Positions 1 through 64,000 of a DNA stretch of 64,000 nt are shown here, one piece after another. Source of the stretch: Woeseiaceae bacterium (GTDB lineage Bacteria; Pseudomonadota; Gammaproteobacteria; Steroidobacterales; Woeseiaceae); contig JASJBE010000006.1 of the NCBI GenBank assembly GCA_030066655.1, positions 1 to 64,000 of the forward strand. The letters run 5' to 3'. Made by a program: the position numbers and the translations under genes. Within the stretch, counting starts at the first letter, position 1. Every line of letters begins with the position of its first letter. The notes beneath the pieces are model-generated. The model was not told the origin of the DNA and did not search any database. It saw only the letters and a list, made by a program, of their open reading frames with translations.

Positions 1-168
1 AGCCAGGGCCGTCAGCGGCAACAGCACGACCTGGGCCAGCAGCCCGAGACCGACCGCGACCGGTTGCGACAGCACACGGCGAAAGTCATCGACGCTGAGT
101 TTCAGGCCCAACGCGAACATGATGAAAGCGAGGCCCGCTGGCAGCAGGCTTGCGATGTAAGCGGTCAT
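1..168 (-). CDS. Bile acid:sodium symporter (BASS) family transporter, N-terminal 56 codons only
   Basis: Only the start of this gene is present; it runs off the left edge. The ATG at 168 overlaps the TGA of menA in an ATGA arrangement, so the two are translationally coupled. The translated start, with a first membrane segment around 'AGLAFIMFALGLKLS', is typical of BASS/SBF secondary transporters, which carry organic anions with sodium across the inner membrane. The substrate cannot be inferred from so little sequence. The family call rests on the N-terminal motif alone. Confidence 0.72.
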   Translation of the reverse strand, partial: MTAYIASLLPAGLAFIMFALGLKLSVDDFRRVLSQPVAVGLGLLAQVVLLPLTALA

Positions 169-1067
169 CGCAGCAAAGCGATCAGGAGCAGGACGCCAAT
201 GACAGCCTGGCACACAGCCGTTCTCGCCAGTTGCTGGTTCATCGCCGGACCGGCCGCCGGTTGCCAGAATGTCACGATGAGCCACGCCGACAATGGCAGA
301 GCCAGCAGCGCGATGCTGCTATGCCGCCAACCAAGCGCCGCGACGACCAATGGGTAGGGCGCGAGCATCAGCAGGGCGTATAGCCACCTGGCTGCGTCTG
401 CACCGATTCGCGCTGCCAACGTGCGGCGCCCGGCACGTGTATCAGCGTCGAGATCGCGCAGGTTGTTGACCAGCAGCACCGCCGCTGCCGGGCAGCCGAT
501 GGCGATCCCCGTCAACACCACGGCGAGGTCAGGTAGCTGCTGCGACTGCAGGTAGTAGCTGCCGGCGACAGCGATGATGCCGAAAAAACCGATAACGTAA
601 GCTTCGCCCCATGGGCCGTACGACAGAGGTCGAGGGCCGGAGGAATACGCATATCCCGCCACAAGTGACGCGAGCCCGATGGCGAGAATGAACACACCGC
701 CCACTGCCACAAGATGGATACCCGCTGCGAGCGCGAGTGCGAAACTGATGAAAGCCGCCTGCCGCACCTGGCGCACTGTCGCAAGACCCGCGCCGGTAAT
801 GCGCAGTGGACCGAGTCGGTCGGGTCCGTCGGCACCCTGCTGTCCGTCGCTCGCATCATTGAAGAGATTGGTGCCAATCTGGATCAGGATCGCGCAGGCC
901 ATCGTTGCGGTAAACGTCAGCTGATCGATGCCCGACCCCTGTGCCCAGGCCAGCGCAGCGCCGACGGCGACCGGCACAGCGGCCATCGTCAGCGTTCGAG
1001 GCCGGATACCGAGCAGCCACACACGAGGCCTCGAAATACTCTCCGATTGCGAGTTGCCCTGGGTCAT
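165..1067 (-). CDS. menA: 1,4-dihydroxy-2-naphthoate polyprenyltransferase (UbiA superfamily)
   Basis: A 300-residue integral membrane prenyltransferase that attaches the polyprenyl tail to 1,4-dihydroxy-2-naphthoate in menaquinone synthesis. Both Asp-rich metal/diphosphate motifs of UbiA enzymes are visible: N67-D71-D74 in 'NLFNDASD' and N201/N202-D205-D209 in 'NNLRDLDAD'. The following 'RAGRRTLAARIG' is characteristic of MenA rather than UbiA. The N-terminal 'GIRPRTLTMAAVPV' also fits MenA. The gene sits downstream of a TonB receptor (22 bp gap) and overlaps the BASS gene by 4 bp. No other men genes are in the window, so the pathway must be completed elsewhere. Confidence 0.88.
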   Translation of the reverse strand: MTQGNSQSESISRPRVWLLGIRPRTLTMAAVPVAVGAALAWAQGSGIDQLTFTATMACAILIQIGTNLFNDASDGQQGADGPDRLGPLRITGAGLATVRQVRQAAFISFALALAAGIHLVAVGGVFILAIGLASLVAGYAYSSGPRPLSYGPWGEAYVIGFFGIIAVAGSYYLQSQQLPDLAVVLTGIAIGCPAAAVLLVNNLRDLDADTRAGRRTLAARIGADAARWLYALLMLAPYPLVVAALGWRHSSIALLALPLSAWLIVTFWQPAAGPAMNQQLARTAVCQAVIGVLLLIALLR

Positions 1068-1088
1068 CGATGCGCCGAACGATTCCGT

Positions 1089-3533
1089 CTAGAAATCGTA
1101 GTCGAGGGTCAGGAACAGTTCCCGGCCGCGCCCATAGACCTGCTCGACGTACGACGCGGCCGTCGTGAACGCCGAGTTACCGGTGACCAGGTAGGTCTCA
1201 TCGAGCAGGTTGCGAGAGGCCAGCGACACGCGCCACCGTTCGTTCGCTGCGAGCCACTCAAGCGATGCATTCAACAGTTGCACGGGCGGCTGTCGGATCT
1301 CCGGGCTGTTGATCGCATCACTGAACTGCTCACTCTGCCATGACCAGTCCAGTCGGGTCTTCATTGCGCCTCGGCTGCCAAGGTCGATCGAGTAAGCCGC
1401 GCCTGCTGCAAGACTCCACTCCGGAGCGTTCACGAGCTGGTTGTCCAGGCGCACGCCAGAGGCCTGTGCTGAGTCCGTCAGCGTTCGATACGCAGCATCA
1501 AGGTGTCCGACGGACAGGTTGATTGCCCAGTCAGAAGTCGGCACCCACGTGAACTCGAGTTCACCGCCGCGCACCCGCGCTCGTCCTGCGTTAAAGGTCA
1601 ACGGATTGAAGGACTCTCTGACGATGATCTGCAGATCGTCATAGTCAGCGTCGAACAGCGCGAGATTCATGCGCAGACGTTCGTTTGGCGTTGCCGTCTT
1701 TAGCCCTATCTCGAGGCTGTCGACAGTCTCCGGGCGATACGTGCTCGGCCGTCGATCCGGCGTCGGCCCGACGAAGCGCTGATCGAATCCACCGCTCTTG
1801 TAGCCCGTTGAGTAGCTGACGTACGCCATTACCCGGTCACGCAGCCAATACTTGACGTCGACCGACCAGTCGGTCTTGCTGAATTCAAGCTTGCTCTGCG
1901 TGAAATCGAGAATGCGTTCGCCTGCGGCCAGCGGGCCCGTCGGAGCGAGGTAGAAGCCTTCGAGGTTTGGCCACGTCGGTGAAAAGAACCCGGGCTCTGA
2001 ACCCGCCGACGCGTCGCCCAGTGATAGCTGGTCCGGCAGATAGGCTTTGCGATCCCTGGTGTAGCGCCCGCCGACAGACACGGCCAGTCGATCGGTCACA
2101 TCGAGGGTCGTGTGCAGAAACACCGCGTAGGACTGGTTGTCGTAATAGCCGCCGCTCTGGATGGCGCCGGTCGGAAGCGTTACGTCGACGAGGTTGAACC
2201 CGGACTCGTCGTAGTAGAAGACGCCGAACAGGCCGTTCAGGCTCTGACCCCTGTTCGAGAACTCGAGTTGTACTTCCTCGCTCACCTGCTCGTGATCGTA
2301 ATCGTCGCGCGTAGCGAAGATGTTGGCCGGCGTGTTGTCTCCGTCACGGGATGACAGCATGCGAATCGAGCGGAAGCCGGTCGTCGACTTCAGGCTGAAC
2401 TGGTCGGAGATGGTCCAGTCTATCTCGACGGCTGCGCCTGCGTTGTCGAGCCTGGATGCCGTCGGGAAGCTGGCCTCAGACAGGTACGGTCCGGGGCGTG
2501 AGTCCGGGCCGTAGCAGCCCGTCGCTCCCCCGTCCGCTGCGCCCGGCGGCGGGAATGTCGGCGGTCCGCCTGCTGGCGTCCCGTCGAAACCTGGATTCAC
2601 CCCGATCGATGTGCAGCTCTCCAGCAAAGCGTTACCGAAGGTGCCGAAGGCCTGTCGATCATTCACGCCGCCCGATACCGTAGGCGCGCCGTTCTCGTCG
2701 ATCTCGGTAAAGTCGACGACCAGAAATGTCTCCAGGTCCTCGCGTGGGGTCCACGACAGCGAGCCTCGTGCTGACCAGCGGTCGCGATCGCCGGTGCGGA
2801 CGCCGTCAGAGAGTCGCTCGACGTAGCCGTCTCGGGTAATTCGACTGAGTGCAAGCCCTGCCGCACCGTTCTCCCCGAGCGGCAGGTTCGACCAGTAGGC
2901 CAGTTCCGCGAGGTTGTCGTCGCCGAGACGAACGCGCAGACGGTTGTCCGCCTGCTCCGATGTCGGTCGGCTGCTATGCACTTTGATAGCGCCGCCAATC
3001 GAGTTGCGGCCAAAAAGCGTGCCCTGGGGGCCGCGCAGCACCTCGACACGCTCGACATCGATCAGGTCGAGTACGTTGCCAATGGATCGGCCGAAGTAGA
3101 CACCGTCGATGTACAGTGCGACTCCCGGGTCGGTGACCGGCGTAAAGTCGGACTGTCCTATGCCGCGGATAAATATCTGGCCGACGGAGCTGGAGCCGGA
3201 GGAGGGCGCTGCCTTGTCGTACTGCAGATTCGGAATGGCGGAACCCAGTTGGTCGATAGAAAGGATTTGGCGGTCCTCGAGCTGGTCGCCGCTGAGTGCA
3301 CTTATCGCGATCGGGACGCTTTGCACACCCTCTTCACGTCTCCTCGCCGTCACAACGATTTCTTCGATGCCCTGCCACTCCTCGAAGCCCGTTGTCCTCC
3401 CGGACTCCGGCATCGATGTCGCATAAGCCGGCATCGTCATGATCGCGGTTGCAGCGACCAGTGCGACACATGGCAGAGACCCCGGAATCGGTCCGTAGTC
3501 CCTCCGCGCCCGTTGTTCGACGTTCTTCTTCAC
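1089..3533 (-). CDS. TonB-dependent receptor
   Basis: An 814-residue outer-membrane receptor. An N-terminal signal sequence (about residues 1-39, ending 'MPAYA') precedes a TonB box 'IEEIVVTARR' near residue 57. A plug domain follows ('VPIAISALSGDQLED', then 'VEVLRGPQGTLFGRNSIGG'). The long C-terminal half is beta-barrel-like and ends in phenylalanine ('LTLDYDF'), as barrels of this class do. It imports a siderophore, vitamin or other scarce ligand using TonB energy. The plug 'GPQGTLFGRN' is common in iron-complex and generic receptors of sphingomonads and gammaproteobacteria. The ligand is not evident. No dedicated regulator or ABC transporter adjoins it. Confidence 0.93.
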   Translation of the reverse strand: MKKNVEQRARRDYGPIPGSLPCVALVAATAIMTMPAYATSMPESGRTTGFEEWQGIEEIVVTARRREEGVQSVPIAISALSGDQLEDRQILSIDQLGSAIPNLQYDKAAPSSGSSSVGQIFIRGIGQSDFTPVTDPGVALYIDGVYFGRSIGNVLDLIDVERVEVLRGPQGTLFGRNSIGGAIKVHSSRPTSEQADNRLRVRLGDDNLAELAYWSNLPLGENGAAGLALSRITRDGYVERLSDGVRTGDRDRWSARGSLSWTPREDLETFLVVDFTEIDENGAPTVSGGVNDRQAFGTFGNALLESCTSIGVNPGFDGTPAGGPPTFPPPGAADGGATGCYGPDSRPGPYLSEASFPTASRLDNAGAAVEIDWTISDQFSLKSTTGFRSIRMLSSRDGDNTPANIFATRDDYDHEQVSEEVQLEFSNRGQSLNGLFGVFYYDESGFNLVDVTLPTGAIQSGGYYDNQSYAVFLHTTLDVTDRLAVSVGGRYTRDRKAYLPDQLSLGDASAGSEPGFFSPTWPNLEGFYLAPTGPLAAGERILDFTQSKLEFSKTDWSVDVKYWLRDRVMAYVSYSTGYKSGGFDQRFVGPTPDRRPSTYRPETVDSLEIGLKTATPNERLRMNLALFDADYDDLQIIVRESFNPLTFNAGRARVRGGELEFTWVPTSDWAINLSVGHLDAAYRTLTDSAQASGVRLDNQLVNAPEWSLAAGAAYSIDLGSRGAMKTRLDWSWQSEQFSDAINSPEIRQPPVQLLNASLEWLAANERWRVSLASRNLLDETYLVTGNSAFTTAASYVEQVYGRGRELFLTLDYDF

Positions 3534-3757
3534 GTTCCTGCCCGAATTGCAGCTGTTTCGGAAACACCAACCATACTGAACCGCGCAGCCACGTCCAGTC
3601 TCGGATACCCCCGATTCCTGCGATACACCGTCGTCAGTTTGACGATCTCCAATGAAGAAGCGGGGCTTCTGACTGACAGCGTCGGGGCTCTCGCGTGAGT
3701 GACCTCAGCTCGGTGGCCAGCGCTCGGTGACGGTATCGACGACACCGCCGAGTTGAA

Positions 3758-4699
3758 TCAGTCGCTGACGACGTAGCAGTCGAGGTCTTCCGCTACGAGC
3801 ACCGGGCCATCGTAGCTTTCCCTGACGACTGCTACGTTGTTCTCCAGCGAACGCAGGCTGCGCGCCATCAGGTGGCTCAGAACCAGTCGATCCGCATGCG
3901 ATTCTGCCGCGATCTGGCCGATCGCACTGGGCCTCGCATGCAGGCGAGTGGCGATGCCGGTCGCGCCTTCGGGTATCACGAGATGCATGACGAGCAGATC
4001 GGCGTCTCGCGCCAGCTCGACGAAGCGTGGGTCTGAGCCGTTCTGGTCGCTCGAGAACGCCACGACGACATCGCCGACCGTGACACGGAAACCGAGCGCC
4101 GGCACGATGCCGTGCGGAACGTGCAGCGCCTGCACGTGCAGCTGAGTGGCCGAATCGCGGTACACGCTTGTGAAATCAGGCTCCCCGGTATCCGCAACCT
4201 CTTTGGGCACGAGTTGGACAAGGCCGGCACTGCCGTCGCGGTAACCTGACAGATAGGCATAAGCACCACGCCCCGGCTCCAGCAGGGCGTCAAGGTAGGC
4301 CACCAGGCCCGGAAACGGACCGTCGCCGGACGGGCCCGCAACCGTTAGCTCGCGCTCGCGTCCGGAGAAGAAGCCGGACTTGAGCAGCGCCGGGAAATCG
4401 GCAGAGTGGTCTGTGTGGAAATGGCTCAGGCCGATGAAGTCGATATCTTCGAAGCGCGCGCGAGCCTCGCCGAAACGCAGAAACGTACCGGCACCCGCAT
4501 CGATCATCACCCGGGACTTGCCGTCGACCCACACGATGTAGCCTGAAGACGCACGCCCGTCATCGGCGATCGGACCGCCGGAGCCAAGCACCTGCAAAGC
4601 GACGCCGGATGCCGGTGGACACTGGTCGGCAGCCATCGATGCCGTGGCCAGGAAGGCCCAGGCGAATACACCAACCAGGATTCTGACAGTTCTGTGCAT
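3758..4699 (-). CDS. Exported metallo-beta-lactamase-fold hydrolase
   Basis: A 313-residue protein with a signal peptide (residues 1-23, 'FLATASMAA'). The metal-binding signature H93-x-H95-x-D97-H98 appears in 'LSHFHTDHSA'. Further candidate ligands are the His in 'HVPHGIVPALG', the Asp in 'SSDQNG' and the His in 'LSHLMA'. This pattern and the length resemble the RNase Z/arylsulfatase-type branch of the MBL fold, but the signal peptide argues for a periplasmic hydrolase and not a tRNA enzyme. The start is supported by AGGAG about 9 bases upstream. It is a single gene in a minus-strand run. The substrate is unknown. Confidence 0.87.
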   Translation of the reverse strand: MHRTVRILVGVFAWAFLATASMAADQCPPASGVALQVLGSGGPIADDGRASSGYIVWVDGKSRVMIDAGAGTFLRFGEARARFEDIDFIGLSHFHTDHSADFPALLKSGFFSGRERELTVAGPSGDGPFPGLVAYLDALLEPGRGAYAYLSGYRDGSAGLVQLVPKEVADTGEPDFTSVYRDSATQLHVQALHVPHGIVPALGFRVTVGDVVVAFSSDQNGSDPRFVELARDADLLVMHLVIPEGATGIATRLHARPSAIGQIAAESHADRLVLSHLMARSLRSLENNVAVVRESYDGPVLVAEDLDCYVVSD

Positions 4700-4835
4700 C
4701 GACGTGGTCTCCTGTTCAAAAACGCGGCCGAATCGTTGGCGCGACGGCTGTGAGCTTTCTCGGCACGCGCGCTTGGAATCGTGCAGGCGATGCCAGTCAT
4801 CTCTCCAGCTGCTTGCTCGAAGAGCGGGCAGCTTG

Positions 4836-4906
4836 CGCGGGCGAACGGAATCGAACCGTCATCTTTGGCTTGGGAAGCTGATGTTCTATCTTTGAACTAC
4901 AGCCGC
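4836..4906 (-). tRNA. Degenerate tRNA-Gly (anticodon CCC), probably a pseudo-tRNA
   Basis: Read on the minus strand, 71 nt align without gaps to the tRNA-Gly(CCC) layout: a 7-bp acceptor, GTTC/GAAC D stem, loop TTCCCAA with anticodon CCC, and T arm GACGG-TTCGATT-CCGTT. Decay is visible. The anticodon stem TCAGC/GCCAA has two mismatches, the acceptor has a C-C mismatch, the D loop AAAGATA lacks the usual GG, and no CCA follows (CAA instead). The T arm is intact. I read it as a recently decayed tRNA or an integration-site remnant; a weakly functional tRNA cannot be excluded. Confidence 0.6.
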
Positions 4907-5676
4907 TTATCTGTAGTTTTCCCCACGATTCTACAGTCTCCAATAGTCTGGATCGACCGTCCCATGGTAGAGGAACGGTGACGAGTGCGATCGATCGGAG
5001 GGTGGAGACTAAACCGAGATTGTTCTTCGTATACGTCGTTAAACTTGGCAGGATTTCCCCAGCTAACAGGGATACGTCGCGAATTCGTATGCCAAAACCA
5101 GATTTGACCGTTGAATCGCTGAAAAAAGAAGCGAACAGTTTTGCCGTTGCCGTTGCCGTTGCCGAGTCACGATGATCGCAGGGCGTTCATTTCGCCAACT
5201 TCCGTGTCACACCAGGGCAGCGCGCCCCGCTATGTCCGTTAGTTATTCTTTCAGATATCACGACGGTCAGGAGAATCCGCCGAAGACCCTGCGTGGCATC
5301 GTGGTAGGGGTGTTCCCGGAATCATCAGTCATGAAGTAAGGCTACAAATGAGCATACTCAGAAAGGCCAATGGACTCAGTTGGTTACCTCGGCGGGATCT
5401 AACTCGTTGAATCGGGTGGTCACAGAACCATGGCAATCAAGCGCTTATTCGAGTGCCCAATTCAGCGACTCCGATCGGGAAGCTGATGCCCTAGCATTGA
5501 ACGGACACCGCACAGTCGTGCTTGCTACAGTGAACTCGGCTGAATAGAAGGTGACCACTGGCGGGCCGGAACGCTGCCGCAAGCAATACCATGGCGGCAG
5601 CAATTCGAGAGGTCCGAGCGCTCAGCGTCGACTAGCCGGCAATACCGCGCATTGATTCGCGACACGGAGGCAACCC
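4907..5676. other. AT-richer gene desert with decayed fragments
   Basis: About 770 bp with lower GC than either flank and no convincing gene. Two short open stretches can be seen. One starts at 5089 (ATG) and gives 'MPKPDLTVESLKKEA...' before an in-frame GCCGTT repeat (about 5148-5166) and a stop at 5174-5176; it has the look of a truncated gene start. The other is a 35-codon ORF, 5232-5339. Neither has a recognised product. With the two tRNA-Gly-like relics at its edges, the stretch looks like the residue of an old insertion. The last 100 bases lead into the DUF502 gene. Confidence 0.45.
5477..5511 (-). pseudogene. Second tRNA-Gly(CCC)-like 5' half, highly decayed
   Basis: Minus-strand bases 5511-5477 match the 5' half of a tRNA-Gly(CCC): GCGG start, GTTCAATG D-arm, then CATCAGCTTCCC up to the anticodon. 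They align without gaps to the degenerate tRNA at 4906-4872 (26 of 35 identical, including a perfect 12-mer). The 3' half is not recognisable. Same orientation, 605 bp apart. Confidence 0.4.
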
Positions 5677-6279
5677 ATGAAGAAAGTACTCGAATTCATC
5701 AGAACGACGGCGATCGGCGGGCTGCTTGTGATCATACCGGTGACGATTGTCGCATTCGTTCTCGTACAGTTGTACGTGCGCATTGTCGGCTTTGTTGGCT
5801 CGTTCGTCGATGCACTGCCCATCGATCTGAGGAGCGATGCAATCCTCATAGCTCTGCTGACGATATTGACCCTCGTGGCCGTCTGTTTCCTCACTGGGCT
5901 GCTCGTTCAGACGCAGCTCGGCGACGCAATACGGAGCTGGGCCAAACGAAACATCGCGGATCGAATTCCGATGTACAACGCGCTCACGAGCCTGACCCGG
6001 CGCGTTGCCGGCATCGATGAGGGACAGTTTGCGCCGGTGGAGGTCGACCTGTTCGGTTCTGAGACCCGCACCCTCGGCTTTCTGATCGAGGCATTGCCGG
6101 ACGACCGCTGCGCGGTCTTCGTGCCGTCGGCACCCCTTGTCACCGCCGGCCAGTTGTATGTCGTGCCATCATCAAGAGTACAGACGATTGAGGCGTCGAT
6201 GTCCGACGCAATGACTGTCGTTACGCAATGGGGCGTCGATGCGCGAACGCTTTACGGCAACAGGTCCGGCGACGCCTGA
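5677..6279 (+). CDS. DUF502 family inner-membrane protein
   Basis: A 200-residue protein of the DUF502 family. Two N-terminal membrane segments (about residues 10-32 and 52-76) surround a short loop. A soluble C-terminal domain then has the family's typical features: 'IPMYNALTSLTRRVAG', and later 'VFVPSAPLVTAGQLYVVPSSRV'. DUF502 proteins are widespread in bacteria and plants (COV-like) and lack a firm biochemical role. The ATG at 5677 has GGAGGCAACCC upstream as RBS. It stands alone between the decayed region and the VOC lipoprotein. Confidence 0.85.
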   Translation: MKKVLEFIRTTAIGGLLVIIPVTIVAFVLVQLYVRIVGFVGSFVDALPIDLRSDAILIALLTILTLVAVCFLTGLLVQTQLGDAIRSWAKRNIADRIPMYNALTSLTRRVAGIDEGQFAPVEVDLFGSETRTLGFLIEALPDDRCAVFVPSAPLVTAGQLYVVPSSRVQTIEASMSDAMTVVTQWGVDARTLYGNRSGDA

Positions 6280-6395
6280 GCGACCGGATGCCGGCCGGCG
6301 CATTAGTCTCCCTGCGTTACAACAACACTGAGCTCGGGATGAGCGCCGGATCATGCACGACTAGCATCCGCTTGGAAATACGGTACGATGGGCGC

Positions 6396-7283
6396 ATGCA
6401 CAAGATATCCGGACTTCTCGCCGCGACCCTGCTGTTCGTCGGCTGCGCCGCCGTCACACTCGACCTCCCTTCGATAACCGATGAACCCACCGGCATTCGC
6501 AGCGACGGCCGCGTCGTCTGGCGCGATCTCATTACAACCACGCCGGCCGAGTCTCGTCGCTTCTATGGCGAGCTCTTCGGCTGGACGTTCCATGCACCGG
6601 GCGTCGCCCTCGGTTTCGGTGGCGACGAGAGTTACATGCTGATCCGCCACGAGGGTCGGTTGATCGGCGGGATGCTGGACGGGAACACGCTCGAGGCGGA
6701 AGAGGAAGTGTCGCAATGGATCACTGTCATCTCGGTGGACGATATTGCCGCGGCGGTTTCGACGGCGCGTCAACAGGGCGGCGAGATCCTCACCGAACCT
6801 ACGTATTTGCCGAGCCGCGGCACGCTGGCCGTATTGCGCGACCATGAAGGCGCGCTGTTTGCGATGATCGAGACGCGTGACGGCGACCCCGAACAGTTCA
6901 GCCCCGAATTCGGGGACTTCCTCTGGGACGAAGTCTGGAGCGGCAATGTGACCGAGTCCGCCGAGTTCTACCAGAGCGTCGTGGGATACAGTGCTGCTTC
7001 GCCCGATGCTGCCGGACTGGAATACGAATACCGCGTCATGAGCAGCGCGGGCGAACCGCGCGCCGGCATCATGCGGAATCCGTTTAAGGAACTGCAACCC
7101 GTCTGGATCAATTACCTGCGAGTAGCCGACCCCGAAGCGGTCGCATCGAAAGTCGAAGCGCTGGGCGGGCAAGTGATCGTCCCTGCCCAGCCACGCGATA
7201 TCGGCGGCAGCGTCGCGCTCGTCGCCGGCCCGTCGGGCGCCGGCATCGCCCTGCAATCCTGGTCAGAGGAGTCCAGTGAATGA
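6396..7283 (+). CDS. VOC (glyoxalase/bleomycin-resistance) superfamily lipoprotein
   Basis: A 295-residue protein. I place the start at ATG 6396 because it opens directly with a lipoprotein signal ending in lipobox 'FVGC' (Cys17); the frame is open further upstream but non-coding in character. Two VOC modules follow: about residues 38-155 ('WRDLITTTPAESRRFYGELFGW') and 165-290 ('WDEVWSGNVTESAEFYQSVVGY'). Tandem VOC domains of this type bind small molecules or metal, but membrane-anchored versions are uncommon and no substrate is evident. It overlaps the next small lipoprotein gene by 4 bp (ATGA). Confidence 0.82.
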   Translation: MHKISGLLAATLLFVGCAAVTLDLPSITDEPTGIRSDGRVVWRDLITTTPAESRRFYGELFGWTFHAPGVALGFGGDESYMLIRHEGRLIGGMLDGNTLEAEEEVSQWITVISVDDIAAAVSTARQQGGEILTEPTYLPSRGTLAVLRDHEGALFAMIETRDGDPEQFSPEFGDFLWDEVWSGNVTESAEFYQSVVGYSAASPDAAGLEYEYRVMSSAGEPRAGIMRNPFKELQPVWINYLRVADPEAVASKVEALGGQVIVPAQPRDIGGSVALVAGPSGAGIALQSWSEESSE

Positions 7284-7480
7284 CCATCACCCGCATTACC
7301 GCCGCGTGTAGCAGGTACCTGCGCACGATCGCAATCACGCTGACCTGTCTCCTGCTCGCATCCTGCGAGCCGCCCCAGGTCTACGGCAGCATTGGCTACA
7401 GTACATTCGACAGAGGCTTCGGCGTCTTAGCCGGCAGCGGCCTCGGCATGGACGTCAGGATCGGCGGCCGCATACTCTGA
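7280..7480 (+). CDS. Small lipoprotein
   Basis: A 66-residue protein with a lipoprotein signal, lipobox 'LLASC' (Cys29), and a short glycine-rich tail ('YGSIGYSTFDRG', 'LGMDVRIGGRIL'). The start ATG overlaps the stop of the VOC lipoprotein gene (ATGA), which supports real translation and a shared operon. The tail resembles the end of small outer-membrane lipoproteins of unknown role. A weak hairpin at 7503-7519 lies downstream. Confidence 0.6.
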   Translation: MTITRITAACSRYLRTIAITLTCLLLASCEPPQVYGSIGYSTFDRGFGVLAGSGLGMDVRIGGRIL

Positions 7481-7685
7481 GTCAGATGTAAATCGAATCC
7501 TCCTTCCCGGCATGGGAAGCCAAGTTAGAAACCACTATACGACGCCCGCTGTCGTTACTGGACCGCGGGTCTCCTGACGGTAAGCCCTCACTTCTCGGCT
7601 AGCCAAAGAAAGAAGCTCATCAGCGCTCGGTGAACGGCCGTCGTCGACAAATGGAACACCTGCCGGATCGTTGCAGGACTCCAGG

Positions 7686-8738
7686 CTAGCGGGTGGTGGA
7701 ACTCGCGCTCTGGTGCCGCGCCATTCGGCGAGGACGGGGCCTCCGCCGAGGTTCGAGGTGCGAAGCGAATTGCTCGGTGCAGCGGTGCCAGCTGTACGAT
7801 CGGGCATTGCGAATGCAGGACTTGGGATTCAACGTGATCGCTGTTGCGCAGGCGTGCCGAAGCTTTTCGTTCAGCGAGCCGGTAATTCCGTCGTCGACCA
7901 CGTCAATCGGCCCCGGGACCGGAAAGGCTGCAACGGGCAAGCCACAGGCCATCGCCTCCAGCATGACAATTCCGAACGTGTCTGTCTTGCTTGGGAAAAC
8001 AAAGACGTCTGCGCCTGCCAGGAAAGACGCGAGTGTCTGACCAAACTGGTAGCCGACGAAATGCGCGTCGGGGTATTGCTTGCTCAAGCGCTCAAGATCC
8101 GGGCCATCGCCGACAATGACCTTGCTGCCGGGCAGATCCAGTTCGAGGAACGCCTCGATGTTTTTTTCTACAGAGACGCGGCCGACATTAATCCAGACGG
8201 GTCGCGGCAGGTCGTAAACGAGCGGCTTTGTCGGGTTGAATACACTAGTGTCTACACCGCGCGACCAGGTGACGAGGTTGTTGAAGCCTCGCTCCTCGAG
8301 TACGCGCCTGATGTTCTCTGTCGGTACAAGCGTTCGCTGAGCACGACGGTGGAACCGGCGCAACAGTGCCGCTGTCCAGCGAATGGGGACAGGCGTCCGC
8401 GCTCGTACGTATTCCGGGTATTGCGTGTGGTACGCCGTAGTAAACGGCAGTCCTTTTCTGATCGCGTACTTCCGCACAGCCAGCCCTATCGTGCCCTCGG
8501 TAGCAATGTGAATGCAGTCCGGCCTGAATGCCTCGATTTCTCGTTTGACGCGGCGGTAAGGAAACAGCACCAATCGAATCTCGGGATAGGTCGGGCACGG
8601 AAAGGAGCGCCGCCCTTCCGGCGTGATCATGAGCACCGTATGCCCCTGTGCGATGAGTTCATCGCGAGTCTGGGTCAATGTGGTGACAACACCATTGACC
8701 TGCGGAGCCCACGCGTCTGTGCCTATCAGAATTCTCAT
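7686..8738 (-). CDS. GT4-family glycosyltransferase (GT-B fold)
   Basis: A 350-residue cytoplasmic glycosyltransferase. It shows the N-terminal 'GTDAWAPQVNGVVTTL' loop that binds acceptors in alpha-mannosyltransferase/SqdX-like GT4 enzymes. It also has 'VGRVSVEKNIEAFL', the nucleotide-sugar site 'GDGPDLERL', and the EX7E motif in 'DTFGIVMLEAMACGLPV'. Likely product: a glycolipid or glycosylated lipid head group. The last ~24 residues are Arg/Pro-rich and unlike the family, so the natural end may have been altered by a frameshift. It is divergent from a PAP2 phosphatase gene 138 bp away, a pairing that suggests lipid head-group metabolism. Confidence 0.87.
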   Translation of the reverse strand: MRILIGTDAWAPQVNGVVTTLTQTRDELIAQGHTVLMITPEGRRSFPCPTYPEIRLVLFPYRRVKREIEAFRPDCIHIATEGTIGLAVRKYAIRKGLPFTTAYHTQYPEYVRARTPVPIRWTAALLRRFHRRAQRTLVPTENIRRVLEERGFNNLVTWSRGVDTSVFNPTKPLVYDLPRPVWINVGRVSVEKNIEAFLELDLPGSKVIVGDGPDLERLSKQYPDAHFVGYQFGQTLASFLAGADVFVFPSKTDTFGIVMLEAMACGLPVAAFPVPGPIDVVDDGITGSLNEKLRHACATAITLNPKSCIRNARSYSWHRCTEQFASHLEPRRRPRPRRMARHQSASSTTR

Positions 8739-8875
8739 CGCGCAATTTTCGACAGGCTCTGTGAACGACGGGTTAACGGTTTGTGACAGTCCTCTTACAG
8801 CGTGCCGTCAATATTCAACGTTCGTTCACAGAAACGTAATTCCCGCGTCGCGAATCCTGTTGATCATGCGTATCC

Positions 8876-9412
8876 ATGCAAGATGTCATTGCGTACTTCG
8901 ATCATGTGGAGAGTGGCATTTGCCTGCGGATCAACAGGCTTAGCCACAGGCGCCTCGCTCGCCGTTTTTTCTCCATTGTTAGCAAGCTGGGCGACGGCGG
9001 CGCCTGGGTCGTCATGGTCGCTGTCCTGTACGCGAAACGCGGCCATGATTTCCTCCCGTCTGTAGCCCTGATCGCGGTGACAGCAGGCATCGGCGTGCTC
9101 ATCTATTCGCAGTTGAAAAACCGTCTGGTCAGGGAGCGGCCGTACATCAACCATGGTGATATTCTCTGCGGAGCGGCGCCGCTCGACCGGTACAGTTTTC
9201 CATCCGGTCATACCCTCCACGCCGTAAGTTTCACGATCATGCTTGCGGCAGTCGAGCCGCAAATGCTCTTCATTGCTGTGCCTTTCGCTCTGCTGGTGGC
9301 TGCGTCGAGAGTGATTCTCGGGCTTCACTACCCGAGCGACGTGTTCGCCGGCGGTGTACTCGGCGCGATACTCGCCAGCGTCAGCCTCACTCTCTTCCGG
9401 GCATTCCACTGA
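8876..9412 (+). CDS. PAP2 superfamily membrane phosphatase
   Basis: A 178-residue membrane protein with the three PAP2 motifs: K81-x6-R88-P89 in 'KNRLVRERP', P109-S110-G111-H112 in 'YSFPSGHT', and S144-R145-x5-H151-x3-D155 in 'SRVILGLHYPSD'. All catalytic residues are present. Family members dephosphorylate phosphatidate, phosphatidylglycerophosphate or undecaprenyl diphosphate at the membrane. It is divergently arranged with the GT4 gene, so a role in lipid recycling with that enzyme is a reasonable inference. Confidence 0.9.
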   Translation: MQDVIAYFDHVESGICLRINRLSHRRLARRFFSIVSKLGDGGAWVVMVAVLYAKRGHDFLPSVALIAVTAGIGVLIYSQLKNRLVRERPYINHGDILCGAAPLDRYSFPSGHTLHAVSFTIMLAAVEPQMLFIAVPFALLVAASRVILGLHYPSDVFAGGVLGAILASVSLTLFRAFH

Positions 9413-9840
9413 TCCCGGCGGCAAAGCGCCGTCCGCGCCTGAACACAATACAGCGCCATCAGAGAGGGCCAGTCACTCCGGACTTCCGCTGTATCTACCT
9501 ATGTGGCCCGAGGGTCATTGATCAAAGACAAACATAGAATCAGCAATTCGGAGTCATGCTATGGGTTACTGGCAACAGCGCTCAGCCTGCTCGTCCAAAC
9601 GGGCCACGCTCGCATGCTTCGACTGCACGACGCGCCGCCGGTAATCGACGAGGAAAAGGAGGAACGCGAAAGTACCCTCGATTCGGCGCAGGAATCAGAG
9701 CAGGCGTAGCGCTGTTTTACCCGGCGCTGAGCTACGTATGTGTCCATATAGCATGCGGCCGCCGTTTGGCTACACTGAACTGGGTAGCCCCGATTCTGTC
9801 GGAGGTCCGCCTTCAGCCCGGCGCAACTGGACACGTTGAT
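9413..9840 (+). other. Region upstream of the DUF1538 operon; no firm gene
   Basis: About 430 bp. The frame of the following DUF1538 gene is open from 9556, but the translation before 9841 is Arg/Pro-rich and lacks family similarity. Another frame (9503-9709) could encode a 68-residue peptide with an acidic tail ('DEEKEERESTLDSAQESE'). It has no clear RBS and I cannot support it as a gene. The stretch probably holds the operon promoter and leader. Confidence 0.35.
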
Positions 9841-10584
9841 TTGAAGAATTCCCTCATCGCACTTTACAAGGATGTGTTGGGCAGCATCCGCGATCTGGCG
9901 CCGATCGTCATCGTGATCGCCGTATTCGAAGTCGCGGTGATACGCCAGCCCGTCTCCGGCCTGCTCGGAATTCTGTACGGTGCCGTGCTCGTCGTCCTTG
10001 GCCTGGCCTTCTTTATTTTCGGATTGCGCCTCGCACTATTCCCGGTCGGAGAGAGCCTTGCGCATTCGCTGGCGAAGAAGGGCAGCGTCTTCTGGCTTTT
10101 TGTCTTCGCCTTCATCCTGGGGTTTGGCACTACGATTGCTGAACCGGCGTTGCTCGCGATCGCTGCCGAGGCGGCCGAAGTGGCAGTGGGTGCGGGCGCC
10201 ATTGAGGCGACCGAGGAAGCACAGGACAACTACGCGCTTGGCCTGAGGCTCGTCGTGGCGCTGTCGGTTGGCTGTTCGCTGATGCTCGGCGTTCTGCGCA
10301 TACTGACGAACTGGTCTCTGCCGGTCATGATCATCAGCGGCTATATTCTCGTCGTGCTCGTGACCGGAATTGCGCCACCGGAGATCGTCGGTATCGCCTA
10401 CGACTCGGGCGGGGTCACGACGTCGACCGTTACCGTGCCGCTCGTCACGGCGCTCGGCGTGGGGCTCGCGAGTTCGTTGAGCGGTCGTAACCCGATGACC
10501 GATGGCTTCGGCCTGATCGCATTCGCGTCGCTGACGCCAATCCTGTTTGTACTCATCTACGGGGTGATCACGCAGTGGATCTGA
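9841..10584 (+). CDS. DUF1538 membrane protein, first of a pair (UmpA/UmpB-like)
   Basis: About 247 residues with repeated membrane segments. I take the start as TTG 9841 ('LKNSLIALYKDVLGSIRDLAPIV') because DUF1538 homology begins there. Family hallmarks are the 'GFGTTIAEPALLAIA' loop and the 'AYDSGGVTTSTVTVPLV' segment, both repeated in the next gene. A two-gene DUF1538 system (UmpAB) has, to my recollection, been reported as a Na+/H+ antiporter in a halophilic Halomonas. The overlap with the second subunit (10 bp) supports a two-component membrane complex. Confidence 0.82.
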   Translation: MKNSLIALYKDVLGSIRDLAPIVIVIAVFEVAVIRQPVSGLLGILYGAVLVVLGLAFFIFGLRLALFPVGESLAHSLAKKGSVFWLFVFAFILGFGTTIAEPALLAIAAEAAEVAVGAGAIEATEEAQDNYALGLRLVVALSVGCSLMLGVLRILTNWSLPVMIISGYILVVLVTGIAPPEIVGIAYDSGGVTTSTVTVPLVTALGVGLASSLSGRNPMTDGFGLIAFASLTPILFVLIYGVITQWI

Positions 10585-11393
10585 TCGTCTCAGCCCTGGG
10601 AATCATCCTCGATAGCGCAATGGATGTCGCGCCGATCGCGATCTTCCTGTTCGCGTTTCAGAAATTCGTGATCGGCGGACGCATGCCGCACATGGGGCAG
10701 GCCATCGTCGGTTTCCTGTTCGTCGCGGTTGGGCTCGGCCTGTTCCTTGTCGGGCTCGAGAAGAGCCTGTTTCCGCTGGGGTCTTTGCTGGCGGAGCAGC
10801 TGACGGATCCCGAGTTCCTCGAGAAGGCGTCCGGTCACGTGCAGGAGGCGCTGGTCTGGCAGGACTACTACTGGGTCTACCTGTTCGCCGCGGCCATCGG
10901 GTTCAGCACGACACTGGCCGAGCCGGCGCTGCTCGCGGTCTCGATCAAGGCGAACCTGGTGTCCGGTGGCGCTATCGGCGCGTGGGGCCTCCGCGTCGCC
11001 GTCGCGATCGGTGTCGGCGTCGGCGTGGCGCTCGGTTGTTACCGGATTGTCACCGGGCTACCGCTGCACTGGTTTATCGCTGTCGGCTATCTCGTCGTCA
11101 TCGTACAGACGACGCTCGCGCCCAAACTCATTGTGCCGCTTGCTTATGACTCGGGCGGCGTCACGACATCAACGGTAACCGTGCCGCTGATTACCGCGCT
11201 CGGCCTGGGACTGGCAGAAGGCATACCGGGGCGCAGTCCCTTGTTGGATGGATTCGGGCTGGTGGCCTTCGCCAGCCTGTTCCCGATTATTTCAGTGCTC
11301 GCTTACGGCCAGATCGCCGCTTATCGGCCCCGTGAGCCAGAGAAAAAGAACGGCGCGACGAAAGCGCCGGAGGAAGGAGAACATGCACTTTAA
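10575..11393 (+). CDS. DUF1538 membrane protein, second of a pair
   Basis: A 272-residue paralogue of the preceding gene. It keeps 'GFSTTLAEPALLAVS' and 'AYDSGGVTTSTVTVPLI' in the same order, and has multiple hydrophobic helices and a charged C-terminal tail ('EPEKKNGATKAPEEGE'). The start overlaps the upstream gene and the end overlaps the P-II-like gene by 11 bp, so all are co-translated. The two proteins probably assemble as a heteromeric ion transporter. Conserved Glu (AEPALL) and Asp/Ser-Gly-Gly residues are good candidates for ion-binding positions. Confidence 0.88.
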   Translation: MDLIVSALGIILDSAMDVAPIAIFLFAFQKFVIGGRMPHMGQAIVGFLFVAVGLGLFLVGLEKSLFPLGSLLAEQLTDPEFLEKASGHVQEALVWQDYYWVYLFAAAIGFSTTLAEPALLAVSIKANLVSGGAIGAWGLRVAVAIGVGVGVALGCYRIVTGLPLHWFIAVGYLVVIVQTTLAPKLIVPLAYDSGGVTTSTVTVPLITALGLGLAEGIPGRSPLLDGFGLVAFASLFPIISVLAYGQIAAYRPREPEKKNGATKAPEEGEHAL

Positions 11394-11733
11394 ACTGATC
11401 ATCGCATTCGTCGAAGACGAGAAGACCGACGACGTCATGCACGCGGCTCGCGAAGCCGGTGCCACGGGCTGTACCGTTATCAACAGCGCCAGGGGCGAGG
11501 GCTTGCATGCAAGCAAGTCGTTCTTCGGCCTGACGTTGACGACGCAGCGTGACGTTGTCTTGTTTCTCGTCGAGCAGCACCTGAGTCGTCATATCCTGGA
11601 GCACATCGGTGAAGTCGGCGAGTTTGACGACAAGCCGGGCACGGGTCTTGCCATTGTGGTCGACGTCGAAGACGCTATCGGCGTCGCGCACCAGGTGAAG
11701 GAACTCACCGAAATCGTGGAGGAAAGGATATGA
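11383..11733 (+). CDS. P-II-like regulatory protein
   Basis: A 116-residue protein of the P-II/GlnB-like fold: 'MHFKLIIAFVEDEKTDDVMHAAREAGATGCTVI', then a loop 'SARGEGLHASKSFFGL'. It ends with 'GTGLAIVVDVEDAIGVAHQ', where the family often ends its ferredoxin-like core. The start at 11383 is fixed by AGGAAGGAGA 1-10 bases upstream. The T-loop tyrosine used for uridylylation in GlnB is not apparent, so signalling is probably by ligand (nucleotide) binding only. It lies between a DUF1538 transporter pair and a CBS protein, which suggests direct gating of the transporter by an energy or nucleotide signal. Confidence 0.85.
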   Translation: MHFKLIIAFVEDEKTDDVMHAAREAGATGCTVINSARGEGLHASKSFFGLTLTTQRDVVLFLVEQHLSRHILEHIGEVGEFDDKPGTGLAIVVDVEDAIGVAHQVKELTEIVEERI

Positions 11734-12137
11734 ACATTCGTAACTGGGGGCCCGTTCGGGAATGCATGACTACCGACGTGACGAAGGTCGACGGCCGGAT
11801 CGACGTGCTGACCGCGCTCAAAATAATGAAAAAGGAGAACGCGAACAGCCTGATCATCAAGCGTCGCGACGAGAGCGACGAATGGGGCATGGTGTTGTTC
11901 TCCGATATCGCCAGACAGGTGATCGCAAAGAACCGCGCACCGGAGCGGGTCAACGTCTACGAGATCATGACCAAGCCCGTGCTTCGAGTGTCGCCGGACA
12001 TGGAGGTTCGTTACTGCGCTCGGCTGTTCGAGAACTTCGGCATCAGTCAGGCGCCGGTGGTCGAGCATAACGAGATTATCGGCATGATCAGCTACTACGC
12101 CATGGTTATGCACGGTGTGCTGCCCGATCTCGAGTAG
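11730..12137 (+). CDS. CBS-domain pair protein
   Basis: A 135-residue protein consisting of two CBS motifs: 'VRECMTTDVTKVDGRIDVLT' at the start and 'VYEIMTKPVLRVSPDMEV' in the second half. Each is followed by the expected helix and 'GMVLFSDIA'/'GMISYYAMV' strand. CBS pairs bind adenine nucleotides and act as regulatory modules. It overlaps the P-II-like gene by ATGA (11730-11733), so a soluble P-II plus CBS regulatory couple is co-made with the DUF1538 transporter. No enzymatic domain is attached. Confidence 0.88.
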   Translation: MNIRNWGPVRECMTTDVTKVDGRIDVLTALKIMKKENANSLIIKRRDESDEWGMVLFSDIARQVIAKNRAPERVNVYEIMTKPVLRVSPDMEVRYCARLFENFGISQAPVVEHNEIIGMISYYAMVMHGVLPDLE

Positions 12138-12156
12138 CCTGCTCTGTACCAAAACA

Positions 12157-12182
12157 AAAGGCCGGGCTGCTGCCCGGCCTTT
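12157..12182. terminator. Strong bidirectional hairpin terminator
   Basis: A perfect 11-bp inverted repeat (AAAGGCCGGGC / GCCCGGCCTTT) with a TGCT loop. It has A-rich sequence on one side and T's on the other, so it can serve the DUF1538-CBS operon (plus) and the PPK2 gene (minus), which converge here. Confidence 0.88.
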
Positions 12183-12213
12183 GCATTTCTGACGTTCTCT
12201 GCGTCGCCTCCGT

Positions 12214-13191
12214 CTAATCCCAGAGGTGCGTGTCCTTCTCGATGACCTGTGACGGAGTGCCGACAATCAATGGATCGGCCCCGTGCACGACGTGCTTGTC
12301 CTTACCCGGATAGTCGAGCCCGGAGAGGAAGTGCTGCATGCAGTTTAGCCGCGCGCGCTTCTTGTCGTCGGATTTGATGATCGTCCAGGGCGCGTCCGCG
12401 GTGTCCGTGTAGAAGAACATCGCCTCTTTCGCGTCCGTGTAGTCGCTCCACTTGTCCTGCGAGACTCGATCGACCGGGCTGAGTTTCCACTGCTTCAGCG
12501 GGTCCCGTTCCCGTTGCGCGAATCGTTGCTTCTGCTCTTCCTGCGTGACGGAGAACCAATACTTGTACAGGCGAATGCCCGAACGCACGAGCATGCGCTC
12601 GAAGTCCGGCACCTGTCGCATGAACTCGAGATACTGGGTCGACGTGCAGAAGTTCATGACCCGCTCGACGCCGGCGCGGTTGTACCAGGAGCGATCGAAA
12701 AACACCATCTCGCCTCGAGTCGGCAGGTGCTTCACGTAGCGCTGGAAGTACCACTGTCCCAGCTCGGCTTCGGTCGGTTTCATCAGCGCTATCACGCGTG
12801 CCGCGCGCGGATTCAGGTGCTCCATGAAACGCTTGATCGTGCCACCCTTGCCGGCGGCGTCACGCCCCTCGAACAGGACGACGATCTTCTGGCCGGTTTC
12901 CTTGACCCAGCTTTGCACCTTCAGGAGCTCAGTCTGCAGTTCCTCCTTGTGGTGCTCATAGGGCGCTTTGCGAATCTTGTTCTTGTACGGGTAGGTGCCT
13001 TCCCTGAACAGGCGCTTGATCTCGTCCGGGTTGTGGCGAAGCTCGCCGAGCAAGAAACTGCGGCTTGCGCCGGGCGGTGGCTTGTTCTTTGTCTTGTCGT
13101 CAGTCGCAGGTTTAACGGCGGACTTGACCTCCGGCTGAGCCTCGTCGGAGACGTTCTCTTGGGCCTGGGCTGATTCTGGAGTGTTACTCAT
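12214..13191 (-). CDS. ppk2: Polyphosphate kinase 2 family protein (PPK2 class I-like)
   Basis: A 325-residue kinase with Walker A 'GRDAAGKGG' (about residues 109-117) and Walker B 'FFDRSWYNRAG' (D166, R167). It also has the lid 'QRERDPLKQWKLSPVDRVSQ', all diagnostic of PPK2. It moves phosphate between polyphosphate and nucleotides (usually NDP to NTP) in the cytoplasm. An extra N-terminal stretch of about 40 polar, Lys/Pro/Glu-rich residues precedes the catalytic domain and is variable in the family. It is transcribed alone, ending at a shared terminator. Confidence 0.93.
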   Translation of the reverse strand: MSNTPESAQAQENVSDEAQPEVKSAVKPATDDKTKNKPPPGASRSFLLGELRHNPDEIKRLFREGTYPYKNKIRKAPYEHHKEELQTELLKVQSWVKETGQKIVVLFEGRDAAGKGGTIKRFMEHLNPRAARVIALMKPTEAELGQWYFQRYVKHLPTRGEMVFFDRSWYNRAGVERVMNFCTSTQYLEFMRQVPDFERMLVRSGIRLYKYWFSVTQEEQKQRFAQRERDPLKQWKLSPVDRVSQDKWSDYTDAKEAMFFYTDTADAPWTIIKSDDKKRARLNCMQHFLSGLDYPGKDKHVVHGADPLIVGTPSQVIEKDTHLWD

Positions 13192-13301
13192 GCTGCAATC
13201 CCGGTGACAGTCAAACTAAGGCCTCATTTTCCTGCGCAGCGGCATGGCTTGGAATACGTACAAGCCGTTGTTTTTCGTGAATTAAGTAAGCAAGTGACGA
13301 G

Positions 13302-13640
13302 CTAGCGCATCCTGCGGTACAGGTGTTGCGTGCCGATCAATACGAGCCCGATAAGGCCGGCGATGCTGTTGATCGGCGACAGCGCGAATGCAAGCCATTC
13401 GTTATCGAGCGGAATCAGGGTTGTCGAGAGTATTTCCGCTGCCACACCGAGCGACTGCTGCAGCGGGGACTCGAGCAGTACCTCCAGGGTTACGAGCAGG
13501 ATGACGGCCGCCAGTCGCCCGGCTATGACGCGCTTGCCCCGCCTGTCGATGCGTTGCTCGACGGCTGTCGTGAATGCGTCATCCCGGAGTTCTGTCTCCG
13601 CGGAGTCGAAGAGTGCTTGTAGTGCTGGATCGCGGTTCAT
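13302..13640 (-). CDS. Small membrane protein of the sigma-factor operon, possible anti-sigma factor
   Basis: A 112-residue protein starting at ATG 13640, which overlaps the sigma-factor stop (ATGA). A soluble N-terminal segment ('MNRDPALQALFDSAETELRD') precedes two likely membrane spans (about residues 38-58 and 80-105). Size, position and topology fit an anti-sigma factor holding the ECF sigma factor at the membrane, but no ZAS zinc motif is visible. The anti-sigma role is inference from context. Confidence 0.62.
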   Translation of the reverse strand: MNRDPALQALFDSAETELRDDAFTTAVEQRIDRRGKRVIAGRLAAVILLVTLEVLLESPLQQSLGVAAEILSTTLIPLDNEWLAFALSPINSIAGLIGLVLIGTQHLYRRMR

Positions 13641-14191
13641 ACCGATCCTCCATAAGCTTTGAGCAGGTCGCGCAGCAGCTCGCTGCCGCGACGAATGTGC
13701 GATTTGATCGTGCCCAGCTTTATCCCGGTCAGTTCTGCGATCTCGCTGTGCGACAGGTTCTCGTGATACGACAGGACGATGCAAAGACGGACGGGTGCGG
13801 GCAGGGCCGCCAATGCCGCATCGAGGTCGATAGCCTCCGATGTCGAAACGGGCGGTGCCTCCAATTGCACGTCATCGAGTTCTGTTGTCGCGATGCCCCC
13901 GTGTTTACGCTGGTAGTCGATCCACTCGTTGACAGCGATTTTCTTCAGCCAGCCGCCAAAGCGGTCCGCGTGCTTGAGCTGACGAATCCTCTGCCAGGCC
14001 TTGAGGAACACGCGTTGGGCCATGTCGTCAGCCAACTCAGGGCTGTTGCTGAAGCGCCTGAACAGGTTGCGGACGCCGGGTTGCCGGCGTCGGACAAGTT
14101 CGCTGAACGCGCTCTTGTCTCCTCGCATCGCGAGGCTGACGATCAGGGCCTCAGGCCCGTCGGCGTAGTAGGCGGGAGCCTCCGGCATCAA
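13637..14191 (-). CDS. ECF-type RNA polymerase sigma factor
   Basis: A 184-residue sigma-70 family factor. Region 2 spans about residues 20-90 ('AMRGDKSAFSELVRRRQPG...DDMAQRVFLKAWQ'). Region 4 spans about 125-178 ('LPAPVRLCIVLSYHENLSHSEIAELTGIKLGTIKSHIRRG') with a helix-turn-helix. It lacks regions 1 and 3, as ECF sigmas do. The downstream gene overlaps it by 4 bp and encodes a small membrane protein. A DUF6249-like membrane gene lies 12 bp upstream. The target promoters are unknown. Confidence 0.92.
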   Translation of the reverse strand: MMPEAPAYYADGPEALIVSLAMRGDKSAFSELVRRRQPGVRNLFRRFSNSPELADDMAQRVFLKAWQRIRQLKHADRFGGWLKKIAVNEWIDYQRKHGGIATTELDDVQLEAPPVSTSEAIDLDAALAALPAPVRLCIVLSYHENLSHSEIAELTGIKLGTIKSHIRRGSELLRDLLKAYGGSV

Positions 14192-14203
14192 TGGGTACCG
14201 GTC

Positions 14204-14587
14204 CTAGTCTGCGCCGCGCTCTACGAATTTTGCGGCGACCCACAGGCCGGCCCCGATAGAGGCGACCAGGGCGGAAACTCCCATGAGCGCGACGCGCGCG
14301 TCCGCGTTGATTGCGCCGAGAAACAGGCCAAGCGCCAGTAACCCAGCGGCCGCACCCAAGATAATATAGAAGGACAATTTCAGATCGCGCGCCAGTTCCT
14401 TTGAGTCGCTAACACCCAGAACGCGGTCGATCACCTCCTGGTCGATGTCACGGCCGCTCTCCACGACGCGGCGCAGCGTCTCCTGCTGCGTCTCTTTCTG
14501 GCGAGCGTCGTACCAGATGCCGGCGACAACAATCGCGGCGACAAATATCCAGAAGCCCAAGGCTCCCAAGCCAGCTGCTGCATCCAT
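14204..14587 (-). CDS. DUF6249-like small membrane protein
   Basis: A 127-residue protein with an N-terminal membrane segment ('FWIFVAAIVVAGIWYDA') and two C-terminal ones (about residues 75-92 and 98-118). In between is a charged segment ('LRRVVESGRDIDQEVIDRVL'). It starts with a good RBS (AAGGAG) and sits 12 bp upstream of the ECF sigma gene, so it is probably the first gene of the sigma operon. DUF6249-type proteins often sit beside ECF sigma genes. It could contribute to signal sensing or be a target of the regulon. Confidence 0.75.
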   Translation of the reverse strand: MDAAAGLGALGFWIFVAAIVVAGIWYDARQKETQQETLRRVVESGRDIDQEVIDRVLGVSDSKELARDLKLSFYIILGAAAGLLALGLFLGAINADARVALMGVSALVASIGAGLWVAAKFVERGAD

Positions 14588-14732
14588 AATCTGCTCCTTT
14601 TCGTGCTGTCTATATTACTTGAGACGGGGAGAAGCAGCGTTTGGATGCACGCAGGTGGATTAATTTCCGCGCACGCCTGGCTCAAACGTGGTGCAATCCC
14701 TGCCCACGAGACTTTCACCAAAGTGAACACCC

Positions 14733-15338
14733 ATGTTTAATATCAGCGAGATCGGGGCAACCGCGATATTCGTCGTCACGATCGCCATCAGTCTTTTCGG
14801 GCTGTATTCGTCGCCCGCCGTAATTGAGAAAAGCCTGTTCCGGCCTTACTGGTTCCTGCGCAACCGTGAATACGCGACCGTCTTCACGAGCGGGCTCGTG
14901 CACGCGGATATGGGCCACCTGCTGATGAACATGGTCACGTTCTACTTCTTCGCATTCTCGCTCGAGGATCGTATCGGCAGCACGAAGTTCGTCGTCTTGT
15001 ACGTGTTTGGTCTTGCGGCGAGCTCTGTCTACACCTGGTACCGGCACAATGGGAACCCGAACTACGCGACGCTCGGCGCGTCCGGCGCCATCGCCGCCGT
15101 GCTGTTCGCGTACATCGTGTACGACCCGTTGAGCACGATCTTTATCATCCCCATTCCGGTTCCGATTCCGGCCGTCGTGTTCGCATTCGCCTACCTCGCT
15201 TACACCTACTGGTCGTCGAAGCAGCAGCAGGGCCGCATCAATCATGACGCTCACTTGTGGGGAGCGATCAGCGGGTTGCTGTTCGTGCTGGTCACGGAGC
15301 CGGGCGCCTATCAAAGGCTGTTTGGCCTGCTCGGTTAG
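14733..15338 (+). CDS. Rhomboid family intramembrane serine protease
   Basis: A 201-residue six-helix membrane protease. The catalytic Ser117 is in 'YATLGASGAI' (GxSG motif) and the catalytic His174 is in 'HDAHLWGAISG'. 'HADMGHLLMNM' near residue 58 is the conserved helix-2 motif that supports the active site. It cleaves transmembrane substrates within the membrane. There is a 147-bp gap to the divergent DUF6249 gene upstream. The patatin gene starts about 150 bp downstream in the same orientation. Confidence 0.93.
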   Translation: MFNISEIGATAIFVVTIAISLFGLYSSPAVIEKSLFRPYWFLRNREYATVFTSGLVHADMGHLLMNMVTFYFFAFSLEDRIGSTKFVVLYVFGLAASSVYTWYRHNGNPNYATLGASGAIAAVLFAYIVYDPLSTIFIIPIPVPIPAVVFAFAYLAYTYWSSKQQQGRINHDAHLWGAISGLLFVLVTEPGAYQRLFGLLG

Positions 15339-15487
15339 GCGGGCGGCAGCCCGGATTCTCGCGGCGCCCGTCGGGCGAATTTGCTTCGAACAGCGCCAAC
15401 CCCCGTGTATCCGACATGGCCAGCTCCGAGAAGCGTGTCTCCACGCCGTCTATAATCGGGCGCAATCCGGTAAAGCTGATTGCAACG

Positions 15488-17731
15488 ATGAAAAAAACTC
15501 CCCTGATCTGGCTGGCCTGCGTCGGTCTGGCTCTCGGTTTCAGCACGACGACCCTCGCTGCGCAGGACGATGTCGTTTTCGACGGCACTCGCGACGCACA
15601 GGATCGACTGCGTGTCGGCCTCGTACTCGGTGGCGGCGGTGCGCGTGGTGGCGCACACATCGGTGTGTTGAAGGAACTCGAGGCGCTGCGTATCCCCGTA
15701 GACGCGATCACTGGCACCAGCATGGGCGCCATTATCGGCGGGCTCTATGCGAGCGGTGTGACCACCGACGAGCTCGAGGACATTGTCGCGACGATGGACT
15801 GGTCGAGGGGACTGTCGAACCAGCCCAATCGCGAGGACCTGAGCTTTCGGCGACGCGAAGACGACGCCGAGTTCCCGGTCGGTGTCGAGCTTGGTTTCCG
15901 CGATGGACGGCTTCAGGCCCCGCAGGGCGCCGTTCAGGGCCACCACCTGGACCTGATACTGCGGGACCTGACCCGGCACGTCGACCAGGTCGACAACTTC
16001 GATGACCTGCCGATCCCGTTCCGTGCGATTGCGTCAGATGTTGGCAGCGGGGATATGTACGTGATGGGCTCCGGCGACCTCGCGCTCGCGATACGTGCCA
16101 GCATGTCAGTGCCCGCTGCGTTCGATCCGGTGATGATCGACGATCGCTTGTTGGTCGACGGTGGACTGGTCGGGAATCTGCCGGTCAGTGTGATCCAGGA
16201 CATGGACGTGGACGTCGTCATTGCGGTCAACGTCGAGTTTCCGCTGTATCCCAAGGAACAGCTCGACTCGGTGCTCACCATCACTGAGCAGATGTTCACT
16301 ATCCTGATCCGGACCGAAACGCTGCGGCAGATCGAGAACCTCGGTGACGACGATGTGTTGATAGAGCCTGACATCGGACTGTTTGCCTCGACCGACTTCG
16401 GCAACATCGCCGATACCATCGAGCCCGGCGCAATCGCGACCCGCGAGCAGTCGGATAAGCTGGACAGGCTGACCATGACGGAGGAGGCCTACGCGGCCTG
16501 GCAGCTTGGCAGGGCGAAGCCGGATCCGATCGGTGGCGACCTGGCGTTCGTACGGGTCACGAACGACAGCCGTATTTCTGACGACACGTTGTTGTCGATG
16601 TTGACCGTCCAGCCAGGCGACAACATAGACACCCGCGTACTGACGTATGAAGCGGATCGGCTCTTCGGTCTCCAGTTGTTCGAGAAGGTCGGCTACAAGC
16701 TTGTCGATGAGGGCGACGGTGTTGGCGTCGAGTTCACGGCGACAGAGAAAACCTGGGGCCCCACCTATCTTCGCTTCGGCGTGTCGCTGCAAGACAACAT
16801 CGAGGGCGATACGCGATTCAACGTCAGGAGCCGAATAACGAGACCGGCGATCAACCGTTTCGGCGGGGAGTGGCGGTCCGACCTGCAGCTTGGCACGGAT
16901 CCGCGATTGTTTACCGAGCTGTATCAGCCGATGTCGGAGACCTCGCGACTGTTTGTTTCACCCGCACTCGAGTTCCGCACAGAGAACTTCAACGCCTTCG
17001 TCGACGGAGATGCCGTGTCACGTCTACGCTTGTCGGAGTTCACGGCGTCGTTCGACGTCGGAACCCGGGTCAGCGACTTCGCCGAGTTTCGAGTCGGGCT
17101 CTATCGTGGCGATGGTGAAGCGGACATCAAAATCGGGGCGACAGGCCTCGAGATTCCGGATTTCCAGAGCGGCGGCCTGCGAGCTTCGTTGCGCTTCGAC
17201 ACGGCCGATGATCCTTTCTGGCCTCGCCACGGCGTACTTGGCGAGCTTCGATACCAGGCGGCGCGTGAGTCGCTCGGCGACGATGCCGACGTGGACACGG
17301 CGAGTGCCCGCTTCGATATCGCGCGCTCGCGGGGCAAAGACACGATCGTCCTGGGCGGCGCCTACGCGACCACACTGGACGGCGATGGCGGACCGACAGA
17401 CAACTTCACGCTGGGTGGACTGCTTCGGCTGTCGGGACTGGAGCAGGGGCAGGTATCCGGCAAACATCTTGCCCTTCTGAGGGCGATCTACTATCGGCGC
17501 GTGAGCGAGGCAGCTGGAGGCCTGTTTGAAATGCCCGTCTATATCGGCGCCTCTCTCGAAGCCGGCAACACCTGGCAGGACAGGGACGACATCAAGTTCG
17601 ATAACGCACTGATCAACGGAAGCCTGTTTGGCGGGCTCGACACCTTCATCGGGCCGCTGTACCTCGCCGTGGCACTCGGAGAAGGCGGCGAGACAAGCTT
17701 CTACCTGTCCGTTGGCAGCCTGCCTTTCTAG
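15488..17731 (+). CDS. Patatin-like phospholipase with C-terminal beta-barrel (PlpD/type Vd-like)
   Basis: A 747-residue protein. The start at ATG 15488 opens with a signal peptide (residues 1-25), so the longer open frame upstream is not used. Patatin domain: oxyanion loop 'GGGGARG' (about 48-54), nucleophile Ser78 in 'GTSMG', catalytic Asp in 'VDGGLVGN' (near residue 220). A POTRA-like segment (about 345-430) follows, then a BamA/FhaC-type surface-antigen barrel to the C-terminal 'SLPF'. The architecture matches PlpD, which exports its own lipase to the cell surface. It is an outer-membrane phospholipase A1-like enzyme. Confidence 0.9.
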   Translation: MKKTPLIWLACVGLALGFSTTTLAAQDDVVFDGTRDAQDRLRVGLVLGGGGARGGAHIGVLKELEALRIPVDAITGTSMGAIIGGLYASGVTTDELEDIVATMDWSRGLSNQPNREDLSFRRREDDAEFPVGVELGFRDGRLQAPQGAVQGHHLDLILRDLTRHVDQVDNFDDLPIPFRAIASDVGSGDMYVMGSGDLALAIRASMSVPAAFDPVMIDDRLLVDGGLVGNLPVSVIQDMDVDVVIAVNVEFPLYPKEQLDSVLTITEQMFTILIRTETLRQIENLGDDDVLIEPDIGLFASTDFGNIADTIEPGAIATREQSDKLDRLTMTEEAYAAWQLGRAKPDPIGGDLAFVRVTNDSRISDDTLLSMLTVQPGDNIDTRVLTYEADRLFGLQLFEKVGYKLVDEGDGVGVEFTATEKTWGPTYLRFGVSLQDNIEGDTRFNVRSRITRPAINRFGGEWRSDLQLGTDPRLFTELYQPMSETSRLFVSPALEFRTENFNAFVDGDAVSRLRLSEFTASFDVGTRVSDFAEFRVGLYRGDGEADIKIGATGLEIPDFQSGGLRASLRFDTADDPFWPRHGVLGELRYQAARESLGDDADVDTASARFDIARSRGKDTIVLGGAYATTLDGDGGPTDNFTLGGLLRLSGLEQGQVSGKHLALLRAIYYRRVSEAAGGLFEMPVYIGASLEAGNTWQDRDDIKFDNALINGSLFGGLDTFIGPLYLAVALGEGGETSFYLSVGSLPF

Positions 17732-17788
17732 CGCGCCACGATTCGGTAACGTGGTCATGGCATGTTCACAGACCTGCGAGGCAACAAG

Positions 17789-18196
17789 ATGAAGGCATCC
17801 CCGGTCGTGCGAGCAATCTGCGGCGTGCTGGGATTGGCGGGCGCGGCAGCCATCGCAGGCAACGCCTTTGATCAAGGCCGCGTTGAGCCGGACTTCATGT
17901 TCTTCAGCAGCCTGCTGGGCGCGTTCTTCTTCCTGTATGTCGCGTTCTACGGTGAATTGCCGGTCGGGGAGGCTGGCGCGCCAACCAATGAGGAAGCGGC
18001 TATGAGCGAGGGGCAGTGGAGGGTGTTCTGGGCCGCTTTCCTGGTCTCCGCCGGTACCATGACCTACTTCCTGTACCGAAAGGGCGTATTCGAGACCGGT
18101 AGCCTCGTCGTATTGCTGATTGTCGGCGCCTGTCTCGCGATCGTTGGCGTGGCAATCTATTTCTACGTCAAAGGCCGCACCGACGACTTCTGGTAG
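17789..18196 (+). CDS. Hypothetical membrane protein
   Basis: A 135-residue protein with about four hydrophobic segments ('VVRAICGVLGLAGAAAIAG', 'MFFSSLLGAFFFLYVAFYG', 'VFWAAFLVSAGTMTYFLY', 'LVVLLIVGACLAIVGVAIYFY'). I choose ATG 17789 because GAGG lies 7-8 bases upstream; an in-frame ATG at 17762 lacks an RBS. No family was recognised. It follows the patatin gene by about 60 bp and may be co-transcribed with it. Confidence 0.65.
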   Translation: MKASPVVRAICGVLGLAGAAAIAGNAFDQGRVEPDFMFFSSLLGAFFFLYVAFYGELPVGEAGAPTNEEAAMSEGQWRVFWAAFLVSAGTMTYFLYRKGVFETGSLVVLLIVGACLAIVGVAIYFYVKGRTDDFW

Positions 18197-18318
18197 CCGG
18201 ACCGGTTGCGGTGCAGCCGTGTCTCCCGTCTGCATTGCGACCTGTGGCACAGAGTGGCGGCCCACGCTTGGCTAAACTATTGAGCTAGTTCGCTTTATCC
18301 AGACGAAGACAGGCCCCT

Positions 18319-20019
18319 ATGAACGCGAAAGTGCATCCCCTCGTCGCGGCGCTGATTATCGCAGCGACGTTCGCCGCCGTAGCGCTTTGGACCTGGGCGT
18401 CCGGGCGGGCAGCCAGTCTCGGCGGGCCTGCCGAGCTGACGACGGGGCCTCAAGGCCATCGCTTCATCCAGATTCAGAACTACCTCGTTGAGCACGACGC
18501 GGAAGGTTCGTACCTCAGGACACACAATCTCGACGACATGGGCGTCGAGCTCTTTCTCGGCGGTCATGCGTTTTTCTCCGACGGCGATATCCTGCTGCGC
18601 CGAGGTCCCGATCCGCGGTCCTTCCTCGACAATCTGCGTGCTTACAAGCGCGAGACGAATCGGAACACGATCGTGCCGGAGTCGTCTGATAGTGGCCTGT
18701 TCCGATGCGACCTCAAAACGCGGGACTGCGAGAGGTTTGGTGAACCGGGAGTCGACTTCAAGGCGGCTTTTAGCGTCTACATCGACCAGCGGACCGACGA
18801 GGTCTACGTCAGCGACACGACCCGGCACCTGCTCCGCAAGTACTCGTCAGACGGAGTTGAGCTGGCGCCGCCGGTTGACGGTTTCCATTTTCCCAATCAG
18901 CTGACGCTGCACGACGATGAGCTTCTCGTCGCCGATACGAACAATCATGAAATCAGCGTACTCGAACCTGGCTCGCCGATCTTCGGTGAGCGCATCGGCA
19001 GCAGGGACGTCGTGCCGCCGCCGGCCGAGTCAGCCGGGCATACCTGGCCCAGTCATTTCACCCGAGTCGGCGATGAATGGTGGGTCAATAACATGATGAC
19101 CGGCATGGACCGCGGCGGTGTGTATGTCTTTGATGACGATTGGCGCTTTCTGCGGCGCGTCGAGCTGCCAAATGGGGCAGACCCAATATCGCTGATGGCG
19201 GTTGGGGAGACAGTCTGGATCAGCGATTGGAACAACGATGTTGTCCGCAGGGTCTCGTTTGCGGGTGACGCATTGACGGATCTCGAAAGTACCGGGCTCA
19301 CCGACGTGTTAACTCGCTCTGCCGAAGAACGCCGACGCTTTTCGCTGATGAGCTACGCAGGCGTGATTGTCGTCGGCCTGTTGTTCGTTGGCCTCCTCGT
19401 TCAGGCCTTTGCGAGGAGCATGAATGCGAGCCCCGTACGGCAGGATGTGGGTGCCGAACCGATCCGGTCGACCGGCGATGAGCCGTTACACCTCGAGCCG
19501 GACGAAGCAGCAATGAAACGAATCAACGCCGCACTACGAATTGCCATGGTGCTGACCGTGCTCGCCGTGGTGCCGCTGGTGATGCTGATGCAGACGTCTG
19601 AGAATCCGGAGCTCGTCGGCAAACTGATCGGACCCATCGCCGGCATATTCGCCATCGTCGCAATGGTCGCCTGGGTGAACCGTGGCAACTGGGGAACCGC
19701 GATTATGCTGGACGGGGACAGGCTGACGCTCAGGGATCACACCGGCCGGGAATCGACCTGCTCGATCCGACAGGTCCGCTATGACGATACCGCGATTGCA
19801 ACCCGGGATACGGTCGTGATCCTCGGACGGCCGCAGAACCGAGTTTACACAGACGGAGACGTTCGTGAACAGCTAATGCCGAGGCTGGTCGACGCGTCGC
19901 GTATTGGTGCGCTGGAAATGCTGAAGCTGCAGATCGAACTCAAACATCCGCAGGGGCTGATTACCGTCTTCGCCCTGGTCGGTGTCGCGATCTACGCTTT
20001 CGTGTACTTCGCCACCTGA
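18319..20019 (+). CDS. Membrane protein with NHL/SMP30-like propeller domain, hypothetical
   Basis: A 566-residue protein. An N-terminal membrane segment (about residues 9-30) leads to an extracytoplasmic domain of about 300 residues with repeated beta-propeller-like phrases ('SVYIDQRTDEVYVSDTTRH', 'LTLHDDELLVADTNNHEISVL', 'MAVGETVWISDWNNDVVRRV'). A cluster of helices follows (about 343-365, 408-430, 437-457). A soluble segment with a PH-like 'IMLDGDRLTLRDHTGRE' comes next, and a final helix (about 547-566). No family was recognised; the propeller could bind a ligand or scaffold proteins. It is a single gene. Confidence 0.7.
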   Translation: MNAKVHPLVAALIIAATFAAVALWTWASGRAASLGGPAELTTGPQGHRFIQIQNYLVEHDAEGSYLRTHNLDDMGVELFLGGHAFFSDGDILLRRGPDPRSFLDNLRAYKRETNRNTIVPESSDSGLFRCDLKTRDCERFGEPGVDFKAAFSVYIDQRTDEVYVSDTTRHLLRKYSSDGVELAPPVDGFHFPNQLTLHDDELLVADTNNHEISVLEPGSPIFGERIGSRDVVPPPAESAGHTWPSHFTRVGDEWWVNNMMTGMDRGGVYVFDDDWRFLRRVELPNGADPISLMAVGETVWISDWNNDVVRRVSFAGDALTDLESTGLTDVLTRSAEERRRFSLMSYAGVIVVGLLFVGLLVQAFARSMNASPVRQDVGAEPIRSTGDEPLHLEPDEAAMKRINAALRIAMVLTVLAVVPLVMLMQTSENPELVGKLIGPIAGIFAIVAMVAWVNRGNWGTAIMLDGDRLTLRDHTGRESTCSIRQVRYDDTAIATRDTVVILGRPQNRVYTDGDVREQLMPRLVDASRIGALEMLKLQIELKHPQGLITVFALVGVAIYAFVYFAT

Positions 20020-20042
20020 GACAGCCCAGGCGATGCACAGGC

Positions 20043-20300
20043 TCACTCCTGTGCCGGAATGTCTTTGTTGTGGACGTAGCGGACTATGCCCAGCACGCTG
20101 ATCGCGAGCCAGAACGCCTCGACGATAAACGCCGACAGGTTAAAGTCCACGGAGAGCGAGATAAGGATTAGCGCGGCTCCGACACCGTTCGTCAACGAGT
20201 AGGAGAGATCGCTGGCCGACATTCGCTCCATCTGCAGAAGAAAGTAGGAGATGAGGATCATCGCGGCTCCCGCCGTACCAATGATGTCGTGCCATTCCAT
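20043..20300 (-). CDS. CBU_0592-like small membrane protein
   Basis: An 85-residue protein with three membrane segments, starting at ATG 20300 ('MEWHDIIGTAGAAMILISYFLLQ'). The 'GTAGAAMILISYFLLQM' start, 'SYSLTNGVGAALILISL' and terminal 'FWLAISVLGIVRYV' match the small CBU_0592-type domain found beside many bacterial genes. Function unknown. The open frame continues upstream to 20438, but the extra residues are Arg/His-rich and unlike the family. Confidence 0.7.
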   Translation of the reverse strand: MEWHDIIGTAGAAMILISYFLLQMERMSASDLSYSLTNGVGAALILISLSVDFNLSAFIVEAFWLAISVLGIVRYVHNKDIPAQE

Positions 20301-20400
20301 AGTCCCGTCCCGAAGGGTCCCAGTCAGACGGCAAATAATGAGCCTTCTTCGATCGAGATGCACTCGCAACGCATCGTTAGACATCGTGATGCAGCAGACG

Positions 20401-21429
20401 TCAGCCGCCCTGTGCACCTCGCAGCACATTGACGACATTCTCGCCTACGTCCTCCACGGCGTAGCCGCCCTCGAAGACATAGAGCGTCGGCAGCCCCAGT
20501 TTCGCGATCGTTTGACCCACGCGCAGGTAGTCACCGGTCTCGAGCCGGAACTGCGAAATGGGGTCGTTAATGTAAGTATCGACGCCGAGCGAGACGACAA
20601 TGGCGTCCGGCCTGAACCGCGACAGTTGCTCGAGACTCTCGTCCATCGCCGCAAACCAGTCAACGGCGCTCGTGTTCCACGGGAGCGGGAAATTCACGTT
20701 GAATCCTTCGCCACGGCCTTCGCCCGTCTCATCCGCGTGGCCGAGAAAGTACGGAAACTCCTGTTTCGGATCGCCGTGGATGGAGGCGAACAGGACGTCG
20801 TTGCGATGGTAGAAGATGGACTGCGTCCCGTTACCGTGATGGTAGTCGACGTCGAGCACGGCGACCTTGTCTGCACCGTTGTCACGCAGGTACTGGGCGG
20901 CGATCGCCGCGTTGTTCAGATAGCAGTAGCCGCCGAAATAGTCGGCTGCGGCGTGGTGTCCCGGTGGGCGGCACAGAGAGAAGACGGCCTCTTCGCCGGA
21001 CAAGAGCTTCGTCGCGCCGGTTAGCGCGACTCTTGCACCTGTGTAAACGGCTTGCCAGGTGCCCGGCGTAATTGGGGTGCCTGCGTCGAAGGAGTAGTAC
21101 GACAGCTTGCCGTCGATGTAGTCTGGTTCGACCTGTCGCATGCCGCGTACCGGCCAGTTCAGCGGAAGCGCGTCCCAGTCCCGCCCCTCGGCGGCCCACA
21201 GCGACCAGGCATTCTGGAGAAAGTCTACAAAGCCTGCGGTGTGGACCGCGAGTATGGGCTCGAGCCCGAACTCGGCCGGCTCGATGACGTCACCGATTTG
21301 ACCGGACTGGATGGCGGCCAACACCGTGTCGGCTCGCTCCGGTTTCTCGTGACAGGGCATAAGCTGGCCATCGTTCAGTTCAGCCTTGCCATGATGCAGG
21401 CGATGATCGTCGCTGTAGATCGTGAACAC
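20401..21429 (-). CDS. aphA: Acetylpolyamine amidohydrolase (class II histone deacetylase family)
   Basis: A 342-residue zinc hydrolase with high similarity to Mycoplana AphA. It starts with 'FTIYSDDHRLHHGKAELNDGQ' from GTG 21429. The zinc and active-site pattern is intact: 'SLCRPPGHHAA' (tandem His), 'DVDYHHGNGTQ' (Asp and His ligands), 'SLGVDTY' (Asp) and 'FEGGYAVED' (catalytic Tyr). It deacetylates acetylated polyamines in the cytoplasm, allowing their re-use or breakdown. GAAGGAA precedes the GTG by about 11 bases. It overlaps no gene except the non-coding upstream extension of the small membrane gene. Confidence 0.9.
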   Translation of the reverse strand: MFTIYSDDHRLHHGKAELNDGQLMPCHEKPERADTVLAAIQSGQIGDVIEPAEFGLEPILAVHTAGFVDFLQNAWSLWAAEGRDWDALPLNWPVRGMRQVEPDYIDGKLSYYSFDAGTPITPGTWQAVYTGARVALTGATKLLSGEEAVFSLCRPPGHHAAADYFGGYCYLNNAAIAAQYLRDNGADKVAVLDVDYHHGNGTQSIFYHRNDVLFASIHGDPKQEFPYFLGHADETGEGRGEGFNVNFPLPWNTSAVDWFAAMDESLEQLSRFRPDAIVVSLGVDTYINDPISQFRLETGDYLRVGQTIAKLGLPTLYVFEGGYAVEDVGENVVNVLRGAQGG

Positions 21430-21591
21430 GGTGCGTCGTTCCTTCGGCGTCTGTCTGTGAAGACGGCGAGGGTAAAACAAAACAGCGCAATTCCGAAACG
21501 GCTGCGGGGGACCGTTGGGTTGCCGAGGTGCGAGCGCCAGCGCGCCGCGCTTCCGAGAGCGAGCGGTGCGCCACTTCTGCGGTGACTGGCG

Positions 21592-22554
21592 TCAGGCTAC
21601 CTGGGTTGTGCTGACTTCGATCAACCCGGTCTCAGCATCACGAAGCAGATCGGAGGCGTTGTCATGCCGGGACGGCTCATAGGCCGCCGCAAACGAGGCA
21701 AGCTCCAGGAATCGCTCCGTCGGCTGCTGCGCATTCCTCTCGCCCAGGACCTCGTCCAAGAGCTTGCGTGCCTGCTGCGTGTCGTTCAGTGACGATCCGG
21801 CCAATAGAACCGCGAAGACATCGAAGGACAATCGGGCAACGACGTCGGACTCGCGGAAGCCGTTTCTCAGGATGTCGGCGAATTCGGTCGCCGTCGCATC
21901 CGCTTCCTCCTTGCTGACCCGGGATTCGATGTCGAGCAGGTTCTGAATCTGGAACATCCACAGCGCTGCCGGTTGGCCCTTTCGCTGGCAAAGAGGCAGC
22001 AAGTGTCCGGCAATCTCCAGGAAGCCGCTACGGTTCGAAAGCCCCGTAACGCGATCGATGGTCACCTGGGCCAGGGTCGAGAGTTCGTCTTCGACCATCA
22101 TCGCCAACTCACGCAATCGAGCCGAGTCTTCGTCGCTAAAGGATCGTGGCTCCTGGTCGATCAGGCACAGCGTTCCTATCCTGTGACCATTCGGCGCAGC
22201 GATCGGGCAGCCAGCATAGAAGCGAATGTTCGGCGCATCGCAAACCAACGGATTGTCGGCAAAGCGCTCATCGTCGAGTGCGTCCTGGACGATCAGCGCT
22301 TGCTTGTCGATGATCGCATGCCCGCAGAATGAGATGTCACGCGGCGTCTGCTTTGCGTCGAGGCCCTGCCTTGATTTGAACCACTGCCGGTCCTCGTCGA
22401 CGAGGCTGACAAGTGCGATGGGCACAGAAAACAGTTGCCGGGCGATCCTTGTAATACGGTCGAATCGCTCCTCCGGCATCGTGTCCAGGAGATCGAGGTC
22501 TCTCAGCGTCTGCAGTCGCTCACGTTCGTCGGCAGGGACGGGGGGGTGAATCAT
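21592..22554 (-). CDS. GAF domain protein with degenerate GGDEF domain
   Basis: A 320-residue cytoplasmic protein from ATG 22554. The GAF-type N-terminal domain spans about residues 1-160 ('LQTLRDLDLLDTMPEERFDRI', then 'PRDISFCGHAIIDKQ', 'FYAGCPIAAPNGHRIGTLCL'). It resembles phytochrome-like/GAF sensors that precede diguanylate cyclases. A GGDEF-fold domain spans about 180-310 ('DRVTGLSNRSGFLE'). The signature that should be RxGGDEF is 'VARLSFDVFAVLL', so the catalytic motif is lost. It cannot make c-di-GMP in the usual way and probably binds or signals by protein contact. Confidence 0.82.
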   Translation of the reverse strand: MIHPPVPADERERLQTLRDLDLLDTMPEERFDRITRIARQLFSVPIALVSLVDEDRQWFKSRQGLDAKQTPRDISFCGHAIIDKQALIVQDALDDERFADNPLVCDAPNIRFYAGCPIAAPNGHRIGTLCLIDQEPRSFSDEDSARLRELAMMVEDELSTLAQVTIDRVTGLSNRSGFLEIAGHLLPLCQRKGQPAALWMFQIQNLLDIESRVSKEEADATATEFADILRNGFRESDVVARLSFDVFAVLLAGSSLNDTQQARKLLDEVLGERNAQQPTERFLELASFAAAYEPSRHDNASDLLRDAETGLIEVSTTQVA

Positions 22555-22659
22555 CGATAGCGTATCCGTTCGGTTCCAGTGGGAGTTATCGGCCGATTGC
22601 TCGAGAACTTGAGGCGCACAGCACCCCACCCGGCTGGCGCATCGCCTGTGCATTCGATG

Positions 22660-23262
22660 TCACCGCCCGGTCATCCGAACGCCTTTTGGCAGCTCTCCGC
22701 GCTGCGCCCGAGAGACGACATCATCGATTCGTTTCAGGCGAGTGGCTTCCGTCTTGGCGAGCTTGATGTCCCTCAAGGCGAAACGCTGTGCGGACGGGGG
22801 GAACGCAGAGAATCTCTCCAGCGCCGGCGGACTCGCCTTCAGCGCGGCTCGCAGATCCTCGGGAATAATCAATGCATCGACGTCATCGAGAAAAGACCAA
22901 AGACCGCTCTGCTTGGACGCTTCTATGGCCCGACGACCCGGATCCTGCATCCGACCTTCCTGCTCCAGGCGATCGGCTCGATCCTTATAGGTCTTGGACC
23001 AGTGCTGCGCCTTCCGCCTCGAGATAAGTTGCATCGTTCGATCGGAGTCCAGCTTGCGACGGATTCCGTCTATCCAGCCATACGCGATGAGCGCGTCCAG
23101 AACATCGTTGGTCGACAGGTATTTGTGCGGCACGGATTTCTTGAAAGTCACTAGCCACACGCTCTCTTCTTGATGATGGTTGTCGCACAACCAGTCCCAG
23201 AGCGCTGATTCGCTTGCAACCTCAACTTGTTGGAAATTCTCGGTCCTGATGCCCTTCGTCAT
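22660..23262 (-). CDS. YdeI/OmpD-associated family protein
   Basis: A 200-residue protein with family signature phrases: 'SALWDWLCDNHHQEESVWLV', 'DALIAYGWIDGIRRKLDSDR', 'SRRKAQHWSKTYKDR' and 'LPKGVRM'. YdeI/OmpD-associated proteins are small cytoplasmic or periplasmic proteins linked loosely to stress or bacteriocin protection; the molecular role is uncertain. The start at ATG 23262 has AGGGAACT just upstream. It sits 105 bp from the GAF/GGDEF gene, in the same direction. Confidence 0.82.
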   Translation of the reverse strand: MTKGIRTENFQQVEVASESALWDWLCDNHHQEESVWLVTFKKSVPHKYLSTNDVLDALIAYGWIDGIRRKLDSDRTMQLISRRKAQHWSKTYKDRADRLEQEGRMQDPGRRAIEASKQSGLWSFLDDVDALIIPEDLRAALKASPPALERFSAFPPSAQRFALRDIKLAKTEATRLKRIDDVVSRAQRGELPKGVRMTGR

Positions 23263-23466
23263 AGTTCCCTGCCTGTTATCTGCTGTGTCTACCCCTGACG
23301 GAGACACAGCCTAAACCATTGGCTTTTTCGAATTGAAGTCAGGAATGGTCGATCCTGGCCGAAGACTGGCGTTCGCCCGATCTCTGTTACTCTGTCCCTT
23401 CATATTCTGAACAGACTTTCACGGCACGATTGCTGGTGTTGTGACCAAGACTTCGAGAGCGTAGCG

Positions 23467-23925
23467 ATGATCATTCGTCGAGCGGGACTGAGGATGGCGC
23501 GTGAAAACGGCCGAGAGTGGCTCTACTACTCGGACGAAGGTGGACTGACCCAGTTCGGTGCGTATGTGGACACGCTGCAACCCGGAGCAACGTCGTCCGA
23601 AAAGCATTGGCATGAGCAGGAAGACGAGTTCCTCTACGTCCTCGACGGCGAATTAACGGTTATTGAGGACGACGTCGAGACCGTGCTGCATCCCGGCGAC
23701 AGCGCCTGCTGGCCTGCCGGCGAGCCTGTCGCGCATACCGTCGCAAACCGCTCAGCAGAAGCGTGCAGCTATCTCATTGTTGGCACACGCGTGACGCACG
23801 ATGCCTGTCATTATCCCGACTCCGGCCAGACCCTCTACACCGAAGGCGAACAGTGGCGCATCGAGAATGCTGACGGAGACGTGTTGAAGACAGGCCGATG
23901 CAAATCGCCGCCCGGACGCGATTAG
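23467..23925 (+). CDS. Cupin-domain protein
   Basis: A 152-residue protein holding one cupin barrel. Motif 1 is H47-x-H49 with E54 ('HWHEQEDEFLYVLDGEL'); motif 2 is 'PGDSACWPAGEPVAHTVANRS' with the expected His. These residues form a metal site. The protein lacks a signal peptide. Cupins of this sort bind small ligands or sugars; no substrate is evident. It ends about 70 bp before the serine hydrolase gene, and may share its promoter. Confidence 0.82.
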   Translation: MIIRRAGLRMARENGREWLYYSDEGGLTQFGAYVDTLQPGATSSEKHWHEQEDEFLYVLDGELTVIEDDVETVLHPGDSACWPAGEPVAHTVANRSAEACSYLIVGTRVTHDACHYPDSGQTLYTEGEQWRIENADGDVLKTGRCKSPPGRD

Positions 23926-23993
23926 AGACGGCCTGCGCCCAGCAAGCGCCTGTGTCGTGTAATCATGGCAGATCTCCGGAGTCTCGAGCATTG

Positions 23994-25103
23994 ATGACTG
24001 TGCGGCATCTGATCGCGGTACTCCTTATGATCGGCCTATGTGGTTGCGGCCACTCCGGACCGTGTTCGGGCGCGGCGCCTGCGGGTTCATCCGACTATCG
24101 CATCCCTGAACAAACCGGCGACGGATGGCCAACGGCATCGCTTGCTGATCAGGACATAGACTTAGCTCCTATCCAGGAGATGTTGAAACGGAGTCGATCC
24201 GGCGAGTTTGAGGGCGTTAGTAGCGTAATTCTGGCCCGCGGGGGCGCACTGGTGCTTGAGGAGTACTTCGGCGAGTCCTGCCGCGATGACCTTCACTCGA
24301 CACGCTCGGCATCAAAAGCTGTCACGTCCGCGCTTGTGGGTATTGCTATCGATCAGGGCTACATTGAAACCGTCGACGCTCCGCTTTTGCCGTTTTTTCC
24401 GGAGTACGCGGACGAGATCGACGACTGGGACGGCCGCAAGCAGGACATCACCCTCGCTCATATCCTCAGTATGACGTCCGGCGTACGCGGCAATGAAGAT
24501 GCGATGTACCCGACGGACGACTGGATCAAGTTCTATCTGGATCAGCCCCTGGTGGCCGTGCCCGGTGAGACGTTCTCCTACGCCACGAGCGGAGTCGTGA
24601 CGCTCGGGAACGTCATCACGCGGGCAACCGGACTCCGGGTACCCGCCTTCACGGACCGTTACCTCTTCGGACCATTGGGCATAACAGATTATCGCTGGCC
24701 AATAACAAACTCGCGCGGGAGCCAGGGCCTCGCCATGACGGGAGGCGGACTGAACCTGCGCCCACGCGACATGGCGAAATTCGGTCAGCTCTATTTGAAC
24801 CAGGGTATCTGGGAGGGCGAACGGCTCATTTCGGAGGCATGGATCGAAGAATCGACCCGGAAGCACGCCACGAGTGACCTGTATGGCGAGGATTTTGGTT
24901 ACCTCTGGCGGATGATCAATCGCGAGGTGAGGGGTCAAACCGTCCGCTCCTTCGAGGCCTGGGGAAATGGAGGACAGTTCATCCTCGTCTTTCCCTCCCT
25001 CGACTTGGTCGCCGTGTTCACGGGAGAGAACTACGGGCGATTCCCGGAGATGGAACAGCCATTCGATATTATGGATCGCTATGTTTTACCCGCGATGCGT
25101 TGA
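23994..25103 (+). CDS. Lipoprotein serine hydrolase (beta-lactamase/class C family)
   Basis: A 369-residue penicillin-binding-like hydrolase. It begins with a lipoprotein signal ('LMIGLCGC') ending near Cys18. The nucleophile motif S-x-x-K is S105-x-x-K108 in 'RSASKAV', and the Y-x-S/N element is 'FSYATSG'. It has the third-motif-like 'GNGGQFI'. Such beta-lactamase-related enzymes cleave esters, D-amino peptides or cell-wall stems; substrate unknown. It probably sits in the periplasmic face of a membrane. A similar but larger serine hydrolase lies at 44.8 kb. Confidence 0.86.
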   Translation: MTVRHLIAVLLMIGLCGCGHSGPCSGAAPAGSSDYRIPEQTGDGWPTASLADQDIDLAPIQEMLKRSRSGEFEGVSSVILARGGALVLEEYFGESCRDDLHSTRSASKAVTSALVGIAIDQGYIETVDAPLLPFFPEYADEIDDWDGRKQDITLAHILSMTSGVRGNEDAMYPTDDWIKFYLDQPLVAVPGETFSYATSGVVTLGNVITRATGLRVPAFTDRYLFGPLGITDYRWPITNSRGSQGLAMTGGGLNLRPRDMAKFGQLYLNQGIWEGERLISEAWIEESTRKHATSDLYGEDFGYLWRMINREVRGQTVRSFEAWGNGGQFILVFPSLDLVAVFTGENYGRFPEMEQPFDIMDRYVLPAMR

Positions 25104-25149
25104 GTTTATCCGGGCTGCTCTGACGTCGCGGAGCTGTCGGCCGCCCGAA

Positions 25150-25557
25150 TCAGAACTCGATACGAATAATCGTTGCCGGCCTGACCGTATCCGGGTCCAC
25201 GTTTTCGAGGCCCGATTCGCGTCGCATACGTGACTCGGCATTCGCGTCGTAGCCCCACTTGATGCCGCTGAAGTTGCCGTAGGCCTTTGGCAATGAGCTC
25301 CGCCACTCGGACTCTTCCTCGTCTCGCTTGACCTCGCGATACAGTGCGAAAACCTGTGCTCTAAGCATCTCTTCTTTCTCGAGTTCGAGCTTCTTCGGGT
25401 CTCCGTCCCGGCTGGCCCTGACGACGATCTCGTCGATCGCTTCTGTCTCTGTCGCCTCATCGTCGGCGTCGGGCTGCTCTTCGTCCTGCGACAGCGCGTT
25501 GCCGGCAAGCAAAGCGGCCGGAATCAGGGCGAGCAGGCTGGCTTTACGATGTTTCAT
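25150..25557 (-). CDS. Small exported protein with TonB-box-like motif
   Basis: A 135-residue protein with signal peptide (residues 1-23). After an acidic stretch ('DEEQPDADDEATETEA') it has 'IDEIVVRASRD', very close to the TonB box 'IEEIVVTARR' of the receptor at 1089-3533, then a charged helical stretch. There is no plug or barrel. It overlaps the upstream solute-binding gene by one base (TAATG). Function unknown; the resemblance to a TonB box could mean TonB contact or may be chance. Confidence 0.75.
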   Translation of the reverse strand: MKHRKASLLALIPAALLAGNALSQDEEQPDADDEATETEAIDEIVVRASRDGDPKKLELEKEEMLRAQVFALYREVKRDEEESEWRSSLPKAYGNFSGIKWGYDANAESRMRRESGLENVDPDTVRPATIIRIEF

Positions 25558-26369
25558 TACTCTGCTCCGCTACTGGCCCAGTCCAGGGTGCCGAACCAGT
25601 AATCTCTCGTCGTTAACAACCACTTGTCCGATGTCCTCGCGGTTACCCACGCGTCCAGGAAATTCAATAACTCCTGTTCGCCTTTCTTCACCGCCAGGGC
25701 CTCGCTGGATGCCACCAGCGGTTCGTTGATCGGTATCGATACCTTCTCAGTGTTGCGAAGCACCATGAAAACGATGGCCGGCATGTTGGCGACGTAGGCC
25801 TCGGCACGGTTTTCGAGCAACATTTCCTCCGCCTTCTCGTTGTCACCGAAGGTCTGGATGCTGGCTCGGTCAAAAAGCGTTCGCGCAACGCTGTCGGCCA
25901 GCGTGCCTTTGACGACACTGATTTTGACTTCGGGCCGATTGAGCTCGCTGAGAGCCTGCAGGTTCTCGGTGAGCTGCGCGTTCAGGGCGAGTCCGACGCC
26001 GGATACGGCGATTGGCCGGCTGAAATTAACCTTGAGGGCACGCTCCGGCGTGATGGCCATGCCGGCTGCGATCAGGTCGATCTCGCCGTTCTGTAACGCG
26101 GGAATAATGTCGATCCAATCGTACACAACAAATTGCGCAGTGACACCGATGTCGGCGGCAATTTTCCGGCCGACGTCGATCTCGAAGCCCTGTAGCTGGC
26201 CGTCGGCGTCCTTCATGGTCCAGGGCACAAACTCGGACACGCCGATGCGTATCGACCCGCGTTCGACAATGTCATCGAGGACATCCGCGAAGGCAGTGCC
26301 GGAGACCAGCAGGAAAATGAACAGGCAAAGCCGCGAGGCGTTCTTCGATGGCGACATAATAACCCCCAT
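25557..26369 (-). CDS. Periplasmic amino-acid-type solute-binding protein (SBP_bac_3)
   Basis: A 270-residue exported protein of SBP family 3: 'RGSIRIGVSEFVPWTMKDADGQLQGFEIDVGRKIAADIG', 'GEIDLIAAGMAITPERALKVNFSRP', and 'VVKGTLADSVARTLF'. An N-terminal signal peptide is present ('FIFLLVSGTAFA'). There is no permease or ATPase nearby, so it may serve a distant ABC transporter or act as a sensory binding protein. It is coupled to the small TonB-box-like gene by a one-base overlap (TAATG). The ATG may be 26369 or the in-frame one at 26357. Confidence 0.85.
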   Translation of the reverse strand: MGVIMSPSKNASRLCLFIFLLVSGTAFADVLDDIVERGSIRIGVSEFVPWTMKDADGQLQGFEIDVGRKIAADIGVTAQFVVYDWIDIIPALQNGEIDLIAAGMAITPERALKVNFSRPIAVSGVGLALNAQLTENLQALSELNRPEVKISVVKGTLADSVARTLFDRASIQTFGDNEKAEEMLLENRAEAYVANMPAIVFMVLRNTEKVSIPINEPLVASSEALAVKKGEQELLNFLDAWVTARTSDKWLLTTRDYWFGTLDWASSGAE

Positions 26370-26594
26370 GTCGTGTCGGCCTCGGGCGATATTACCCGAA
26401 GGGCGACATCAGTATCGGGCGGCTACCAGGCGGCATAAATAGCGGTTTGTACTAAGAATACCCGCCGGGCCAGTTACTTAGCGGCATCGTCAAGTGCTTC
26501 GGCAGGGCCAAGTAGTAATACTGACGGTCTTTCGCTGCTGATCGGCGTATGCTGACCACACTCCCGCTGGATCGCTGGTCGACTGGTGATAGTC

Positions 26595-27164
26595 ATGTTT
26601 ACGCTGATCCGAAAGAACCCGATGCTGGCAGCCGGTATTCTGTTGCCCGTCGTCGTCGTTGTCTTCTTCGTCCTCGCGACAGCCATCCCGCGTTGGTTCG
26701 TTGAGCCACCGCAGTACGATTTCCTGTTCCAGTCGATGCAGAGCCCGAGCACGGGCTTGCCTATCGAGATCACGATTGCTGTCGAAAACGAACGCATCAA
26801 AGCGCGGGCGTTCAAGACCGAACGTAACTACCGGAGCATCCCGAAGCTGTTCATCGTGGACATCGAATCGCAGATTGTCCGCGAGATAGCGATCAAGCTG
26901 CCTGACGACCTGGAGAGCTTCGAGAACGGGGCTTACCTCGACATCCCCGACCTCGCGTCACGGGTCGTATCAACGAGTCGAACGGCGCCGGACGGCTACG
27001 AGGTTCGTGGTCCCGGCTACCGCGGCGGCGACTTCTTTCCGTTCTTTCGAGGTGGGCGTTCGTACTCATTCACGCTGCACAAAAACGGTGCCGTCGTCGA
27101 CGTTCCGCAGGCAGAAGGCTCGTACTATTACAACGCGAGCTTCCTGGGCTGGTTGATGGACTGA
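26595..27164 (+). CDS. Single-pass membrane protein, hypothetical
   Basis: A 189-residue protein. One membrane segment lies at about residues 8-32 ('AAGILLPVVVVVFFVLATAI'). A likely periplasmic domain follows ('PPQYDFLFQ', 'LFIVDIESQIVREIAIKLP', 'GPGYRGGDFFPFFRGGRSYSFTLHKNG'). The start could be 26595 ('MFTLIRKN') or 26586. A four-base gap separates it from the next gene, a DUF2157-like membrane protein, so the two are co-transcribed. No family recognised. Confidence 0.65.
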   Translation: MFTLIRKNPMLAAGILLPVVVVVFFVLATAIPRWFVEPPQYDFLFQSMQSPSTGLPIEITIAVENERIKARAFKTERNYRSIPKLFIVDIESQIVREIAIKLPDDLESFENGAYLDIPDLASRVVSTSRTAPDGYEVRGPGYRGGDFFPFFRGGRSYSFTLHKNGAVVDVPQAEGSYYYNASFLGWLMD

Positions 27165-27168
27165 CGCG

Positions 27169-28131
27169 ATGAGCGACAAGCAGAAAGCCCTGGAGCAGAT
27201 CGTTGCGCTGGCCGCATCCCACGAGATCAGCGCCGATGACATCAGCGCGGCGCTTGAAAAGTCTGCCACGGAAGAATCCGGCGCTGGGCAGAAGCAGACG
27301 TCGGTGCTTACACGCGTCCTTGCATATCTCGGTGGGACGTTTGTATTCGCGGGCCTCGGTGTGTTCATCGCGATGCACTGGGAGTCGATGAACTTTGCGG
27401 CGCGCGTCGTCATCACCCTCGGATCCGGCATCGCGGCCTTCATCCTCGCTCTCGTTGCCCTCCACGACGAGCGCTACGAGAAGGCCGCGACGCCGCTGTT
27501 CCTGATCGCGGCGTTTCTGCAACCCGCAGGCCTGTTGGTCATTTTCGAGGAGTTCTATACCGGCAATCGGTGGGAGCTCATCGGTATGCTGACGACCGGG
27601 ACGATGGCGGTCCAGCAAATAGTCACGTTGCTGAAAACCCAAAGGACGACACTGCTATTCACGTCCATCGTTTTCTGCGTGTCGTTCCTGCTCGTTTTCT
27701 TCGACTGGGTCAATGCAGATTACGAACTGGTCGCGCTGATCATGGGAACGTCGCTTATTGCGCTATCCGTCGGTCTCGACAAGACGGAACACTTCCCGAT
27801 TACTCCGCTGTGGTATTTCGTCGGCGCCACGTGGCTGCTGTGGGGTGTTTTCGACCTTGTCGAGTCGTCACCGGTCGAGGTCCTGTTCCTCGGCGTTGCG
27901 AGCGGCATGGTCTACCTGAGCACGGTTGTACACAGTCGCATGCTGCTGTTCGTAGCGACCGTGGGCATGCTGTCTTACATCGGCCACTTCTCGGCGAAAC
28001 ACTTCGTCGAATCGATCGGGTGGCCTGTCGCGTTGATGGCTTTTGGCCTGTTGCTGATCGGCATGAGCGCGTTCGCATTTCGAATAAGCAAGAACTACAT
28101 CCAGCCGGGCCAGCGCCAAACCGGCGACTGA
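27169..28131 (+). CDS. DUF2157-like membrane protein
   Basis: A 320-residue protein. A soluble N-terminal helix region (residues 1-45) precedes about eight to ten hydrophobic helices. The start of the membrane part, 'VLTRVLAYLGGTFVFAGLGVFIAMHWESM', matches the DUF2157 module. It ends with 'GWPVALMAFGLLLIGMSAFAF' and a cytoplasmic tail. Function unknown. It is paired with the preceding single-pass protein gene. Confidence 0.75.
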   Translation: MSDKQKALEQIVALAASHEISADDISAALEKSATEESGAGQKQTSVLTRVLAYLGGTFVFAGLGVFIAMHWESMNFAARVVITLGSGIAAFILALVALHDERYEKAATPLFLIAAFLQPAGLLVIFEEFYTGNRWELIGMLTTGTMAVQQIVTLLKTQRTTLLFTSIVFCVSFLLVFFDWVNADYELVALIMGTSLIALSVGLDKTEHFPITPLWYFVGATWLLWGVFDLVESSPVEVLFLGVASGMVYLSTVVHSRMLLFVATVGMLSYIGHFSAKHFVESIGWPVALMAFGLLLIGMSAFAFRISKNYIQPGQRQTGD

Positions 28132-28134
28132 CGA

Positions 28135-31100
28135 CTAGCCGTCGCGGCTGATCCCGAGTTTCTTCATTCTCGAGCGCAGCGTGCTCGGGGCGAGTCCGAG
28201 CTTCTCGGCAGCGCCTTGCGGGCCCGAGATTTTCCAGCCGGCGCTCTCCAGCACGGCAATGATGTGAGATCGTTCTTCGTATTCGGGGCTCGATGACCCG
28301 TTGCCGTTGCTCGTCACTGAGCCCTGGTCAGGCAAAGGTTCAGGCAGGCGCAGAACCGAATTATCGCCGGCCGAAATCAATGCGCGGACGATGACGCTCT
28401 CGAGCTCACGAATGTTACCGGGCCACTCATAGTTGTTCAGTTCGCTGATCATGCGCGCCGATATCGCCGTTATGGTCTTATTCAGCCGACCCGCGTGTTT
28501 TCGCACGAAGTGTTCGGCGAGCAGCGGGATGTCGCCGCTCCGGTCGCGCAGTGGCGGCAGCTCGATCGGGAAACTGTTGATTCTATAGAACAGGTCGTCC
28601 CGGAATTCGCCAGACACTGTGGCCGACCTAAGGTCGCGGTTGGTCGCCGCAATGAGCCTGACGTTGGCAACCCGCGTTTTTGAGCCACCGAGCCGCTCAT
28701 ACTCGCCCGTCTGAAGCACGCGCAACAGTTTCGCCTGGAGATCGAGAGACAGTTCGCCGATCTCATCGAGGAACAAAGTGCCGCCCTCGGCGAGTTCAAA
28801 CCGGCCCGGGCGCTTGGAGGTTGCTCCGGTAAAGGCGCCCTTCTCGTGACCGAACAGCTCGCTTTCGATAAGCGTCGACGGCAGGGCGGGGCAGTTGACG
28901 CTGATCATCGGGCGGTCCCTGCGTGAGCTCAGCTCATGAATCGACCGGGCAATAAGCTCCTTGCCCGTGCCCGACTCGCCGAGGATGAGAGCGGCGGCAT
29001 CCGACGGCGCGACTTTCTCGACCATCTGCAGGCAGTGCTTGAGACCCTCGTCTTCCCCGACGATCTCACTGAACTTGTGCGACAGCATCACCTCGCTGCG
29101 CAGGTAGTAGTTCTCTTCCTGGAGTTTTTCCTTGAGTCGCTGAATCTCGACAACGCCGCGCAATCGAGCCAGGGCGCCACCGATCGCTTCCGAGATTAAC
29201 GTCAGTTCCTCTACCGTCTTCGGCGACCAGCTCTTCTTCTTGCGGAAACAAATAAACGAAACCGCGCCGACCGTCACGTCGTTCAGGACGATGGGGAGCG
29301 TCAGAATCGATCGGGCTCTTGTTTCTCGAATCAATGCCGCACCGTCGCACCCGGTGTCCGCCAGCGCCTGTACGTCATCCAGAATAACCGGCTTGCTTGC
29401 CGACAGCGTTTCATTGACCCAGCCCAGCTTCTCCAGCGTGTAGCTTTCGGCAAGATTCTCGTCACCCCCGTGTGACCACCGGAATTCGAGGTTGGCTCGA
29501 GTGCCGTCGTCGCTGACCCACCAGGTGCTGACGGAGTCGATGCCGTAATGAGCGCCCGTGATGCGCAGGCCTTTCCTGACCTGCTGCTCGATCTGCTCCG
29601 GCGTCCCCTGGATCAGGTTGGACGAAACCTCTGCCAGCAGCTTCTGGAAGTCCGCGAAACGAACGATTTCGTCTTCGGCCAGTTGGCGCTCCGTGATGTC
29701 GTGGATGGTCCCCGCCATCGTCTGGCCGCGACCGTTGTATTCTTCCACGAACTCGGCTCGACAGCGCACGATTCGCTCTTTTCGGTCGGGTCGGACCACT
29801 CGTTGCACGATGGCGAAAGAGTCCTTCGCATCGATCGACTTCTCGATGGTGCTGCGGGTCGTCTCCCGGTCATCCGGGTGCACGCGGTCCAGGAAGTGCT
29901 CTATCGACGGCGCGACATCCCGCGGATCGAGTCCCAGGATGCGGTAAAGCTCGTCCGACCACCAGCATTCTCCGGTGTCGAGCTCCCATTCCCAGTTGCC
30001 GATCGTCGCGATTCGCTGGGCCGTATTCAGTCGCGTCTCAACCTGCTCGAGCTCAGTGGCATAGCGAAGCGTCGCGGCCTGCATCGCCCGTTGCCTGAAT
30101 GAACGAATCATCGCCAGTACGAGCATAAGGATGGCGAGCGCATACAGCAGGTAGGCCCACCAGCTAGCCCACGGCGCAGGCTGGACATGCAGGCTCAGCG
30201 TGGCTTCGTCGACCGACCAGGTACCGTCGCCGTTACCGGCCCTGACACGGAACGTGTAGTCGCCGGCGGGCAGGTTCGTGTAGGTCGCCTGGCGGCGGTT
30301 GCCGGCGTCTATCCAGTCCGAGTCGAGACCGTCGAGCCTGTACATGAAGCGATGGCGCAGCGGCGCGGCGAAGTCCAGCGCCGCAAACTCGAAGCTGACC
30401 AGGTACTCGTCGTGCCGTAGCGCGACGGCGACACCATCGCGACGCGACTCCGTCAGGTCCACCGGTTCGTTTAGGCTCAGCAAACTTGTAATAGCGACCC
30501 GTGGCGCGCGCCCCTTGGCGGTCAGTGCAGCCGGGTCGAAGGCATTGAATCCATTCAGACCGCCGAAAAACAACGAACCGTCCGAACTGCCGTATCCGGC
30601 GGCGAAGTTGAACTCATTGCCCTGCAGCCCATCATCGGTGGTGAAGTTCCTGAATTCCCGCGTGACGACGTCGAGGCAAGACAGCCCTCGTCCCGTGCTC
30701 ATCCACAGGTTGCCCTGTTCGTCCCAGGTGCCGCTGTAGATGGTTGCGTTCGGCAAACCGTCAATCTCCGAGAATCGCTCGAAAGTGACGTTGCCCTGGT
30801 CGCGATCCTGTTTCGACCAGCGATTCAGGCCGCCGCCTTTGGCAGCGATCCAGAGGTCGCCGCTGGGATCCTCTGTGATCAGGTAAATTTCGTTGCCACT
30901 GAGTCCGTCGTTGCGCCTCGGCTCCGCCTCGATTCTCTCGAAGTTGCCGTTGGCCCTGTCGAATCGATTCAGGCTGCCACCGAACGTACCTACCCACAGC
31001 GTCTGCGAGGAGTCTTCGAACAGATGCAAGATTCGATCGCTGCTGATCGACGACGAATCCTCCGGGTCATGGCGAAAGCCGGTAAATGCCCCGGCTGACC

Positions 31101-32607
31101 GGTCGAAGTAACAGAGCCCGCCGCCGAAGGTTGCGACCCACAATCCGGCTTTGCCGCTGTCCTCGATAAGGTAGGACACGCCGTCGGCACAGAGGCTGGT
31201 CGGGTCGGCGCTGTCATGGACATATCGTGTGACGCCGTCGGCATCGATACGGTTGAGGCCGGCGTTGCGAGTGCCCGCCCAGATGGTTCCGGTGCTGTCG
31301 GTGAGAAGAGCCATAACACGGTTCGATGAGATGCTGCTGTCGTCCTCCGGGTCGTGAACGAGCCGTGAGAACCTGCCGACTTCTCTGTCGAGAATATTGA
31401 TGCCGCCGCCGAATGTGCCAACCCAGACTCGGCCGGTCGCGTCCTCCGTAAAGGAAGTGACGACGTTGGACGACAGGGACGAAGGATCGTTTGCGTCCTG
31501 CCGGTAATGCAACATCGCTCGTGTCGTCGGATTCCACAGCGACAGGCCTTCGTAGGTTCCGACCCAAAGCACGCCCCCGTGGTCCTGGAATATCGACAGA
31601 ACGTTGTCGTTCGCGATGCTGTCGGGATCAACCGGGTCCTCTCGATAGCTTGAAAAACTCATCGATTCGGGGTTCCAGGCATTGAGTCCCCGATCGGTTC
31701 CGACCCACAGCACGCCGTCATCGTCCTCGAATATCGCATTGACCTGGTTCGAGCTCAAAGAAGAGGGGTCTTCGGCACGGTGTTCGAAGCGTTCAAAGGT
31801 CGATGTGTCGTCATCAAAACGATTCAGGCCGCCAGTGAGAGTGCCGATCCACAGGTCTCCGCGACTGTCTTCAAATAGCGCGCGGAGGCGGCTGTCGCTG
31901 AGGCTCGCCGGGTCGTCCTGATCATGTCTGAAGTTCGTAAAGGTTTTCTCAATCGGGTTGAACCGGCTCAAGCCTTCACTGGTTGCGACCCAAAGCGTTC
32001 CATCGTTTCGCTGAGCGATATCCCAGACATGGCCTCCGGCGAGGCTGCCTGGGTCAAGCGGGTCGTGTGGAAAATGCTCGAAGATCCCCGTGTCCCGATC
32101 GAGGCGGTCCAGGCCTGAGCCGTCTGTTCCCACCCAGAGGTTGCCTGCGCTGTCTTCCATGACAACACGAACCAGGTTGTCAGCGATGCTGGTTCGATCC
32201 GTCGGGTCGTGCAGGTAGGTCTTAAAAGTTTCCGTGACCGGATCGAACGCCGAGAGGCCGCCCGCATCCGTGCCGATCCAGAGCAGGCCGGTATCGTCGA
32301 GAAACAGCGTCCGAATGCCGTCGTCCGCCAGCGCCTCCGGATTGTCCGGGTCTTCCGCGTAGATGCGGAAGTTGTGGCCATCGAACCGGTTCAGACCCTC
32401 CTGTGTCCCGAGCCACATGAAGCCGTCACGGTCCTGCGCCATTGCGTAGACGAAACTCTGGGACAGGCCATCTTCATGCGTGATGTGTGAGAAGCGCATG
32501 CTTCGTGAGTCACTCGCATGTGCATTGCCCACCGGCAACAGTACTGTCAGTATCAGCAAGACGAGCAGCAGGTTGGTCCAGCCCGCCTCAGATGAATGCG
32601 ATGACAT
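28135..32607 (-). CDS. Transmembrane sensor-sigma-54 activator fusion (propeller-PAS-GAF-AAA+-HTH)
   Basis: A 1490-residue protein. A signal peptide (1-31) leads to 14 Reg_prop repeats (two seven-blade propellers, about 35-715; e.g. '[11 protein letters not shown]', '[12 protein letters not shown]'). A Y_Y_Y domain (about 735-805) and a membrane segment (about 814-835) follow. Cytoplasmic parts: PAS (about 859-980), GAF (about 990-1150), then a sigma-54 interaction AAA+ domain with Walker A 'GESGTGKE' (about 1209) and the contact loop 'GAFTGA' (about 1256). It ends in a Fis-type HTH ('[20 protein letters not shown]'). The propeller half is that of hybrid two-component sensors; the kinase and receiver are replaced by a direct transcription activator. 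It lies 30 bp downstream of the S8 protease. Confidence 0.9.
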
Positions 32608-32637
32608 GTCTCCTGGCTTCCCTTGCTATCTACCCGG

Positions 32638-34551
32638 CTACTCCCGTTCCACCAGGCTGTCTATCGCAGCCGGCTGCGACGACAGGTCATTCCAAAGCAG
32701 CGCATCGTTCCAGAGCAGGCCATCATTCCATAGAAGGCCATCGTTCCAGAGGAGCCCGTCGTTCCACAGCAAACCGTCATTCCAGAGCAGACCGTCGTTC
32801 CAGAGCAGCCCGTTTTTAAAGAGCAGCCGTTTGCCGACTGCGATATAGGTTCCGTCCCATCGCAGCTCGTTGTAATCATCATCTTCGTCCGCTTGCTTAC
32901 CATCCGGCGTCGAGACATAAAAAACGCCGTCGTCATCCATGTTGGCCGGTCCCTGGTAGTGTTGCTGACCAGTGAGGTCCAGGTTGATGTCGAGACCCCG
33001 GTTAGCACAGCCGGTGAGGTCGTTATTCATGACCGCATCGTAGATATTGATACGTCCCGCACCCTGCTGGAATACGCTGTAGGCCAGTTCCTTCGTGTTC
33101 GCTTTCGTAAGGACATCCGCCGAGCTCATCAGCTGACACTTGACGTCGTCGGGCGACAGCCACGGCTTGGCTTCCAGCAATAGCGCGGCCGCGCCCGTGA
33201 CTACGGCAGCAGCCTGCGACGTGCCTGACACCTCGTACAGTCGATCGCCGACCCTCCGGTGAGGTCTCTTTCTGGCGACCTTATGGCTGGCATCGTCCAT
33301 GACGCCGACGATGTGGCCGCCCGGTGCGACTAGTTCCGGTTTTATGAATGCCTCGACCGTTGGCCCAGCGGCGGAGAATGACGCGATGCGGTCGTCATTC
33401 CATTTTTGAGGCGTGTGGTTGTCCGTGATGGCCCCGACAGTGATGATGTATGGCACATTGCCCGGGACCCCGATGGTCATCGGAGCGGGCCCGGTGTTGC
33501 CTGCTGACGAGACAACGACAATGCCGGATTGCCAGACCGCCATGACCGCCTGGTTGACCGGATCGTCCCAATAATAGGACTGAGGCGGCGCACTGAACGA
33601 CAGGTTAACGATTCGGATATTGAACTTGTCCTTCGCGCGGAGCAGAAAGTCCAGCCCCCGGATGACATCTGAATATGAACCGACACCGTCGTGGTTGAAT
33701 GCTTTGATACTGACGAGATCGACATTAGGCGCGATGCCCAGTACCTCGAGGTTTTCGCTGTCGAGCCCACGGTCGTTGTGTTCGCCACCGCTTGTTGCTG
33801 AGCCAGCGATGATGCTCGCCAAGTGAGTTCCGTGGCCGTTCCAGTCTGCCGCAGGACTCCGGGTTGTGCGCTGTCGAACAGGTGCCCGCGTCGCGGTCGC
33901 CTGAGAGTAGCGTTTCCGCCTGAGTTCGGTATCGGTAACTCGACCGCTCGACGCAATCTCACTGCTACTCGAGTCAACGTCCTTGCTGTCTAGTGGTTGG
34001 ATAGCGACGCGTGTGAGCGGCCTGCCCTGAACAAGCTCACTCGAATGATTCGTGTTAGTTCCGCGGTATGCGTTGATTTGGGCCAGTACACGTTCGCGCC
34101 CGTAAAGGTCCGTCGTGATACTGTCATCACCCAGCCAGAGACCCGTATCGAGTATCGCGACGGTAACTCCTGAGCCTGTGTAGCCTTGCCTGAGCAGTCG
34201 ATCGGCTCCTATCAGCCTGCCATGCGCATTGATCGACTGACCATTTCGTCCTGACGATTTCGAGCTATTGATGGCAGCCATGCCAATGCTGGCATCTTGG
34301 TAAATTCGAAGGTCACTCCGTGCCTCGAGACGCCCGAGTTGCCGTTTATCCAGGGCGGCGCTGACGGCCCGGATGATTGCGAGTTCGTGCGTGACCGCGG
34401 CTCCGACCGACGTAACGGCCTGCCGGGCCTCGTCGAGATTGCGTGCCTGGACGATGAATCTCTCGGTGTCAACCGATCGGTGAGCATTGAGTAGGAGAAG
34501 TGTTGTTACCAGGATTGAGAAAATTGCAAAACGACGGTAACTCAAGAGCAC
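32638..34551 (-). CDS. Exported subtilisin-family (S8) serine protease with LLWND-repeat tail
   Basis: A 637-residue secreted protease. Start is GTG 34551. A signal or anchor segment (about 9-21) precedes an I9-like propeptide (about 30-95). The catalytic triad is Asp135 ('VAILDTGLW'), His240 ('NGHGTHLAS') and Ser445 ('SGTSQAAAV'), with the oxyanion Asn near 352 ('AGNTGP'). It ends in about 55 residues with seven LLWND units. It sits upstream of a membrane-bound sigma-54 activator and is probably in its operon. Expected at the cell surface or outside the cell. Confidence 0.93.
   Translation of the reverse strand: MLLSYRRFAIFSILVTTLLLLNAHRSVDTERFIVQARNLDEARQAVTSVGAAVTHELAIIRAVSAALDKRQLGRLEARSDLRIYQDASIGMAAINSSKSSGRNGQSINAHGRLIGADRLLRQGYTGSGVTVAILDTGLWLGDDSITTDLYGRERVLAQINAYRGTNTNHSSELVQGRPLTRVAIQPLDSKDVDSSSSEIASSGRVTDTELRRKRYSQATATRAPVRQRTTRSPAADWNGHGTHLASIIAGSATSGGEHNDRGLDSENLEVLGIAPNVDLVSIKAFNHDGVGSYSDVIRGLDFLLRAKDKFNIRIVNLSFSAPPQSYYWDDPVNQAVMAVWQSGIVVVSSAGNTGPAPMTIGVPGNVPYIITVGAITDNHTPQKWNDDRIASFSAAGPTVEAFIKPELVAPGGHIVGVMDDASHKVARKRPHRRVGDRLYEVSGTSQAAAVVTGAAALLLEAKPWLSPDDVKCQLMSSADVLTKANTKELAYSVFQQGAGRINIYDAVMNNDLTGCANRGLDINLDLTGQQHYQGPANMDDDGVFYVSTPDGKQADEDDDYNELRWDGTYIAVGKRLLFKNGLLWNDGLLWNDGLLWNDGLLWNDGLLWNDGLLWNDALLWNDLSSQPAAIDSLVERE
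32687..32812 (-). repeat. Seven-copy 18-bp tandem repeat encoding GLLWND
   Basis: Seven consecutive 18-bp units near the 3' end of the S8 protease gene, each giving [G/A]-L-L-W-N-D. Third-base changes between units (for example CTG/CTC and GGC/GGT usage) leave the protein repeat unchanged except for one Gly to Ala change. Confidence 0.92.
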
Positions 34552-34900
34552 GCTTTATCCCCATCTTCATTGACAGTCGCCGGCTTCCATTCTGCTTTCC
34601 CGTTCGACCTCAGGGTCATTGAGAAAGCGGCGGTGTTCTCTTGTTTATAGCGCGGCGGTCAAAATATGCCCTGAACGTTCAAACCGATAAAGATCGAACC
34701 AGAGGCTGACTGAGAGTCATTCCCTGACACATAGCGCAATGTGGTAGACCGGTATCACAATCTGCATTACTTGTTTCTTATCTGGAAATATGGGACTTCG
34801 GTTGCAGAAAAGAGTATGCGCATATGCTGAAAAAAGTTGTTCAAGAAAACAGTTTCCCAACATTTCGCCGGCTGGCCGCGCGAAGTTCCCGAGTCAGGTA
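34552..34900. other. AT-rich intergenic region upstream of the S8 protease-sensor operon
   Basis: About 350 bp lower in GC than the flanks, between the GTG of the protease and the greB stop. It should hold the promoter of the protease/sensor operon on the minus strand. I looked for a -24/-12 sigma-54 element (GG-N10-GC); the nearest candidate has spacing 11, so none is called. TATGCGCATATGC near 34815 is a short palindrome of unknown role. No gene seen. Confidence 0.4.
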
Positions 34901-35392
34901 CTAGTCGTAGCGAATTCCGGTCACGATAAGCGTCTTGCGAGTCTCCCCAAGATCGATACTGACCTCATCGTCGACCGACTTTTTCAGCAGGGCCCGGGCC
35001 ATGGGAGAGTCGATGCTAATGGCACTTCTTTTTGCATCTGTCTCGTCCGGGCCGACCAGCCGATAGCTGAACGTGTCGCCGGCCTCATCGCAGACTTCCA
35101 CCGTCGCGCCGAAGTACACCGCGTGAGTGTCTGGTTTGTCGCGCACGACTTTGAGCGAAGGCAGCCGCTTCTGCAGGTAGCGGATACGTCGATCGATACC
35201 GGCAAGCTCCTTCTTGCGATAGATGTACTCGGCGTTCTCGGATCGATCGCCCTCGGCGGCGGCTTCTGACAGCGCCTTAACGACATCACGTCGACGCAGC
35301 CAGAGTCCCTTCAACTCCGCCTGTAGCATCTCGTAACCCGCGGGCGTGATGTACGGCGAGGTCCTGGTTGCCGGCGGTCGCCATCGTCCCAT
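34901..35392 (-). CDS. greB: Transcription elongation factor GreB
   Basis: A 163-residue Gre factor. Start ATG 35392 ('[19 protein letters not shown]') is favoured: AGGA lies about 9 bases upstream and the length fits GreB. The coiled coil carries '[27 protein letters not shown]', the GreB-type acidic tip and basic face. The FKBP-like C-terminal domain ends 'LIVTGIRYD'. It reactivates backtracked RNA polymerase by transcript cleavage. The frame stays open upstream to 35508 and beyond, but those residues are not Gre-like. Confidence 0.87.
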
Positions 35393-35551
35393 GACTGCGT
35401 TCCTGTTTTCAGTTCCGCGTCGAACATACTCGATGAGCTCGCCGAAATCGATGTCGCGACGCCGTTGCACTACACGATCGCCTTTAGCCAACTGACTTGA
35501 AACGGACATCGACGATCCCACCTTTGGTGTCTGAATCAAAGGAGAGTGTTC

Positions 35552-36385
35552 ATGGCCGATGCAAGCTACACACCGCCGAAAATCTGGACCTGGGATAAAC
35601 CGAACGGCGGCGCCTTTGCGGGCATCAATCGGCCGACGGCCGGCGCGCGCTTTGAGCGAGAGCTGCCTGTCGGCGAGCATCCGCTGCAGCTCTATTCGCT
35701 GGCAACGCCCAACGGGCAGAAGGTCACGATCATGCTCGAGGAGTTGCTCGCTACCGGTGAGACCGGCGCGGAGTACGACGCGTTCCTCATCGACATCGGC
35801 GAAGGCGACCAGTTCGGCAGCGGTTTCGTCGAGCTGAACCCGAATTCAAAGATCCCGGCGCTCTATGATCGGTCGACGTCGACGCGAGTCTTCGAGTCGG
35901 GTTCGATCCTGATGTACCTCGCGGAGAAGTTCGACAAGCTTCTGCCTCAGCAGGTGCCGGCGCGAGCCGAAACCCTGTCGTGGCTGTTCTGGCAGATGGG
36001 TAGCGCTCCCTTCCTCGGCGGCGGCTTCGGGCATTTCTACCACTACGCCCCCGAGCCCTACGAATACCCGATCGACCGCTATGCCATGGAGGTGAAGCGG
36101 CAACTGGATGTGCTCGACCAGAATCTCGCGGAGCGTGAGTTCCTCGCGGGAGACGACTACACGATTGCCGATATCGCGACCTACCCGTGGTACGGCGGGA
36201 TCGTGCTGCACAACTCCTACGACGCCGCGGAATTCCTGCAGGTCGCGTCGTATGAGAACGTCGTTCGCTGGGCGAAGACCATCGAGGCGCGTCCTGCCGT
36301 GGCGCGCGGCGTGCGCGTTAACAAGACCTCCGGGCCGGAAGAGCTGCGCGTGCGCGAAAGGCACGCCGCCAGCGACATTGGCTGA
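35552..36385 (+). CDS. yghU: YghU-like glutathione S-transferase/disulfide-bond oxidoreductase
   Basis: A 277-residue cytoplasmic protein. Start ATG 35552 follows AAAGGAGAG. Typical YghU features: '[20 protein letters not shown]', '[22 protein letters not shown]', '[14 protein letters not shown]' and '[15 protein letters not shown]'. The GST fold binds two glutathiones and reduces disulfides or organic peroxides. It diverges from greB, with about 160 bp between them. Confidence 0.92.
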
Positions 36386-36388
36386 CTG

Positions 36389-37162
36389 TCAGACGAGGCC
36401 TCGAGACTCCTTGATCAGGTCATAAGCCTTGTTCAGCTCGCGCGATCGCTCCTCGGCAACGGCGCGCATGCTCTCAGGCAGTCCACGCGCCGCCAGCTTG
36501 TCGGGGTGATTCTCGCTGATCAGTTTCCGGTAGGCGCGCTTTACCTCGCTGTCGCTCGCGTCTTTGGAAACGCCGAGCGCCTGGTAGGCATCCTGGAGCT
36601 GGTCGCCCCTGGCCGGAGCATCGGGCGGCGGTCGGCCACCGGTCGTCGCCCTGAGCAGCGCCTCGAGCTGACGGACATCCCGTTCGCTCAGTCCCAGGCG
36701 CGTGGCGACCCGGACCAGCATCGCGTGCTCGGCCGCATCGATTTTGCCGTCGGCGGCCACCGCCATGCACTGTAACTGCAGGAACAGCTGCAGCAGCGGG
36801 CCGCGAGCGCGTGAAATTCGCGCGAAGTCATCGACGGCACGGTCAAGATCGAAGTCAGGCTGCTTGCCACGATTAAAGGAAGCTTTTGCCTGCTCGCGCT
36901 GCTGGTCGTTCAACCTGAGCATGTTGAAGATCTGCTCGACGACATTGATTTCGGCGCGGGTAACAACGCCGTCTGCCTTGCTCAGTGCCCCCATGATGGA
37001 AAACGTCGAGTCCATCATCTGGTTCTGCGCGACGCGAAGCCCGCCGATGAAACTCTTTCGTATGGCCCACGAGATGCCGTAGCCGACACCTGCGCCGATG
37101 AGCATGCCAGTGGCACCGCCCGTCGCGAGCCCGATCAGGCCGCCAATTAGCAAAAGGATCAT
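36389..37162 (-). CDS. djlA: Membrane-anchored DnaJ-like co-chaperone DjlA
   Basis: A 257-residue protein. An N-terminal glycine-zipper membrane segment (about residues 3-30) leads to a TerB-like domain ('DSTFSIMGALSKADGVVTRAEI', 'QLQCMAVAADGKIDAAEHAML'). It ends with a J domain (about 190-257) with 'ISENHPDKLAARG', whose HPD stimulates DnaK ATPase. The layout matches DjlA of Escherichia coli, which works with DnaK at the membrane. Convergent with yghU (3-bp gap). Confidence 0.92.
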   Translation of the reverse strand: MILLLIGGLIGLATGGATGMLIGAGVGYGISWAIRKSFIGGLRVAQNQMMDSTFSIMGALSKADGVVTRAEINVVEQIFNMLRLNDQQREQAKASFNRGKQPDFDLDRAVDDFARISRARGPLLQLFLQLQCMAVAADGKIDAAEHAMLVRVATRLGLSERDVRQLEALLRATTGGRPPPDAPARGDQLQDAYQALGVSKDASDSEVKRAYRKLISENHPDKLAARGLPESMRAVAEERSRELNKAYDLIKESRGLV

Positions 37163-37288
37163 GCGGCGAGTGTAGCAGTGTTGCTAACCGACGCCGGAGA
37201 ATCGGTCGTCGCTTAACACAATAAGTTACAAAGCGATGCCGGGAATTGTCTACGATGATGACTGAGTCTTGACCTCACGGAGGCCGAC

Positions 37289-38050
37289 ATGAAGCGGCTG
37301 ATTATCATTGGAATCCTGTTATTGAGCGGGGTCGCTGCGATGGCCTATGAAGAACCCGAGTACGAGCTCCTGCGAGCATCAGACGAGTATGAAATCCGGC
37401 GCTACGCGCCTTACATCGTCGCGGAGGTCGATGTGTCCGGCAGTTTCCGCAGCGCCGGCAACAAGGCGTTCCGCATCCTGGCCGGCTATATCTTCGGTGA
37501 CAACCAGCCGCAGGCGAAGATGAACATGACGGTACCGGTAGAATCAAAAGCTATCGGAGAGAATGGAGCATCGATCGGACCGGTAGAATCAAAAGCTATC
37601 GGAGAGAATGGAGCATCGATCGGACCGGAAGAATCAAAAGCTATCGGAGAGAATGAAGCATCGACCGGAACCGTAGAGTCCGTCGATAAAGGTCAGAAGA
37701 TGAACATGACCGTGCCCGTAGAGTCGCGGGCTGCGGAGAACGGCGACGAGACCACATATACCTATGCCTTCGTCATGGAACGGGCCTACACGATGGAGAC
37801 GCTGCCGAAGCCGGACGACGAGCGTGTCCGGCTGGTTCTGCGGCCCGCAAAAGTCATGGCGGTTCGACCCTGGACCGGAAGCGCCAGGGAATCGAGGTAT
37901 GAGAAAGAGAAGGCCGCTTTGCTGGGGGCGCTAGAGTCGGATGCGGTAACAGTCGTCGGGACTCCGGCCTTCGCTCGCTTCAACGGTCCGTTTACCCCGT
38001 GGTTCATGAAGCGCAACGAGATTCACGTCGAGATCGAGTACGTCGAGTAA
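37289..38050 (+). CDS. SOUL-family heme-binding protein with internal tandem repeat
   Basis: A 253-residue exported protein: signal peptide (residues 1-19), then 'EPEYELLRASDEYEIRRYAPYIVAEVDV', the SOUL/HBP signature. The family's two 'MNMTVPVES' motifs appear at about residues 79 and 139. The spacer is expanded by three 15-residue copies of 'VESKAIGENGASIGP' (the third diverged). C-terminal 'FARFNGPFTPWFMKRNEIHVEI' is a typical end. SOUL proteins bind heme or tetrapyrroles. It is monocistronic. Confidence 0.9.
   Translation: MKRLIIIGILLLSGVAAMAYEEPEYELLRASDEYEIRRYAPYIVAEVDVSGSFRSAGNKAFRILAGYIFGDNQPQAKMNMTVPVESKAIGENGASIGPVESKAIGENGASIGPEESKAIGENEASTGTVESVDKGQKMNMTVPVESRAAENGDETTYTYAFVMERAYTMETLPKPDDERVRLVLRPAKVMAVRPWTGSARESRYEKEKAALLGALESDAVTVVGTPAFARFNGPFTPWFMKRNEIHVEIEYVE
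37536..37670 (+). repeat. Three-copy 45-bp tandem repeat inside the SOUL gene
   Basis: Three head-to-tail 45-bp units (37536-37580, 37581-37625, 37626-37670). The first two are identical; the third has several substitutions. The unit length keeps the reading frame. Confidence 0.93.
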
Positions 38051-38052
38051 GC

Positions 38053-38532
38053 TCAGGCGGACCAACGGTCCTTGCTGTAGGGGGTCCGCCCTTCGTACGC
38101 ATGGCTGACCGCGAACATGAATACAAAAGCGATCGATGAGGCTCCGAGACAGATCAGGGCAACATGGTTGATCCACTCCGTCATCAGTTCGGTCGCGTCC
38201 TTTAGCAGCAGGTAGGACAACTCGCCCATTAGCGCAAGCATGTTCAAGAGCAGGACCGGGAAGAGCAGCCAGCCCGGCATGTGTCGCCACGCAACGCCAA
38301 TGCCCGTCGTCAGGGCGCCGTTTCTCGAGAAAAAAAGCAGGCTGTAGACCAGCACCGCAACTGACAAACCAATGCCGAACACCTGGTAGCCCTGCAGCTG
38401 CAGGAAGTCGGGGTTCAATTGGCTGCCGCCCATGAATGCGTGCATGACGCTGACCAGCGAGGTCAGGATCATCGTCGCAAGCATCGCCTGAACCACGATA
38501 AACAAGATCGAAAGCTGTTTGTTTTCGGTCAT
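38053..38532 (-). CDS. Four-helix membrane protein, hypothetical
   Basis: A 159-residue protein with about four hydrophobic segments ('LFIVVQAMLATMILTSLVS', 'YQVFGIGLSVAVLVYSLLF', 'GWLLFPVLLLNMLALMGEL', 'HVALICLGASSIAFVFMFA'). Start ATG 38532 is preceded by AAGGGA. It converges with the SOUL gene, 2 bp apart. No family recognised. Confidence 0.68.
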   Translation of the reverse strand: MTENKQLSILFIVVQAMLATMILTSLVSVMHAFMGGSQLNPDFLQLQGYQVFGIGLSVAVLVYSLLFFSRNGALTTGIGVAWRHMPGWLLFPVLLLNMLALMGELSYLLLKDATELMTEWINHVALICLGASSIAFVFMFAVSHAYEGRTPYSKDRWSA

Positions 38533-38644
38533 GAAATCAGTTCCCTTGATCTGAGGCACAACGCAGGCGGCAGCGCTCGATTATACTGTGTGGATTATCG
38601 TGACGCGCGCCGGCGGCCGGTCCGGCCGGACGCGGGGTCAATGC

Positions 38645-39493
38645 ATGAAACCGGAAGTCCTGATCATACTGTGCATTTTCGTGGGCTTTGCTGTCCTCGA
38701 GATCCTGTTTACACAGTTTTTCAGGAAGCCGGGCCAGACCCGGCAGGATGCCTGGATCGAACTGATCAGCACGGGTTCGCTGATGTTCGTGACGCAGCCG
38801 TTCGTTCTTTTTGCCGGCGGCTACGTCGCCTTTCTGCTCGCGCCCAACTCGGCAGGTGCGCTGGCGACCCTGCCCATCATCGCACAGCTGGGCCTGCTGC
38901 TCGTGCTGGACGACATGATGCAGTACTGGTGGCACCGGCTGTGTCACACGAGCCCATGGTTCTACAACCTTCATCGCGCGCACCACAACGCCGAGTACCT
39001 GTCGATCCGGGTCGTCTATCGGAATAACGTCTTCTACTACCTGTTAATGCCGAGCCTGTGGTTCTCCGGAGCCCTGATCTATCTAGGCCTCGGATGGGTC
39101 TACGCGTTCTATCTCGTTGTGAAAATGACCGTCATCACCGCGGCTCACTGCGACGTTCGCTGGGATGCCCCGCTGTACCGGATCCCGTGGTTGTCGCCAG
39201 TCATGTGGATTGTCGAGCGGACTATCTCCACACCGTCGACGCACAGCGCCCACCATGGCAAACACCTGTCAGACCCCGCCACGCACTACAAGGGCAACTA
39301 CGGCAACCTGCTGTTTTTCTGGGATGTCCTGTTCGGCACGGCCAGGATCACGCGCAGCTATCCTGAACGTATGGGGGTCGAGAACCTCGACGAGGCCACG
39401 ACCGCGCAGCAGCTGCTCTGGCCGCTGGTGCCGATGCCGATTGGCTCCAAAAAGCCCGCAGAGAGGCAGGCTGACCCCGCCGAACAACAATAA
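38645..39493 (+). CDS. Fatty acid hydroxylase/sterol desaturase superfamily membrane protein
   Basis: A 282-residue di-iron membrane enzyme. The eight-His motif is seen as 'WWHRLCH', 'HRAHHNAEY' and 'STHSAHHGKH'. Several membrane segments surround it. Members hydroxylate or desaturate lipids, using oxygen. The ATG at 38645 ('MKPEVLIILC') is preferred over an upstream extension that is Arg/Gly-rich. It is followed by the AbgT gene (93-bp gap). Specific lipid unknown. Confidence 0.88.
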   Translation: MKPEVLIILCIFVGFAVLEILFTQFFRKPGQTRQDAWIELISTGSLMFVTQPFVLFAGGYVAFLLAPNSAGALATLPIIAQLGLLLVLDDMMQYWWHRLCHTSPWFYNLHRAHHNAEYLSIRVVYRNNVFYYLLMPSLWFSGALIYLGLGWVYAFYLVVKMTVITAAHCDVRWDAPLYRIPWLSPVMWIVERTISTPSTHSAHHGKHLSDPATHYKGNYGNLLFFWDVLFGTARITRSYPERMGVENLDEATTAQQLLWPLVPMPIGSKKPAERQADPAEQQ

Positions 39494-39586
39494 CGACAGG
39501 GTCTCGTCGTCCCCTCAGGCCTCGCCGAATGCCGAAGTCCGCCGACTTCATTTATACTCCACGGTCTTTTGACCGGGAGAAGCGGG

Positions 39587-41185
39587 TTGGCCGAAGAAAA
39601 AGAGATCGCGGACGACATCCCCCCACAATCCAACCGAATGACGCGTTTCCTGAAGGTCGTCGAGGCCCTCGGTAACGCGCTGCCGCATCCCGTCACGCTG
39701 TTCGCCATGTTCGCCATTGGCGTCGTCCTGCTGTCCGGCCTGCTCGGGTGGATGGACGTCTCGGTGCCGGACCCGCGTCCGGAAGGCGCCAAGGGCCGTG
39801 CCGACAATGGCCTGATCGAGGTGATCAGCCTGATGAATGCGGACGGCTTTCGCATGATCGTCCTGAACCTCGTGACGAACTTCACGCAGTTCGTGCCGCT
39901 CGGGACCGTGCTCGTCGCACTGCTCGGTGTCGGCGTGGCCGAGCGCTCCGGTCTCTTGACCGCGCTGATTCGTGCGATGGTCCTGAACGCGAACCCGAAG
40001 ATGGTGACCGTCGTTATCGTGTTTGCAGGCGTGATCTCGAACACCGCGTCCGAGATGGGCTACGTCGTTCTCGTTCCGCTCGCAGCGGTGCTGTACATGT
40101 CCCTGGGGCGGCACCCCCTGGCAGGTCTCGCGACCGCGTTCGCCGGCGTGTCCGGCGGTTACAGCGCCAACCTGCTGCTCGGCACCGTCGATCCGCTGCT
40201 CGCAGGCATCACGCAGGAGGCCGCGCGCCTGATCGATCCGGAGTACACGGTCGATGCCAGCGCGAACTGGTTCTTCATGATTGCCAGCACGTTCCTGATC
40301 ACGTTTGTGGCGAGCTTCATCAGCCTGAAGGTCGTGGAGCCCTCCCTGGGTCACTACGACCCGTCCGAGGGAGGCTTCGATGACGTCGACGAGCACCGAC
40401 TGGATCCGCTGACCGCCGACGAGCGTCGCGCGCTCAAGTGGGCGGGTATAGCGGCGCTGGTGATGATCATCGGTATCGCGTTGCTGGTCGTGCCCGAGGG
40501 TGCCGTGCTGCGCGACCCCGAGACGGGGCTCATCAAGGGTTCGCCGTTCCTGAAGGGCATCGTCGCACTGATCTTCGTCTTCTTCCTTGTACCGGGTGTC
40601 GTCTATGGCGCCGTCATCGGCACGATGCGATCGGATCGCGACGTTATCGATGCGATGGCAAATGCGATGAGCACGCTCGGTCTCTACATCGTTCTCGTGT
40701 TCTTCGCGGCGCAGTTCGTCAAGTTCTTCTCATGGACAAACCTCGGTGCGGTAACCGCCGTGACCGGCGCGACCTTCCTCGAGAGCATCGGCCTGACGGG
40801 ACCGATCCTGTTCTTCTTCTTCATCCTGATCTGCGCCTTCATCAACCTGATGCTGGGTTCCGCATCGGCGCAGTGGGCGGTAACGGCGCCGATCTTCGTG
40901 CCGATGCTGATGATCATCGGTTACAGCCCCGAGGTGATCCAGGCGGCCTACCGGATCGGCGACTCCAGCACGAACATCATCACGCCGATGATGAGCTACT
41001 TCGGCCTGATCATGGCTTTCGCCGCGAAGTACGTGCCCAAAGCGGGCGTGGGAACTTTGATCGCCATGATGCTGCCTTACTCGGTGGCCTTCCTGATTCT
41101 GTGGAGCACTTTCTTCTTTATCTACGTTTTCGTGGTCGGCCTGCCGGTGGGTCCGGCGACGCCGACCTACTACGGCATTAACTAA
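39587..41185 (+). CDS. AbgT family (p-aminobenzoyl-glutamate-type) transporter
   Basis: A 532-residue inner-membrane protein. TTG 39587 is the likely start (RBS GGGAGAAG just upstream). AbgT features: 'FLKVVEALGNALPHPVTLFAMFAIG', 'NLVTNFTQFVPLGTVLVALLGVGVAERSG', 'NTASEMGYVVLVPLAA', 'FMLGSASAQWAVTAP'-type segment and 'IGDSSTNIITPMMSYFGL'. Family members move p-aminobenzoyl-glutamate or export antifolates. It is followed 32 bp later by an exported M17 aminopeptidase, hinting at use of peptide-like substrates. Confidence 0.93.
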   Translation: MAEEKEIADDIPPQSNRMTRFLKVVEALGNALPHPVTLFAMFAIGVVLLSGLLGWMDVSVPDPRPEGAKGRADNGLIEVISLMNADGFRMIVLNLVTNFTQFVPLGTVLVALLGVGVAERSGLLTALIRAMVLNANPKMVTVVIVFAGVISNTASEMGYVVLVPLAAVLYMSLGRHPLAGLATAFAGVSGGYSANLLLGTVDPLLAGITQEAARLIDPEYTVDASANWFFMIASTFLITFVASFISLKVVEPSLGHYDPSEGGFDDVDEHRLDPLTADERRALKWAGIAALVMIIGIALLVVPEGAVLRDPETGLIKGSPFLKGIVALIFVFFLVPGVVYGAVIGTMRSDRDVIDAMANAMSTLGLYIVLVFFAAQFVKFFSWTNLGAVTAVTGATFLESIGLTGPILFFFFILICAFINLMLGSASAQWAVTAPIFVPMLMIIGYSPEVIQAAYRIGDSSTNIITPMMSYFGLIMAFAAKYVPKAGVGTLIAMMLPYSVAFLILWSTFFFIYVFVVGLPVGPATPTYYGIN

Positions 41186-41217
41186 CGGCAGCACGTTCTG
41201 CCCTGACTGGAGACACA

Positions 41218-42750
41218 GTGTTTAGATCTGTATTCGCGACCATCGCGTTGCTCGGTCTGTCTGTCGCGGCTGTCGCCGAGCAGACGTTTGTCTTTTCATC
41301 CTTCGAGATCCCTGCCGAAGGCAGGATCGTCGTTCCCGTCGCGCAGGGCGAAGCGCTGTCGGGCGTCGCCGCCACGATTGACGAGCGCACCAACGGCGCC
41401 CTGACGACGGCCGCCGCCGAGACTTCTTTCTTCGGCGAGGCGGGTTCGACCTTGACCCTGTACGGCGTCGCGCCGTACTCGCGCATTGATCTGATCGGCA
41501 CCGGTAGCGACCTGATCGATCGCGTTGCGGCCGAGAACTTCGGTGGCACAGCGTCCGCGGTGCTGCTGAGCACGAGGGGTGGCAGCGTACAGGTGCTGTG
41601 GCCGACGGAGGGTGTCGCGCCGGACGCAACCGCTGCGAGAGTGGCGCTCGGATTCAAGCTCCGCAGCTATCGTTTCGATAGGCACCAGGCGGACAAGGTC
41701 GATCCAACGACGCTGCCCACGATCCGGCTGCTCAGTGACGACGCGTCCGGCGCAAGCTTTGAGGACGATCTGCGGTACGTCGCCGAGGGTGTGTATCTGG
41801 CACGGGACATGCCTTCGGAGCCGGCCAACATCATCTACCCGCAGTCATTTATCGATCGCGTTCGCGAACAGTTCAAAGGTCTGGATAACGTCCGGATCAA
41901 GGTGCTCGACGAGAAGGACCTGGAACGCCTGGGAATGGGCGCCCACCTGGCTGTCGGCTTTGGGTCTGCACGTCCGCCGAGACTGCTCATCATCGAATAC
42001 ATGGCGGGTGGCGACGAGCCCCCCGTTGTGCTGGCCGGCAAGGGCGTCACGTTCGATACCGGCGGAATCTCGCTGAAGGGCAACGATGGCATGTGGATGA
42101 TGAAGGGTGACCTCGGCGGAGCCGGTGTCGTCACCGGCACCGTGCTCGCCGCTGCGAAACGCGGTGCGCCTGTCAATGTCGTTGCTCTCGCCGCGTTGGC
42201 TGAGAACATGCCGTCGGAAAGGGCGCTTCGCCCGGGCGACGTGCTGACGTCGATGTCCGGCAAGACGATTGAGATCCGGTCGACGGATGCCGAAGGCAGG
42301 CTCGTGCTGTCCGACGCAGTCTACTATGCGCAAGTCAACTACGAGCCTGACGTTTTGATCAACGTGGCGACGCTGACGGGTTCGGTCGGGCGCGCGCTTG
42401 GTGACGAGTATGCCGGCATTTTCGGTCGACACGACGAGATCGTGGCGCAGCTGACTGCCGCTTCCGCTGCGGCCGGCGAGGCCGTCTGGCGACTGCCGCT
42501 GGACAGCACGCATTTCGCACAGATCGAGTCTGAGTACGCGGATGTCGTCAATTCAGGTGTCGGCAGCCCGGGCGCGAGCGTCGGTGCCGCCTTCATCGGC
42601 ACATTCGTCGACGAAGACCAGGTCTGGGCCCATTTCGACATCGCCGGTGTCGACTACTATTTCGCCGACACGCCGACGGTTCCGATGGGCTACTCTGGCT
42701 GGGGTGTTCGCACGCTGGATGAGTACCTGCGCCGGCATCATCAAAACTAG
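41218..42750 (+). CDS. Exported leucyl aminopeptidase (M17 family)
   Basis: A 510-residue protein from GTG 41218. It has a signal peptide (residues 1-20), unusual because most M17 peptidases are cytoplasmic. Metal-binding motifs are complete: 'GKGVTFDTGGISLK' (Lys/Asp) and 'RSTDAEGRLVLSDA' (the M17 signature with S for N). C-terminal end 'YSGWGVRTLDEYL' is typical. Two metal ions cleave N-terminal residues from peptides. In the periplasm it could supply amino acids to the AbgT transporter or other carriers. Confidence 0.9.
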   Translation: MFRSVFATIALLGLSVAAVAEQTFVFSSFEIPAEGRIVVPVAQGEALSGVAATIDERTNGALTTAAAETSFFGEAGSTLTLYGVAPYSRIDLIGTGSDLIDRVAAENFGGTASAVLLSTRGGSVQVLWPTEGVAPDATAARVALGFKLRSYRFDRHQADKVDPTTLPTIRLLSDDASGASFEDDLRYVAEGVYLARDMPSEPANIIYPQSFIDRVREQFKGLDNVRIKVLDEKDLERLGMGAHLAVGFGSARPPRLLIIEYMAGGDEPPVVLAGKGVTFDTGGISLKGNDGMWMMKGDLGGAGVVTGTVLAAAKRGAPVNVVALAALAENMPSERALRPGDVLTSMSGKTIEIRSTDAEGRLVLSDAVYYAQVNYEPDVLINVATLTGSVGRALGDEYAGIFGRHDEIVAQLTAASAAAGEAVWRLPLDSTHFAQIESEYADVVNSGVGSPGASVGAAFIGTFVDEDQVWAHFDIAGVDYYFADTPTVPMGYSGWGVRTLDEYLRRHHQN

Positions 42751-42907
42751 CAGCACGCTGTACGAGCCTCAGCCGGCACGATCCGGCATTGGTGTCCGGC
42801 GCAAAATGCTCACGTACGTGCGTGTACACTGCGCTCTTACGCCGAAAGCCGCCTTGTCTCGCACTCGCCTGAGACTTGTTCAGCGCACTGCTGGTCTCAA
42901 CTGTCGG

Positions 42908-43396
42908 TCAACTGTCGGCTGCTATCTTCGGCACTCGGACCGCGTCGGCAATGATCTCGTAGACGGTGCCGGCCGGAAGGTCGGCGCCGGGTGCGTCTTC
43001 GCTGAAGTGCGCCGCTTCTTCCGCGCTCACTTCCCGCTTCACCAGTTTTCCTGACAGCGTCACCGTCTTGCCGCTGATGTCCGTCGGGACGAAGAAGCCG
43101 TAGTCCTTGAACGCGACGCGCACCAGGCTGTCACCGTCCTGCGCAATAAAGAAACAGCCTTTCTTCCTGCAGACTTTCGAGACTCGAGTCTTGATCACAA
43201 CGGTCTTGTTCGCATAGGTCTCAGCGTCGTCGACGACAGCGCGCAGCGACAGAGTCTCTGCGCCGTTGTCGATCTCGGCGCCAAAGTCCTCGTAGCTGTC
43301 AGTCTCCGCCACCGGCTCGGACAGGCGAACGACATTTCCGTCGGCGAGGGCAGTGGTCAGGCTCAACAGTGCAGCAAACAAAACCAGAGTTTTCAT
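42908..43396 (-). CDS. DUF4920 exported protein
   Basis: A 162-residue periplasmic protein with a signal peptide. 'TYANKTVVIKTRVSKVCRKKGCFFIAQDGD' holds two Cys (CRKKGC), and 'SAEEAAHFSEDAP' follows. This OB-like fold resembles DUF4920 proteins. The CxxxxC pair may bind metal or form a disulfide. It is coupled to the upstream APC permease (ATGA, 43393-43396). Just past its stop is an 11-bp direct duplication. Confidence 0.83.
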   Translation of the reverse strand: MKTLVLFAALLSLTTALADGNVVRLSEPVAETDSYEDFGAEIDNGAETLSLRAVVDDAETYANKTVVIKTRVSKVCRKKGCFFIAQDGDSLVRVAFKDYGFFVPTDISGKTVTLSGKLVKREVSAEEAAHFSEDAPGADLPAGTVYEIIADAVRVPKIAADS

Positions 43397-44700
43397 GGCG
43401 TCTTCTTCCTCGAGAAGTAATAGGTTTCAGCAGCATACAGGACTCCGCCCAAGGCGAGCAGGATGCCGACAACGATCCAGGACTGAAGCTTCGACTGCGC
43501 GATGAGCCAGAGGCAGATGCCGAGGGCCAGCAACGGGATCAGGTAGCCGCCGGGCAAACGGAATGAGTCAGGCTCGTCGCCTCGCTCGCGCCGGATGGCC
43601 GGTAGCGACGCGATGCATATGATGTAGCCCAGCAGTCGGACGACCGTGCTGGCTACCGCCAGCAACACGAAACTGCCCGTCAGTCCGAGCACCAATGCGA
43701 GCCCGCCGTGGAGAAGGATGCTGACATGCGGTGTCGCGTGATTGGGATGCACCCTCGCGAACACGTCGGGCAAAGTTTTCTGCTCGGCCATCGCGAAGAC
43801 CAGCCGCGGCGCCGAGATCATCGACCCGGCCAGGTTGCCGGCAATCGAGAAGATCGCCGTCAGCGCGATGATCGTGCCGCCGACGGGTCCGGCGAGGGCA
43901 AGGCCCACGTCGTACAGCGTAGAGTCGGCGTAAGCGTCTGACGGAATGACCGAGATGAACACGAGGACGATGAAGAAATAGAGCAGGCCCGTCACGAGCA
44001 TCGTACCCACCAGCGCAATCGGCAGCGTGCGCTGCGGCTTCGACGTCTCGCCGGCCGTGACGGCGACGGTCTCGAAACCGACATAGGCGTAGATCAGCAG
44101 CAGCGTCGTGGCCCCCAGCTCCTCGATAGCGAACGGCGCGGGCGGAATCAGCGTCGTCGCGGTCACTTCCTGCAGGCCGAGTACGACGAGCAGCAGGAGC
44201 GGCAGCAGCTTCAGGACCGAGAACACGCCCATCGTGCGCACACCGTCCTTGACGCCGATGTAGTTGGCCCACGTCAGTCCTACTGTGAACAGCGCAGCGA
44301 TCGCCTTCAGTGCCCACGGATTATTCAACGCCGGCACCAGTTCGGCGACGTACACGGCGAGAAAGGTCGCGTTCGCGGCGAATGCCGTCACCCGGCTGAG
44401 GTAGATGGCCCAGCCGGTGCCGAAGCCTGCGACGGGGCCGAAGGCCTGGCGAGCGTACAGCACTGGGCCGCCCGTCGTCTTGTAGTAGCTCGCGAGTTCG
44501 GCGAACACCAGAATGACCGACAGGAACAGCACGCCGACGATCAGGAACAGCCACGGACTGAACAAGCCAGCGTTTGCAGCAACCTTGCCGGGCAGGGCAA
44601 AGATCCCGGAGCCAATGAGTCCGTTCAGCACGAGCAACGAAGCGGCGATCAGGCCGATGTCACGTTTCAGCTGTTTTTCCGGGTCGTTCATCGTTTCCAC
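43393..44700 (-). CDS. APC family amino acid permease
   Basis: A 435-residue membrane protein with about 12 helices: 'LVLNGLIGSGIFALPGKVAANAG' (family TM1 motif), 'FAELASYYKTTGGPVLYARQAFG', 'YIGVKDGVRTM' and 'YAYVGFETVAVTAGETSKPQRT'. It transports amino acids or polyamines across the inner membrane. Starts are ambiguous: GTG 44700 ('METMNDPEK') or ATG 44691. The stop overlaps the DUF4920 start. Confidence 0.92.
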   Translation of the reverse strand: METMNDPEKQLKRDIGLIAASLLVLNGLIGSGIFALPGKVAANAGLFSPWLFLIVGVLFLSVILVFAELASYYKTTGGPVLYARQAFGPVAGFGTGWAIYLSRVTAFAANATFLAVYVAELVPALNNPWALKAIAALFTVGLTWANYIGVKDGVRTMGVFSVLKLLPLLLLVVLGLQEVTATTLIPPAPFAIEELGATTLLLIYAYVGFETVAVTAGETSKPQRTLPIALVGTMLVTGLLYFFIVLVFISVIPSDAYADSTLYDVGLALAGPVGGTIIALTAIFSIAGNLAGSMISAPRLVFAMAEQKTLPDVFARVHPNHATPHVSILLHGGLALVLGLTGSFVLLAVASTVVRLLGYIICIASLPAIRRERGDEPDSFRLPGGYLIPLLALGICLWLIAQSKLQSWIVVGILLALGGVLYAAETYYFSRKKTP

Positions 44701-44798
44701 GCAGCCCTCTCAAAGAGCGCCGAGTATGGCACATCGACCTGTCAGGGACCGCCCGGGCGACGATTGCGAATACGGTCAGTCTGCCGCATAGTTTCGGA

Positions 44799-46382
44799 AT
44801 GAGAACCAAAACCATCCTGCTTTGCCTGCTGTCATTTCCGGCTTTCGCCGGGCCGGCCCTCGATTCTGTGGAGGCCGGACTCCAGTCGTTGATCGACGAC
44901 GGAGATGCCCGCGCCATCGTTATCGGTCTGTACGACAATGGAAAGACCAGCGTCGCCGGCTTCGGCCAGCTGAGCCGGGACAACGACGCGAGTCCGAAGG
45001 CCGATACGATCTTCGAGATCGGCTCCATAACAAAGGTGTTTACGACCCTGCTCGCCGAGGAACAGGCTAGCGCTGAACGCCTCGCGTGGTCTGACACGCT
45101 GGGCATGCACCTTCCGGACGTCGAGTTCGCGTCAGACGCCGTAGCCGACATCACTATAGCCGAGCTCGCCGGTCACACGTCGGGTCTGCCGCGTATGCCG
45201 AACAACATGCCGATGGACGATCCGATGGATCCTTATGCCGGATACGACTCAGCCATGCTGCAGGCGTTCATCGGCGCGCTTGAACCGGTTTCGCTCGACA
45301 AGTCCTTTGCTTACTCCAACCTTGGCATGGGCTTGCTGGGTGAGATTGCGTCCTCGGCAGCCGATCTCTCGTACGAGGAGGCGATGCAGCGCGATGTGCT
45401 GAGTCAATTCGACATGGCTGACACCAGCGTCAGGATCACAGATCCGGAACGGCTCGCGCGAGGCTTCAGCGGCGGTGCCGACATGGCGAACTGGAGCGGC
45501 TTCGATGCGCTGGCCGGCGCTGGCGCCGTGTTGTCGACGACGAGGGACCTGCTGAGTTTCGTCGATGCAAACCTCAATGATGACAACGCCGCGCTGGAGT
45601 CGCTCAGGCAAAGAGCCTCATCGGCCGAAAATTCCTTCGGATGGATCACCGAGAAGCACAACGACGGCGACACGATCTACTGGCACAACGGGGGTACCGG
45701 CGGTTACGCGAGTTTCTTAGGTCTTCGACCGGAGTCGGGCACCGGCGTCGTGATCCTGTCCGCGTCGACAAACACCGGCAAAATCACCGAGCTGGGCATG
45801 GCGCAGATCAAGGGCGAGGAGCTAACCGTTGAGGAGGGCGACCTCGGGCCCTACACCGGAACCTATCAGCTCGCGCCTGGCCTGATGCTGGCCGTCTTCG
45901 AGGACGACGGGCGACTGATGGGTCAGGCGACAGGGCAGGGCGCGTTTCCGCTGACCAAGTCCGGAGAGCACGAGTTCAGCTTCGAGGCAGCCAGCATTCG
46001 CATCGTGTTCAATGCGGGCGAGCAGGGCTTCGACAGTATGAATTTCTACCAGGGCGGCTCGACAACGGCGGCGCCCCGGGTGGCCGACGATCAGGGTCCG
46101 CGCCGGTACACCGCGATCGACGTCGAGGCAGGTTCGTTGGCGGACCTGGTCGGCGGTTACCTCCTGGCTCCGGGCCTGGTGATCACGATAACGGCGAACG
46201 ATGCGCAGTTGTATGCGCAACTGACCGGGCAGCCGGCGTTCCCCGTGTTCGCGTACGAGCCCGACAAGTTCTTCTTCAAGGTGGTCGACGCACAGCTGAT
46301 CTTCGAGCGCGATGAAGCGGGCGCAGTCTCCGGTGTGATTCTCAACCAGAACGGTCAGCAGCGGGCGCCTCGTATCGACTGA
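44799..46382 (+). CDS. Exported serine hydrolase (beta-lactamase family) with two C-terminal beta domains
   Basis: A 527-residue protein with signal peptide (residues 1-18). Catalytic motifs: S76-I-T-K79 in 'GSITKVF', Y172-S-N174 in 'AYSNLG', and 'HNGGTGGY' as the third motif. The rest (about 345-527) forms two related segments: 'LGPYTGTYQLAPGLMLAV' and 'VGGYLLAPGLVITIT', DUF3471-like beta domains that bind substrate. Substrate unknown; esterase, D-aminopeptidase or transpeptidase are possible. Confidence 0.9.
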   Translation: MRTKTILLCLLSFPAFAGPALDSVEAGLQSLIDDGDARAIVIGLYDNGKTSVAGFGQLSRDNDASPKADTIFEIGSITKVFTTLLAEEQASAERLAWSDTLGMHLPDVEFASDAVADITIAELAGHTSGLPRMPNNMPMDDPMDPYAGYDSAMLQAFIGALEPVSLDKSFAYSNLGMGLLGEIASSAADLSYEEAMQRDVLSQFDMADTSVRITDPERLARGFSGGADMANWSGFDALAGAGAVLSTTRDLLSFVDANLNDDNAALESLRQRASSAENSFGWITEKHNDGDTIYWHNGGTGGYASFLGLRPESGTGVVILSASTNTGKITELGMAQIKGEELTVEEGDLGPYTGTYQLAPGLMLAVFEDDGRLMGQATGQGAFPLTKSGEHEFSFEAASIRIVFNAGEQGFDSMNFYQGGSTTAAPRVADDQGPRRYTAIDVEAGSLADLVGGYLLAPGLVITITANDAQLYAQLTGQPAFPVFAYEPDKFFFKVVDAQLIFERDEAGAVSGVILNQNGQQRAPRID

Positions 46383-46394
46383 CCCGACCGGGAA

Positions 46395-47108
46395 TCACGT
46401 CGTCGCGGCACCCTGCACATCGCGATAGATTTCTCGTATCTGGCGGCCCTGCAGCCAGTCCAGCAGGGCGTGCGCGACAATCGGCAGCCAGATGGAACCG
46501 CTGATAACGAACAGTACGCCGAGGGCGATACCGGCCAGTCCTGTCCTCAGCATGCCGCCCGCGCCCTGGTAGCTATGGCCGAGTCCGAACGCAACGGACG
46601 ACACGAGGATGGCGGCCCACATCGGCATGATCAGCGCCAGGTACCAGAGCACGAAGCCACGAAACACGATTTCCTCGACGATGCCAGCGGTGACCGACAG
46701 CCGATAGAAGCCCGCGAGGTCCCGATCACTCTGAGGCAGGAAGTGTCCGATGTCACCAAACGATTTGCGGAGTCGCTCGCGTTCCGACTGGTCGAGTCGA
46801 ACGACACTTCTCACAGATTGGTTCATTGCGATACCGCCGGCGGCGATCGCGGCCGCCATCAACCAGAAGCCGCTGCCCTGCGGGGGTAAAAAGCCCAAAT
46901 CCGAGGCGGGTCGTGCGAGGTAGATCCAGCCCCCGGCCAGCACGGCCAGGAACGCCCACTGGACGGCTTGCGTCGCCGAGTAGAGCCGCGGGCGATCCAC
47001 CGGTTCGCCGGCTTGGATCTTCTTTACGTAGCGGCGGAAGTTGACCCAGCTGCTGATGGGTTGGACGACGAATAGCAGAAAAATCAAAGCGTGGTCGAAG
47101 AGCGTCAT
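46395..47108 (-). CDS. CPBP family intramembrane metalloprotease
   Basis: A 237-residue membrane protein. The active-site motifs are E145-E146-x3-R150 ('GIVEEIVFRGF'), FxxxH ('VAFGLGHSY') and HxxxD ('VAHALLDWL'). CPBP (CAAX-protease-like, Abi) proteins cleave membrane-bound substrates. It lies convergent with the serine hydrolase gene (12-bp gap) and stands alone. Confidence 0.9.
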   Translation of the reverse strand: MTLFDHALIFLLFVVQPISSWVNFRRYVKKIQAGEPVDRPRLYSATQAVQWAFLAVLAGGWIYLARPASDLGFLPPQGSGFWLMAAAIAAGGIAMNQSVRSVVRLDQSERERLRKSFGDIGHFLPQSDRDLAGFYRLSVTAGIVEEIVFRGFVLWYLALIMPMWAAILVSSVAFGLGHSYQGAGGMLRTGLAGIALGVLFVISGSIWLPIVAHALLDWLQGRQIREIYRDVQGAATT

Positions 47109-47167
47109 TCTATTGGTCGAGGCTTGGCTTACCGCGTTCTACCCGATCGACGAACGCAGCCGCTGAG

Positions 47168-48307
47168 TCAGCCGAGCGCCTGCTCCAGGTCGGCGATCAG
47201 GTCGTCAACGTGCTCTGCACCTACGGATAGTCGAACGAGGTTTTTCGGGATAGGACTGTCCGGACCTTCAATCGAATAACGGTGCTCGACCAGGCTTTCC
47301 ACGCCGCCTAAGGATGTCGCCCGGATAAAGACCTGGCAGCGAGAAACGAAACGCAGCGCATCCCGCTCGTCACCGTCGATCAGTAGCGACAGCATGCCGG
47401 AGAAGCCACCGTGCATCTGCTTCGCCGCAACCCCATGGCCGGGATGCGATTCCAGACCCGGGTAGGCGATCGAAGTCAGTGCAGGGTGACCCTCCAGGTG
47501 CTTTGCGATGGCCATCGCAGACGCGGACGCATTCGTCACCCGCAGGAACAGCGTCCGCATTCCGCGCTGCAACAACCAGGCGTCCAGCGAGCCGGGTATC
47601 GCGCCGGTCTCTGCCCGGTGCGTCTTCACGTCGCGCCACAGCTGACTGTCTTCCTTGACCACCAGCGCACCGGCTAACACGTCGCCGTGGCCGTTCAGGT
47701 ACTTCGTCGCCGAATGCATGACGATGTCGGCGCCCCAATCTATCGGCCGGGTCAGCACCGGCGTCGCCACTGTTGAATCAACGGCGAGCTCTGCGCCCGC
47801 ATCGTGCGCCAGTGTCGCCGCGGCCTCGATGTCGATGACGTCCCAGGTCGGGTTGCACGGCGTTTCGATCCAGACCAGGCGCGTCTTGCCGCGCACTACC
47901 TTGCGTTCGAGGTCGTCCGGGTCGGTCGCGTCGAAGGGCTCGATATCGAGCCCCCAGCGCTCCGCAAATTCGAGCAGCCAGCCGCGCAGCCCCCAGTACA
48001 TGACCTTTGGATAGACAACATGATCACCGGGCTTTAGCGACTGAAACACAGCGGCGGCCGCGGCCATGCCACTCGAGAACAGCAGCGCTTCGTGACCACC
48101 CTCGAGGCGGCACAGCATCTGTTCTGCGAGGTCGTAGGTCGGGTTGTGATCCCGGCTGTAGCTGCGATGCCCGCCGATCAGTTGATACTGATCATCGCGG
48201 GCAAAGGTCGTCGACGTGACAACCGGCGGAATGACGCTGCCCGTCTCCGGGTCAATGTAGTGCAGTCCCTGCGCAATGTCGGTCTGCCGACGTGTCTTCC
48301 TGTCCAT
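47168..48307 (-). CDS. Cystathionine gamma-synthase/lyase-type PLP enzyme
   Basis: A 379-residue PLP enzyme of the trans-sulfuration family. The catalytic Lys202 lies in 'HSATKYLNGHGD', the PLP-binding Asp177 in 'AVDSTVATP', with 'LFSSGMAAAAAV' and 'YSRDHNPTYDLAEQ' as further cofactor or subunit contacts. The start has 'QTDIAQGLHYIDPETGSVIPPV', typical. Could be cystathionine gamma-synthase, gamma-lyase or a related gamma-elimination enzyme; the sequence alone cannot decide. Confidence 0.9.
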   Translation of the reverse strand: MDRKTRRQTDIAQGLHYIDPETGSVIPPVVTSTTFARDDQYQLIGGHRSYSRDHNPTYDLAEQMLCRLEGGHEALLFSSGMAAAAAVFQSLKPGDHVVYPKVMYWGLRGWLLEFAERWGLDIEPFDATDPDDLERKVVRGKTRLVWIETPCNPTWDVIDIEAAATLAHDAGAELAVDSTVATPVLTRPIDWGADIVMHSATKYLNGHGDVLAGALVVKEDSQLWRDVKTHRAETGAIPGSLDAWLLQRGMRTLFLRVTNASASAMAIAKHLEGHPALTSIAYPGLESHPGHGVAAKQMHGGFSGMLSLLIDGDERDALRFVSRCQVFIRATSLGGVESLVEHRYSIEGPDSPIPKNLVRLSVGAEHVDDLIADLEQALG

Positions 48308-48390
48308 CGCTGTCTCTTTACTGACCGGGGTGGCCGAACAGGCGCGACCGGGGCCGCTATCCGCCTGACCTGCCCTCGATTGTTGCTGGC

Positions 48391-50460
48391 CTAATTCTTA
48401 ACGACCGGCTCGAAGCCTTCAATCGCATCGGCCAGGCCCGTGACGAATTCGGCGCCAGCCGGCACCGTCGTCGATGACCCCTCAAACGCACCTTCCAAGG
48501 GCTGCGAGCGGCCGTCGAGACAGTCAGCGAGGAAGGTCTCCATGATTGCGTAGAAAGACTCGCGGTTTTCAGGGCGAGCAAACCCGTGACCTTCGTCCGG
48601 GTACAGCACGTAGGTCACCGGCAGCTCGTTTTCCTGCATGGCTGAGACAATCTGGTCGGACTCGGGCTGCTTCACCCGAGGGTCGTTGGCACCCTGTCCG
48701 ATCAACAACGGTTTGGAAATCTCGTCGGCCTTGTACAGTGGAGACCTCGAACGCAGGAACTGCTGGCCTTCTTCCGTCGAGATGTCGCCGACGCGGAGCG
48801 TGAACGAGTCGAGGAATGACTTCCAGTACGGCGGAATACTCTGAAGCAGCGTGACGAGGTTGGACGGTCCGACGATGCTGACGCCGCAGGCAAAGGTGTC
48901 AGGCGTGAAGGTCACGCCGACAAGCGTCGCGTAGCCGCCGTAGGATCCTCCTGCGATGGCGACTTTGTCGCGTTGCGCAATGCCTTCGGCAACCGCCCAG
49001 TCGACGGCGTCGATGAGATCGTCGTGCATGGCCGCAGCCCACTCCCGGTTCCCGGCATTGAGGAAGGACTTGCCGAAGCCGCTCGAGCCGCGGTAGTTGA
49101 CGTTCAACACGGCGAAGCCTCGATTGGACAGCCACTGTGACCAGCTCGAGTAACCATAACGATCCCGGGCCCACGGACCGCCGTGGACGGCCAGGACCAT
49201 CGGTACGGCTTCGTCAGGACGGCCGTCACCGTCCGGGTCAACGTGCGGTGGCAACGTCAGGTAAGACACAAGCTCGAGCCCGTCACGAGATTCGATGGAT
49301 ACCGGGTGCATGACGTTCAACGGCAGCGCGTTGACCTTGGGCCTGGCAGCGAAGAGCTTTGTCAGCTCACCGGCTCCCCTGTCATATGAATAATACGTCA
49401 GCGGTTCCGTTGAGCTGTCACTGGCAACCATCCAAAGGCTGTTGTCACGAGTCTGCGACCAGACCGACACGGACCCGCCCAGCGACCCGCGGAGCTTGTC
49501 GAGGTCGGCCGACACGCTGTCCGACAGGGCATTCCATTCACGCTTCTTGTGCTCAACACTGAATGCCAGCGGCTCGTTGGTGACCGGGTCGACCAGCACC
49601 TGGCCAATGTCTGCTGTCTCGCCTTCCGCGAGAATTTCGCGCTCGTCCGTATTGATGTTGACTCGAAGCAGCGCCGTCTTGTCGCGCCCCGAGCTGTCGA
49701 GCATCAGGAAGTGCTCATTGTCTTCAGTAAAGCCGATCGGGCCGGACGTCAGCGCATCCTCGGGCTCAATCTTGAACATCTCCTGCCAGTCGCCGTCGTC
49801 GGTTTTCTTGAAGACCTGTTGCCCGCCGTCCGGCGTCGGCGCCGTAGCGAGCCGGATGTTGAGATCGAGGTCGGCAACCAGCTGGCCGAAACGATCGTGT
49901 TCTTCAACCAGCGTCTTCTCACCGGTCGTGACATTGACCCGCCACACGTCGTGCCATGACGGGTTGCGGTTGTTGATGCCGATCAGGTACTCGTCCGGAT
50001 AACGGTGGCTGCCGCCGACGAACGTCCCGCGGACGTTCTCGTAGGGTGTCAAGTCGATGGCTTCATTCCCGTCAAGACCGACGGAGTAGATATGGAAGTC
50101 TTCATTGCCGCCCGTATCGCGAACGTAGAGGATGTTCCTGCCGTTGAAGGCCCATCGATGGCCGCCAATGCCGCGTAGCTTGTCATTCGTCATCGCCCTG
50201 GCTGAGTCGAAGTCGCCCAGCGGTGCTACCCACAGGTTCATGACACCATCGAGAGGCGCCATGAAGCTCATCATTTTGCCGTCCGAGCTGATCCGGCCCT
50301 GCGTTCTCTCCGGGTTGCCGAAGTAGACGCTTCGGTCAACCAGTTCAAAGTCATCCAGGGTCGCCTTTGCCGCGGTCTCCGCAACCGGCTCCTCCGGCTG
50401 GCCGCAGCCTGCCAACCAAAAGGCGAGCAGCAGTAAGAAAAGACTGTTTTGAAGTTTCAT
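48391..50460 (-). CDS. S9 family prolyl oligopeptidase-like lipoprotein peptidase
   Basis: A 689-residue peptidase. Lipoprotein signal with 'FWLAGC' (Cys19). An N-terminal propeller ('SSDGKMMSFMAPLDGVMNL', 'GGHRWAFNGRNILYVRDT') leads to an alpha/beta hydrolase domain. Nucleophile in 'GGSYGGYATLVG', Asp in 'GANDPRVK', His in 'DEGHGFARPEN'. It cleaves oligopeptides at the cell envelope. A short spacer (70 bp) separates it from the FAD oxidase gene upstream on the same strand. Confidence 0.93.
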   Translation of the reverse strand: MKLQNSLFLLLLAFWLAGCGQPEEPVAETAAKATLDDFELVDRSVYFGNPERTQGRISSDGKMMSFMAPLDGVMNLWVAPLGDFDSARAMTNDKLRGIGGHRWAFNGRNILYVRDTGGNEDFHIYSVGLDGNEAIDLTPYENVRGTFVGGSHRYPDEYLIGINNRNPSWHDVWRVNVTTGEKTLVEEHDRFGQLVADLDLNIRLATAPTPDGGQQVFKKTDDGDWQEMFKIEPEDALTSGPIGFTEDNEHFLMLDSSGRDKTALLRVNINTDEREILAEGETADIGQVLVDPVTNEPLAFSVEHKKREWNALSDSVSADLDKLRGSLGGSVSVWSQTRDNSLWMVASDSSTEPLTYYSYDRGAGELTKLFAARPKVNALPLNVMHPVSIESRDGLELVSYLTLPPHVDPDGDGRPDEAVPMVLAVHGGPWARDRYGYSSWSQWLSNRGFAVLNVNYRGSSGFGKSFLNAGNREWAAAMHDDLIDAVDWAVAEGIAQRDKVAIAGGSYGGYATLVGVTFTPDTFACGVSIVGPSNLVTLLQSIPPYWKSFLDSFTLRVGDISTEEGQQFLRSRSPLYKADEISKPLLIGQGANDPRVKQPESDQIVSAMQENELPVTYVLYPDEGHGFARPENRESFYAIMETFLADCLDGRSQPLEGAFEGSSTTVPAGAEFVTGLADAIEGFEPVVKN

Positions 50461-50529
50461 AAGCTATTCCTTGAGAGCTGTCGTCGACTGCGCTGCCCGG
50501 CAGGTTCCTGCCGGGTAGCGAGAGCGAGC

Positions 50530-52026
50530 TCAGGTGGTTCGTATGTTTGCGTTCAGTCGGAACAGGTTGGTGGGGTCGTACATCTGCTTGATCTTCAGCA
50601 GTCGTGCGAAATTGCCGCGGTAATTCCGGTTGACCTGGGTTTGTGTCTCATCGAATACGTCGTTCGTGTAGAAGCCCTGGGTATGTGGCTGCATGTGCTT
50701 CCAGTGCGCCCTGATGTACTTGATGTGCTCTGCAGGATCCTCGCCCATCTTCCAGGAGATGAAGGACAGCATGTTGTGACGAGCCTCCCGATGCGCGAAG
50801 GCGGTTGCTTCGTTGGAAACGCGCCCGATCTTGCCGCCTGACTGCTGCGTACCGAACCATGTCGCCCGGGTATCGGAAATCTCGAAGTTGTCGATGGCGT
50901 CGTCGATGATGCTGCCCTCGAACGGACCGCAGAAACCGGTCTGCATGTACGAGCCGTTCGCCCGTATATCGTCGTGGTCCCCCGAACGTTGCACCGCCAC
51001 GTAGTCCTGCGGTGCGGCCGTGTTCTGAAGCACCGTGCCTGCCTTGAGCATCGGCGCCATCAGCGCTTCCGCTTTGCCAGGGTCGCCGCTGTAAGTAAAG
51101 GTGAGCACGGCAGCAGGTTGGCCGCCCGGTTGCGACCCCATGAAAAAGCTCGTATCCATTTCGTCCGGCGCAGCTTCGGCGTATTCGCCGAAGAACCGGG
51201 CGATCTGCCTGGCCTCTGTGAACGGATAGACAATGCTTCCATGTATGACCTGGCGTTGCATGGGGTGCAGCTGGAACTTGAATGACGTGACGACCCCGAA
51301 GTTACCGCCGCCGCCGCGCAGTGCCCAGTAGAGATCCGGATTTTTTTCGGGGCTGGCACGACGCAGCTTGCCGTCGGCCGTGACAACATCGAATTCCAGA
51401 ACGTTATCGATCGTGAGCCCGAATCGCCTCGCAACACGCCCGAAGCCGCCTCCGAGCGTCAGTCCGCCGACCCCCGTGTGAGACACCGTGCCTGCCGTTG
51501 TCACGAGGCCGTGTGACATCGCCTCATGGTCAAGTTCACCCAGCAGGCTGCCGCCGGCGACGCGAGCGGTCTTCTCGACAGGGTCGACATAGACGTCGCG
51601 ATAGGTAGACAGGTCAATTTGCATGCCGCCGTCACAGCTCGACTTACCCGAGGCACTGTGGCCACCGCACTTCACGGCGGTGAGCAGGTCATGGTCTCTT
51701 GCAAAACGGACGGCGCTGCTGATGTCGGCGGGCCCCGTCGGCTGAACGACAAAGGCCGGATGCTTGTCGAACGACGGTTCGAGCAGCGTCCGTGCCTCGT
51801 CATACGCCTCAGTACCGGACAGCCATAACTTGCCCTTGAGACTGTCGCTGAGCTCCTGGACCTCGGCCTGCTTCAAAGTGAACTGGCTACCGTTCAGCTT
51901 GACCGCTTCGATGTCGGCTTCGACCTTGGTCGGCCGGTACAGGACGTCTTCCCATGCTGCGCGGGCTGGCACGCTCGCTGCGACGGCTGCCGCAACGGAT
52001 GAGCCGAGAAATCTGCGTCGGTCCAT
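50530..52026 (-). CDS. Tat-exported FAD-linked oxidase (BBE-like)
   Basis: A 498-residue oxidase. A Tat signal ('MDRRRFLGSSVAAAVAAS') exports it folded. The FAD domain contains 'KCGGHSASGKS' with the flavin-linking His123, and 'TAGTVSHTGVGGLTLGGGFG'. The usual bicovalent Cys is absent (Ser/His here), so FAD is likely attached by His only. The C-terminal berberine-bridge motif is 'NRNYRGNFARLLKIKQMYDPTNLF'. Family enzymes oxidise sugars, alcohols or alkaloids; no substrate evident. Confidence 0.9.
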   Translation of the reverse strand: MDRRRFLGSSVAAAVAASVPARAAWEDVLYRPTKVEADIEAVKLNGSQFTLKQAEVQELSDSLKGKLWLSGTEAYDEARTLLEPSFDKHPAFVVQPTGPADISSAVRFARDHDLLTAVKCGGHSASGKSSCDGGMQIDLSTYRDVYVDPVEKTARVAGGSLLGELDHEAMSHGLVTTAGTVSHTGVGGLTLGGGFGRVARRFGLTIDNVLEFDVVTADGKLRRASPEKNPDLYWALRGGGGNFGVVTSFKFQLHPMQRQVIHGSIVYPFTEARQIARFFGEYAEAAPDEMDTSFFMGSQPGGQPAAVLTFTYSGDPGKAEALMAPMLKAGTVLQNTAAPQDYVAVQRSGDHDDIRANGSYMQTGFCGPFEGSIIDDAIDNFEISDTRATWFGTQQSGGKIGRVSNEATAFAHREARHNMLSFISWKMGEDPAEHIKYIRAHWKHMQPHTQGFYTNDVFDETQTQVNRNYRGNFARLLKIKQMYDPTNLFRLNANIRTT

Positions 52027-52144
52027 GGTCTATCCCCCTTATTCTTTTTAAGGCGTAACCTTACACCTGCGTGCGAGCCACAGCCACAAGGGTGAGATCA
52101 CGCTGCTTTTTTCCAGTCTCGCTGGCCCCGCAAGAGGCGCGCAT

Positions 52145-53977
52145 TTACGCCGCAGATCGTTCATCCAGCTGGGTCCTGACCATGCGCGCCAGTTTCTCGA
52201 TCTCGAAGGGCTTCTGCAACAATGGAACCTTGCCGAGCTCGAGGCCACTGTCTTCCAGCACGTTGTCGGTATAGCCGGACATCAGGATGCAGGCGGCGGC
52301 AGGCTGCAAGCGACGCGCCTCTTCGAGGAATTCTGCGCCGTTGATCTGCGGCATGATGACGTCCGAGATGAGTACATCGATATCGCCGTGCTCCCCGGTG
52401 CAATATTCGAGGCCCTCGTACGCATCGTTGGCGACCATGACCTTGTAGCCGTACTGCTTCAGGCCTTCTTTGAGCATCGTCCGGATCATCTCTTCGTCCT
52501 CGACGATGAGAACCGTCTCTGTTCCGGTAGCCAGCGGTTGCTCAGCAGGTTTGTCGGTCAGCGATTCCGCCTCCTTGTCCGACGCCGGGAGCAGCACCGT
52601 GAACTGGGTTCCGGTGCCCAGCTGGCTGCTGACACTAATGCTGCCGTCCGCGGCACTGATGATTCCGTGCACCGTTGACAGGCCCAGTCCCGTGCCGCGA
52701 CCCATTGGCTTGGTTGTGAAGAAAGGCTCGAACACACGTTCACAGGTTTCTGTCGTCATGCCGACGCCGGTGTCGTTGACGACTATCTTCACGTAGCGGC
52801 CGGCCCCGAGGTCCTGTTTGTCGCCGGGTTGGATGTCGACATCACCTGTCGCAATCGTGATGCGTCCGCCGCGCGGCATTGCGTCCCGCGCGTTACTGGC
52901 GAGATTCAGGATGACCTGCCGGAGCTGTGTCGGGTCCATCTCGACCGGCGGCTGGCAGCAGCCGAGCTGCATTTCCAGCGCGATGTCCTCACCGATCATG
53001 CGCCTGAGCATGCCGTCCATGTCTTGCATCAGCTCATCGACGTGGAAGACCCGGGTCTCTACGGGCTGCATACGGCTGAACGCGAGCAATTGTCGGGTGA
53101 GATTGGCCGCCTGACTGGATGCCTTGTGAATTTGCTCCAGGCTGCTGCGGGACTTGGCGTCCTCGGTGCTCTTTAAGAGCTGATTCGTCTGACCAAGGAT
53201 GGCGGTTAACAGGTTGTTGAAATCATGGGCGACACCGCCTACCAGCTGGCCCAGCGCGTCGAGTTTCTGCATGTGATGCAGCTGCTCCCGGCTTTGTTCG
53301 AGGGCACGTCGCGTATCTCCCTCACGGACAATGGAGCCCCTGACCAGGCGCATCGTGAATGCGACAATCAACGCCGTCATGGCCGCGAAAGCCAGCAGGG
53401 CGATGTAAAAGGGCGTCGTCCTCGCATTGTTGTTGTCCAGCGCCGCAAGACTCTTTTCTGCAGCAACGATGTGCAGTCGGTTGAACTGCATCACGAAGTG
53501 CTCCAGCGATCCCGCAAACCGGTCAGCCTCGTCATCAGTCAGACCGGACGCTGAAAGCGGGGCCAACTGTTGGACTCTATCCCTGATCCTCTCAAGCGTC
53601 GCCTCAAACTCCGCCCCACCGAACTCTTCCTGCAGAGCAACCAGCTTCTCTACGTTGATCTCGATCGAAGTCAACAGGACCTGCTGATCGACGGTGGTGA
53701 AAACGTTGCCGCCGTGTGCGTGCGGACCCTCGTCACCTGCATGCGAGTGAGGAAAAAAGATGTGTTCGAGCTCCCGCACGTTCTGGCGGAGTTCCTGCGC
53801 GATAGAGGATGACTTCAGGTGAAAAAAGGTGACGCGATCACGGGCCTCGAGTTCGACGTCCTGCATGGAGAAGAGCGACAGCAACACAACCGCAGCCAGG
53901 ATGAAGACGCTCGTAACCATGGCGTACATGTAGGCCATCAGTTCCCTGCTTCTGCTGTGATTGCTATGCCGAGTCAT
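52145..53977 (-). CDS. Hybrid sensor histidine kinase with His-rich periplasmic loop
   Basis: A 610-residue kinase. TM1 (about 14-37) and TM2 (about 190-213) flank a periplasmic domain with H72, H77, H79, H86 and H88 in 'EHIFFPHSHAGDEGPHAHGG', a possible metal site. H251 in 'GGVAHDFNNLLTAI' is the phospho-acceptor. The ATPase part has 'NLASNARDAMP', 'DTGVGM' and 'GTGLGLSTVHGI'. It ends in a receiver with Asp in 'VLISDVIMPQI'. The downstream-coupled PhnD-like gene (ATGA) precedes it. A separate partner regulator is not present nearby. Confidence 0.93.
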   Translation of the reverse strand: MTRHSNHSRSRELMAYMYAMVTSVFILAAVVLLSLFSMQDVELEARDRVTFFHLKSSSIAQELRQNVRELEHIFFPHSHAGDEGPHAHGGNVFTTVDQQVLLTSIEINVEKLVALQEEFGGAEFEATLERIRDRVQQLAPLSASGLTDDEADRFAGSLEHFVMQFNRLHIVAAEKSLAALDNNNARTTPFYIALLAFAAMTALIVAFTMRLVRGSIVREGDTRRALEQSREQLHHMQKLDALGQLVGGVAHDFNNLLTAILGQTNQLLKSTEDAKSRSSLEQIHKASSQAANLTRQLLAFSRMQPVETRVFHVDELMQDMDGMLRRMIGEDIALEMQLGCCQPPVEMDPTQLRQVILNLASNARDAMPRGGRITIATGDVDIQPGDKQDLGAGRYVKIVVNDTGVGMTTETCERVFEPFFTTKPMGRGTGLGLSTVHGIISAADGSISVSSQLGTGTQFTVLLPASDKEAESLTDKPAEQPLATGTETVLIVEDEEMIRTMLKEGLKQYGYKVMVANDAYEGLEYCTGEHGDIDVLISDVIMPQINGAEFLEEARRLQPAAACILMSGYTDNVLEDSGLELGKVPLLQKPFEIEKLARMVRTQLDERSAA

Positions 53978-54870
53978 GTCTGGTCATCACCGAGGGCCAG
54001 CACCGCCCGACGAATGTCTTCGAAATCCGCTCGACCCGCCGGCAGGAAGACGCTCGCTCTAAGCGATCTCAGTATAGCCGCGTGCTCTGCGTTGGAGTTA
54101 TCGAGCGCCAGGTAAGCATCGACGAGGGCCTTCTTCAGGTCGTCACTAATGTTCTCCTGAATCGTCCAGACGTAGTTAGCGTAGCCGGGCGTCTTCGCGA
54201 CGACGCGTATTCCGTCCGCCGGTATCCTGTCGGAGCCAAGTGCCTCCTCGAGAATGAAGCAGTTCATGACGCCGATCGCTACGGACGAGTCGATCACCTT
54301 CTGCGCGGTCTCAAAATGGGTCCGAGCATGGTCTACGCTCGAGAAAAAATCCTCTGGCGCGACTCCCGATCGTTGCATGAAATAGCGCGGCATCAGGTGG
54401 CCGGATGTCGACAACTCGGAGCCGAAACTGAAGGCGCTTCCTTTGAAGTCGTCTATTACTCTGCGCGAGTCGTCGGACCGTGCGACGTAGCAGCTGCGAA
54501 ACGAGACGTCTATGTCTCTCATGACCAGGGGCTCTGCGTTTACCGCTTCTTCAGCGCTGACAAAAGTCACGCTGCCGAGAAACGCGAGATGGACATCGCC
54601 ATTGATGAAGGACTGCAGCAGGCTCGCATAGTCCTCTGCAAGCACGAGTTGCATCGACTGGCCCGTGGTCGCTTCCAGGTAGTCCATCAGCGGATCGAAG
54701 CGAGACGACGGCTCGTCCGTCGACCGGTCCGGGAGCACGCTGACCACCAGCGTCTCCGGAGCAAGCTGTCGGTCGTTCTGGCAGGACGCCAGTGAGAACA
54801 GGGCGAGCAGTGTTAGCAGCGGATGCCGTACCACAGATCGCGCCCCATGGTTTTGAGTACCGGTGCTCAT
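53974..54870 (-). CDS. PhnD-like phosphate/phosphonate-type binding lipoprotein
   Basis: A 298-residue lipoprotein from ATG 54870, lipobox 'SLASC' (Cys30). Features of the PhnD/phosphonate-binding fold: 'VSVLPDRSTDEPSSRFDPLMDYLEATTG', 'VHLAFLGSVTFVSAEEA', 'FSFGSELSTSGHLMPRYFM', 'NCFILEEALGSDRIP'. No permease or ATPase neighbours it; its stop overlaps the start of a hybrid kinase, so it more likely presents a ligand to that kinase than to a transporter. Confidence 0.88.
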   Translation of the reverse strand: MSTGTQNHGARSVVRHPLLTLLALFSLASCQNDRQLAPETLVVSVLPDRSTDEPSSRFDPLMDYLEATTGQSMQLVLAEDYASLLQSFINGDVHLAFLGSVTFVSAEEAVNAEPLVMRDIDVSFRSCYVARSDDSRRVIDDFKGSAFSFGSELSTSGHLMPRYFMQRSGVAPEDFFSSVDHARTHFETAQKVIDSSVAIGVMNCFILEEALGSDRIPADGIRVVAKTPGYANYVWTIQENISDDLKKALVDAYLALDNSNAEHAAILRSLRASVFLPAGRADFEDIRRAVLALGDDQT

Positions 54871-54958
54871 CGCAGGGCATTGTAGCCTAAACACACTACG
54901 TGCACGGCGTTGCTGGCGACGATCGTACCCGGGCGCAGATTCCGTTGTCGTTGCGGCG

Positions 54959-55738
54959 CTACGCTTCCTGTTGCAGCGCGTCGAGAATGTGCGACCAGAC
55001 ACTGGGATTAAAGGCCATCCCCAGGTGAGATCCGTTCACTTCGATATGCTCGACGTTCTGACTGAAGCGGTCGATCGCGGCCGGCCAGGCGACGATGCCG
55101 TCGGTCTTGCTGTAGATCATCGTTATCGGCTGGTGAATCGGGTTGACCTCGCGCTTCTCGATCATGGCCTCGATCCAGTCGAGGTCTGCACCCTGCTTGG
55201 CGAAGTAACGACCGGTTGCCGTGTACTTCGGCCCGCCGACGACGGGTGACCCGAGCGTTATCACCTGTTCGATGGCCTGTGGCAGGTCCCGGGCGACTTC
55301 GCGAGCAATGTATCCTCCGAGACTCCAGCCTATCAGCACGATCTCTCGTCCCGAGTCCTTTTGCCGCTGTCTCGCATGCTCGACAAAGCGGTCAACCAGG
55401 CAGGGAACGGCGGCTTCGCCGCGATAGTCTTCCCGGGTCTCGACAGGCCAGCGGTCGGAGAGTAGTTCGAGGCTGTTCGGCATGTCCTGACCGGCGCGGT
55501 TTCTGCCCATTCCCCAGCCTTCGACCACGTATCCCTGCTTGCGAAGAAAGTGCCTTAGCGGCGCCGTGTGCCGATCATCTGCGCCGAAGCCCGGCAGCAC
55601 GATGATCAGTCGCTCGTCCGCGCTGCTTGGCTTTCTGAGCTGCGCTGCGGTCAGTGACAGAATCATCCGCCCGGCTTCGAACAGGGCACGTGTTTCACCG
55701 ATCAGTGCGGCTCGTGGGGGTGGTCTCAACTCACTCAT
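54959..55738 (-). CDS. Alpha/beta hydrolase
   Basis: A 259-residue hydrolase starting ATG 55738, overlapping the MarR stop (ATGA). Motifs: 'LIIVLPGFGADDRHTAPLRHFL', nucleophile Ser in 'LIGWSLGGYIAREVA', catalytic Asp in 'YSKTDGIVAWP' and His in 'VNGSHLGMAFNP'. It lacks a signal peptide. Co-expressed with the MarR regulator, so the MarR protein may control it in response to its substrate. Substrate unknown (lipase/esterase type). Confidence 0.87.
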   Translation of the reverse strand: MSELRPPPRAALIGETRALFEAGRMILSLTAAQLRKPSSADERLIIVLPGFGADDRHTAPLRHFLRKQGYVVEGWGMGRNRAGQDMPNSLELLSDRWPVETREDYRGEAAVPCLVDRFVEHARQRQKDSGREIVLIGWSLGGYIAREVARDLPQAIEQVITLGSPVVGGPKYTATGRYFAKQGADLDWIEAMIEKREVNPIHQPITMIYSKTDGIVAWPAAIDRFSQNVEHIEVNGSHLGMAFNPSVWSHILDALQQEA

Positions 55739-56232
55739 GCAACAAGTTCCTCTTGCGTCTTTGCCCGCAGCGCGATCGCGACGGGATCGAGCGTTTCCAG
55801 GTGTGTTTTCATCGCGCGCATCTTGCGCTCGATGCTCTGCATCTCGTCCTCGTCGAACGGCGAAAGCTGCTCCTCGATAAACAGGGCGGCCGCTGTTTTT
55901 GCGGCGTCGAGCCGTTTTGCGCCGGCCGGCGTCAGCTCGCAGACGAAGGAACGCCTGTCGTTTAGCGTCTGCCGCGTGACGATCAGTCTGTGCTCCTGAA
56001 GCCTGTTCAGCACACCGGACACGTTGCCCCGGGTGACGAGCATTCGCTCGGCGATCCGTTTCGGCAGGGCGTTGTCGCCGAGGCTGTGAATCGCGTTGAG
56101 TACGTCGAATTGGGGCACGGTCAGGTCGAACTCCCGAAGCATCGCCGCATAGCGACGGTTGCATTCCTGGTAGGTTTCGACGACCGCAATCCAGCTGGAG
56201 GCCTGCAGGCGGCTGAGTTTCGGTTCATTCAT
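55735..56232 (-). CDS. MarR family transcriptional regulator
   Basis: A 165-residue winged-helix regulator: 'FDLTVPQFDVLNAIHSLGDNALPKRIAERMLVTRGNVSGVLNRLQEHRLI' (HTH) and 'DRRSFVCELTPAGAKRL' (wing). It binds a palindromic operator and responds to a small ligand. The hydrolase gene overlaps its stop. A 17-bp palindrome lies 32 bp upstream of the start. Autoregulation of the operon is likely. Confidence 0.92.
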   Translation of the reverse strand: MNEPKLSRLQASSWIAVVETYQECNRRYAAMLREFDLTVPQFDVLNAIHSLGDNALPKRIAERMLVTRGNVSGVLNRLQEHRLIVTRQTLNDRRSFVCELTPAGAKRLDAAKTAAALFIEEQLSPFDEDEMQSIERKMRAMKTHLETLDPVAIALRAKTQEELVA

Positions 56233-56264
56233 CGGGCACGTGATCAGGCAATAAAGTTTAAGAC

Positions 56265-56281
56265 TAAACTAATATAGTTTA
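56265..56281. promoter_or_regulatory. Probable MarR operator
   Basis: A perfect 7-bp inverted repeat with 3-base spacer, TAAACTA-ATA-TAGTTTA, 33-49 bp upstream of the marR start. It sits in a locally AT-rich stretch with further TTTA-type half-sites (56254-56269). Length and symmetry match MarR-family operators. Confidence 0.75.
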
Positions 56282-56378
56282 ACCTTCAACGATATGCCGG
56301 CCGGGAGTTGTAACAGGATGCCACTCCGCCAGCGTCAGATGCCGGCAGGAAACCAGGAATGGACCGGACCGTTGGGAA

Positions 56379-56561
56379 CTATCGGCGTGTCGACTTCGGC
56401 CCGATGAAATACCAGGCGATTATGCCGACAACCGGGAAGATGGCGACGATGATGACCCAAAGCACCTTTTTGCCCCTGCTCGCGGTGCTGCCGAATATCT
56501 GCATAAAGGCATACACAACGATTGCGAGGTGGATGATGCCGAATACGCCCAGTTCATCCAT
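56379..56561 (-). CDS. Small PLDc_N domain membrane protein
   Basis: A 60-residue protein with two membrane segments and the PLDc_N pattern 'GSTASRGKKVLWVIIVAIFPVVGIIAWYFIGP'. This is the N-terminal domain found in cardiolipin synthases and as stand-alone small proteins. Function unknown. Confidence 0.72.
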   Translation of the reverse strand: MDELGVFGIIHLAIVVYAFMQIFGSTASRGKKVLWVIIVAIFPVVGIIAWYFIGPKSTRR

Positions 56562-56703
56562 GTCTTTATCCTCCGATTGCGGGCGGCCAGTATGGGAGCC
56601 GCTCAGGACGCTGTAAAGCGATCATCCAAGTATGCCTGCTGCGGCCCAGCGGGCTTTCATCCAGGACTTTGGCCGGGTCCCCGCGGCACTCCTGCCTCGC
56701 GAG

Positions 56704-57906
56704 TCAGACCGCGTTGCCAGCGGCATGTCCGGATGCCCATGCCCACTGGAAATTGAACCCGCCGAGCTGGCCGGTCACGTCAACGACCTCGCCGATGAAG
56801 TACAGACCGGGATAGTCCCGGCACTCCATCGTTGACGAAGACAGTGCGTCTGTATCGACGCCGCCGAGTGTGACCTCGGCCGTGCGGTAGCCCTCCGTCG
56901 CCGCCGGCTTGATGCGCCAGTTCGACAGGCGGCTCGCTATGTCGCGAAGCTTCGTATCCGAAAGCTCGTTCAACGGTGTCTCGCTGTTGTCGCGCCAGAA
57001 CAGGCCCTGCAGTTCTGTCACGAGGGCTCGCGGCAGACACTTCGAGAGTACGGTGCGCACCGTGGCCTTCGGCTGTTGCCGCTTTGCCTGCAACAGCTCG
57101 TCCTCGATCGGTGTCGAGGGCAGCAGGCTAAGGCTGAGCTCGTCACCGGGATGCCAGAAACTCGAGATTTGTAGCGCGGCCGGGCCGCTCATTCCACGAT
57201 GCGTGAACAAAACGTCGTCGTTAAACGACGTATCGTTGCAGGCGACGCTGGCCGGCGTGCTGACCCCCGACAATCGCTGCGTCATTTCATGGAAGGCGCC
57301 GGTAAACGTAAACGGCACCAGGGCGGCGCGCGTTGGCTTGACGACGATGTCGAACTGCCGGGCTACCTCATAGCCGAACGGCGATGCGCCCATCTTTGGA
57401 ATCGACAGCCCGCCCGTCGCGATGACGAGAGACTCACAGCGGAACTCCCCGACCGCGCTCGTTACGGACCATCGCCCATCCGGATCTTGAGCTGCCGGTG
57501 CTACCGCTTCTACGCCGGCCTCGAGGATGAGCTCGACACCGCCATCGTCGCATTCAGCGAGCAGCATGTTCAGGATGTCCTTGGAGGACCGTTCGCAAAA
57601 CAGCTGCCCGGCGGTTTTTTCGACATACGGAATGCCGTGTTTCTGCACCAGGTCCAGGAAATCATAGGGGCTGTAGCGGGACAACGCCGATTTACAGAAA
57701 TGCGGGTTATCCGACAGGAAGTGAGCGGGTTCTGTGTTCAGGTTAGTGAAGTTGCAGCGCCCGCCCCCTGACATCAGGATCTTCTTGCCGGGCTTGTTCG
57801 AGCCCTCGAGCACGAGCACGCGCCTGCCGCGTTGAGCGGCTGTCGCAGCGCAGAACAGCCCTGCGGCGCCGCCTCCCAGCACAACAACGTCGTAATCGGA
57901 TGCCAT
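56704..57906 (-). CDS. HI0933/YhiN-family FAD-dependent oxidoreductase
   Basis: A 400-residue flavoprotein: FAD-binding 'VVVLGGGAAGLFCAATAAQRG' at the start, 'GSNKPGKKILMSGGGRCNFTN' (the family signature), 'VIATGGLSIPKMG' and C-terminal 'YFIGEVVDVTGQLGGFNFQWAWASG'. Substrate is not known for most of the family. It lies about 145 bp from the DUF2878 operon on the opposite strand (divergent). Confidence 0.92.
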   Translation of the reverse strand: MASDYDVVVLGGGAAGLFCAATAAQRGRRVLVLEGSNKPGKKILMSGGGRCNFTNLNTEPAHFLSDNPHFCKSALSRYSPYDFLDLVQKHGIPYVEKTAGQLFCERSSKDILNMLLAECDDGGVELILEAGVEAVAPAAQDPDGRWSVTSAVGEFRCESLVIATGGLSIPKMGASPFGYEVARQFDIVVKPTRAALVPFTFTGAFHEMTQRLSGVSTPASVACNDTSFNDDVLFTHRGMSGPAALQISSFWHPGDELSLSLLPSTPIEDELLQAKRQQPKATVRTVLSKCLPRALVTELQGLFWRDNSETPLNELSDTKLRDIASRLSNWRIKPAATEGYRTAEVTLGGVDTDALSSSTMECRDYPGLYFIGEVVDVTGQLGGFNFQWAWASGHAAGNAV

Positions 57907-58052
57907 GACCTGGAGCCCTTATTCCGCCTGTTACAGATTCTCCCGATACTGTTGCAATCGGAAACAGCTTGAAACTCGTCTGAGACCCAAAAAAATCGGG
58001 CATCGCCGACACTCTTCCCTCATTGGAGCAATCGTTTTTTGAGGATGGAGCA

Positions 58053-58601
58053 ATGAAGGGAGTTGTCATCAATTTATCACTATTCAAGTTCGGCTGGCTG
58101 GCCGTTGTGCTCAGCGCCGGGGCCGGGCTTGCGGAAGTGGGCGCAGCGACGGTCGCGATAATCGCGCTCGTGCACCTTGTCAGGGCTCATCGCATAAGCA
58201 ATGAACTGGCGTTGCTGCTGGTCGCCGGCCTGATCGGGCTGGCGTGGGAAACGCTGCTGGTGCAGACCGGGGTCTTAAGTTATCCGACATCGGCCGCGAA
58301 CGCGGCGGTGGCCCCTTACTGGATCGTTGCGATGTGGGTGCTCTTCGCCACGACGCTGAACGTTGGAATGAAATGGCTGCACAAGAACCTGGCGATCACG
58401 GCGCTGGCCGGAGCAATCTGCGGTCCCTTGAGTTTCGTCGCAGGTCAGAAAGCCGGGGCCGTTGTCCTGGCTGAAAATTCGATTCTCGTCCTCGGACTGG
58501 GATGGGCGGTATTGCTGCCTGCGGTCACCTTGATTGCACGCGCGCTGGACGGCTACAACGATGCCCGGCTCGCCACGGCTCGCGCAGGAGGCTCGGCATG
58601 A
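58053..58601 (+). CDS. DUF2878 membrane protein
   Basis: A 182-residue membrane protein with about five helices: 'SLFKFGWLAVVLSAGAGLAEVG', 'LVAGLIGLAWETLLVQTGVLSY', 'APYWIVAMWVLFATTLNVGM'. Start ATG 58053 has GGAG 5 bases upstream. DUF2878 genes often sit with DUF6134/DUF3833 and lipid-modifying genes under ECF sigma control. The stop overlaps the DUF6134 start by ATGA. Confidence 0.85.
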   Translation: MKGVVINLSLFKFGWLAVVLSAGAGLAEVGAATVAIIALVHLVRAHRISNELALLLVAGLIGLAWETLLVQTGVLSYPTSAANAAVAPYWIVAMWVLFATTLNVGMKWLHKNLAITALAGAICGPLSFVAGQKAGAVVLAENSILVLGLGWAVLLPAVTLIARALDGYNDARLATARAGGSA

Positions 58602-59293
58602 AACTCTCGACCTTGCTAGTCACAGCGCTCGTCGGCCTCGTGTCGGCTGGCTCGTCTGTCGCCAATGACGACCGGCGCACGTGGGCCTTCGACGTGTATC
58701 TCGATGACAAGGCCATCGGTTATCACAACTTTGCAGTCGCGGAAGAGGGCACACGGACCGTCCTGGAGACCGAGGCCGAGTTCGACGTCAAGTTCCTGTT
58801 CGTGACGGCGTTTCGATACAAGCACAGCAATACCGAAATCTGGTCGGACGGCTGTCTTGACGAGCTCTACGCGACGACCGACAACAACGGCGAGCTGCTG
58901 ACGGTGACCGGCGCCGAGGAAAGCAAAGCATTCGAGGTGTCGAGCAAGCGCGGTGAGCAGACCTTGGACGGTTGCGTCCGGTCATTCGCTTACTGGAACC
59001 CGGCCATACTGGAAGCCGATCGCCTGCTCAATTCCCAGACCGGCGAATACGAAGACGTGGACGTGCAGCTCGAAGGCGAGGACCTGATCAACGTTGCGGG
59101 CCAGGAGGTCAGTGCCAATCGCTACCGGGTGTCGGTGAGCCGCGGCGACATCTTCCTGTGGTATACGAAGTCCGACAATACCTGGGTTGCACTGGATGCA
59201 CCCGCGAAAGGAAAGCGACGCATTCGATACCAGGCGACTGATATATCCAACTTGAAAACGGAGCTGACGACGCTTGCCGGCGTCAGGTCCTAA
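58598..59293 (+). CDS. DUF6134 exported protein
   Basis: A 231-residue periplasmic protein, signal peptide residues 1-23. 'WAFDVYLDDKAIGYHNFAVAEEG' and 'LFVTAFRYKHSNTEIWSDGCLDELYATTDNNG' fit DUF6134. Its ATG overlaps the DUF2878 stop. The role is unknown; lipid- or envelope-linked by neighbourhood. Confidence 0.82.
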   Translation: MKLSTLLVTALVGLVSAGSSVANDDRRTWAFDVYLDDKAIGYHNFAVAEEGTRTVLETEAEFDVKFLFVTAFRYKHSNTEIWSDGCLDELYATTDNNGELLTVTGAEESKAFEVSSKRGEQTLDGCVRSFAYWNPAILEADRLLNSQTGEYEDVDVQLEGEDLINVAGQEVSANRYRVSVSRGDIFLWYTKSDNTWVALDAPAKGKRRIRYQATDISNLKTELTTLAGVRS

Positions 59294-59335
59294 GCATTCA
59301 CCGATTGACTGTCAAACAAGCAAAGGAATAGCAAA

Positions 59336-59893
59336 ATGACTACTCGCGTAATCCACAGCGGCCGACCCATTCTCGCAGCCCTGTCTGCGGCTGTGATCGG
59401 AGCCGGCTGCGCCACCGTGCCGCAGGGCGGCGATATCCGGGTGGCGGAGAATGTCGACATCGAGCGTTTCATGGGCGACTGGTACGTTATCTCCAGCATC
59501 CCGACCTTCATCGAAACCAAGGCATACAACGCTGTCGAAACCTACGAGCTCAACCCCGACGGGACGATCGACACGACGTTCACGTTCCGCAAGGGCGGTT
59601 TCGATGGAAAGCAGAAGACGTATAACCCCAAAGGCTTCGTGCGCGAGGGCACCGGCAATGCGATCTGGGGCATGCGCTTCATCTGGCCGATCAAGGCAGA
59701 CTACCGGGTTGTTTATGTCAGCGATGACTACTCGACGACCATCATCGGCCGCAACAAGCGCGACTTCGTCTGGATCATGGCGCGGACGCCTGAAATACCG
59801 TCACAGGATTACATCGATCTCGTACAGATCATTCGTGAAGAGGGCTACGACACCAGCAAGCTCAGGGAAGTACCCCAGCGCTGGGACGACTAG
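59336..59893 (+). CDS. Lipocalin family lipoprotein (Blc-like)
   Basis: A 185-residue outer-membrane lipoprotein; lipobox Cys25 ('IGAGC'). Lipocalin signature G47-D-W-Y50 in 'ERFMGDWYVISS'. C-terminal 'RNKRDFVWIMARTPEIPSQDYI' is typical of bacterial Blc. It carries fatty acids, lysophospholipids or similar hydrophobic molecules. It follows DUF6134 by 42 bp, in one operon with DUF2878. Confidence 0.92.
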   Translation: MTTRVIHSGRPILAALSAAVIGAGCATVPQGGDIRVAENVDIERFMGDWYVISSIPTFIETKAYNAVETYELNPDGTIDTTFTFRKGGFDGKQKTYNPKGFVREGTGNAIWGMRFIWPIKADYRVVYVSDDYSTTIIGRNKRDFVWIMARTPEIPSQDYIDLVQIIREEGYDTSKLREVPQRWDD

Positions 59894-59896
59894 CGG

Positions 59897-61729
59897 CTAG
59901 CTTGACGGGGCCACGGCCTGCTTGGCCGTGACTTCCCGGTACTCCTGCACCCAGCTCGACGCGGTCTGGCAAAACGGGCTGTTCTCGACGGAGATCTCGA
60001 AGATCGGCGCGTACTGCTTGAGCTTCTCGATGCTGGCAGCGACGAGCTTCATGCAGAACAACTGGTCCATCGGCACGCTGGCACTGAATCGATCCAGCAG
60101 GCTCTTCAGCAACCGGTCCTTCTCCGAATCCTCCTCGATCGCCGCGATACAGCAGAGCTCGTTGGCGAACACGGCAATATCGCGAAGCTGTTCGTCGACC
60201 GTTTCCGGTTTTACCACCTTGCCGTCCGGCACGCCTTCAATCGCGGCGATGAGGTTTTTCGGCAGCTGCCAGTCCCCGGCGACTGCCGCGCCGATGGTCG
60301 GCAGGTCCACACCGAGAACCTTGACCGCCGCTTCCGATCGATTCAGGCCGGCATCGCGCATCAGCTCCAGCATCTCGTCGTATTCTTCGCTGAAGTAGTA
60401 CAGAACGAGATTCTCGCCGAGCGACTGGAACATGCCGCTAATGAACGCTTCTTCAGCCTGCGGCAGCTTGTGCGTCTTCGCGAGATGCCGTGCAATCAGT
60501 CCGCTCAGGAATGAGCGTGCCATGGAATCTTTTAGCCTGGTGTCGCCTCCCTTCAGGTGGCCGAAGAACGTCAGGCTGTTCGCGGTCATCCGAACCTGTT
60601 CGAGCCCGAGCAGGACGACCGCCTGCGACACGCTGGTGATCTTGCCACCGCGCACGCTGTAGAACGACGAGTTCACGAGCTTCAAGAGCTTGCTCGTTAA
60701 TGCGAAGTCTCTGAGGATGACGTTCGACAGTTTGTCGGCGGACGCCTCGGAATCGGACGACGTCAGGCGATTGATGTCGGCCAGCGTCCTCGACACCGTC
60801 GGAAACTCCTTCTTGCGGCGCATACGCCTCAGCAGATATTCGATCGTGCTGTGCTGTGCCGGCGTTTCCGTCGCGGCCAGTTCGAGGTTGGCCTCTCGCA
60901 GGAAGCGCTCGAACGCCGTCAACATCTCGGCGCCATTCGCGTATCGCTGCGCGGCGTTGCGGGCCAGCGCTCCGCGGACGAAGGTCTCGAATTGTTTGCC
61001 GCCTTCGAGCTCGGCCAGGTCCGCAAAATCCGGGTCGGCCTCGATGATCTTCTGGCGAATGTTGCTGAACGTGTTGCCGGACATGGCCCGCTTGCCGGTC
61101 ACCATCTCGAGAAACGTGCTGCCCAAGGCGAACACGTCAGTGTGCGGACCGAGTTCCTCGCCGACAAAATGCTCGGGCGCCATGTAGCGCAGCGTGCCGA
61201 CGGCGTGATCTGCACTTCGAGCGATCCTGTCCACGAACTGGGACAAGCCAAAGTCCATGACGCGCGGCGCGCCGTCCGCGCCCATCAGGATGTTCCTCGG
61301 GCTCAGGTCGAAGTGGACGATCTGTTCGCCGTGCGCGGCTGCAAGCGCCTGTAGTGTCGCCCGGATGATCGGCACGGCGTCCGAGATGCTGTATCGGCCG
61401 TCCCTCTTCAAGATGTTCGCGAGCGTCTCGCCTTCGACGTATTCGAAGACGAGGTAGGGGCCGATCTCAGACTGGCCGGCATCGAACACCGAGACGATGT
61501 TCGGGTGATTCAGTTTGCCGGAGATCTCGCCTTCGCGGAGGTTGTTGTCGCTGTCGACATTGACGAGTGATTCTTCGGCGGTCGTGATGACCTTGATAGC
61601 GACGCTGCGCTTCAATGCCGGGTCGAATGCTCGATACACGACGCCCTGCGAGCCCTTTCCGAGTTCACATTCGACGTCGAGACGGCCAAATGAACCTGTC
61701 TTCTCTCCCACTTCCTGTGCCCTGCACAC
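59897..61729 (-). CDS. Ser/Thr protein kinase fused to an HDOD domain
   Basis: A 610-residue protein; GTG at 61729 or, with an RBS, GTG 61711. Kinase domain (about 15-275): P-loop 'GKGSQGVVY', Lys46 in 'VAIKVI', catalytic loop 'VHFDLSPRN' (H139-F-D141, so Arg of HRD and the Lys of HRDLK are replaced), DFG 159-161, 'MAPEH' (APE). HDOD domain from about 295 ('MRRKKEFPTVSRTLADINRL', 'FALTSKLLKLVNSSFYS') to about 500, then a helical tail. HDOD domains usually work in motility or c-di-GMP signalling. Convergent with the lipocalin gene (3-bp gap). Confidence 0.9.
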   Translation of the reverse strand: MCRAQEVGEKTGSFGRLDVECELGKGSQGVVYRAFDPALKRSVAIKVITTAEESLVNVDSDNNLREGEISGKLNHPNIVSVFDAGQSEIGPYLVFEYVEGETLANILKRDGRYSISDAVPIIRATLQALAAAHGEQIVHFDLSPRNILMGADGAPRVMDFGLSQFVDRIARSADHAVGTLRYMAPEHFVGEELGPHTDVFALGSTFLEMVTGKRAMSGNTFSNIRQKIIEADPDFADLAELEGGKQFETFVRGALARNAAQRYANGAEMLTAFERFLREANLELAATETPAQHSTIEYLLRRMRRKKEFPTVSRTLADINRLTSSDSEASADKLSNVILRDFALTSKLLKLVNSSFYSVRGGKITSVSQAVVLLGLEQVRMTANSLTFFGHLKGGDTRLKDSMARSFLSGLIARHLAKTHKLPQAEEAFISGMFQSLGENLVLYYFSEEYDEMLELMRDAGLNRSEAAVKVLGVDLPTIGAAVAGDWQLPKNLIAAIEGVPDGKVVKPETVDEQLRDIAVFANELCCIAAIEEDSEKDRLLKSLLDRFSASVPMDQLFCMKLVAASIEKLKQYAPIFEISVENSPFCQTASSWVQEYREVTAKQAVAPSS

Positions 61730-61857
61730 CAGCTATACAGGGGGTTTCGGCTGTTATTTCAGGAACTTGAATAATTGGCAGGGATTCCTGGAAGGGCGCG
61801 CTAAAGGAATGCCGGATTCAGTCGATAGTCTCCATATGACATAACGAGACGTGTTCC

Positions 61858-63126
61858 ATGAATATTCCAGGTACGACCGCCGCCGCGCTTCCAACCATCA
61901 CCTACGCAGCATCCGAGCCGACTACGAAACCGCCGGCGCCGGTCAGCAGCGCAGAAACGCAGACCACGGCCGAAAAACCGCGTGAGCTCGGCTTGAAGGT
62001 GCTCCAGGCAGAAATACGCCAGGTCTTAAGCGCGCGTCTGAAATTCTCCTTCGGCACCAACGGCTACGAATCGGCGAAACTGTCGGCTGCTGCCGTCGCC
62101 GGTGAGTCACTGTCGGCGGCCGGCTGGCTGCTTCGAGAGGCGCCGCTCAAGGCGGCGGAGGAACTGAGCGAGCTTCGTGACGACATCGAAGATGCTGCCG
62201 AGGCAGCCCGGGAGCTAGTCCCAGATGACGACCTCGACGACGTTGAAGAGGCGCTTGGCCGAATTGACGATGGCTTCGATGGCATCGGAAAGGAGGCCGC
62301 GAGAAACACCGAGTCGTCGGCTTCCGTTCTGGCGGCAGAAGCGATGATCAAGCAGCGATCCGTGGTCAGGATTCGGACACAGGACGGCGACGTCGTCACG
62401 CTGAAATTCCGACAGCGAGAGTCATTCTCGGCTATGTCCAGCGCCGACGAATCCGGATCGGCCACCCAGCTCGAGATGAGCAGTCGCTCGCGCATGGACC
62501 TCCGGGTGCGCGGCGAACTGGACGATGGTGAGCTGCAGGCGATAAAAGCCGTCTTCGAGCGCGCACAGGAAATTGCCGGCAGCTTTTTTGGCGGCGATCT
62601 CGCGGAGGCGTTCAGTAAAGCCAGCGAACTTGAGTTCGATCGGTCAGAACTTGCGAAAGTAAAGATGAAGTTTCGTGAGCAGGAAGTGAGCCGCATCCAG
62701 TTCACGCAGACCGTGCCGTACCCAACACTGCAACCGGCCGTGCCCATCTCTCCGTCGGAGTCGCCGGAGGTCGTCGCGCCGGATAATGTCGGGGCGGCGC
62801 CAAACGAAGCGCCAGCAGCATTCGCTAATGATGAGAAGCCCGTTCTCGTCGCCGCGGACGCCAAACCTGCTGTCGCCGTTCCCGAATCAGAGGGGCAAGT
62901 CGCCGAGCAGCCCGGAGCGATCGAGCGTTTCGTCCTCGAAATTCGCAACTTCCTGCGCTCAACGACGCAAGGATTCGAGAAAACGGACGGGCAGCGCTAC
63001 TTCTACTCGGAGTCGTTCAAGCTCAGCCTGTTGAAATCGGTTTTCGAGGCGAGCGCGCCTGAACAGTCGGGCGATGAGAGCGACAGGGCCGTCGCGGTCG
63101 TCAACGCACTTAACGAGTCCGACTGA
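61858..63126 (+). CDS. Unrecognised 422-residue protein
   Basis: A soluble, acidic protein with no signal peptide or membrane segment. The N-terminal 40 residues are Pro/Thr/Ala-rich. Then come helical segments ('ELSELRDDIEDAAEAARELVP'), a beta-rich middle ('VVRIRTQDGDVVTLKFRQRE') and 'DDGELQAIKAVFERAQEIAGSFFGGDLAEAF' (about 225-255). A linker rich in Pro/Ala/Glu (about 285-345) precedes a final helical piece. I recognise no family. It diverges from the kinase-HDOD gene (128 bp). Confidence 0.7.
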   Translation: MNIPGTTAAALPTITYAASEPTTKPPAPVSSAETQTTAEKPRELGLKVLQAEIRQVLSARLKFSFGTNGYESAKLSAAAVAGESLSAAGWLLREAPLKAAEELSELRDDIEDAAEAARELVPDDDLDDVEEALGRIDDGFDGIGKEAARNTESSASVLAAEAMIKQRSVVRIRTQDGDVVTLKFRQRESFSAMSSADESGSATQLEMSSRSRMDLRVRGELDDGELQAIKAVFERAQEIAGSFFGGDLAEAFSKASELEFDRSELAKVKMKFREQEVSRIQFTQTVPYPTLQPAVPISPSESPEVVAPDNVGAAPNEAPAAFANDEKPVLVAADAKPAVAVPESEGQVAEQPGAIERFVLEIRNFLRSTTQGFEKTDGQRYFYSESFKLSLLKSVFEASAPEQSGDESDRAVAVVNALNESD

Positions 63127-63171
63127 AGGCAGGTAATTTACTGCCGGCGCGGCCGTGGCTGAATACGAGAC

Positions 63172-63507
63172 TATTCGTCCCGGAATACCAGCTTCGGGGC
63201 TGTATCGATGAGCAATGTCTACTCGTCTCTGAAGACCAGCTTCGGAGTTCTTTCGATGGAGCATGGCTATTCGTCTTGGAATACCAGCTTCGGGGTACTT
63301 TCAATGGAATGTCCCTATTCGTCCTTGAACACCAGCTTCGGGGCACTTTCGATGGAGTGTGGCTATTTGTCTTTGAACACCAGCTTCGGAGTCCTTTCGA
63401 TGGAGTGTGGCTATTCGTCTTTGAACACCAGCTTCGGAGTCCTTTCGATGGAACGTGGCTATTCGTCTTGGAACACCAGCTTCGGAGTACGGTCAACGAA
63501 GAATAAC
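63172..63507 (-). repeat. Seven-copy 48-bp tandem repeat at the 3' end of the GH17-like gene
   Basis: Seven contiguous 48-bp units: 63172, 63220, 63268, 63316, 63364, 63412 and 63460 (start positions). The last (63460-63507) is the final 16 codons of the glycoside hydrolase on the minus strand. In all seven, the minus-strand frame reads x-PKLVF-[QKR]-D-[EK] followed by TAG, with the frame kept (48 = 16 codons). Confidence 0.95.
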
Positions 63508-64000
63508 CCCCAGTGTTTTTCGGCGCCTTCCGCGTTGTCCGGATTGCCTTTCCACGGCTCGTCGAAGGCCTCGAAGAAAAAGACCGTCACATTCTCCTGC
63601 TCCGCCCAGGCTTTCAGCTCATTGTAGTGGCGGCGCTGGTTCTCCTCGTTCGCCTGCTCGCTGAATTCTGTCGCCGTCGTGGCCCAGCCGGCCTCGAGGA
63701 TGGCGATCGGCTTGCCCGGAATCGCCTCGCGTACACGTTCGATGTTGTCGATGGTGTAAGCCAGGGCTTCGTCAACGGTTTTGCCTTCCCATGCGGGATA
63801 GGTGTGCACACCGAGAAAGTCGACAACCTGCCCGAGCTCGTAGCCGTCGGTCGCCCACCAGTCGTAGTTGTCGGCCGTCGTGACGGGTACGTCGACCGCT
63901 GCTTGCACCTGCTTGATGTATTCGATGGCTGACTCGACGGTAACCATGTGGTCGTTCCATTCGACCAGGGCCTCGTTGCCGACGTTGATCGCCACGACGA
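63459..64000 (-). CDS. Glycoside hydrolase family 17-like protein, C-terminal part
   Basis: The gene runs off the right edge; only its last ~180 codons are present. 'AINVGNEALVEWND' holds the acid/base Glu of a TIM-barrel glycosidase (N-E), and 'PIAILEAGWATT' holds the nucleophile Glu. 'DFLGVHTYPAWEG' and 'FFFEAFDEPWKG' are typical of GH17 beta-1,3-glucanase-like enzymes. The end is 'FFVDRTPKLVFQDE' then TAG at 63461-63459. An ATG at 63995 is internal. The 3' end is the first unit of the 48-bp repeat array. Confidence 0.88.
   Translation of the reverse strand, partial: VVAINVGNEALVEWNDHMVTVESAIEYIKQVQAAVDVPVTTADNYDWWATDGYELGQVVDFLGVHTYPAWEGKTVDEALAYTIDNIERVREAIPGKPIAILEAGWATTATEFSEQANEENQRRHYNELKAWAEQENVTVFFFEAFDEPWKGNPDNAEGAEKHWGLFFVDRTPKLVFQDE

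Follow-up and report, generated by a model that had tools for sequence, protein, structure and literature searches.

Predicted S8 proteases with a conserved tryptophan-containing hexapeptide tail form one clade linked to Reg_prop and c-di-GMP signalling genes

In a stretch of 64,000 nucleotides from a Woeseiaceae bacterium (contig JASJBE010000006.1), called the window here, a predicted S8 protease (subtilase) ends in seven near-identical hexapeptides and a short C-terminal element (Table 1). The computational analysis covered selection on the repeated peptide, the grouping of the tailed proteases in one clade, the linkage of their genes to signalling genes, and the lack of a predicted fold for the tail. 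We give roughly even chances to the reading that the protein is the zymogen of an exported subtilase of an undescribed S8 clade, that its tail is a multivalent docking tail, and that it acts in one pathway with the adjacent sensor. The strongest lead to function is the gene linkage to Reg_prop, c-di-GMP and sigma54 signalling proteins. From sequence, probably exported subtilases with this distinctive Trp-repeat tail can be grouped in a clade that is widespread and connected with sensors of the Reg_prop and c-di-GMP types. Neither the clade nor the linkage was found in the open-access literature searched.

Table 1. Positions of the S8 protease gene, its parts and the downstream gene in the window
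Feature	Position	Strand	Basis
S8 (subtilase) protease CDS, 637 aa, GTG start	32638..34551	-	ORF; PF00082 E=2e-49, residues 126-497
N-terminal hydrophobic helix, residues 1-22, signal peptide or anchor	34486..34551	-	AlphaFold2 helix 2-22; hydropathy peak residue 1
Propeptide-like beta-alpha-beta-beta-alpha-beta domain, residues 30-90	34282..34464	-	AlphaFold2 secondary-structure order, pLDDT >90 over most
Catalytic domain, D135/H240/S445/N352	33061..34176	-	Pfam, 54-homologue alignment
Degenerate hexapeptide unit RLLFKN (degenerate eighth, precedes array)	32812..32829	-	Sequence, Tandem Repeats Finder
Seven hexapeptide units, 6 x GLLWND + 1 x ALLWND	32686..32811	-	Sequence
C-terminal element LSSQPAAIDSLVERE-COOH, divergent member of [SV]-[IV]-N-x-W-V-x-Q-E class	32641..32685	-	Alignment, census of ends
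Downstream neighbour: signal peptide, Reg_prop propeller, Y_Y_Y, TM (about residue 816), PAS, GAF, sigma54 AAA, Fis-type HTH	28135..32607	-	ATG 30 bp after S8 stop

Peptidase_S8 was the sole Pfam match of the whole protein. Among 54 homologues, D135, H240 and S445 did not vary and N352 hardly did; with its PF00082 domain and intact Asp-His-Ser triad, the protein is predicted to be an S8 protease. The AlphaFold2 model comprises the N-terminal helix, the catalytic domain and, between them, a propeptide-like domain that may represent an I9-like propeptide; confidence in these parts is mostly high. Residues 560-637 received pLDDT values of about 30-40 with almost no secondary structure, and the tail of a homologue, predicted separately with 28 aligned tails, gave no fold either, the array scoring a pLDDT of about 30, low confidence from shallow repeat alignments being no proof of disorder. 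The tail had no match in Pfam (window protein and 54 members), no convincing NCBIfam model and no PDB sequence, in agreement with the preliminary description, which had called it unlike the usual C-terminal sorting domains. The best NCBIfam model, the type VII mycosin TIGR03921, was rejected, as its score of 109 bits lay below the curated cut-off of 278.75. A left-handed beta-helix was likewise rejected. Coils of 18 residues had been suggested by a superperiod of 54 bp in the window and by a small number of heterogeneous arrays, but there was no Pfam hexapeptide match and no lag peak at three units over the array set, and AlphaFold2 gave no solenoid, which is weak evidence.

It had been noted earlier that seven 18-bp units, placed one base off at 32687-32812, encode [G/A]LLWND at the protease C-terminus and that their third-base differences keep the peptide. 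Both observations were confirmed. ALLWND is the last encoded unit, 15 residues lie between the array end and the C-terminus, and Tandem Repeats Finder reported an 18-bp period with 7.9 copies. The minimal column changes among the units comprised nine at third positions, one at a first and one at a second position, and 10 of these 11 were silent, compared with 22% of random single changes (binomial p=2e-6, an indicative value because the changes are treated as independent). When units of the window array were compared with each other, the amino-acid difference was 0.07 and the silent third-position difference 0.63; in 91 arrays from 91 proteins, the respective values were 0.185 (variable positions) and 0.393. 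Because amino-acid divergence between units was low and silent third-position divergence was high, selection on the repeated peptide, which had been suggested for the window array before, is supported. Consensus units of different proteins differed by 0.66 across the 91 arrays, such that units were alike within a protein and unlike between proteins, even between adjacent paralogues (e.g. L063, L092, L114, L129). The mean hydropathy of the window array was about -0.06, and insertion of the tail into a membrane is therefore not favoured.

Tandem repeats were also seen elsewhere in the window. At the end of a GH17/GH53-like gene (63171-63490, minus strand), about seven 48-bp units each repeat about the last 15 codons plus the stop (SIERTPKLVFKDE and stop), and the gene end seems to have been multiplied behind its own stop. 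Three 45-bp units (ESKAIGENGASIGP-like) lie at 37534-37677, inside the gene for a SOUL haem-binding protein (37289-38050).

The distribution of the tail was analysed with a 39-base degenerate pattern, and the reversed pattern served as a control. The pattern had 20 matches in the window's genome, and 10 of the 61 family genomes also contained matches. The reversed pattern gave none, so that the matches exceed chance. Two further tailed proteases, with AFLWTD arrays, are encoded in the window's genome, and the pattern occurred nowhere else in it. A scan of public genomes yielded at least 117 stretches with the pattern among the matches listed. After removal of chance matches, the tails among these listed matches sat on S8 proteins, with record titles from Gammaproteobacteria, Acidobacteriota, Chloroflexota (Anaerolineae), Actinomycetota and Bacillota; among ORFs of at least 400 aa they were confined to S8 proteins, bar one apparent chance match. 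PF00082 was present in 54 of 54 aligned tail members. The consensus over 118 S8 tails is [GSA]-[YVFLI]-[LVI]-W-[GSTAN]-D, or more generally [GSA]-x-[LVI]-W-x-D, in runs of 3-18 units with a median distance of 21 residues to the C-terminus. Trp-less spacers in the arrays often keep the 6-residue phase, e.g. GSVGAN. The ends that follow the array are class-specific (n=128): 46 were SINxWVxQE-like, 36 GD-like, 26 LNDD-like and 20 of other types, and the GD-ending group came mostly from Acidobacteriota. In the draft genomes of L101, L124 and L194, arrays or their genes were interrupted by frameshift or stop, by assembly error or by real loss. No relevant open-access paper was found for LLWND or VVWGD, and no family model was found for the tail; the tailed S8 branch is apparently undescribed.

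In a quick tree of 106 catalytic domains, in which several long non-tail branches lie outside the tailed-clade split, the tailed proteins formed one starred clade of 81 rows with an SH-aLRT value of 97. Eight rows of the clade were not tagged as tailed; these were cut, frameshifted or stopped, masked, or carried the variant GTSWNE x13. In the closest relative of the window protein (L178, 64% identity), the array comprises eight units, and a gene of the same kind lies downstream. The preliminary description had held that the tail would have no function if homologues lacked any tail conservation and unit number were random with frame-breaking changes. The tail is common to the whole S8 clade, and the reading "no function" is refuted, because the tailed S8 proteins form one well-supported clade and every row in it without a tail tag is cut, broken, masked or variant. 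A second Alteromonas S8 protein of the clade (L069:2178-3908) has 13 perfect GTSWNE units and a WVSQE end, a tail type that escapes the LW pattern.

The downstream gene encodes the Reg_prop propeller, Y_Y_Y domain and transmembrane segment of a Reg_prop/Y_Y_Y sensor. Its output part consists of PAS, GAF, sigma54 AAA and HTH_8 domains instead of histidine kinase and receiver domains, so that a hybrid two-component system was rejected. A sigma54 promoter before the S8 gene, i.e. autoregulation, was also rejected, as four loci sharing the same downstream gene yielded no convincing site (best-site p 0.72, 0.78, 0.19, 0.03). At the search threshold, Reg_prop occurred in only two ORFs of the window's genome, each of them next to a tail S8 gene; the neighbour of the third tail S8 gene is a PAS-GGDEF-EAL gene. 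In counts that ignore shared ancestry and use domains called by profiles built from Pfam-defined segments, a signalling neighbour was found for 19 of 27 tail S8 genes and 5 of 35 other S8 genes in nine family genomes (p=1.4e-5), two of the latter five representing tail-clade genes that are split or cut; in a wider set, signalling genes made up 36 of the 86 neighbours on the same strand as tail genes, compared with 21 of 202 other ORFs of the same stretches (p=8e-9); and Reg_prop was present in all 10 strict-tail genomes and 15 of the 51 others (p=4e-5, 61 family genomes). The linkage was also analysed from the Reg_prop side, using 20 regions from the family list, mostly of genomes without the strict tail pattern. 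A tailed S8 gene lay in the same cluster in nine of these regions, a test that is not fully blind because the contig of one of the nine (L223) is L065 in the pattern scan, and in seven of eight cases for Reg_prop-GGDEF genes.

Taken together, the linkage of tail S8 genes to signalling genes is well supported; gene order points to the same pathway, not to contact. The partners vary (Reg_prop, MASE9-HD-GYP-GGDEF, REC-GGDEF-EAL), with MASE9/GAF/HD-GYP/GGDEF proteins as frequent partners in Acidobacteriota and others. Many tails have no signalling neighbour, especially in the GD class, in which 8 of 36 have one. No paper linking S8 proteases with Reg_prop/GGDEF genes was found in the open-access literature. 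A cluster of GGDEF-EAL, REC-GGDEF-EAL, Reg_prop-GGDEF and tail S8 genes recurs (L106, L134, L171, L181, L223, L229-L234) and apparently represents a c-di-GMP island of Woeseiaceae and relatives. At one locus (L147:7104-7856), a gene for a pentapeptide-repeat protein directly follows the tailed S8 gene.

Because both proteins have N-terminal hydrophobic helices and the neighbour has a transmembrane segment after the propeller, the protease and the sensor domain are probably both outside the cytoplasm. The short Trp motifs of the tail, near-identical and followed by a brief C-terminal tag, would form a flexible array that most likely docks multivalently outside the cytoplasm and probably places the protease at the sensor or at the envelope. 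Repeated aromatic motifs of this kind ahead of a short end tag have the form expected of a multivalent docking tail. The protease and the membrane sensor of the adjacent gene would share a pathway, and the sensor would read the protease, the tail or the products. In the window this sensor joins a Reg_prop propeller to a sigma54 activator; at other loci its place is taken by Reg_prop-diguanylate cyclases or other c-di-GMP enzymes. Export, a shared compartment, docking, the binding partner of the tail and what is sensed are what we infer here. Due to the linkage, the sensor is the first candidate partner of the tail, but binding to a propeller cannot explain all loci because the partners differ. 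A narrower proposal, which we regard as quite unlikely, is that the array is a ligand read by the adjacent sensor and that protease and receptor are matched as a pair, the subtilase outside the cytoplasm reporting by way of its tail to c-di-GMP or sigma54 control. The pairing of tailed protease and sensor in general, if it holds, would supply Reg_prop-GGDEF and Reg_prop-sigma54 sensors with a candidate ligand or partner, and would open a new route from protease activity outside the cytoplasm to c-di-GMP or transcription control. The G-x-L-W motif of the tail resembles the G-x-L-W-[IV]-G-T motif of Reg_prop blades (GLLWND and GLLWIGT in the window's pair), and mimicry of a propeller strand by the tail is therefore conceivable. 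Reg_prop itself is a propeller motif related to WD40 and PQQ (Asp-box paper, PMC2716378).

Regularly spaced Trp residues together with Asp, Gly or Ser are common in sugar contacts. The Trp/Asp array might accordingly stack on a cell-surface or biofilm polysaccharide and anchor the protease to the envelope or matrix, with the c-di-GMP neighbours switching matrix production. We consider this unlikely, yet it stays a strong rival because the partners vary, and the GGDEF/EAL/HD-GYP neighbours, one match each to two carbohydrate-binding families among the 54 homologues, and the response of Bacteroides Reg_prop/YYY sensors to oligosaccharides (PMC3243724) are in its favour. However, the tail itself matched no carbohydrate-binding family, and anchoring alone does not explain the sharp C-terminal motif. 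Alternatively, the tail could be a signal for sorting or for a second secretion step that is recognised at the C-terminus. It would then resemble RTX/T1SS tails or T9SS C-terminal domains while serving an undescribed pathway. In favour of this, the tail is nearly always C-terminal, at a median of 21 residues from the end, and has class-specific ends such as SINxWVxQE-COOH and LNDD-COOH. Yet the neighbours scanned included no export gene and often signalling genes, and the tail also occurs in records titled Bacillota, Actinomycetota and Chloroflexota; it is not of the RTX type, and Pfam detected no T9SS domain. A sorting signal is thus distinctly unlikely.

It is even less probable that the tail is a precursor cut, by the protease or another enzyme, into near-identical hexapeptides that signal to the adjacent membrane sensor, as in multi-copy pheromone precursors. 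The likeness of units within a protein under silent divergence, their unlikeness between proteins and adjacent paralogues, and the membrane sensors adjoining tail S8 genes fit a precursor, but no cleavage site was identified, runs can be as short as three units, and the phase-keeping Trp-less spacers suggest that the array works as a unit. Neutral satellite expansion could produce the variable unit number (3-18) and the frameshifted or stopped arrays of some draft genomes; it is nearly negligible in view of the almost exclusively silent divergence, the purifying selection found on the units and the clade-wide retention of the tail.

Several known systems resemble the tailed protease in part. 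The nearest solved relatives, the S8 subtilases 3afg and 9ues, share the catalytic domain, the triad and a propeptide-like domain, but their chains match only residues 234-535 of the window protein and not the hexapeptide tail. RTX proteases and proteins with T9SS C-terminal domains likewise carry C-terminal repeats or a tag. RTX repeats, however, are nonapeptides (GGxGxDxUx), whereas the present array has a period of six, no match to an RTX or any other Pfam family and an N-terminal signal-like helix on its protein, and no Por secretion C-terminal domain family was found by Pfam in the 54 members. In the LapG/LapD system, a c-di-GMP receptor holds a periplasmic protease. A protease outside the cytoplasm would similarly be tied to a c-di-GMP protein here, and contact between the two would be a putative parallel. 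LapG, however, belongs to the cysteine proteases and has no tail of this kind. Bacteroides hybrid two-component sensors (Reg_prop plus Y_Y_Y) share propeller, Y_Y_Y domain and transmembrane segment with the neighbour gene. They signal through a histidine kinase with receiver, whereas the sensors described here have a sigma54 activator or GGDEF output and are linked to a tailed protease. The Bacteroides sensors are encoded beside degradative enzymes whose products are sensed (PMC3243724), a gene order that would support a pathway link without contact.

Follow-up and report, generated by a model that had tools for sequence, protein, structure and literature searches.

The 3′ end of a GH17-like glycoside hydrolase gene is followed, on the minus strand of the window (the whole 64,000-nucleotide stretch of DNA analysed here), by displaced copies of itself, which with the gene's own end form seven contiguous 48-bp units at positions 63171-63506. 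We read this feature, with a probability of roughly 0.45, as a lineage-specific minisatellite spanning the stop codon, in which the gene ends of diverged alleles may have been lined up by recombination and which would at present serve no function itself. A neutral stop-spanning minisatellite is enough to explain the GH17 array taken alone; within the set of at least six such arrays in the genome, to which it belongs, it points to something less ordinary.

Units 2-7 lie behind the stop codon of the GH17-like gene and keep its frame, and all seven units read P-K-L-V-F-[QKR]-D-[EK]-TAG in one common frame, which confirms the original observation of seven 48-bp units retaining PKLVF and an in-frame TAG, with its coordinates corrected by one base. 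Between any two units, 3 to 16 of the 48 positions are different, and the further claim that the array is not a fresh stutter is thereby borne out. TRF scores the array at 439 (6.7 copies x 48 bp, 84% match), the highest value in the window. When the gene's own unit is compared with the array units, codons 7-16 are far more alike than codons 1-6. The DNA encoding PKLVF is almost invariant, the third base of the Val codon being its sole variation, and the GH17 array alone therefore offers few silent changes in this segment. The array occupies the gap between two convergent genes, the GH17-like gene (PF00332, E 9e-7, barely over the cut-off; PF07745 barely passes too) and a gene of 422 aa. It has the form of a VNTR, with head-to-tail copies of a unit in the ~10-100-bp range, and specifically of a VNTR overlapping a stop codon, as unit 1 terminates in the gene's TAG. 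Because each unit spans a stop codon, the units behind the first leave the encoded protein unchanged.

Table 1. The GH17 array and its flanking genes (positions in the window), and the other gene-end arrays found in the genome (positions in the pieces of sequence named).
Feature	Location	Strand	Description
GH17-like glycoside hydrolase gene, 3′ part	63459..64000	-	Runs past window end; stop-to-stop frame ~346 aa
Unit 1	63459..63506	-	Gene's own final 15 codons and TAG: LFFVDRTPKLVFQDE, stop
Unit 2	63411..63458	-	Displaced copy: PRSIERTPKLVFKDE, stop
Unit 3	63363..63410	-	Displaced copy: PHSIERTPKLVFKDK, stop
Unit 4	63315..63362	-	Displaced copy: PHSIESAPKLVFKDE, stop
Unit 5	63267..63314	-	Displaced copy: GHSIESTPKLVFQDE, stop
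Unit 6	63219..63266	-	Displaced copy: PCSIERTPKLVFRDE, stop
Unit 7	63171..63218	-	Displaced copy, most diverged and most distant from the gene: TLLIDTAPKLVFRDE, stop
Convergent neighbour gene	61858..63126	+	422 aa, without Pfam match; conserved in sister
Beta-ketoacyl-ACP synthase gene end	L159:2178-2592 (G000:C22)		9 x 48 bp (NATLVLQKLD, stop), mostly silent differences
TonB_C-domain gene end	L227:17725-18253 (G000:C22)		~6 x 92-bp copies, frame changing
NERD protein gene end	L153:14866-15150		41/42 bp period; at or near contig end
EtfA-type gene end	L165:15906-16012		51 bp period; runs off contig
VWA/TPR protein gene end			50 bp period
Response regulator gene end			47 bp period
LysR gene end	L145		40 bp period, weaker array

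The window comes from the genome of a marine-sediment bacterium, assigned to the Woeseiaceae from the named relatives of the GH17-like gene. The unit core has seven matches at ≤3 mismatches in the 3.61-Mb genome, all of them within the GH17 array, so that it is not part of a dispersed family of the MIRU type. The suggestion that the copies were gathered from paralogous gene ends fails on the same search: no paralogue in the genome carries the PKLVF tail, and a paralogue origin of the units was rejected. A search of 72 further genomes of the genus gave no convincing match to the array unit (best E 0.007, 83% over 35 bases), and carriage by a virus was rejected since the core pattern gave no hit in the viral contigs searched. 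The closest relative, a sister-species MAG (JASJCQ010000006.1), has the same neighbours on both sides (89% for GH17, 80% in DNA on the convergent-gene side), and the GH17 gene has a dN of 0.028 and a dS of 0.63 between the two. In the sister, a single GH17 gene end (DRTPKLVFRNE, TAA) is followed by a gap of ~40 bp with no repeat, and then by the homologue of the 422-aa gene. The copy number at this gene end is thus seven units here against one in the sister species, as judged from one genome of each. Because the sister shares these neighbours but has only a single, clean end to the gene, the GH17 array belongs to the present lineage. One clean unit in related strains, with the copies here an assembly error, had been named beforehand as evidence against the selection idea; such a unit is indeed present in the sister, but it shows expansion in this lineage and not an error. 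In 57 other GH17 relatives, the 360 bp behind the gene contained no tandem array. DRTPK or a near variant is common to the tails of these relatives, which from there on differ in both sequence and length, and the last residues of the GH17 orthologs are therefore weakly constrained.

The genome was surveyed over 1.90 Mb (53% of 3.61 Mb), with genes taken from a simple codon-usage caller and arrays from TRF. Thirty-two TRF arrays have a score of at least 90, of which 14 are inside genes, nine span a stop codon, one spans a start codon, and eight do neither. For the 18 arrays outside genes, random placement predicts that 9.1 would span a stop (nine do) and that 10.0 would span a start (one does, with 0 of 2000 draws that low), and from these counts gene ends seem to tolerate tandem arrays and gene starts to be purged of them. 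A scan independent of TRF, requiring at least seven of the last ten residues and the stop in any frame within 700 bp, found a clear displaced tail copy behind six of 1576 genes, compared with 0.33 in a mismatched-pair control. The arrays listed in Table 1 each copy the end of their own gene, stop codon included, and the genes are mutually unrelated. The sister has only one unit at the synthase gene, a shorter version of ~3 units at the TonB gene, and a VWA/TPR array of equal length; no sister match was found across the response-regulator array. Three gene-end arrays are on a single 45-kb contig (G000:C22), which looks like clustering, and the positions of the EtfA-type and NERD arrays at or near contig ends suggest that such arrays may break assembly and be undercounted.

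Several repeats of other kinds were seen. An array at a gene start, that of a heavy-metal P-type ATPase, has five 47-bp copies containing the start codon and SSC[YF]HCGLP (L159:7584-7800 in G000:C22, minus strand), and its outermost copy has silent changes, a Y/F difference, and ATG for GTG. Within genes, a subtilase (Peptidase_S8) has an in-frame 18-bp repeat encoding GLLWND near its C-terminus (window 32686-32828), with similar in-gene 18-bp arrays at L160 11152 and L232 5542, and a 253-aa gene, which we take to resemble SOUL heme-binding proteins, contains three near-identical in-frame 45-bp copies (window 37534-37677). At L169:4985-5211, 82-bp repeats with a hairpin-like core are located directly before a tRNA-like sequence.

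The differences between displaced tails were pooled over six arrays with at least three units, in each of which the gene's own unit was omitted, a tree of the displaced tails was made, and changes were counted by parsimony; the LysR and EtfA arrays (short, or with too few units) and the frameshifted sixth TonB unit were left out. Among the 70 inferred changes 48 are silent, against 24.1 ± 3.7 expected when the type of base change is kept and its position shuffled (p 5e-5; 0 of 20,000 draws as high), these counts coming from units that were picked by similarity and are short (27-66 bp), with few changes per array. The result is much the same under a second null that uses the transition fraction (21.6 silent changes expected), and the pooled pN/pS among displaced units is 0.117. 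There is no excess in the two shifted frames, with 10 and 8 silent changes against 14.7 and 20.5 expected. By array, the excess has a p of 0.003 for the synthase, 0.001 for NERD, 0.006 for TonB, 0.016 for VWA/TPR, and 0.096 for the response regulator. The swaps include Ser TCA/AGC/TCC in the TonB array and Arg CGA/AGA in the NERD array, and the stop codons are kept in displaced units of several unrelated genes by way of TAA/TAG swaps. The coding signature originally claimed for the copies thus holds for the six arrays together, whereas the GH17 array is too short to carry it alone: six of its 12 events are silent (p 0.058 and 0.134 under the two nulls, not significant), which is only suggestive. 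We did not rely on the conservation of a 27-bp core relative to the spacer, for which p is 0.001-0.008 with the end units and 0.21 within units 2-6. Open frames run through the GH17 array on both strands, and the plus-strand frame with wobble positions in common has a conserved look. We rejected coding of the array in antisense or in a shifted frame, as the other two sense frames have no pooled excess; the TonB TCN/AGC swaps would be non-silent if the opposite strand were the coding one. Tandem repeats overlapping stop codons are known, and in a literature search of partial coverage we found no paper, and hence no earlier account, of displaced gene ends with a silent-change signature.

We then compared these values with simulations in which selection acts on the first unit only and units turn over by random duplication and deletion, by birth from the gene end, or by conversion between units. 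All three schemes give a pN/pS of 0.66-0.76 at any rate of turnover. The observed value of ~0.12 is far below this and closer to the dN/dS of the GH17 gene across species (0.028/0.63), and because of this difference it seems that the displaced tails were working gene ends for most of the time since they separated. The likeliest course of events, as we see it, is that the units acquired most of their differences from one another at a time when each served as the gene's working end in some cell lineage. Unequal recombination between strains with different putative alleles, most of them single-ended, would then have lined these ends up behind one gene, with local duplication and a slow decay of the far units to follow. 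Gathering of units from alleles of the same gene is the reading that we favour, as a possible one. TonB unit 5 seems to have been copied recently from unit 3, but it has one amino-acid change and has lost the stop. The spacers between units fit poorly with the import of whole units: the sister lacks them, and they have diverged less than the silent sites of the tails, above all in the TonB array (0.04 against 0.38).

A simpler account is that slippage duplicated 48 bp around the stop codon once this lineage had separated from the sister, and that the resulting units have been drifting since. This would agree with the absence of the array from the sister, with a divergence between units that is lower than the silent divergence of the gene, with variable columns that in the GH17 array alone have no third-position bias (p 0.16-0.38), and with placement statistics that are consistent with simple tolerance at stop codons. 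The pooled silent result leaves it strained, since the six arrays are far from the pN/pS of ~0.7 simulated for such dynamics, and as an account of the feature we find it somewhat doubtful. We regard as unlikely the broader proposition that a systematic process in this lineage takes the diverged ends of many unrelated genes, still intact as coding sequence, and aligns them behind the stops of those genes, through allele recruitment or as spare ends, with the result that DNA which is not translated would evolve like translated DNA.

A direct function, in which the units are kept as spare gene ends and tail and stop always stay intact whichever way gene and array recombine, would explain the mostly silent differences, the kept stops, and the Ser TCN/AGC and Arg CGN/AGA swaps in several unrelated genes. 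We consider it improbable. A pN/pS as low as that observed is not reached by random duplication and deletion, or by conversion, with a selected first unit; the final residues of the GH17 orthologs vary freely; and the far units decay, with the stop of synthase unit 8 lost and TonB unit 6 frameshifted. Two related suggestions had been made for the array. As a store of alternative C-termini it would have little to exchange, because the peptides of the displaced tails are almost identical, every unit giving PKLVF-[QKR]-D-[EK] where a cassette store of the Rhs/CDI type would hold different ones, and the tails of orthologs are variable. A tail extended by readthrough is unlikely, since arrays with periods of 41/42, 47, 50, and 92 bp behave alike; with periods of 41, 47, 50, and 92 bp successive units fall in different frames, which rules readthrough out as a general cause.

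Insertion of prophage e14 at the 3′ end of icd in E. coli brings with it a silently altered copy of the tail, and arrays such as these could be the scars of lost integrative elements that each left a copy of this kind behind. Such scars would account for silently altered copies that span the stop in genes with no relation to one another, but no element separates the units, which are contiguous, as many integrases would be needed as there are unrelated genes, the spacers have no match to gene sequence upstream of the tail, and no spacer motif is common to the arrays after correction for multiple tests (ATCG, at p 0.003 uncorrected for 256 tests, was dropped). At the GH17 array itself the contiguous units are flanked only by the GH17 gene and the 422-aa gene, which has no Pfam match, and we think this origin quite improbable. 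It is less probable still that a short-read MAG assembly merged into one path the gene ends of strains that occur together. The assembly consists of 167 contigs and two arrays lie at the end of a contig or close to it, which leaves room for error in the copy numbers; however, the common spacers of 12-26 bp are shorter than the usual assembly words, such that joins would need real reads across units, and the sister MAG independently has the three-unit TonB array and the VWA/TPR array of equal length. Least probable by far is an RNA or termination element, with repeated hairpins forming a 3′ end common to the convergent genes, or the structural mRNA 3′ end proposed at the outset: there is one weak terminator-like site on the plus strand and a 7-bp plus-strand helix that pairs in 94% of cells, but whole-array folding of the two strands is no better than that of shuffled sequence (z +0.57 and -0.01) and the helix covariation is equalled by 68 of 500 shuffles, on which grounds RNA structure was rejected, and promoter-like and terminator-like sites in the array are at chance level, the latter not above shuffles.

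Repeats behind stop codons are usually treated as neutral typing markers. If it is true that displaced, untranslated gene ends carry a protein-level signature, they would be either a fossil record of allelic exchange in individual genes or selected spare parts. Among known systems, the MIRU-VNTRs of Mycobacterium tuberculosis are intergenic tandem units of roughly 40-100 bp that can overlap stop and start codons; they are a single dispersed sequence family, whereas each array here has its own sequence from its own gene. In Rhs and CDI toxins, displaced C-terminal cassettes accessible to recombination lie behind the gene and encode different C-terminal domains; displaced 3′ ends behind a gene are common to both, but the array here repeats one short tail. 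Prophage e14 and phage 21 at icd share with the present case a second gene-end copy with mostly silent differences, and differ in that the array consists of many short contiguous units without an element, and with no integrase site shown. It is not a CRISPR array, as the units are homologous to one another in both of their parts. The closest likeness in form is to VNTRs of Yersinia pestis, where tandem units also include the stop codon of the upstream gene (PMC3689786). Ten such loci overlap stop codons there and six overlap start codons, and copy number at the former is thought to alter coding little; the passages of that study dealing with these VNTRs do not discuss silent differences between units (PMC3689786). 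The Yersinia motifs are mostly 7-21 bp (PMC3689786), whereas the present units are longer and diverged, and differ mainly by silent changes.
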